From a virus, in the IMG/VR virus record IMGVR_UViG_3300030103_003891, positions 1 to 20,634 of that record: DNA of 20,634 nucleotides; one strand, given 5' to 3'. The translations under genes and the position numbers were made by a program. Below, piece by piece: positions 1-20,634 of the stretch (the first letter of the stretch is position 1; the number at the start of each line of letters is the position of its first letter). The notes under the pieces were generated by a model, which did no database searches, was not told where the DNA came from, and saw only the letters and a list, made by a program, of their open reading frames with translations.

Positions 1-168
1 ACCGCAGCTGTAGGCGTTGCCGCCGGTCTTGGAACTCCGCTGCTGCTTAAGGCTGTGAAACCGGCTGTGAAGCAGGCTGCGAAAAAGATTCAAAAGTTGT
101 TGGGTCGAAAGGCTCCACTTTTAAGCGTGTTCCAGCGGAGGCAGGCGCAACGGGCGGCGCGGAAATAG
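1..168 (+). CDS. C-terminal end of a basic, alanine/lysine-rich protein (partial)
   Basis: The frame is open from base 1 and ends at a TAG at 166-168, giving the last 55 residues of a protein whose start lies outside the window. The visible part opens with a hydrophobic Ala/Val/Gly/Leu stretch and continues into a strongly basic helix-like tail with many Lys and Arg, ending in RRQAQRAARK. Short hydrophobic-plus-basic tails of this kind occur in small phage structural or membrane-associated proteins, but I cannot name the family. It converges on the minus-strand gene ending at 47, and the two overlap by 122 bases with no terminator between them. The composition looks coding (Lys/Ala periodicity, no interruption), but the fragment is too short for a functional call. 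Confidence 0.55.
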   Translation, partial: TAAVGVAAGLGTPLLLKAVKPAVKQAAKKIQKLLGRKAPLLSVFQRRQAQRAARK

Positions 169-802
169 CGTGTCTATGTGGCAAGACTTGCCCAGGCTTT
201 GGCTTGATCATCACGTCAGCGCAGACAGCAAAGTAAGGCGACTTGGGATGAAACTCGATGCCTTTCAGCTTGAGTTCGCCGCAGTTCTTGAGCCTGGCGA
301 TTTCATACTCAAGCCGCTTTGTTTCTACGACTTGCCGATGCAGACGGATGTTGGCATCAACCATCGCTTTGCAGCGTTCCTGAAGGCCACCATCTAGAGG
401 AATTGTTGCCTGGATCGACAAACCACCTGACCAGTTGTGAGTGTCTTTTTGACCTGTCCTTGTGGGCATTGTGTAGAGGACTCGTCCAGGATTGTCGAGT
501 ACCCCATCCTCATCAAGATCAGAAAGGTCATATACGGGATCAGGAAAGTAATCCACATACGGAAGTTGCCAGCTTTTTGATCTGTTGACATAGGGCGTGA
601 CGGTAAGGGTTGGGCCTTGGCACTGAATGCCGTTGCCATAGGTGTTTTGGAACGCTGCGCTGGGCGCAATCATTACCGCTTGATTGGTGACGCTGCCAGA
701 GCTGGTTGCAGTTGGAGCGGCAGTGGCAGAGACGCCACCGATTGTTTCAGCGTTAGCTGGTGACGCTAGGACTACTGCGAGAAGGTAGAAATAGTGTCTG
801 TA
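47..802 (-). CDS. Secreted cyanophage-type protein of unknown function; start codon not identifiable
   Basis: The reading frame ends at the TAA at 47-49. The convincing part begins near 800 with a signal-peptide-like segment (FYLLAVVLASPANA, then ETIGG), implying cleavage after Ala-Asn-Ala. The mature part has a TNQAVMIAPS region, a conserved-looking CQGPTLTVTPYV segment, an acidic DLDEDGVLDNPG loop resembling a calcium-binding motif, SIQATIPLDGGLQE, a helical stretch and paired cysteines (LKNCGEL, FAVCADV). I remember similar proteins from cyanophage genomes, following two other exported proteins as here; that is memory, not a search. No ATG, GTG or TTG exists in frame between 943 and the signal peptide. 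An ATG at 943 would add about 47 residues that are only the shadow of the upstream gene. The first internal ATG (673) would remove the signal peptide. Sequence error, frameshifting or an unusual start are all possible. Confidence 0.65.
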   Translation of the reverse strand, partial: YRHYFYLLAVVLASPANAETIGGVSATAAPTATSSGSVTNQAVMIAPSAAFQNTYGNGIQCQGPTLTVTPYVNRSKSWQLPYVDYFPDPVYDLSDLDEDGVLDNPGRVLYTMPTRTGQKDTHNWSGGLSIQATIPLDGGLQERCKAMVDANIRLHRQVVETKRLEYEIARLKNCGELKLKGIEFHPKSPYFAVCADVMIKPKPGQVLPHRHAISAPPVAPASAGTRLKVEPFDPTTFESFSQPASQPVSQP

Positions 803-1197
803 ATTTGCTCGATTTCGGTGACGCGCTGGATGGTGGTCACATTGCTGAGTCCTGGCCCTGAATAGGTCTCCACCAGCTGGAACGCACCACCGGGATTGGT
901 GATCTTCCAGCTTGGCTTGTTGTTGACGTCTAGGGCTGACCATCCATTTACTGTTGTTGTGCCTGGCGTAAGGCTTGCTCCACCGACGGGTTCAATGTTG
1001 GTGCCACTGACAGAGTATTGCCAGCCTGTGCCGTATGACTCGCTGACAATTGTTTCAGTGACCTTACTGCTTGTTTCTGTGTGGCTGGTCATCGAACCAG
1101 TTGAAAAATTGGGCACTACTGGAACGGATTGTGCTGGCTGGGCAAAAGCAAACGCTTCGCCTATTAGTCCGCACAACAGCAAAAGCAGAACACGCAT
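772..1197 (-). CDS. Small secreted protein of unknown function (141 aa)
   Basis: The protein opens with a textbook Sec signal peptide: MR, a run of leucines (LLLLLCGLIG), then an AFA cleavage site near residue 17. The mature part is rich in Ser, Thr, Gly and Val with predicted beta character (TSHTETSSKVTETIV, GTTTVNGWSALDV) and ends in TISTFSQ. No enzyme motif or cysteine pair is visible. Its ATG overlaps the stop of the preceding gene as TGATG (1195-1199), so translation is probably coupled. I recall comparable proteins ending in a similar FSQ motif in cyanophages, always between two other exported proteins, but cannot verify this. A surface, virion-fibre or envelope role is conceivable; none is shown. 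Confidence 0.72.
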   Translation of the reverse strand: MRVLLLLLCGLIGEAFAFAQPAQSVPVVPNFSTGSMTSHTETSSKVTETIVSESYGTGWQYSVSGTNIEPVGGASLTPGTTTVNGWSALDVNNKPSWKITNPGGAFQLVETYSGPGLSNVTTIQRVTEIEQITDTISTFSQ

Positions 1198-1685
1198 CAG
1201 TCGATGGTGAGTTCAGTTACGAACTGGCCGATCGCAAGGGTGTTTGCTCCACCGGCTGTGACCGTAAGTGCGCCTGCTGGTGACACTGTGCCCGCCAAGT
1301 CGCCAGCCGTTCCTGAGGCTGTGGACTGCAGGCTAGAAAAGTTAGGGACAGTGCCTGAAGTGATGGCTGATGTTGGAACGGCGTCACCTTGCGTGTATGA
1401 CTGACTGAAACTAAAAGCGTTACCAGGTGTGTCCTGGGTCACAGAGATTGTGCCTGGAGCGTAAACACCGGATGTGATTGTGCCTGCTGAGATGGTATTT
1501 GCTGTGGTGCCATCTGTGGAATCAACCCCTGAACCACTGATAGAGAACGAACTGCCAATGCGTTCTGCGGTTGTCATCGCACCACCAACCTGGAGCGAGA
1601 CACTGCTTTGGATCTTGTGATTTAGATCAGCATGTGCTGCTGGGCCAAAAGCCAGCAACGTAACCAAAGGCAGGAAGTGCTTCAT
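1197..1685 (-). CDS. Secreted Ser/Thr/Gly-rich beta protein of unknown function (162 aa)
   Basis: A signal peptide is clear: MKHFLPLVTLLAFGPAAHA followed by DLNHK, with an AHA cleavage site at about residue 19. The mature protein is nearly free of Lys and Arg, has no Cys, and is made of short Ser/Thr/Gly/Ala strands (SFSISGSGV, NTISAGTITSGVY, SQSYTQGDAVP, AGTVSPAGALTVTAGG). This suggests an extended beta structure such as a fibre or adhesive surface protein. The ATG at 1685 overlaps the stop of the upstream membrane-protein gene as ATGA, and its own stop overlaps the next start, so the four minus-strand genes form one coupled operon. It resembles a family I remember from T4-like and other cyanophages; the function is unknown to me. 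Confidence 0.75.
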   Translation of the reverse strand: MKHFLPLVTLLAFGPAAHADLNHKIQSSVSLQVGGAMTTAERIGSSFSISGSGVDSTDGTTANTISAGTITSGVYAPGTISVTQDTPGNAFSFSQSYTQGDAVPTSAITSGTVPNFSSLQSTASGTAGDLAGTVSPAGALTVTAGGANTLAIGQFVTELTID

Positions 1686-1945
1686 TTTGGTGACTCCGTT
1701 TGTTCAACTTTAGTCTCTTCTTTTTTCTTTTTTAGCTTGCCAAGAGCAGGCGTGTAAGTTGCTGCAGTTCCGGTCAACAAGGATGCTGGAAAGGTTGGGT
1801 CAACAGACTGCGAAAAGATCCCCAGATAATTAGCTGTCAGGATTCCCATGGACCACAGCAAGATCGTGACGCGGACTGCATCACCTAGCCAAGAGTGATT
1901 TGGCTCCTCTTGCTCTTGCGGTTGCACTTCTTTGGTTTCTGCCAT
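1682..1945 (-). CDS. Small membrane protein, holin candidate (87 aa)
   Basis: From the ATG at 1945 the protein reads MAETKEVQPQEQEEPN, then a hydrophobic segment (VTILLWSMGILTANYLGIF, about residues 25-43), a more weakly hydrophobic stretch (ASLLTGTAATYTPAL), and a very basic end (KLKKKKEE) with a charged tail. The acidic N-terminus, one or two membrane segments and the lysine-rich C-terminus fit a holin-like protein, but the same layout occurs in other small phage membrane proteins. A GTG 51 bases upstream would extend it, but that extension overlaps the divergent gene at 1972 and looks non-coding, so I prefer 1945. It is the first gene of the minus-strand operon; only 26 bases separate it from the divergent plus-strand operon, so the promoters must lie inside the neighbouring genes. 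Confidence 0.68.
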   Translation of the reverse strand: MAETKEVQPQEQEEPNHSWLGDAVRVTILLWSMGILTANYLGIFSQSVDPTFPASLLTGTAATYTPALGKLKKKKEETKVEQTESPK

Positions 1946-1971
1946 GATGTAATCAGTGCTGAGGTCGGGGC

Positions 1972-2223
1972 ATGGTCGAAATCTACGCGGCGGCACTCGG
2001 CTCTGCTGTAACCGTAGCCGGGCTTGCGATATCTGGACTTAGAACGCAAAGCCAGCAGGGCAGAGATTCGCTGGTGCGCTTGACCGTTGCCGTAGATAAC
2101 CTCAGCCGTCAGCTAGACGTGTTGCACACAGATATGAAAAGCGTTGACCAAGAGATCTTCGCCAGGCTTGGGGCGCTTGAGCAGGCGATGGCGAAAGTTG
2201 AGGGCCACGCGAACAGAAACTAG
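1972..2223 (+). CDS. Membrane-anchored coiled-coil protein, spanin- or holin-like topology (83 aa)
   Basis: An N-terminal membrane segment (IYAAALGSAVTVAGLAISGL, residues 4-23) is followed by a long heptad-patterned helix (residues about 30-75, with LVRLTVAVDNLSRQLDVL and LGALEQAMAKVEG). This N-terminal anchor plus coiled coil is the topology of inner-membrane spanin subunits and of some holin-associated proteins. A spanin role is therefore reasonable, but it is inferred from topology only. A GAGG at 1961-1964 precedes the ATG by seven bases. It heads the plus-strand operon that leads to a C39-like peptidase at 2558, which supports a lysis context. Alternatives are a tail-assembly membrane protein or an unrelated small protein. 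Confidence 0.68.
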   Translation: MVEIYAAALGSAVTVAGLAISGLRTQSQQGRDSLVRLTVAVDNLSRQLDVLHTDMKSVDQEIFARLGALEQAMAKVEGHANRN

Positions 2224-2247
2224 ACTTTCAATAGTTGGAGAACTCAA

Positions 2248-2418
2248 ATGTTCTTGATCCTGAAGCCAATCCTTTTTCGGTTTTTGCGGTCTGAGAGTTT
2301 GAAACGGTTGGTCATAGACACCCTCTGGGCATACAGCAAGCGTTCGGACAACAAAATCGACGATGCACTTTGTCGCCTCCTAGAGCAAAACCTGCTGCCA
2401 CCGGTCACTGATAAGTGA
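2248..2418 (+). CDS. Small hypothetical protein (56 aa) in the lysis-like operon
   Basis: The ATG at 2248 has a GGAG eight bases upstream (2236-2239) and the frame runs to a TGA at 2416-2418. The product starts MFLILKPILFRFLRS, a hydrophobic/basic amphipathic segment. It continues with a helical region (LKRLVIDTLWAYSKRSDNKI, DDALCRLLEQNLLPP). The first 15 residues could associate with membrane, though they are short for a full transmembrane helix. I recall short cyanophage proteins starting with a similar MFLILKPIL motif but cannot confirm homology. The TGA overlaps the GTG of the following gene (GTGA), an indication that both are translated together. Confidence 0.65.
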   Translation: MFLILKPILFRFLRSESLKRLVIDTLWAYSKRSDNKIDDALCRLLEQNLLPPVTDK

Positions 2419-2561
2419 TCCGCAAGCGCGTCGTCTTTGCAATCTTCATTGGGGTGCTAACGGTGCTTTCTGGTGTAATGCTGACCAGTGCTGGCTTGAT
2501 CTATTACGCAGGTTTTCTTGATGGCGGCAGAGGTTGTGACGCGGCAGCATTGAGCCAATGA
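2415..2561 (+). CDS. Single-pass membrane micro-protein (48 aa)
   Basis: A GTG at 2415 overlaps the stop of the preceding gene (GTGA). The frame ends at a TGA at 2559-2561, which itself overlaps the ATG of the C39-like peptidase gene (ATGA). The protein begins with a basic IRKRVV, then a long hydrophobic helix (VFAIFIGVLTVLSGVMLTSA, continuing through GLIYYAGF), and a short polar end with one Cys. The basic N-terminus, single membrane helix and coupling on both sides, directly in front of an endolysin-like gene, make it the best holin candidate on this strand. Holins are too variable to call from topology, so this is inference. Confidence 0.62.
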   Translation: MIRKRVVFAIFIGVLTVLSGVMLTSAGLIYYAGFLDGGRGCDAAALSQ

Positions 2562-3295
2562 GTCCTCGCCTAGGGAACCTAATGAGCCTCGCGTTGCTCC
2601 CCTTTTTCTCGTTCTTCAGATCGGACAGCCCGCATCAACTTGCTGCAATTAAGGAACTGGAAGATGCGATGCCTGAAGAATTGTTGGCTGAGGATGCGGC
2701 TTGGTTTGAGTCGTGGAAAGCTAGCGGCATTGCTCAAAAGGCGGTTGTCCCTTATGTTCACCAGCTGGATTTTGACTACAAGGGTCACAGGCGATGTCTA
2801 GACGCATCCGCAGCAATGCTGGCCATTATGTACGGCAAGGTGGTCAACAACGCCGAAGAGTATGGGGAGGTGCGGAAGAGATTTGGCGACACGACCGACG
2901 TGTTAGCCCAAGTGAGGACACTGAGAGAACTTGGGCTCAACGCCGAGTTCAGGAATGACGCAGATGGCGCATTAGTCGAAGCAGAGATTGCCAGCGGTCG
3001 CCCTGTTCTTGTCGGTTGGCTGCACAAGGGCAACATGCTTCGCGGTGAACCGCCTATGTGTGACTCGCGGTCTTGCGGACATTGGAGCGTGATCGTTGGC
3101 TTCGAAGGCACCGAATCAACCGGAGATGCACAGTGGGTTATGCATGACCCGATGGGCGCTCCAGACATTGAGCGTGGTGGACACCCACACCGCTACGGCG
3201 GCAAGAACGTCAGGGTTCCGCGCAGCACCTTTAATCAACGTTGGATGGTTGAGGGTCCAGGCAGTGGCTGGGTGATCCTTGTGGACGACGAATAA
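2558..3295 (+). CDS. C39-like cysteine peptidase, probable endolysin or peptidoglycan hydrolase
   Basis: The core looks like a papain-fold C39-like peptidase. VPYVHQLDF supplies the oxyanion Gln (Q69) before the nucleophile Cys80 in RRCLDASAAMLAIMYG. His175 lies in CGHWSVIVGFE and the third residue is probably Asp197 in VMHDPMG. The N-terminus (LALLPFFSFF) is hydrophobic and could act as a signal or membrane anchor. C39-like domains occur in bacteriocin-leader peptidases and in phage lysins; the three small membrane-type genes just upstream favour a lysis role. The listed ATG overlaps the previous stop (ATGA). A second ATG at 2582 has a better ribosome-binding site (AGGGA five bases ahead) and may be the true start, giving 237 residues. 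Substrate and cleavage site are unknown. Confidence 0.75.
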   Translation: MSPRLGNLMSLALLPFFSFFRSDSPHQLAAIKELEDAMPEELLAEDAAWFESWKASGIAQKAVVPYVHQLDFDYKGHRRCLDASAAMLAIMYGKVVNNAEEYGEVRKRFGDTTDVLAQVRTLRELGLNAEFRNDADGALVEAEIASGRPVLVGWLHKGNMLRGEPPMCDSRSCGHWSVIVGFEGTESTGDAQWVMHDPMGAPDIERGGHPHRYGGKNVRVPRSTFNQRWMVEGPGSGWVILVDDE

Positions 3296-3297
3296 TT

Positions 3298-3351
3298 GGG
3301 GCGCTGCACATGGTTCTCGCGCCATGAGCTAATTAGCAGGCCGGGCGCCCC
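3298..3351 (+). other. Possible folded RNA element between genes (three-way junction)
   Basis: The intergenic stretch after the C39-like gene has an outer seven-base inverted repeat, GGGGCGC (3298-3304) with GCGCCCC (3345-3351). Inside it are a hairpin CATGG/CCATG (3309-3313 with 3322-3326) and a palindrome GCTAATTAGC (3328-3337). Together they could form a small cloverleaf-like or three-way junction. No T-run follows, so it is not an ordinary terminator, and it is too short for a tRNA. It may stabilise or process the transcript. The rest of 3296-3416 shows nothing else. Confidence 0.28.
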
Positions 3352-3416
3352 TGGCAAGCCTGACTGACCCGCCTCATGAAAGGTGGGAGATCCAACGGTA
3401 CACAGAATCTGATCCA

Positions 3417-3686
3417 ATGCCAGTTTCAAAAGAGTTCAAAAGGGCAAACGCTTTGATCGTGCGTTATCGCCACCCGCGTGAAGGCCCTCCGTCCTATCTG
3501 GTGTGGGAGCCAGAAAAAAGCTACATCTGTTTGACACGGGAAGAGCTGCTTAAGGCAGTCCGATGGCCCAAATTCACAAGCACTGGAGCGGCCTTGCGGC
3601 AATGGATCGAAGAGGTTGAGGAGCAGATTCCACCGGAGCCGCACACAACCCAGCTCAAAAAGATTGAGGGCGGGCTGGAGGATTGA
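3417..3686 (+). CDS. Hypothetical protein (89 aa)
   Basis: The ATG at 3417 opens an 89-residue soluble protein with a basic N-terminus (MPVSKEFKRANALIVRYRHP), a central aromatic region (PSYLVWEPEKSYICLTREEL) and a helical C-terminal part (ALRQWIEEVEEQIPPE). The ribosome-binding site is weak. No known motif is visible. The YICLTREELLKAVRWPKF stretch suggests a strand-turn-helix fold. It lies downstream of the peptidase gene, and its TGA overlaps a TTG start of the next gene, so it belongs to the same transcript. It is probably real because it fills the gap between two supported genes in the same direction. Confidence 0.58.
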   Translation: MPVSKEFKRANALIVRYRHPREGPPSYLVWEPEKSYICLTREELLKAVRWPKFTSTGAALRQWIEEVEEQIPPEPHTTQLKKIEGGLED

Positions 3687-3952
3687 ACCTCTATTGGCTG
3701 TGGTCGTATCTCGTCGCGTTTTACAGCACGGTGGTTGTTGGTTGTGCGCAACCTGTTAACTGGGGCAACTGCTGGCCACCGGACTGGCTAATGCACAGCG
3801 TGCATGATTATATGCGTGTAAGAGTTCCTTACTCCGAGGAGCGCAAAGTTCTTGAATCCCTGGAGCAGATCGATGACCTGGGCCGATTGGATGGTGGTAA
3901 AGCAGAATTTGACACAGGAGTTGGCCCTGGAACGTCAAATCCGAAGCATTAG
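3683..3952 (+). CDS. Hypothetical membrane or lipoprotein-like small protein (89 aa)
   Basis: The only in-frame start before the conserved-looking part is a TTG at 3683 overlapping the previous stop (TTGA). A GGAGG lies only one base upstream, which is closer than usual. The product begins with an aromatic hydrophobic segment (LYWLWSYLVAFYSTVVVGCA), where VVGC matches a lipobox with Cys21. It continues with a Trp/Cys-rich motif (NWGNCWPPDWLMHSVHDY) and a polar C-terminus. If lipid-modified it could be the outer partner of a spanin pair with the 1972 product, but this is speculative. The last 60-80 bases overlap the next gene in another frame. Confidence 0.52.
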   Translation: MNLYWLWSYLVAFYSTVVVGCAQPVNWGNCWPPDWLMHSVHDYMRVRVPYSEERKVLESLEQIDDLGRLDGGKAEFDTGVGPGTSNPKH

Positions 3953-4100
3953 CAACGAGGAAGATCTGCACACGCTCCAGCAACTTTGCAGTTCGCTGAC
4001 CAGACAAAATTGGAATTACGCTCAGCTGCTTAAACAAGCAGTGGGAAGGGTTGCAGAACTGGACGCAAAAATAGCTTGCGGCGAATCAACTCATTCGTAG
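3873..4100 (+). CDS. Small helical hypothetical protein (75 aa)
   Basis: I start this gene at the ATG at 3873 (MTWADWMVVKQNLTQELAL). An ATG at 3891 and an upstream one at 3852 are also in frame. The protein is mostly alpha-helical: ALERQIRSISNEEDLHTLQQ, then a segment with LTRQNWNYAQLLKQAVGRVA, then ELDAKIACG. The pattern of a short N-terminal strand, a Glu-Glu-Asp-Leu helix start and a QNW motif resembles small conserved cyanophage proteins that I remember without a function. It overlaps the preceding gene by about 80 bases and the convergent gene by 10 bases (its TAG is at 4098-4100; the opposing stop is at 4091-4093). Confidence 0.55.
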   Translation: MTWADWMVVKQNLTQELALERQIRSISNEEDLHTLQQLCSSLTRQNWNYAQLLKQAVGRVAELDAKIACGESTHS

Positions 4101-4294
4101 GCACTAGCCACAACATCAGCATCAATTGAAAACAACCGCTTGAGTTCAAACTTGGCGGCGTCTGCTCTTTCTTTGCTGCCATAGCTGCAGGCGTCTTCAC
4201 GCTTAGCTGTGACAAACAAACGATGGGACGGTCTTAGGTAAAACGCGGCCAGATAAACAGGCGCGGGGTCGCAGGTTTTAAGAATGTAGCGCAT
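4091..4294 (-). CDS. Hypothetical protein (67 aa), last gene of the replication operon
   Basis: The ATG at 4294 gives MRYILKTCDPAPVYLAAFYL, followed by RPSHRLFVTAKREDACSYGS, a helix (KERADAAKFELKRLF) and DADVVASAYE. The alternating strand/strand/helix pattern suggests a small alpha/beta fold. A TTG at 4306 would add four residues. The start lies 17 bases inside the upstream ribbon-helix-helix gene, in a different frame, so the two are co-transcribed. No catalytic motif is visible; it may be a small regulator or host-directed protein. Its stop overlaps the convergent plus-strand gene by 10 bases. Confidence 0.55.
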   Translation of the reverse strand: MRYILKTCDPAPVYLAAFYLRPSHRLFVTAKREDACSYGSKERADAAKFELKRLFSIDADVVASAYE

Positions 4295-4532
4295 TGCTCT
4301 GCTCAAACTTTTCGCGGCGTTTTTGCTTGGCGGCCTCTTTAGCCTGTGCGTCTTTCTCTGTTGCGTCTACATATAGCTGCTCATAATCTTCAGCAAGCCG
4401 CTCGTAGATCGTAGTGCGCATCCAGCTTGTGGCTTTAACCCCCTTGGCCTTTGCCAGGAACTTGACAAGCTCCGCCTTGTGGGGATCAAGCAAAAGCTGA
4501 AAGTACGTTTTGTTCCCGTGAGGGATAGCCAT
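4278..4532 (-). CDS. Ribbon-helix-helix-like DNA-binding protein (84 aa)
   Basis: Starting at the ATG at 4532, residues 8-50 read as a strand (KTYFQLLLD), a helix (PHKAELVKFLAKAK), a turn with GVKATS, and a second helix (WMRTTIYERLAEDY). This order is typical of CopG/Arc/MetJ-type proteins that bind DNA as dimers through the strand. The rest is a charged helix with many Lys, Glu and Gln. An earlier start exists in the open frame (up to 4721), but that part is Arg/Lys-rich noise overlapping two other genes. It is the second protein of this class in the operon (the other ends at 6815), so autoregulation is plausible. A plus-oriented promoter-like sequence lies right at its start codon. Confidence 0.62.
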   Translation of the reverse strand: MAIPHGNKTYFQLLLDPHKAELVKFLAKAKGVKATSWMRTTIYERLAEDYEQLYVDATEKDAQAKEAAKQKRREKFEQSNALHS

Positions 4533-4557
4533 GGAGTGCGTGTGTGCTACAAGTACC

Positions 4558-4761
4558 CTACCACGTAGCGGGAGAATCGACCGTCTTTTTCCAAGAGTTC
4601 GCTTGAGCCCGCCGCGCTTGAGTGCGCTGGTCCGTACAACCTGCGCGGATTTTGCGGGCACCTTCCAAGAACATTGCGGCCCGCTGAAGATCACCTGTTG
4701 TTGCATTTTGGATCGCGCCATTTAGACGCTCCATCACAATTTGCCTTCCGGTACGCGGCAT
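4558..4761 (-). CDS. Small helical hypothetical protein (67 aa), overlapping its upstream neighbour
   Basis: The ATG at 4761 starts MPRTGRQIVMERLNGAIQ, then a helix-rich region (NATTGDLQRAAMFLEGARKI) and a basic tail. A second ATG at 4734 (MERLNG) has a GGAAGG about ten bases upstream and may be the real start, giving 58 residues. The alanine-patterned helix with TGDLQRAAMFLEGARK looks like protein rather than a frame shadow. The gene overlaps the 52-residue gene (4691-4849) by about 70 bases in another frame, so one of the two could be spurious; both have protein-like content. Function unknown. Confidence 0.42.
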   Translation of the reverse strand: MPRTGRQIVMERLNGAIQNATTGDLQRAAMFLEGARKIRAGCTDQRTQARRAQANSWKKTVDSPATW

Positions 4762-4849
4762 CCATCGCCTCGTGGAGGTTTCGGTGACAGGTTACCGAGC
4801 CCATGCAAGAGCAGAACCAACCTCTGTCGGTGTTGTAAACGCTGACCAT
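4691..4849 (-). CDS. Cysteine-rich micro-protein (52 aa) directly after DNA polymerase
   Basis: The ATG (4847-4849) overlaps the polymerase stop as TAATG, and the frame ends at a TGA (4691-4693). The product starts MVSVYNTDRGWFCSCMGSVT and has five cysteines: Cys13, Cys15 and Cys21 early, Cys38 and Cys49 later, with one His next to Cys21 (CHRNLHEAMDAAYRKA). This spacing could hold a metal ion, but it is not a standard zinc ribbon. Translational coupling to the polymerase is the best evidence that it is expressed. Its 3' half is shared, in another frame, with the 67-residue gene starting at 4761. Function unknown. Confidence 0.5.
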   Translation of the reverse strand: MVSVYNTDRGWFCSCMGSVTCHRNLHEAMDAAYRKANCDGASKWRDPKCNNR

Positions 4850-6663
4850 TAATGCGTCTCCATCCAGGTTTTGCCGATAGAGACCTCAGCCAGAGCGGGG
4901 ATGTCCTCAAGCCAGATGGCTTCCGCCTCTTCCATCACTTGTTTTAGTACGGCAGCCCACTCTTCAGCTGCGTCCTCGCGAACCAACAGCAAAATTTCAT
5001 CATGGACAGCGGCGGCGATCCGCACGGTTTCTTCGCCCGCCTCTTTGACCTTGGGCCATAGCGCCCCCAAAGCTCGTTTCAAGATGGCGGCACCTGCCCC
5101 CTGGATTGGCGTATTACATCTGACCGTGGCACGGTTCATGTCGCCCTTAAGCACTCGCCGCATGTTTGTTTTTGGGATACGAACACAGGCCCAGGGGTCT
5201 TCCCTTTCCCGGTAGCAGTCGGAGGCCATTGCCCTTTGCCACGCGGCAACTCCTGAAAACGTCTCAAGCCAGCCGTTGCGGATTTCTTCCGCCCTTTCTT
5301 TTGTCATAGTCACGCCCATGCCTCCGGCATAGTTGCGAAGCCCAACAGCCCCCGCGCCATACAACAAGCCAAAGTTTGCAGATTTGGCCGTCTGCCTATC
5401 GCAGCCAATGGCCTCAGCCGTGACGGTGTGCGGATCTTCGCCGTCCTTGAATGCCTGGATCATGCGGGCATCTTTTGCCACTGCTGCAGCAAGCCGAAGC
5501 TCCATCTGCCCAAAGTCGGCATCCACTAAGGCATAACCTTCTGGGGCTTCAACACACCCCCGAAACTGTGGATCGCGGGGGATTTGCTGATTGTTTGGTT
5601 TGATACAGGACATGCGCCCTGACTCTGCGCCGAGCTGCAAATAGCTGGCCCGCACAAACCCTTTAGCGTCCATCTTTTCCTGGATCGACTCGATCATCTG
5701 GCGGCGTTTTTCACACTTTTTCCACTGCAGATAAATCTGAATCACCTCATGGTCGGCGGCGTAAGACCTAAGCGCCTGCCTCGATGCGCTGGGCTTACCG
5801 TTGGCGTCTTTTGGCTTTTCTGGGAGAATCTCGCCCAGTTTGTCCACAAGCTGTTTAGGGCTGTTGATATTGAATCCGGCGTATTGTTTAGTGCCATCAC
5901 GGACTTTGCCCTCGTCCTTGGCGCGCAGATTAAAACTGCCGTCCTCGTTCCTAGGCAATTTTTTATCTTCCGGCAGTGCGGCGTCTAGCTGCAGGATGAA
6001 ATCGTTGGCTAGGTTTTCAATGTCGTGTTCATAGTCCAGTTTGCGCTGCTGTAAATTTTCGGCGTTCCAATGCAGCCCAGTGCGCCACATTTGAGCCATC
6101 GCGGGCAGAGCAGCGCACTCAAGCCCATAGGCGACATTCAGTTTATTGATGCGGATTTTGCTGATTAGTTTTTCGTCTAAATCCATCAACGCAAAGACAT
6201 CATTAGCGGCGTACTCCAACTGTTCGTCTGTAAGGTCCCCACTCCAGTCCGACTTCTGCATTTCTTTGGGCAGCTCCCTTTTCAGGTAACGCTTCACAAG
6301 CTTGTCCAAGCTGTGGCGCACGTTAGGTATGCCGTTTTCAATTAAACGACTCGCCAACATTGTGCATCTGACGAAGCCTGCGGGGTATATGTCGTGCGCC
6401 TGGAGCCAGCCAAGATCAAAGACAGCATTATGAGCAAGCCAGTCTCTCTCAGTGCCTGAGAAAAAATGGCGCAAATTTTGCCAGTCTTCCCGGTCTAGTT
6501 GCCGACAGTCGATTAAAACGACCGTGTCGTTGGCTTTAGTGCCTAACTGAACGAGCCGCATTCTCGCTTTTTCGGGCTGGAGCTGCAGCGTCTCAGTGTC
6601 AAAGCAAACTGTCCCCGACAAATCAAGTTTGTCGAGGTGCTCGATCCCTTTGTAGACATTCAC
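4849..6663 (-). CDS. polA-like: Family A DNA polymerase with 3'-5' proofreading exonuclease
   Basis: This 604-residue protein copies the phage genome. Residues 15-165 are the DnaQ-like exonuclease: FDTET (D22, E24), AHNAVFDLGW (D83) and YAANDVFALMDL (D155). The polymerase domain has motif A VDADFGQMELR (D381), motif B RQTAKSANFGLLYG (R423, K427, F431, Y435) and motif C VHDEI (H554, D555). There is no 5'-nuclease domain, as in T7-type enzymes. The residue aligned with E. coli Pol I Phe762 is Phe431. The GTG start overlaps the stop of the 52-residue upstream gene (GTGA), so the polymerase is translationally coupled within the replication operon. Length and motif order are normal for a phage enzyme, and no key residue is missing. 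Confidence 0.96.
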   Translation of the reverse strand: MNVYKGIEHLDKLDLSGTVCFDTETLQLQPEKARMRLVQLGTKANDTVVLIDCRQLDREDWQNLRHFFSGTERDWLAHNAVFDLGWLQAHDIYPAGFVRCTMLASRLIENGIPNVRHSLDKLVKRYLKRELPKEMQKSDWSGDLTDEQLEYAANDVFALMDLDEKLISKIRINKLNVAYGLECAALPAMAQMWRTGLHWNAENLQQRKLDYEHDIENLANDFILQLDAALPEDKKLPRNEDGSFNLRAKDEGKVRDGTKQYAGFNINSPKQLVDKLGEILPEKPKDANGKPSASRQALRSYAADHEVIQIYLQWKKCEKRRQMIESIQEKMDAKGFVRASYLQLGAESGRMSCIKPNNQQIPRDPQFRGCVEAPEGYALVDADFGQMELRLAAAVAKDARMIQAFKDGEDPHTVTAEAIGCDRQTAKSANFGLLYGAGAVGLRNYAGGMGVTMTKERAEEIRNGWLETFSGVAAWQRAMASDCYREREDPWACVRIPKTNMRRVLKGDMNRATVRCNTPIQGAGAAILKRALGALWPKVKEAGEETVRIAAAVHDEILLLVREDAAEEWAAVLKQVMEEAEAIWLEDIPALAEVSIGKTWMETH

Positions 6664-6818
6664 CGTACGGACTCCGGGTAAGGCAAATCAAACTGAAGCC
6701 AGAAAAGCTCATGGATCAGCTCCCCTGTTTCGGGGTGGGGCGCGTACCAGCCGCCCTCCTCTCTGACCCAGCCGGCTTCCTCACGTTTCTGGCGGTGGCT
6801 CTTGTCGGCGTAGGTCAT
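6660..6818 (-). CDS. Hypothetical micro-protein (52 aa) coupled to DNA polymerase
   Basis: The ATG at 6818 overlaps the stop of the ribbon-helix-helix gene (ATGA), and its own TGA (6660-6662) overlaps the polymerase GTG. The product MTYADKSHRQKREEAGWVRE continues with a Trp/Pro-rich segment (GGWYAPHPETGELIHELFW) and ends LPYPESVR. The GWYAPHPETGE region looks like a beta hairpin. No membrane segment or metal site is seen. Perfect stop/start overlaps on both sides are good evidence that it is a real gene. A role as a replication accessory is only guilt by location. Confidence 0.6.
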   Translation of the reverse strand: MTYADKSHRQKREEAGWVREEGGWYAPHPETGELIHELFWLQFDLPYPESVR

Positions 6819-7069
6819 GGCTGCAGCTCTGCAAGAGCGACAGACACCACGGTCTCAATGTGGCGTTTGTCGATGCAGTTGCCGATCCGCTTACGCACAA
6901 CCTCAATGACATTGTAGTAGTCCACCGGGGTCAGGCTCCCGAGTGGTGCGCGTCGGCGGTTACTAAGGCACTCGCGCATAAGCTCAGCGCGAGAGGTGCC
7001 CAGTCGCTTTGCTTCAGCGTCGAACCAGGCCAGCTGGCTCTCTTCAACACGTAGTTCAATCTTTTTCAT
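6815..7069 (-). CDS. Ribbon-helix-helix-like DNA-binding protein (84 aa)
   Basis: The N-terminal 40 residues follow the ribbon-helix-helix pattern: strand (MKKIELRVEESQ), helix (LAWFDAEAKRLG), the TSRAE turn, and second helix (LMRECLSNRRR). A C-terminal helical half (VDYYNVIEVVRKRIG, HIETVVSVALAEL) may mediate oligomer contacts. Such proteins are usually dimeric repressors or partition-like regulators. The ATG overlaps the stop of the 61-residue gene (TGATG), and the stop overlaps the next ATG. It could repress its own operon, whose promoter-like motif lies at 7277-7287, or modulate host genes. The DNA target is unknown. Confidence 0.72.
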   Translation of the reverse strand: MKKIELRVEESQLAWFDAEAKRLGTSRAELMRECLSNRRRAPLGSLTPVDYYNVIEVVRKRIGNCIDKRHIETVVSVALAELQP

Positions 7070-7254
7070 CAGAGGTCTTCTCGGTAGAAATTGCTGCCTG
7101 GACCGTAGTTTGTGAGAATGTCGGGCCAGGTGCTAAGCAGTTTGTTGCGGTTGTAAGGATCTGCAGCAAGTGCAGCCTCTGCCAGTTTTTTGATGAACCC
7201 TCCGCCGTAGTGGTGGGCCGTTCTGATGCTGGCGACGATCTGTTTTTCAGTCAC
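7069..7254 (-). CDS. Small hypothetical protein (61 aa)
   Basis: A GTG at 7254 opens a frame ending at 7069, where its TGA overlaps the ATG of the ribbon-helix-helix gene. The product (MTEKQIVASIRTAHHYGGGF, then a helix KKLAEAALAADPYNRNKLL) ends in a WPDILTNYGPGS motif. It resembles short phage proteins with a glycine-rich GGGF/GGSF turn followed by LAxAxLxADPxN and a final W/F-P-x-L-x-x-Y-G motif. I have seen this pattern in phage genomes without an assigned function. It is the first gene after the promoter-like TGTGCTACATT at 7277-7287, so it probably begins its own transcription unit. Confidence 0.62.
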   Translation of the reverse strand: MTEKQIVASIRTAHHYGGGFIKKLAEAALAADPYNRNKLLSTWPDILTNYGPGSNFYREDL

Positions 7255-7276
7255 GGGCGGGTTGAACAGTAGGGAA

Positions 7277-7287
7277 AATGTAGCACA
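7277..7287 (-). promoter_or_regulatory. Promoter-like extended -10 motif, leftward
   Basis: Read on the minus strand the sequence is TGTGCTACATT, with the -10 hexamer TACATT at 7282-7277 and TG one base before it. It is the same motif as the plus-strand copies at 9835, 11882, 12120 and 12626. It overlaps the last codons of the primase-helicase gene region (stop at 7288-7290) and lies about 22 bases upstream of the GTG at 7254. No good -35 is visible, as is common for extended -10 promoters. Confidence 0.5.
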
Positions 7288-9735
7288 TTAACTCCGCCAG
7301 GGCAGCTTATCGCCAAAAGGGTTTGCGTCATCGTCGAAATCGTCCCCATCCCTATGTATAGGTTTTTCCGCGTCAAAAGCCGGAGGCGTTGCGGGGGAAG
7401 GGTTCTTAACGACAATCGGGTTTGTCAAAAGCTCAGGGTTTGTCAAAAGGTCCGACGGCCCAGGCTTTTGACAATCGGGGACTTTTGACAAAAGGGGTTT
7501 GTCGTTTAGATCGGTTCCAGGGGAAGGGGTCTGGCTTTTAACACTCTTTAAAACAGACGCCCCCTGTGCGCGAGAGCTAAATTTGGGTAAAACATCTGTA
7601 CCAACGGCCTGCCAGTAGTTGGGTTTTCGGCCCTTAAACTTGAGACCTGCGGGGGGATCACACCGCTGGATCAGTTTTTGAGCTTCCAGTCTGCTGAGGG
7701 CGTATTTGATGGCCCTCACGCGATTCTTTCCTTCCCCGCCGAGCGTCTCGTGTGCTTTTAGATCTGCCGCTGACCAAGCTTTGCGGTTAGCCCGCATCTC
7801 TTTGAGAATCTGGAGCTTGTAGCCATCACAAGTAGATGCGGCCCGTTCTTCGGGCTCAGGCACGTGCCCTACGACATAGGTGAAGTCTTTTAGGAGGGTG
7901 AAGACCTGGCGCACCCCTTCGCGGTTGTCTCGCGACTTCTCAACCGTCACTAGGCGGCTGTTAAAGCTCAGCCCCAGCTCAAGGGTTTGTTTGCTGTCGA
8001 GTTTGACCATGTTCCAGGTTTCATCGACCGCAGCTCTAATCGCGCTGGTGCCACGAAAACCGCCGTTCCGGTTGTTGTGGTGGATCACGATGATGGTGCA
8101 AGCCGGGAAGTCCTTGCCGTTTCTGCGGGCCAAGCGTTTGAGCGGGTGGGCGTATTCCCTGCGGTTCTCCTCGTAGGGGTTGGAGTCGTTGCAGCCATCG
8201 AGGCTGTCAATCACCACCAGTGCGTAATGCTCTTCGTGTTGGATCTGGCAGAACCGCCGATACCACTGCATATCCCACTCAGCCACGACATCGACGTTGG
8301 TGGTCATGTCCTTTTCTTCAAACTGATTTCTCAGCACCATTTCGCTCTGGTCACCGTTAAGCCAGAGGCATTTGGCTTTAGGTACAGGAACATTGTTCCC
8401 GTACACGTTGAACGGGATTCCTTGGCTGACGTGTTTGCAAATTGTCTGGCACAGAGCCGACTTACCCGTGCCACCGTCAGCGTGGATCAGCAGCAGCCAT
8501 GGCTTGGGGAGCAGCCCCGGAATCAGGTACTCAAACGGAGTGTTGTCCAGCTCCTTAACAGCGGCAGGTTTAATGCCTCGGTTCCTTAAATAGGTGATGT
8601 GCGTATCAAGCAACCGATCAATCGCCGCAGCACCCTCACGACGGCCAGCCTCTTGAGCCAGGATGGTTTTGGCCTGGTCCGCGAAGGCTGGGTTGTCGTA
8701 AGTCTCCTCAATTTCAAGGCCGCGAGCAATCAGTTCCTCCGGCCCCAAGAGTTCGAGCTTGTACTTCGCCGGCAGCGCCTGGATCTCTTCCACCAGCTGT
8801 GCAAGACCGTCCCTTTGAAATCGTGAGCGGTCTTTGTCAACTAAATCCGCCTCGTGCATCAAGCTGCCGAAACCAAGTCCGTTGCCTTTAAACCCAATTT
8901 CCCAGCGATCTCTGCAGGGGTTCTTACCGTTCTCCCAATCCCGGTGGTACTCGTTATCGCGGCGGCTCCATTCTTCCCACAATTTCAGGCCATCTTGATT
9001 CGGCAGCTCGCTGTGGAGCATCGCGCCGATCTCCCACCAAAACTGTTCACTGAACGCGCCCCGAGGCTCAATGACGTTCAGGCAACACTGTGCGATGGCA
9101 ATCTTTTCTTCCCTGGATCTTTTGGCCCAGCGTGTGTCGCGTTTGGTGCGTGTGCTGTCTTTCTGATTGCGCTTGATGTACTCCTCACGCATCCGCTCCA
9201 GTAACCACTCCGGCGCCTCTGGAATGTTGTGGGGGTCACCCTTGAATGTGTATTCACCCTCGTACTGGCCATTTTTCCCTGGGTAGGCACCGAAGATGAC
9301 TCCCTGGCGCCCCCACAAGACCTCCCAACCCTCATGATGTGCTGCGGCGTGGCTGATGTCAGCAACTCGCAGGCGGTCAGCCTCTGGGACGCTGAAGAGG
9401 TACTTGCAGGCGTGGGGCCGTGGAGACTTGATGCTTGGGGCTTTGTCTAGATCAGCGCCCCATTTCTCCTGGATCGCCCCGAGGTTGTCATCAACGTCAA
9501 AAATGACGAGGCCATCAGAGCGGTGGCCGCTGTAAACGCCGACAGCTTTGAACGTGTCCGGGTGTTCCTGGACATGTAAGGCCGTGGTTTTTGGGGCCAG
9601 ATTGACGTGACAAGCTTGGCCTAAGGGCGATTTTCCGCACGCTGTCTTTTTGTTAGGCAATGTCTGCCCTTTTGCATAGATGGGCGCAGTCGCCCAGTTC
9701 TCAGGCAATCTGAGGATGAAATCAACCAGATTCAT
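7288..9735 (-). CDS. Primase-polymerase / RecA-fold helicase fusion protein (replication initiator)
   Basis: This 815-residue protein probably primes and unwinds phage DNA. Residues 1-180 look like an archaeo-eukaryotic prim-pol domain: LVIFDVDDN gives the metal-binding D80 and D82, and SPRPHACKYLF the conserved H108. Residues 210-295 fit a PriCT-2-type linker domain (FWWEIGAMLHSELP, LWEEWSRRD). Residues 405-620 are a RecA/RepA-like ATPase with Walker A HADGGTGKS (K425) and Walker B ALVVIDSLDG (D510). VIHHNNRNGGFRGTSAI follows as a sensor-like motif. Residues 635-695 suggest a winged helix, and the last 100 residues are a Pro/Ser/Asp-rich, probably disordered tail. An AAGGA ribosome-binding site precedes the ATG. 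The DNA under the tail holds iteron-like repeats. Confidence 0.9.
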   Translation of the reverse strand: MNLVDFILRLPENWATAPIYAKGQTLPNKKTACGKSPLGQACHVNLAPKTTALHVQEHPDTFKAVGVYSGHRSDGLVIFDVDDNLGAIQEKWGADLDKAPSIKSPRPHACKYLFSVPEADRLRVADISHAAAHHEGWEVLWGRQGVIFGAYPGKNGQYEGEYTFKGDPHNIPEAPEWLLERMREEYIKRNQKDSTRTKRDTRWAKRSREEKIAIAQCCLNVIEPRGAFSEQFWWEIGAMLHSELPNQDGLKLWEEWSRRDNEYHRDWENGKNPCRDRWEIGFKGNGLGFGSLMHEADLVDKDRSRFQRDGLAQLVEEIQALPAKYKLELLGPEELIARGLEIEETYDNPAFADQAKTILAQEAGRREGAAAIDRLLDTHITYLRNRGIKPAAVKELDNTPFEYLIPGLLPKPWLLLIHADGGTGKSALCQTICKHVSQGIPFNVYGNNVPVPKAKCLWLNGDQSEMVLRNQFEEKDMTTNVDVVAEWDMQWYRRFCQIQHEEHYALVVIDSLDGCNDSNPYEENRREYAHPLKRLARRNGKDFPACTIIVIHHNNRNGGFRGTSAIRAAVDETWNMVKLDSKQTLELGLSFNSRLVTVEKSRDNREGVRQVFTLLKDFTYVVGHVPEPEERAASTCDGYKLQILKEMRANRKAWSAADLKAHETLGGEGKNRVRAIKYALSRLEAQKLIQRCDPPAGLKFKGRKPNYWQAVGTDVLPKFSSRAQGASVLKSVKSQTPSPGTDLNDKPLLSKVPDCQKPGPSDLLTNPELLTNPIVVKNPSPATPPAFDAEKPIHRDGDDFDDDANPFGDKLPWRS
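7421..7493. repeat. Cluster of TTTTGACAA / TTGTCAAAA repeats (iteron or operator candidate)
   Basis: Four copies lie within 73 bases: TTTGTCAAAA at 7421 and 7439, TTTTGACAA at 7466, and the near-palindrome TTTTGACAAAA at 7483. Related sequences occur at 9748 (TTTTGTCAA) and 9818 (TTGTCAAA), in the divergent control region in front of the same gene. Inside the coding region they encode a small peptide repeat (LLTNPELLTNP) in a disordered tail. Clustering in both orientations and recurrence upstream of the gene argue for a protein-binding site such as a replication origin or operator. Confidence 0.45.
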
Positions 9736-9736
9736 C

Positions 9737-9745
9737 TGCTACAAT
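9737..9745 (+). promoter_or_regulatory. Possible extended -10 motif, rightward, just upstream of a terminator
   Basis: TGCTACAAT at 9737-9745 matches the -10 part of the recurrent promoter motif, but no -35 hexamer lies at the right distance. Transcription from here would meet the terminator at 9772-9804 after roughly 50 bases, producing only a short RNA. It also overlaps the leader of the divergent primase-helicase gene on the other strand. Confidence 0.25.
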
Positions 9746-9771
9746 CCTTTTGTCAAGTAAATGAAAACAAC

Positions 9772-9804
9772 ACCCCAACGGCTCCGTCAGCCTTGGGGTT
9801 TTTT
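9772..9804 (+). terminator. Rho-independent terminator in the divergent control region
   Basis: CCCCAA (9773-9778) pairs with TTGGGG (9793-9798), and GGCT (9780-9783) pairs with AGCC (9789-9792) around a CCGTC loop, with one bulged C at 9779. Six T residues follow (9799-9804). It points rightward although no rightward gene lies upstream in the adjacent 5.6 kb. It would therefore block antisense read-through or end a short leader RNA before the promoter at 9818. Confidence 0.82.
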
Positions 9805-9817
9805 CATCCTACTCGAC

Positions 9818-9845
9818 TTGTCAAACGCTGCAGTCGTGCTACATT
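9818..9845 (+). promoter_or_regulatory. Rightward promoter for the ssDNA-binding protein gene
   Basis: A -35 box TTGTCA (9818-9823) and an extended -10 GTGCTACATT (TACATT at 9840-9845) are separated by exactly 16 bases. This is the same geometry as the promoters at 12103 and 12609. It follows the terminator at 9772-9804 and precedes the ATG at 9885 by 39 bases. The -35 box overlaps a TTGTCAAA repeat, so an operator function there is possible. Confidence 0.6.
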
Positions 9846-9884
9846 TGCAGAGCACCGGGCAACGCGCCCACAGCAACCACAACA

Positions 9885-10466
9885 ATGCCATTCATCTCAG
9901 ACAAGAACAAAGCAGCCGCCGCCGGTGGCACTGGCAGCTATCTCAACCCCTCCAAAATCCCATCAGGCAGCAACGTGCGTTTCGCACTGCTTGACGATCA
10001 GCCCCTTGAGTTCTTTGAGTGCTGGGGCGAAGACAGCAACGGCAACACCCAGCCTTTCCGCTTTGCAGAAGATCCTTCACCTGAGGAGATCGCTGAAGAG
10101 ATGGGCGAAGAGTGGAGCCGCCGTTTGAACCGCGATGGCAACGGCCCTGAAAAGGTCAAGTTCTCCATTGCTGTGCCGGTATACAACTACGAGACCGAAA
10201 AGGTTGAGGTCATGCCTCTGACCCAGAAAACCCTGATCAACGAATTGGATTCCATCAGCCAGATGGAAGATTACGCCGAGTTACTGGACTGGGATTTTGT
10301 GATGGGCAAGGAGGGCACGGGCCTGGAAACCAAGTACAGCCTGCGGCCCGCACCTCGCAAAAAAGCTTCTCAGTCACAGATCGAGGAAGCCTGGACCGAA
10401 GCTCGCGCCTCTGGTTTTGACATCAGCCGAATGCTGACCGGCGGCAGTCCTTTCAAAAAGGGTTGA
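9885..10466 (+). CDS. Probable single-stranded DNA-binding protein (193 aa)
   Basis: The protein begins MPFISDKNKAAAAGGTGSYL and has a region PSGSNVRFALLDDQPLEFFE with beta-strand character. A segment VKFSIAVPVYNYETEKVEVM precedes a helix with QKTLINELDSISQ. The core is WDFVMGKEGTG followed by a strand and the positively charged SLRPAPRKK. The VPVYNY strand, the LINEL helix and the basic strand after WDF are what I associate with phage OB-fold ssDNA-binding proteins of the gp32-like/gp2.5-like group, often listed as hypothetical. It is the first gene rightward of the control region, next to the divergent primase-helicase, which fits an early replication role. The tail ends FKKG rather than in the typical acidic tip, which lowers my certainty. 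Confidence 0.68.
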   Translation: MPFISDKNKAAAAGGTGSYLNPSKIPSGSNVRFALLDDQPLEFFECWGEDSNGNTQPFRFAEDPSPEEIAEEMGEEWSRRLNRDGNGPEKVKFSIAVPVYNYETEKVEVMPLTQKTLINELDSISQMEDYAELLDWDFVMGKEGTGLETKYSLRPAPRKKASQSQIEEAWTEARASGFDISRMLTGGSPFKKG

Positions 10467-10469
10467 ACC

Positions 10470-10706
10470 ATGTCAATTCAGATTGGTTCAATCCCTGAGG
10501 TTGGCGGGTACCGTCCGGGCGACTTGGCTTTGGACTGCCCTCGTTGCGGTCCCAACAACACCCCTTACTTACATCTGGAACGGGCTAGTGCGGTGGATAG
10601 GGAAACTATCAACCTTAAGTACCGATGCGAGTTGTGCGGTGAGGTCTCTCGCCTGTACCTGGAGCAACACAAGGGACAAACACTTGTCCATTGGGCGCTT
10701 AACTAA
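10470..10706 (+). CDS. Zinc-ribbon protein (78 aa)
   Basis: Two CxxC knuckles are present, CPRC at residues 23-26 and CELC at residues 53-56, separated by 26 residues. The strand pattern (YLHLERASAV, ETINLKYRC) is that of a zinc ribbon. Such proteins bind nucleic acid or act as small transcription or replication adaptors; the sequence does not tell which. The ATG follows the stop of the previous gene by three bases, with an AAAAGGG ribosome-binding site in the preceding gene's last codons, so the two are one operon. The C-terminus (LYLEQHKGQTLVHWALN) completes a beta sheet. Key cysteines are all present. Confidence 0.75.
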   Translation: MSIQIGSIPEVGGYRPGDLALDCPRCGPNNTPYLHLERASAVDRETINLKYRCELCGEVSRLYLEQHKGQTLVHWALN

Positions 10707-10930
10707 CTGTATAAACGCGGCAGGACTAGGGAGGTGACCCCCGAAATCCTGCCTGCCCGTAATCAATACCGGGACTGCTCGGGCCAAGCGGTTTCCAAAA
10801 GCTGTTGTTGATTACAGAAGCAGGGTTCCAGTCTTGGAATAGCAGAGGTTCCGGGGGTGGTTTGACCCTTCATAGGCTGCTATTAAGGCAGGATCGTCCG
10901 TAAGCCCGCGCCACATTTACGCAAATTTCA
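10707..10930 (+). other. 224-base intergenic region with inverted repeats and a broken small ORF
   Basis: GGCAGGA (10719-10725) can pair with TCCTGCC (10747-10753), and GTAATCAA (10759-10766) with TTGATTAC (10807-10814). TTCCA/TGGAA (10826-10830 with 10835-10839) and GGGT/ACCC (10855-10858 with 10865-10868) give smaller hairpins. A perfect GGAGGTGA Shine-Dalgarno sequence sits at 10730-10737. A frame from GTG 10734 to TGA 10811 becomes a longer coherent peptide if one base is skipped in AAAA at 10797-10800, ending at TAG 10842. TGCTATTAA at 10878-10886 could be an extended -10 for the nuclease gene. Folded RNA, leader and decayed small gene are all possible. Confidence 0.35.
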
Positions 10931-11731
10931 ATGCCCGCCGATACTCAAAACGCTCTTGCGGGTTTACGCCGCTGGACCCTGGAACGTGACGACTCCGGCC
11001 CGCACCGCGTGTACCGAGATGAAGAGGGCAACACCTACGCCTCTGTCACCCACATACTCAAAGAGACTTCACCCCAATGGCAGAAAGATGCACTTGATCG
11101 TTGGACTAAAAAGCCCGGTGCTGCCGTGGAGCGTGATGTTGCTTGCCAGCGCGGGACTTTGGCGCACGATCACGCAGAGTACGTCCTCAAAACAGCAGCA
11201 AAGCTGGCTCGACAAACTGCCAACAAACGGAACAGCTGGCGGAGCGGAGATGATGGCCTGGAACGTGCCCCCAAGCAGATCACCAGCTGGGCCATCGGTA
11301 AGGCAATCCAAGGTGCACCGCGTGTCCCCTGGAGCGCCAGTGGCTACGCCCGAGGCTTACGGTCTTGGATCGGGGCCAATGTGACCGCAATCCACGCGAT
11401 TGAGTTTTCAGTGTTTGACCCGCGAGGCTGGGCTGGAACGGCAGACGCTCTGATCGACTTAGACGGCACCCTTTGCATCGCTGACTGGAAAACCAGCGTC
11501 AACGCTCGCAGTGAAGAGATGCTGGCAAATTACATCTGTCAGGCTGGCGCGTACTCCCTAGGGCTTCAGCACCTGACGGGCATCAAACCCAAAACGGGAG
11601 CGGTTGTGGTGGCTCGCCGCAGTGGTGCACCTCAGGTCCGCTTGCTCAATGAGTTAGAATTACGCGGGGCGGAATGTCAGTGGCTAGAAAGGATGAGCCT
11701 ATACAAGGCCCAAGAACTGTTGGAGAGCTAG
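10931..11731 (+). CDS. PD-(D/E)XK nuclease (Cas4/RecB-like exonuclease)
   Basis: This 266-residue protein carries the motif set of the PD-(D/E)XK nuclease fold. RGTLAHDHAE (R74, H79) leads, followed by AIEFSVFD (E158), GTADALIDLDG (D172), ADWKTS (D185, K187) and QAGAY (Q204, Y208). These residues bind the catalytic metal and cleave DNA, usually as an exonuclease in recombination or host-DNA degradation. No cysteine quartet typical of an iron-sulfur Cas4 is present, so it is closer to phage RecB-like exonucleases. The ATG lacks a clear ribosome-binding site. It lies downstream of the ssDNA-binding and zinc-ribbon genes, which fits a recombination/replication module. The 3' end overlaps the next gene by 58 bases. 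Confidence 0.86.
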   Translation: MPADTQNALAGLRRWTLERDDSGPHRVYRDEEGNTYASVTHILKETSPQWQKDALDRWTKKPGAAVERDVACQRGTLAHDHAEYVLKTAAKLARQTANKRNSWRSGDDGLERAPKQITSWAIGKAIQGAPRVPWSASGYARGLRSWIGANVTAIHAIEFSVFDPRGWAGTADALIDLDGTLCIADWKTSVNARSEEMLANYICQAGAYSLGLQHLTGIKPKTGAVVVARRSGAPQVRLLNELELRGAECQWLERMSLYKAQELLES

Positions 11732-11907
11732 AGGAAGCGATCCAGGAAACCCTGGAGCGTCTCTACACAGGCCAGGAGAACGTGGCGAAGCAGGCCATGA
11801 GGCTTTGTCTGCCTATGGAACGTCTGAAGGAGCTGTTCAACCAGTACGTAGCAGACCGACCTATCGACGTCACTGATTGTTTGTGCTACAATTCAAAAGT
11901 CCAATAA
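11674..11907 (+). CDS. Small helical hypothetical protein (77 aa)
   Basis: The ATG at 11674 lies inside the nuclease gene in another frame. The product MSVARKDEPIQGPRTVGELE continues as two helices (EAIQETLERLYTGQENVAKQ, LPMERLKELFNQYV) and a short tail DRPIDVTDCLCYNSKVQ. It has the look of a small dimeric or DNA-associated helical protein but no recognised motif. The last 40 bases also contain the promoter that drives the next gene (11864-11892), so its C-terminus is encoded over a regulatory site. Overlap with the nuclease suggests translational coupling. Confidence 0.55.
   Translation: MSVARKDEPIQGPRTVGELEEAIQETLERLYTGQENVAKQAMRLCLPMERLKELFNQYVADRPIDVTDCLCYNSKVQ
11864..11892 (+). promoter_or_regulatory. 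Rightward promoter for the 47-residue coiled-coil gene
   Basis: A -10 box in the extended form TGTGCTACAAT (TACAAT at 11887-11892) is preceded 17 bases upstream by TCGACG (11864-11869), four of six matches to TTGACA. It is one of the two perfect copies of the recurrent TTTGTGCTACAAT motif and lies 30 bases before the ATG at 11923. Confidence 0.55.
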
Positions 11908-11922
11908 GCACCCCCACCGATC

Positions 11923-12066
11923 ATGCTGGAAAGTTTTGCAAACCAGCTGGCTGACCTAGTCAAACAGCTGGAGGAGTCAGACAAACGACTCAAAGAGCTG
12001 ACAGACCAACACGTAGCTGAGCAGCGACGGCTCTTGGACGAGCTGGAACGAATCGCCAAAGATTGA
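11923..12066 (+). CDS. Coiled-coil micro-protein (47 aa)
   Basis: The ATG at 11923 opens 47 codons ending in TGA at 12064-12066. Almost the whole product is a heptad-patterned charged helix: MLESFANQLADLVKQLEESD, then KRLKELTDQHVAEQRRLLDE and LERIAKD. It has its own promoter upstream and a strong terminator six bases after the stop, so it is a one-gene transcription unit. That arrangement is strong evidence that so small a frame is real. A short dimeric coiled coil could act by binding and inhibiting another protein, for example a host factor, but nothing in the sequence identifies the partner. Confidence 0.65.
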   Translation: MLESFANQLADLVKQLEESDKRLKELTDQHVAEQRRLLDELERIAKD

Positions 12067-12071
12067 ACCTC

Positions 12072-12093
12072 GGGGCCTGATGGCCCCTTTTTT
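12072..12093 (+). terminator. Rho-independent terminator
   Basis: A perfect GGGGCC (12072-12077) / GGCCCC (12082-12087) stem with a TGAT loop is followed by six T residues (12088-12093). It ends the transcript of the 47-residue gene, and a new promoter begins ten bases further on. Confidence 0.9.
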
Positions 12094-12102
12094 GTGCCCG
12101 CG

Positions 12103-12130
12103 TTGCACTCCCCCTAGTTTGTGCTACAAT
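12103..12130 (+). promoter_or_regulatory. Rightward promoter for the 79-residue gene
   Basis: TTGCAC (12103-12108), a 16-base spacer and TACAAT (12125-12130) with the upstream TG of an extended -10 (TTTGTGCTACAAT). The copy at 12609 has the same -35 hexamer and spacing. The ATG at 12155 is 24 bases downstream. Confidence 0.65.
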
Positions 12131-12154
12131 TTGATCATTGAAACGGACACCCCC

Positions 12155-12394
12155 ATGAACCTTCAAACCTTCTTCACCGAGAAAGACTTCGACATCCGCA
12201 CCTACGAGGTGGTCAGCCCCACTACAGGCGACAGCCACATCATCACCACCGATGTTGTGATTGATCGCATCCTCAGCACCCAAGGCCAAGAGCGTCAGGG
12301 CGTGGTCCGCATCCTGCAACAGCTGGACTTCGCCAACGGCGACTTCCACCATTTCTTCAAGCACCTGGCCACCGGCCTCGCTGCCCAGTTCTGA
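12155..12394 (+). CDS. Small hypothetical protein (79 aa)
   Basis: The ATG follows its own promoter by 24 bases. The protein MNLQTFFTEKDFDIRTYEVV has N-terminal strands (IRTYEVVSPTTGDSHIITTD), then helices (VVIDRILSTQGQ, QGVVRILQQLDFANGDFHHF) and the end FKHLATGLAAQF. This alpha/beta layout with a TTDVVIDRIL helix resembles small uncharacterised phage proteins I remember from cyanophages, without a function. The stop is followed after one base by the ATG of the next gene, so the two are co-translated. No metal or catalytic motif is visible. Confidence 0.68.
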   Translation: MNLQTFFTEKDFDIRTYEVVSPTTGDSHIITTDVVIDRILSTQGQERQGVVRILQQLDFANGDFHHFFKHLATGLAAQF

Positions 12395-12395
12395 G

Positions 12396-12608
12396 ATGGA
12401 CTTCCACAACTACAGCCTGCTGGAACATGAGAGGCGAGAGTACCTGGAGGACCTCGCCGCAGCCCAAGAGCGAGAGGAGGCAGAACTGATCCGGTTCCGC
12501 CTACTCACCGACGACGGCGACACTGATTGCCTGGACCGTGAGGATCTGGAGCAGGCGATTACAGAGGCTCGGCGGTACGGACTGGATTACACCATCGAGA
12601 TCGTCTAG
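12396..12608 (+). CDS. Acidic helical hypothetical protein (70 aa)
   Basis: The ATG lies one base after the preceding stop. The product is highly charged and helical: MDFHNYSLLEHERREYLEDL, AAAQEREEAELIRFRLL, then a DDGDTDCLDREDLEQAI segment resembling an EF-hand-like acidic loop, and a final helix with RRYGLDYTIEIV. Calcium binding is not claimed, because the loop does not follow the canonical 12-residue spacing. The strong negative charge is reminiscent of DNA-mimic or anti-restriction proteins, but that is only a compositional analogy. It shares a promoter with the 79-residue gene. Confidence 0.6.
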   Translation: MDFHNYSLLEHERREYLEDLAAAQEREEAELIRFRLLTDDGDTDCLDREDLEQAITEARRYGLDYTIEIV

Positions 12609-12636
12609 TTGCACCCCTACCTTTTTGTGCTACATT
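12609..12636 (+). promoter_or_regulatory. Rightward promoter for the 59-residue membrane protein gene
   Basis: TTGCAC (12609-12614) is followed after 16 bases by TACATT (12631-12636) within TTTTTGTGCTACATT. The -35 hexamer and spacer length equal those at 12103. The promoter begins at the base after the stop of the 70-residue gene; the ATG at 12663 lies 26 bases downstream. Confidence 0.62.
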
Positions 12637-12662
12637 ATCAGTGTTCAGCACCCCCCAAACCA

Positions 12663-12842
12663 ATGCACAAGCTTTACCGCCCTCAGCAGCTCCCTTGCTG
12701 GATGGCCCCGTTCTTCACCTGCAGCCTTCTGGTCTTACTCGGTGGCGCGTTCTTTTATTCATTGACGCAGACGTTGGACCAGATGACCCAGAGGGACTGT
12801 CGCCTAGGTGTCCAAGCCGCTTGCGAGCAGCTGCGGAAGTAA
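12663..12842 (+). CDS. Single-pass membrane micro-protein (59 aa)
   Basis: The ATG at 12663, the first after the promoter, gives MHKLYRPQQLPCWMAPFFTC and a hydrophobic helix (SLLVLLGGAFFYSL, residues about 15-36), then a polar segment TQTLDQMTQRDCRLGVQAAC ending EQLRK. Three of the four cysteines lie at or beyond the membrane segment. The N-terminus is basic, suggesting an N-in topology with the C-terminus outside the cytoplasm. I reject a 138-residue frame overlapping this region because it has no promoter relation and a random-looking sequence. Function unknown; a superinfection-exclusion or envelope role would fit such a protein but is not shown. Confidence 0.6.
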   Translation: MHKLYRPQQLPCWMAPFFTCSLLVLLGGAFFYSLTQTLDQMTQRDCRLGVQAACEQLRK

Positions 12843-12845
12843 CCG

Positions 12846-13019
12846 ATGGCCCGCAAGAAGAAACAAACCTGGAAACCCGCAAAGTCCTTCACGGTCACGA
12901 AGCTTCCGCCGAGTGGCCCCAAGGCCGGGCAATCCGTGGACCGGTGGGTTTACGGAAAGACCAAGCGCCACGAGGAGACAATGGACAATCCGCGCAACAA
13001 GTTCTCAGATCTTCCATGA
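12846..13019 (+). CDS. Basic hypothetical protein (57 aa)
   Basis: The ATG comes three bases after the stop of the membrane-protein gene, and the frame ends at TGA 13017-13019. The product opens with a lysine/arginine block (MARKKKQTWKPAKSFTVTKL), continues PPSGPKAGQSVDRWVYGKTK and ends in a polar tail (RHEETMDNPRNKFSDLP). The Gly/Pro-rich middle and high charge suggest a disordered nucleic-acid or structural binding protein. It is immediately upstream of the small terminase gene and may be part of the packaging transcript. No motif is recognised. Confidence 0.6.
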   Translation: MARKKKQTWKPAKSFTVTKLPPSGPKAGQSVDRWVYGKTKRHEETMDNPRNKFSDLP

Positions 13020-13046
13020 TTCTTTTTGCGCGTGTAAGCTTGGCCC

Positions 13047-13370
13047 ATGGCAAATAAGGCGACAAACGTAGAAATAGACGGGCGCATAAATACCGTTTAC
13101 AAGCTCTTATTGGAGGGCAACAGCAGAACCCAGATTCTTCAATACGGTTCGGAGACCTGGGAGATCAGCGAACGGCAGGTTGAGGAATACATCAAAAGAG
13201 CCCGCGATCATCAGCGCCTTGATGCTGAGCTGGAGCGTCCAGAGTGGCTGCACGAATCGCTCTGTGCTCTCAAGGACATTCAGCGCAAAGCTACGAACGG
13301 CAGGCAATACAGCACCGCATTGAAAGCCATCGAGATGCAGGCGAGGCTCTTGCGGTTTGAGATGTCATGA
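13047..13370 (+). CDS. terS: Terminase small subunit (DNA recognition for packaging)
   Basis: This 107-residue protein sits directly upstream of the large terminase gene, and the two overlap as ATGA (13367-13370). Residues 12-52 form a helix-turn-helix-like region (INTVYKLLLEGNSRTQILQY, then WEISERQVEEYIKRARD), and the C-terminal half is helical (LCALKDIQRKATNGRQ, LKAIEMQARLLRF) for oligomerisation. Small terminase subunits bind the packaging site and regulate the motor. The call rests on position, size and the HTH-plus-helix layout, because these proteins have little sequence conservation. The start ATG at 13047 has no strong ribosome-binding site. Confidence 0.75.
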   Translation: MANKATNVEIDGRINTVYKLLLEGNSRTQILQYGSETWEISERQVEEYIKRARDHQRLDAELERPEWLHESLCALKDIQRKATNGRQYSTALKAIEMQARLLRFEMS

Positions 13371-14728
13371 GTCTGGTTGACGACATCTGCGAACCTGGAA
13401 AGCTCACCCAGTTCGCAACGCCGCCATCAGCACAAGACGCTGACAACATCATCCGACGCATCAAGGCTGATCTTCACCCTGGGCAGTTGGCGTTTGTCGA
13501 AGACAGCGACACGCAGATCCTGGGGCTGACTGCTGGATATGGCGCAGGCAAGACTCACAGCCTGAATGCAAAGTCCGTGGTCCTTGCCGTACAGAACCAA
13601 GGCCACACTGGCATCGTGATGGAGCCGACCTACCCGATGATCAGGGATATATGGAAGGCTAGTTTCGACCGTTTCTTGGAGCAGTACGGGATCCCTTACA
13701 CCTACAGGACAAGCCCGCTGCCCGAGTATGTGCTGCACCTGGAAAAGCCCACGACCATCCTTTGCCGCTCAATTAAGAACGGCACCTTCTCAGCCGTTGG
13801 TGTGAACGCAGCTTGGGCACTGTTTGACGAGATCGACATTCTCCGGCTCGTCGATGCACAGAACGCATTTGAGAAAATCCTGGGCCGTCTTCGCGTCGGT
13901 AACAAGCGGCAGTTTGCTGTGGCCAGTACGCCTGAGGGTTACCGCTGGTTGTTTCAGCAGTTTGGAAAGCCCGAGATGCAGGAGCGGTCAGACCGCCGGC
14001 TCATTAAAATGAGGACGGCAGACAACCCACATCTGCCCCCAGACTTCATCGAACGGCTGCAGGAAAACTACGATTCCGCCAGCCTCGCCGCTTATCTGAA
14101 CGGCGACTTCACGCTCCTAAACAGTACGCAGGTTTACGACAGATTCGACCGAGCGAAGCACGTCATTCAGGCGGCCCCGGTCAACCTCGACAACGAACCG
14201 CGTCATTGGGGCATCGATTTCAACATTGGTAACTGCAACGCCGTCTGCGGTGTGCGTCTGGGCCAGCAATTCCTAATCACCGATGAGGTGAAGGCTCATG
14301 ACACAGATGCCCTGGCTGCAGAGATCAAGCGAAGATCTGCCCACGTTTCTGCCCCTGTTTATGTCTACCCAGACGCATCAGGCCAGAATCGAAGCACGAA
14401 TGCCTCGAAGACTGATTGCGAATTGCTCTCCATGGCCGGGCTCTCAGTTGTTGCCGGGCGTTCCAACCCTCTCATCCGTGATCGGGTGGCTGCTGTTCAA
14501 GCTTTGCTGGAGAACGGCAAAAACGAGATCCGGTTGCAGATCCTTGCCAAGTGCGAACGAATGATTGAGTGCTTGGAACTTCAGAGTTATTCAGAACGCA
14601 ATCCAGAAGAGCCTGACAAAGAGGCTGGCTACGACCACTTAAATGATGCGCTTGGTTACGCGGTTTGGGCTTTGTATAACCCATTGAATGCACGCGCTGG
14701 TCGAGGAACAGGCATCCGCCTATATTGA
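13367..14728 (+). CDS. terL: Terminase large subunit (packaging ATPase and nuclease)
   Basis: This protein powers DNA translocation into the prohead and cuts the concatemer. The ATPase domain shows Walker A GYGAGKT (residues 57-63, K62), an adenine-binding region EPTYPMIRD, and Walker B ALFDEID (D154, E155). A coupling-type motif follows in AVASTPEGY. The nuclease domain has the RNase H-like acidic set: GIDFNIGN (D284), YPDASG (D336) and YDHLNDALGYA (D423, D427). All key residues are present and 453 residues is normal for the shorter phage terminases. The ATG overlaps the small subunit's stop. A terminator follows at 14763-14788. Confidence 0.95.
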   Translation: MSLVDDICEPGKLTQFATPPSAQDADNIIRRIKADLHPGQLAFVEDSDTQILGLTAGYGAGKTHSLNAKSVVLAVQNQGHTGIVMEPTYPMIRDIWKASFDRFLEQYGIPYTYRTSPLPEYVLHLEKPTTILCRSIKNGTFSAVGVNAAWALFDEIDILRLVDAQNAFEKILGRLRVGNKRQFAVASTPEGYRWLFQQFGKPEMQERSDRRLIKMRTADNPHLPPDFIERLQENYDSASLAAYLNGDFTLLNSTQVYDRFDRAKHVIQAAPVNLDNEPRHWGIDFNIGNCNAVCGVRLGQQFLITDEVKAHDTDALAAEIKRRSAHVSAPVYVYPDASGQNRSTNASKTDCELLSMAGLSVVAGRSNPLIRDRVAAVQALLENGKNEIRLQILAKCERMIECLELQSYSERNPEEPDKEAGYDHLNDALGYAVWALYNPLNARAGRGTGIRLY

Positions 14729-14762
14729 TGTGGTCGTGGGGGGTGCCCATTAGACCTTGAGA

Positions 14763-14788
14763 GGGGGCAGTTGCTGGCCCCTTTTCTT
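14763..14788 (+). terminator. Rho-independent terminator after the large terminase gene
   Basis: GGGGC (14764-14768) pairs with GCCCC (14777-14781) around the loop AGTTGCTG, followed by TTTTCTT (14782-14788). An alternative fold pairs CAG with CTG inside a G/G mismatch. The loop carries the -35 box of the following promoter. Confidence 0.75.
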
Positions 14789-14799
14789 GTGTCTATAGA
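14771..14799 (+). promoter_or_regulatory. Rightward promoter for the head module
   Basis: TTGCTG (14771-14776) and TATAGA (14794-14799) are 17 bases apart, a near-ideal spacing for a vegetative sigma factor. The portal GTG start at 14839 lies 39 bases downstream. The -35 overlaps the terminator loop, so the two functions share DNA. The -10 lacks the TGTGCTACAWT form of the other promoters, which may set its timing apart. Confidence 0.5.
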
Positions 14800-14838
14800 T
14801 CTGTCGATTAACATCAGATCATCGGGCGGGCTTAGGTC

Positions 14839-16275
14839 GTGTATTCAGGTTTCTCAGGTAGGCAGCGTGTAGGCAACGTCACCACTGTTGAAAGCCCAAA
14901 CACGGCTTACATCAACATGGAGCCGCATTGGCTTCTGATTGAAGCTCTGTTGCAGGGCACTTACGGCATCAGGAAAGGGCACAGAAAATATCTGCCGCAA
15001 GAACCAAGAGAACTAGACGAGGCTTATGACAACAGGCTCATGCGTTCAACGCTCGCGCCGTATTACGTAAGGCTGGAACGCATGTTGGCGGGCATGTTGA
15101 CCCGCAAGCCTGTGCGTTTAGAAGATGTCAGTGACGTTGTAACTGAGCAGTTGTTTGACGTTGATTTACAGGGGAACGATCTAAATGTCTGGACTTACGA
15201 AACCGCCCGCAAGTGCATCAGATATGGTCACGTCGGCGTCTTAGTTGATGCACCAAAAGCTGGTGAAAATGGCCGACCATATTGGACGCAATACACACCG
15301 CGAGACATTCTTGGCTGGCGCAGTGAAATTGCCAACGGCAAGCAGCAGCTGACGATGGTCAGGTTGATGGAAAAAATCACCGTCCCTGACGGCCTCTACG
15401 GCGAAAAGCAAGTGGAGCAAGTGCGGGTGCTTACGCCCGGCGCGTTTGAGATTCATCAGAAGGATGACAAGGGGGAGTTTCGTCTGGTGGATGAAGGCAG
15501 AACCAGCTTGAGCGAGATCCCGTTTGCGGTGGCCTATTCAAACCGCGTCGGTGTCCTTGAGTCGCGACCACCACTAGCGGACATTGCAGAGTTAAACCTG
15601 AAGGCGTATCAGGTGCAGTCTGATCTGGACAATCAGCTGCATATCTCGGCAGTTCCGATGCTGGCGATTTTTGGTTTCCCGCAATCGGCGGAGGAGATAA
15701 GCGCAGGCCCTGGGGAAGCCTTAGCCCTCCCGGAATCGGCATCGGCTTCCTACATCGAGCCATCAGGCAACAGCTACAGCGCACAGTTCCAGCGACTTGA
15801 TCAGATCGCACAGCAGATCAACGAACTAGGTCTTGCTGCAGTGCTCGGGCAAAAGCTCAGCGCAGAAACAGCAGAAGCCAAGCGCATCGATCGCAGCCAA
15901 GGCGACAGCACCATGATGGTGATTGCGCAGCAGATGCAAGATCTGATCGACAACTGCCTGACGTTCCACGCGCAGTACATGCAGCAGTCACAGGTCGGCA
16001 GCAGCTTCATCAATCGCGACTTCCTGGCAACGCGCCTAGAACCGCAGGAGATCCAGGCATTGCTGCAGCTCTACACCGCCGGCACGATCACTCAGGAAAC
16101 ACTGCTCAACCAGCTGTCAGCCGGTGAAGTGCTTGGTGATGAGTTCGACGTTGAGGAGGAAGTCGAGGCCACGCAAACCGGCGGGTTAATTGAAACGGAC
16201 AAGCCAGAACCCGAGGTTGAGGCTGAGGCCACAATGCCGGAAGCAGACCCTGAGGTTACAGATGAGCTGGATTGA
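14839..16275 (+). CDS. Portal protein (DUF4055-like)
   Basis: This 478-residue protein should form the dodecameric ring through which DNA enters the head. Recognisable features are the N-terminal helix region with MEPHWLLIEALLQGTYGIRK, and a segment RRLERML-type (LERMLAGMLTRKP). ARKCIRYGHVGVLVDAP and WRSEIANGKQQLTMVRLME match what I know of DUF4055 portals. The helical stem follows (ADIAELNLKAYQVQSDLDNQ), then the long helical crown region (LSAETAEAKRIDRSQGDST) and an acidic Glu/Asp-rich tail (DEFDVEEEVEATQTGG). The GTG start is the first in frame; a shorter ATG start at residue 27 is less likely. Its position between terminase and MuF-like genes is the usual portal place. Confidence 0.88.
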   Translation: MYSGFSGRQRVGNVTTVESPNTAYINMEPHWLLIEALLQGTYGIRKGHRKYLPQEPRELDEAYDNRLMRSTLAPYYVRLERMLAGMLTRKPVRLEDVSDVVTEQLFDVDLQGNDLNVWTYETARKCIRYGHVGVLVDAPKAGENGRPYWTQYTPRDILGWRSEIANGKQQLTMVRLMEKITVPDGLYGEKQVEQVRVLTPGAFEIHQKDDKGEFRLVDEGRTSLSEIPFAVAYSNRVGVLESRPPLADIAELNLKAYQVQSDLDNQLHISAVPMLAIFGFPQSAEEISAGPGEALALPESASASYIEPSGNSYSAQFQRLDQIAQQINELGLAAVLGQKLSAETAEAKRIDRSQGDSTMMVIAQQMQDLIDNCLTFHAQYMQQSQVGSSFINRDFLATRLEPQEIQALLQLYTAGTITQETLLNQLSAGEVLGDEFDVEEEVEATQTGGLIETDKPEPEVEAEATMPEADPEVTDELD

Positions 16276-16546
16276 CCACCTGAGAAAATCCGAGAAGCAA
16301 GAGCCTGACAAACAGTATCTGTACTACGTCAGGCAGCAGCTCAAGCAGCAGGTCTACGCCGTGGTGCGTGTTACTTGGTACGACGAGGACGGGATCTACA
16401 GCGTCACCGAAACCCGCGTTAACAAGAGAGACGCGCAAGTAATTCAAGAGTTCAGCGACATCGTCGGCAACGCTTTGACCATCGGGGCGGATGTTTCCGT
16501 TATTTGCGTTGATAAATCCGAGCGGTTGGATCTGCATGATTTATGA
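16262..16546 (+). CDS. Hypothetical small protein between portal and MuF-like genes (94 aa)
   Basis: The ATG at 16262 lies 14 bases inside the end of the portal gene. The protein MSWIDHLRKSEKQEPDKQYL begins helical and basic, then forms strands (QVYAVVRVTWYDEDGIYSVT, VNKRDAQVIQEF) and ends ADVSVICVDKSERLDLHDL. The beta pattern with YDEDGIYSVTETR could be a small mixed alpha/beta fold. I do not recognise the family. Its stop overlaps the MuF-like gene's ATG (ATGA at 16543-16546), so it is translated within the head operon and may be a minor head or connector protein. Confidence 0.62.
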   Translation: MSWIDHLRKSEKQEPDKQYLYYVRQQLKQQVYAVVRVTWYDEDGIYSVTETRVNKRDAQVIQEFSDIVGNALTIGADVSVICVDKSERLDLHDL

Positions 16547-17763
16547 GCACACCTTCGGAGCTGTATCGCAATGCAATCGACCTCAATCGATTTAGCAACA
16601 GCGTTGCCAAGCGGATTGCTATTACATACAACGATCTTATTTTGGATGCTGTTAATAAGCTTCGTGGGCTTGATGAGCTTGAGGCGCCTGCGAAAGCTGC
16701 ACGGCTTAGGGCGATTCTTGCGCAACTAAAAGAGTCGCTTGATGGTTGGGCGGGCACTAGCACGCTTGCGGTTGTCGAGGATCTGCAGGGGTTAGCACAA
16801 CTGCAAAGCGAGTTTGTAGCAAACGAGTTGAGACGTGCGCTGCCTATTGAGTTGCGGGAACAGATTCGCAGCGTTCAGATCAGCCCGCAATTTGCGCAGT
16901 CAGTAGCAACTGTGGATCCCACAGCAATCAACGTCGTGTCGCTTAGTGATGACCTGCAGGCGGCTGTTGCTGGTTCGCCGCAGACGTTTCGTCTTACGGC
17001 TGCTCAGGGCACGACGATTACTTTGCCCAACGGGAAAGTGCTTCAGAAGTCGTTCCGTGGACTTGCTGAATCGCAGGCCGATCTTTTTGCAAAGACAGTG
17101 CGCAACGGGCTGTTAACTGGCGAGTCAACTGACCAGATTGCACGGCAGCTAAAGGGTCGGCTTCGCTTTGGGCAGCCCGGCAGTTTGCGTCAGATCGCAC
17201 AGGCCGGAGGGCAGGTGACAGCTCTCGCCAACAATCAAGTCAACGCGATGGTGCGCACAAGCATCAATCAAGTGGCGAATGAAGCAAGCCAGCAGGTCTA
17301 CAAGGCAAATCAAGATGCGACCAATCGTTATCGATATGTCGCGACTTTGGACAGCAGGACCAGCGCCATCTGTCGTGCGCTTGACGGGCAAGAGTTTGAC
17401 TACGGCAAAGGGCCAACACCCCCGCAGCACTTCAACTGCAGGTCCACCACTGTGCCGGTCATTGATTACAAAGGGTTGGGAATAGAGCCCCCGCCACCTA
17501 GTCAGTTGCGCCGTCCAAACTCTGCGTTCAAAGGTGCTCGGGCTGTGCGTGGTGAAGGCGTGCCTGACAATGAGACTTATGGGCAGTGGCTGAACAAGCA
17601 ATCCAAGGCAACAAAGCAGGATGTTTTAGGCAAAAGCAAGGTGCCTTACTTCAACCGCTTGGTGGATAAGTTCGGCCCAACAGATGCCATCCGTAAGTTT
17701 GTTGCTGCGGACGGATCAGAGCTAACCTTGGAACAACTCAAACGTCGTTATCCCAATGAGTAA
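16543..17763 (+). CDS. MuF-like minor head protein
   Basis: The C-terminal part of this 406-residue protein has the Mu gpF (phage head morphogenesis) signature. A helical stretch runs through VNAMVRTSINQVANEASQ, followed by YVATLDSRTSAICRALDGQE (D270, C277, D282) and PPQHFNCRSTTVPV (H296, C299). Residues 1-170 are mainly helical and specific to this phage family. MuF proteins sit with the portal inside the prohead and sometimes carry C-terminal toxins; here the last 90 residues (PNSAFKGARAVRGEG, YGQWLNKQSKATKQDVLGKS) look like a short conserved extension, not a toxin. It lies directly after the portal and overlaps the next tiny gene by eight bases. Confidence 0.88.
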   Translation: MSTPSELYRNAIDLNRFSNSVAKRIAITYNDLILDAVNKLRGLDELEAPAKAARLRAILAQLKESLDGWAGTSTLAVVEDLQGLAQLQSEFVANELRRALPIELREQIRSVQISPQFAQSVATVDPTAINVVSLSDDLQAAVAGSPQTFRLTAAQGTTITLPNGKVLQKSFRGLAESQADLFAKTVRNGLLTGESTDQIARQLKGRLRFGQPGSLRQIAQAGGQVTALANNQVNAMVRTSINQVANEASQQVYKANQDATNRYRYVATLDSRTSAICRALDGQEFDYGKGPTPPQHFNCRSTTVPVIDYKGLGIEPPPPSQLRRPNSAFKGARAVRGEGVPDNETYGQWLNKQSKATKQDVLGKSKVPYFNRLVDKFGPTDAIRKFVAADGSELTLEQLKRRYPNE

Positions 17764-17884
17764 GCTGCCCAGCAAGTATCAGTTCACCGTTCAAGAATCG
17801 AACGAGGCACCGTCTTGCCCACCTAGAAAGCCCACGCCAAAGGGCAAGGCTGCTAAAAAGGAAGGGTCTAAGGGAGACGACTGA
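17756..17884 (+). CDS. Lysine/proline-rich micro-protein (42 aa)
   Basis: The ATG at 17756 is within the last codons of the MuF-like gene, and the TGA at 17882-17884 overlaps the next ATG (TGATG). The product MSKLPSKYQFTVQESNEAPS ends in a low-complexity basic stretch (CPPRKPTPKGKAAKKEGSKG, then DD). It is probably disordered. Its stop/start coupling to genes on both sides is the main evidence. The combination of a short strand and a Lys-rich tail is typical of small head-module proteins whose role is unknown. Confidence 0.5.
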   Translation: MSKLPSKYQFTVQESNEAPSCPPRKPTPKGKAAKKEGSKGDD

Positions 17885-17970
17885 TGCCAATGGGATCGGG
17901 AACATACGGCTCAAAGATGGGTCGGCCCCCTAAGAAAAAGAAGAAAAAGAAGGGCGGCAAGAAAAAGTAA
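17884..17970 (+). CDS. Lysine-rich micro-protein (28 aa)
   Basis: The product is MPMGSGTYGSKMGRPPKKKK, then KKKGGKKK, with 11 lysines in 28 residues. The GTYGSKMGRPPKK motif is one I remember from short phage head-module peptides, and GRPPKK resembles an AT-hook core, which binds the DNA minor groove. Its ATG overlaps the previous stop (TGATG) and its TAA overlaps the next ATG (TAATG). This tight packing makes it likely to be translated despite its size. Packaging, capsid-DNA contact or a host-directed function are all open. Confidence 0.52.
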   Translation: MPMGSGTYGSKMGRPPKKKKKKKGGKKK

Positions 17971-18203
17971 TGGCACGGAAGCGGCGGCGAGTCCCAAAGG
18001 ACAAGGCCACGGGCCTGCCTAAGAAGTACCTGTCAGGTGCTAAGAATCGCGCCGCCAAAGCCCGTGAGATCAAGCGGACTGCTGACGCTTACAAGCGCGG
18101 CGAGTTCATCGACATCAAAGCCGTTTCAGCATCGAGGACCAAGCAGGGTGGCACCAAAAAGAAAACCACTAAGCGCCGCAACAAAAAAGGCTCTAAAAGA
18201 TAA
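17970..18203 (+). CDS. Basic small protein (77 aa), DUF5872-like
   Basis: The product starts MARKRRRVPKDKATGLPKKY, followed by LSGAKNRAAKAREIKRTADA and YKRGEFIDIKAV, and ends in a lysine-rich tail. The RVPxDKxTGxPKKYLSG pattern is what I associate with DUF5872-type proteins, which occur in phages and giant viruses with no known role. The ATG overlaps the stop of the 28-residue gene. Its 3' end overlaps the next gene by 56 bases in another frame, starting at a GTG at 18148. Very basic, so nucleic-acid contact is likely. Confidence 0.62.
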   Translation: MARKRRRVPKDKATGLPKKYLSGAKNRAAKAREIKRTADAYKRGEFIDIKAVSASRTKQGGTKKKTTKRRNKKGSKR

Positions 18204-18399
18204 GGCCGACAAAAGCCGGTTTTTTCTAGGTGAGCTGACTGCGGTCTATCGCAAGGGCCAAGGTGCTTACCTGTCCAGCGGATCTCGCAATGTCCCGATG
18301 GCAGCCTGGGCCATGGGTCGGGTCAACAGCTACATGCGTGGCGATAAAGCAAGGACGGCAGATGCTGCGATCTACGCTCGCTACAACAAAAAGCGATGA
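18148..18399 (+). CDS. Small protein (83 aa), DUF5824-like, with a GTG start inside the previous gene
   Basis: No ATG exists in this frame before the conserved part. A GTG at 18148, with GAGGA nine bases upstream (18134-18138), gives MAPKRKPLSAATKKALKDKA, then FLGELTAVYRKGQGAYLSSG, WAMGRVNSYMRGD and ARTADAAIYARYNKKR. The LSxxxKKALKDKAxKS start, the LxAVYxKGxGAYxSxGSR centre and the ending AWAMxRVNSYxxGxxKxxDADxxxY match DUF5824, as I remember it from viral genomes. The 56-base overlap and the coupling to both neighbours are unusual for a non-ATG start. The stop overlaps the next gene as ATGA. Confidence 0.62.
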   Translation: MAPKRKPLSAATKKALKDKADKSRFFLGELTAVYRKGQGAYLSSGSRNVPMAAWAMGRVNSYMRGDKARTADAAIYARYNKKR

Positions 18400-18551
18400 A
18401 GCTCACGACCCGTCAAAAGAATGCTCTTGCGAGGCATCAAAAAGATCACGGCCACACAAAGGCGCACATGGATTTTATGAAGCGCAAGATGCGTGAGGGC
18501 ATGAGCTTTTCTCAGGCGCATCGCTTGGCAATGACCAAGAAAGGCAAATGA
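18396..18551 (+). CDS. Small His/Lys-rich protein (51 aa)
   Basis: The product is MKLTTRQKNALARHQKDHGH, TKAHMDFMKRKMREGMSFSQ, then AHRLAMTKKGK. The pattern (a start helix with KNALxRHxxDH, KxHMxFMxxxMxxGxSFxxAHRxAMxKxGK) is one I recall as a widely distributed viral micro-protein family of unknown function, present in phages and eukaryotic viruses. Five histidines and many Lys make a metal-dependent or nucleic-acid role conceivable. The ATG overlaps the previous stop and the stop overlaps the next ATG (both ATGA), placing it firmly in the head operon. Confidence 0.66.
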   Translation: MKLTTRQKNALARHQKDHGHTKAHMDFMKRKMREGMSFSQAHRLAMTKKGK

Positions 18552-18829
18552 GCATTCAAAGGGGCGGCCATACGTTCGCGGGCTTTGACAAACCGATCCG
18601 CACACCCAACCATCCCAGCGGCAAAAGTCATGCGGTGGTTATCAATGACGGCGGCAGCCCTCGGCTGATTAGGTTCGGCCAGCAAGGCGCAAAAACTAAG
18701 CCGCCGCGTAAAGGTGAAAGCGCAGCAGACAAAGCAAAGCGCAAATCATTCAAAGCTAGACACGCAAAGAACATCGCTAAAGGCAAAACATCTGCCGCTT
18801 ATTGGTCTTCGAGGGTAAAGTGGTCGTGA
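18548..18829 (+). CDS. Small basic protein (93 aa), DUF6321-like
   Basis: The protein starts MSIQRGGHTFAGFDKPIRTP, then SHAVVINDGGSPRLIRFGQQ, GAKTKPPRKGESAADKAKRK and SFKARHAKNIAKGKTSAAYW. The RLIRFGQQGAK strand and the final FKARHAKNIAKGKxSAAYW motif are the hallmarks I associate with DUF6321, known from phages and large eukaryotic viruses. Its role is unknown; the high positive charge suggests nucleic-acid contact or an internal head protein. The ATG overlaps the preceding stop. It is the last of six tiny genes between the MuF-like and scaffold-like genes. Confidence 0.68.
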   Translation: MSIQRGGHTFAGFDKPIRTPNHPSGKSHAVVINDGGSPRLIRFGQQGAKTKPPRKGESAADKAKRKSFKARHAKNIAKGKTSAAYWSSRVKWS

Positions 18830-18850
18830 AATGTAGCCTGTGGCTAATTC

Positions 18851-19528
18851 ATGTCCGAAGATCAAACTGCTCCTGTGGAGCAATCTGTTGATTCCAGCAA
18901 ACTTGAAGCAGAACTCGATGCAATGAGGCGTAAAAACGCCGAGTTGTTGGATGAGTACAAGAAAGCAAAAGCACTAGCTAAAGCTGTTCCTGATGGGGTT
19001 GATGTTCAGGAGTTACTGGACTTCAAAGCTAAGGCAGAGCAGGCAGACCTGGAAAAACAAGGCAAGTACACCGAAGCCCGACAGGCTTTGGAGCAGCAAT
19101 TCCGTGAGGCGGCGGAGGAAAAAGACAAGCGCATCGCTGAACTGGAAGCGCAAGTGCGAGAGCTGGAATTGATCACGCCTGCCAACACTGCACTAGCTGA
19201 CGTGGTGCATGATCCCAGCATTGTGTTCAAGGCACAGCTGCTAAACCCCAATCAGATTGAGCGGGAAGCTGACGGAACGGTTGTTGTCGTCAACGGCTAC
19301 GAACGCAAACCGATTAGTGAGTGGGCCAAAACTCTGCCGAGTTACATGCAGAAAGCACCAAAGCCACAAGGCAGCGGAGCACCGGCAGGACGCAGTGCAG
19401 GCGGCGACGTACCACCTGGAACAAAGAATCCCTTTGCCAAGGACACTTACAACCTCACAGAGCAATCACGACTGTTTAGAACGGATCGGGATATGTATGA
19501 AAGGTTGAAAGCTGCAGCGAACCGTTAA
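18851..19528 (+). CDS. Scaffolding-like protein (225 aa)
   Basis: Residues 15-115 form a long charged coiled coil (KLEAELDAMRRKNAELLDEY, ALEQQFREAAEEKDKRIAEL), followed by a short strand region (FKAQLLNPNQIE, GTVVVVNGYERKPI) and a Gly/Pro-rich linker. The C-terminus is basic and helical (LFRTDRDMYERLKAAANR), as in scaffolds that bind the coat protein through a short terminal helix. The gene lies directly before the major capsid gene, the usual place for a scaffold. Scaffolds share little sequence, so the call rests on coiled-coil content, position and length. The ribosome-binding site is weak. Confidence 0.8.
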   Translation: MSEDQTAPVEQSVDSSKLEAELDAMRRKNAELLDEYKKAKALAKAVPDGVDVQELLDFKAKAEQADLEKQGKYTEARQALEQQFREAAEEKDKRIAELEAQVRELELITPANTALADVVHDPSIVFKAQLLNPNQIEREADGTVVVVNGYERKPISEWAKTLPSYMQKAPKPQGSGAPAGRSAGGDVPPGTKNPFAKDTYNLTEQSRLFRTDRDMYERLKAAANR

Positions 19529-19530
19529 TA
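19504..19530 (+). promoter_or_regulatory. Possible promoter in front of the major capsid gene
   Basis: TTGAAA (19504-19509) and TAATAT (19525-19530) are 15 bases apart, slightly short of the ideal spacing. An A/T-rich TATGTAAAT follows. The major capsid gene starts 77 bases downstream after a small GGGC-TGT-GCCC hairpin (19563-19573) that could protect the 5' end of a capsid transcript. Confidence 0.3.
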
Positions 19531-19592
19531 TGTAAATCAAGCAAGGCTGTGCTGAGCTGTTAGGGCTGTGCCCACACCGTAAACATCATTTC

Positions 19593-19600
19593 AAGGAGGT
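19593..19600 (+). promoter_or_regulatory. Strong Shine-Dalgarno site of the major capsid gene
   Basis: AAGGAGGT is a full match to the 16S anti-SD region, six bases before the GTG start. It is the strongest ribosome-binding site in the window in front of a start codon and identifies GTG 19607 as the start, in line with the high copy number needed for capsid protein. Confidence 0.85.
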
Positions 19601-19606
19601 TTTGTC

Positions 19607-20629
19607 GTGGCGACTCTTCGCTCTGACATCATCATTCCTGAGGTATTTACGCCATACGTCATTGAGCAAACAACTCAGCGTGATGCCTTTTTGGCTAGCG
19701 GTGTGGTTCAGCCAATGGCCGAGCTAAATGCTTCAGAAGCCGGGGGAGACTACGTCCAGGTTCCTTTTTACAAAGCGAACCTGTCAGGCGATTTTGAGCG
19801 TCTGACGGATAGCTCTTCACTGACCCCCGGCAAGATCGAAGCTGACAAGCAAGTCGGCGTCGTTCTGCACCGTGGTCGTGCATTTGAGTCACGCGACCTG
19901 GCTGCACTGGCTGCCGGTTCCGACCCAATGGCCGCTATCGGTAACAAGATTGCCGACTACATCGCAAACCAGCGTCAGAAGGATCTTCTGTCCTGCTTGG
20001 CCGGTATTTTCGGCGCTGTGGGCGACACCAGCTCTGCCTCATTCGCAGCTTTGGCTGTTGATGGCGAGAGCGGCGACACCCCAACTCAACTGACTGCCCG
20101 TCAAGTTGTTGAAGGTCAGTCTCTTCTGGGCGACCAAGGAGAAAAGCTGGCAGCAATTGTTGTGCACCCGAAGGTCTATTTTGACCTTAAAGAGCGCCGT
20201 GCACTTGATTTTGTGTACGACAACAACGGACAGCCTGACTCTGGCGCAACCCAGGGTTCACTGGCTAACGCCTTCGGCAACGTCGCAATCCCTACTTTCA
20301 TGGGAATGCGCGTGATCCAGTCAGCTGACGTTCAGACCGCTGGTTCCGGTGCTTCCACCGAGTACGCCAGCTACATGTTCACCCAAGGTGCCGTTGGCTC
20401 CGGTGAGCAGCTCGGACTTCAGTCAGAAGTTGACCGCGACATCCTTGCCAAGAGCGATGCGATGTCCATCGATCTGCACTACGTGTACCACCCGATCGGT
20501 TCTTCGTTCTCCACTTCCGTTTCCAACCCCACAAGGGCTCAGCTGGAAACTGTGGGTAACTGGACCAAGGTGTACGAGACCAACAACATTGGCATCGTGC
20601 GGATTACCACCACCAGCGCACTGGATTGA
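19607..20629 (+). CDS. Major capsid protein
   Basis: This 340-residue protein forms the head shell. It starts MATLRSDIIIPEVFTPYVIE, has a region with DYVQVPFYKANLSGDFERLT, and the segment VGVVLHRGRAFESRDLAALA. A helix PMAAIGNKIADYIANQRQKD follows, a pattern of an HK97-fold capsid spine helix. After this come LAAIVVHPKVYFDLKERRAL, IPTFMGMRVIQSADV and AYMFTQGAVGSGEQ-type strands. This order (N-arm, E-loop, spine, P- and A-domain strands) and the ending VYHPIGSSFSTSVSNPTRAQ are typical of a family of phage capsids I know from siphophages and cyanophages (Gp13-like). The GTG start follows a perfect Shine-Dalgarno site, and codon use is orderly. A GGAGG at 20630-20634 marks the next gene. Confidence 0.93.
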   Translation: MATLRSDIIIPEVFTPYVIEQTTQRDAFLASGVVQPMAELNASEAGGDYVQVPFYKANLSGDFERLTDSSSLTPGKIEADKQVGVVLHRGRAFESRDLAALAAGSDPMAAIGNKIADYIANQRQKDLLSCLAGIFGAVGDTSSASFAALAVDGESGDTPTQLTARQVVEGQSLLGDQGEKLAAIVVHPKVYFDLKERRALDFVYDNNGQPDSGATQGSLANAFGNVAIPTFMGMRVIQSADVQTAGSGASTEYASYMFTQGAVGSGEQLGLQSEVDRDILAKSDAMSIDLHYVYHPIGSSFSTSVSNPTRAQLETVGNWTKVYETNNIGIVRITTTSALD

Positions 20630-20634
20630 GGAGG

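Follow-up and report, generated by a model that had tools for sequence, protein, structure and literature searches.

A probable extended -10 promoter class and predicted RNA elements on the replication side of uncultured marine cyanosiphovirus-like phages

Genes and features of the window

The window, i.e. the whole 20,634-nucleotide stretch of viral DNA that was analysed, carries a leftward primase-helicase gene and a rightward ssb-like gene that diverge from one another, with a nuclease gene and small genes further to the right (Table 1). Gene 9885 matches PHROG 1607, single strand DNA binding protein (E 6.8e-6); as a fold search with a model of the protein gave no significant match, the label “ssb-like” is taken from the PHROG profile only. 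No phage record closely matches the window. The nearest terminases to its TerL, at 59-63% identity, are those of KBS-S-2A, S-H1 and MED4-184, whose hosts are Synechococcus WH7803 or Prochlorococcus MED4. Relatives are here defined as viral contig loci retrieved by scans with TerL (38) and with the ssb-like protein (39), and a TerL scan of genome contigs gave no match.

Table 1. Coordinates of promoters, RNA elements and flanking genes in the window
Feature	Position	Strand	Remarks
Promoter motif TGTGCTACATT, -10 TACATT	7277..7287	minus	23 bp before gene 7254 (minus)
Primase-helicase gene	7288..9735	minus	Pfam Prim-Pol, PriCT_2, AAA_25; divergent from P1/P2
Promoter P1 (predicted), TGCTACAAT	9737..9745	plus	Reads away from primase; no clear -35
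Predicted P1 transcript, ~53 nt	9752..9804	plus	Start predicted; stops at intrinsic terminator
Intrinsic terminator ACCCCAACGGCTCCGTCAGCCTTGGGGT + T tract	9772..9804	plus	Between two divergent genes
Candidate primase -10 (TAnnAT)	9806..9811	minus	Weak; no conserved -35
Promoter P2 (predicted): TTGTCA, 16 bp, TACATT	9818..9845	plus	TGC before -10
Leader element GCACCGGGCAACGCGCCCACAGCAA, stem GGGC/GCCC	9852..9876	plus	Near expected 5' end of ssb-like mRNA
ssb-like gene	9885..10466	plus	Driven by P2 (predicted); PHROG 1607
Structured noncoding RNA, ~195 nt	10717..10909	plus	Between ssb-like and nuclease genes; contains TGCTATTAA
Promoter motif TGTGCTACAAT	11882..11892	plus	Before gene 11923; overlaps end of gene 11674-11907
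Intrinsic terminator GGGGCCTGATGGCCCC + T tract	12072..12093	plus	Just ahead of 12103..12130 promoter
Promoter TTGCAC, 16 bp, TACAAT (TGTGCTACAAT)	12103..12130	plus	Before gene 12155
Promoter TTGCAC, 16 bp, TACATT (TGTGCTACATT)	12609..12636	plus	Before gene 12663

The TGCTACAWT motif

The original prediction placed a recurrent promoter motif, TGTGCTACAWT, in front of at least five transcription units. Its recurrence is real: TGCTACAWT is found six times in the 20.6-kb window where 0.2 copies are expected, and none of 300 dinucleotide shuffles reaches six. The exact 11-mer accounts for four of the places (7277-7287 on the minus strand, 11882, 12120 and 12626; 0.013 expected, with 0 of 300 dinucleotide shuffles reaching four). 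The copies at 9737 and 9837 match TGCTACAWT but not the 11-mer, because the sequence reads TCTGCTACAAT at 9735 and CGTGCTACATT before gene 9885, the latter being one of the five units to which the 11-mer had been assigned. With two mismatches permitted, a search of the window for TGTGCTACAWT is not significant (12 against 8.8), and the signal therefore resides in the exact core. The proposal that the copies share bases beyond this core did not hold up, as the extension TTTGTGCTACA is common only to the copies at 11882, 12120 and 12626, and the relatives show TG, CG, TC, CC, AG or TT ahead of TGCTACAWT. The conserved core is TGCTACAWT, preceded by TTTG in three copies only. The whole window holds nine TGNTANNNT sites, six of which are the motif, and each of the six motif copies faces a gene that starts 23-140 bp further on. 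TTG hexamers lie exactly 16 bp before the -10, as foreseen, at 9818 (TTGTCA), 12103 and 12609 (both TTGCAC). An ordinary sigma-70 scan gave no excess of promoters; TGn ahead of TAnnnT, the arrangement of a sigma-70 extended -10 element, is found at conserved places.

The extension of the search to related phages also favours the prediction, with TGCTACADT occurring 39 times in 13 related records and the pattern read backwards 0 times. Across the relatives' loci TGCTACAWT occurs 99 times, and its surroundings fall into 30 distinct contexts. TTG lies at a spacer of 16 in eight of these contexts, against 0-2 at most other offsets, and at a spacer of 16-19 in 15. A -35 box is thus enriched at 16-18 bp over other offsets, some copies being without one, and other TGnTAnnnT sites in the relatives show a flat TTG background. 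Since the -35 box played no part in the selection of sites, this enrichment is an independent test. The genes downstream are orthologous in the relatives (the ssb-like gene, 7254, 11923, 12155 and 12663), and in 13 relatives the motif stands directly before polA. The 7277 promoter directly follows the primase stop codon, within the primase-polA gene string; its orthologous copy has TTGACC or TTGACG 17 bp upstream in L055, L056, L057, L063 and L064, where the downstream gene is orthologous, and the window's own copy has a poor -35, CTGCCC. The 11882 promoter is kept in relatives with the downstream gene either the same or swapped. Orthologs of the 12103..12130 promoter are found in six loci (L009, L015, L016, L034, L047 and L081), as are those of the 12609..12636 promoter (L009, L016, L047, L011, L025 and L031). 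The independent -35 signal, the orthologous positions in diverged relatives and the orientation towards gene starts all speak for a promoter class, and the repeated signals are very probably genuine promoters for replication-side genes.

This class is limited to the replication side and absent from the head module. In the TerL-bearing contigs, 27 copies of the motif lie before the end of TerL (133 kb) and 0 after it (116 kb), counts to which no p-value is attached because the related contigs, mostly fragments, are not independent samples. The head-module promoter had been expected to lack this form, and the motif is indeed absent from the terL-portal gap near 14783. The promoters may plausibly be early or middle in timing; what is known of them is their position before TerL and the functions of their genes. 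That the host sigma factor reads the motif, as was supposed, agrees with the absence of a Sigma70_r2 domain from 14 related records, mostly fragments, in a search whose control gave a signal in 10 of the 14 genomes. The search for the RNA_pol family (single-subunit RNA polymerase) ran without a positive control, and its outcome carries no weight. A host RNA polymerase of the sigma-70 type probably recognises the motif.

We consider it highly probable that TGCTACAWT is the extended -10 element, often with a TTG -35 box at 16-17 bp, of a host-RNA-polymerase promoter class for the replication side of uncultured marine cyanosiphovirus-like phages. TGn together with TACAWT would form the extended -10, and the TTG-type box often found 16-17 bp upstream would be the -35; host RNA polymerase would transcribe the ssb-like gene and the primase-polA gene string together with small unknown genes, the head genes being excluded. 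Such promoters, tied to replication genes, would make it possible to draw a working transcription map for phages that are represented by metagenomes alone.

There is a serious case, to which we give somewhat less than an even chance, for regarding TGCTACAWT as an ordinary strong host promoter form that is used everywhere, and that neither defines a phage class nor carries information on timing. TTGAC-N12-TGTGCTACAAT turns up in numerous unrelated bacteria, in at least 118 genome stretches (by our own estimate chance alone would give about 120 over the entire collection, so that the excess is unquantified; no cyanobacterium is among the matches listed), and S-PM2 also has TGCTACAWT, 12 copies against 1 backwards. 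However, the copies avoid the head module, and other cyanophages use other forms: ten of the 11 other cyanophage records searched hold 0 or 1 copies, and S-CBS2 (NC_015463) has an excess of TGNTAYAMT, mostly TGSTATACT (10 against 1 backwards), which is perhaps an extended -10 class of its own. Because it is near-absent from most other cyanophage records, the exact TGCTACAWT form appears to be particular to this clade, though the extended -10 type to which it belongs is widespread. No cultured host can be assigned to the class, as the cultured TerL relatives KBS-S-2A, S-H1 and MED4-184 are without TGCTACAWT. The fixed C of TGCTACA exceeds the requirement for TGn, and there are few other TGnTAnnnT variants in the phage, as might be expected if, beyond the sigma contact, the motif also included a site bound by an activator or repressor of the phage, making it a middle-promoter or regulon box. 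This we hold to be improbable, given that in the 30 distinct contexts conservation is confined to the -10 core and TTG box, and that no candidate regulator was identified.

RNA elements around the ssb-like gene

A conserved unit of predicted promoter, terminator and promoter sits between the primase and ssb-like genes. In all 33 distinct sequences P1 is kept as YGCTACANT, and the P1-P2 distance is 99-102 bp. The aligned sequences also keep the TTG and TGCTACRNT of P2. Between the two, the terminator stem covaries, with four of seven pairs changing on both sides and still paired (97% of cells paired), and the predicted P1 RNA is 52-54 nt long across distinct sequences. Downstream of P2, the ssb-like leader GCACCGGGCAACRCGCCCACAGCAA is near-invariant (25 bases, 27 sequences); its stem is without covariation support because the GGGC/GCCC bases never vary. 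Rfam has no match to the promoter region.

P1 abuts the primase start codon, is without a -35, and in five records has lost its TG (CGCTACAAT), so that its conservation could come from the primase translation start region on the opposite strand, with no promoter present. We think this unlikely, since the P1 core is the same 9-mer as at the other sites and the covarying rightward terminator ends 67-69 bp on in 33 of 33 distinct sequences. As the primase and ssb-like genes diverge, there is no gene upstream whose transcription that terminator could stop, and it therefore needs a transcript starting at P1. With P1 read as a promoter, it probably makes a ~53-nt RNA antisense to the primase leader. 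The RNA would be complementary to this leader given a leftward primase promoter in the intergenic region, for which the sequence at 9806..9811, conserved as CATnnTA (plus strand) in the intergenic alignment, is a candidate -10. The OOP RNA of phage lambda is short, terminator-ended and lies beside a replication gene. The predicted P1 RNA is likewise short, terminator-ended and next to a replication gene, but unlike OOP it would face the primase mRNA leader. The fixed P1-terminator-P2 geometry offers a testable proposal for the control of Prim-Pol-type primase genes in marine cyanophages.

A variant of the promoter motif, TGCTATTAA, had been proposed at 10878 in front of the nuclease gene. The sequence is present and ends in A, and we reject it as a promoter, its bases belonging in relatives to a structured RNA. 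There are 11 full and 2 cut-off copies of this RNA. The full copies share one branched fold, in which both partners have changed with pairing kept in 15 of 55 pairs, and standard pairs fill 95.5% of the pair cells, compared with 31-44% when the partners are slid. Among 70 sources, a covariance model matches only the 11 full and two cut-off copies, and Rfam holds no family matching the RNA. Judged by this comparative folding, the element at 10717-10909 is a structured RNA and not a promoter. In relatives its usual start is just past the ssb-like gene, and a terminator often comes after it; the RNA is absent at the ssb-like/nuclease position in L015 and L047.

The primase/ssb-like intergenic region may serve RNA-based control of replication genes in uncultured cyanosiphoviruses, with an antisense RNA from P1 and an ssb-like mRNA with a conserved 5' hairpin from P2; some members of the clade, among them the window, would add a structured RNA of ~195 nt, not described before, between the ssb-like and nuclease genes. 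We offer this joint reading tentatively, and regard it as doubtful when taken as a whole. Two RNA elements that sequence annotation misses are thereby pointed out.

Breakpoints at promoters and comparison with known systems

In the sequences compared, the predicted promoter copies also mark breakpoints of small-gene swaps. L047 is without window positions 11894-12116, with 11893 joined to 12117 within the shared promoter repeat, and L015, L034 and L081 part from the window immediately past the 12634 promoter. Gene exchange at promoter elements is thus observed, at these breakpoints, in few cases. It is nevertheless very improbable that the repeats persist chiefly as seams for recombination, with promoter activity secondary: most copies (ssb-like, primase-polA) stand at fixed genes that are not swapped, and both the -35 signal and the distances to gene starts are of promoter type.

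Of 43 distinct promoter sites, 9 have a terminator in the 100 bp before them, an enrichment over random places (24 of 840) that still concerns a minority of the sites; at L011:2365 and L058:10154, TTGAC sits in the terminator loop. Promoter copies of this kind resemble the PeSLs, composite promoter-terminator cassettes of T4-type phages, as these are described in the text that cites them (Arbiol 2010 and Comeau 2014, cited in PMC4503421), in that, at this minority of sites, an early-type promoter stands beside a terminator hairpin, and in that small genes are exchanged at promoter copies. Unlike the T4-type PeSLs of that description, they belong to a siphovirus-like group unrelated to T4, with its nearest terminases in KBS-S-2A, S-H1 and MED4-184, and only the nine distinct sites have a terminator near. 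The SAS of cluster K mycobacteriophages (PMC3203893) are also short repeats upstream of many small genes, with a proposed regulatory role and as a recombination target, but they are tied to the start codon, whereas the promoters described here lie 20-40 bp upstream (23-140 bp for the six window copies) and have -35 and -10 boxes.

Extended -10 promoters of the sigma-70/SigA type are described for Ma-LMM01 (PMC5780444) and in the -10 map of S. elongatus (PMC3219970). In common with phage and cyanobacterial SigA promoters, the present class has TGn and TAnnnT with a -35-like box ~16-18 bp upstream, and would be read with no phage sigma factor. It differs from Ma-LMM01, where promoters are more varied, in that a single 9-mer, TGCTACAWT, is used throughout, with a TTG box and on the replication side only. 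Cyanobacterial promoters are often without a -35 motif, whereas the TGCTACAWT class has its TTG box.

Several other repeated sequences were noted. CCTGGAACG is about 30-fold over-represented in the TerL and ssb-like viral loci (292 against 8.9 expected) and was set aside as a motif because its synonymous variants suggest Leu-Glu-Arg codons. Near-palindromes of the form TTTTGWCAAAA, either operators or a coding repeat, are clustered at 7422-7495 of the window, within the 3' portion of primase, with one at 9748 by P1. The terL-portal gap (window 14759-14800) carries a terminator and then a conserved TTTCTTGTGTCT element, usually followed by RYAGATC. The TTTCTTGTGTCT element, possibly a late promoter of another form, is also found at L012:3246, L020:7274, L027:8700 and L037:4046.
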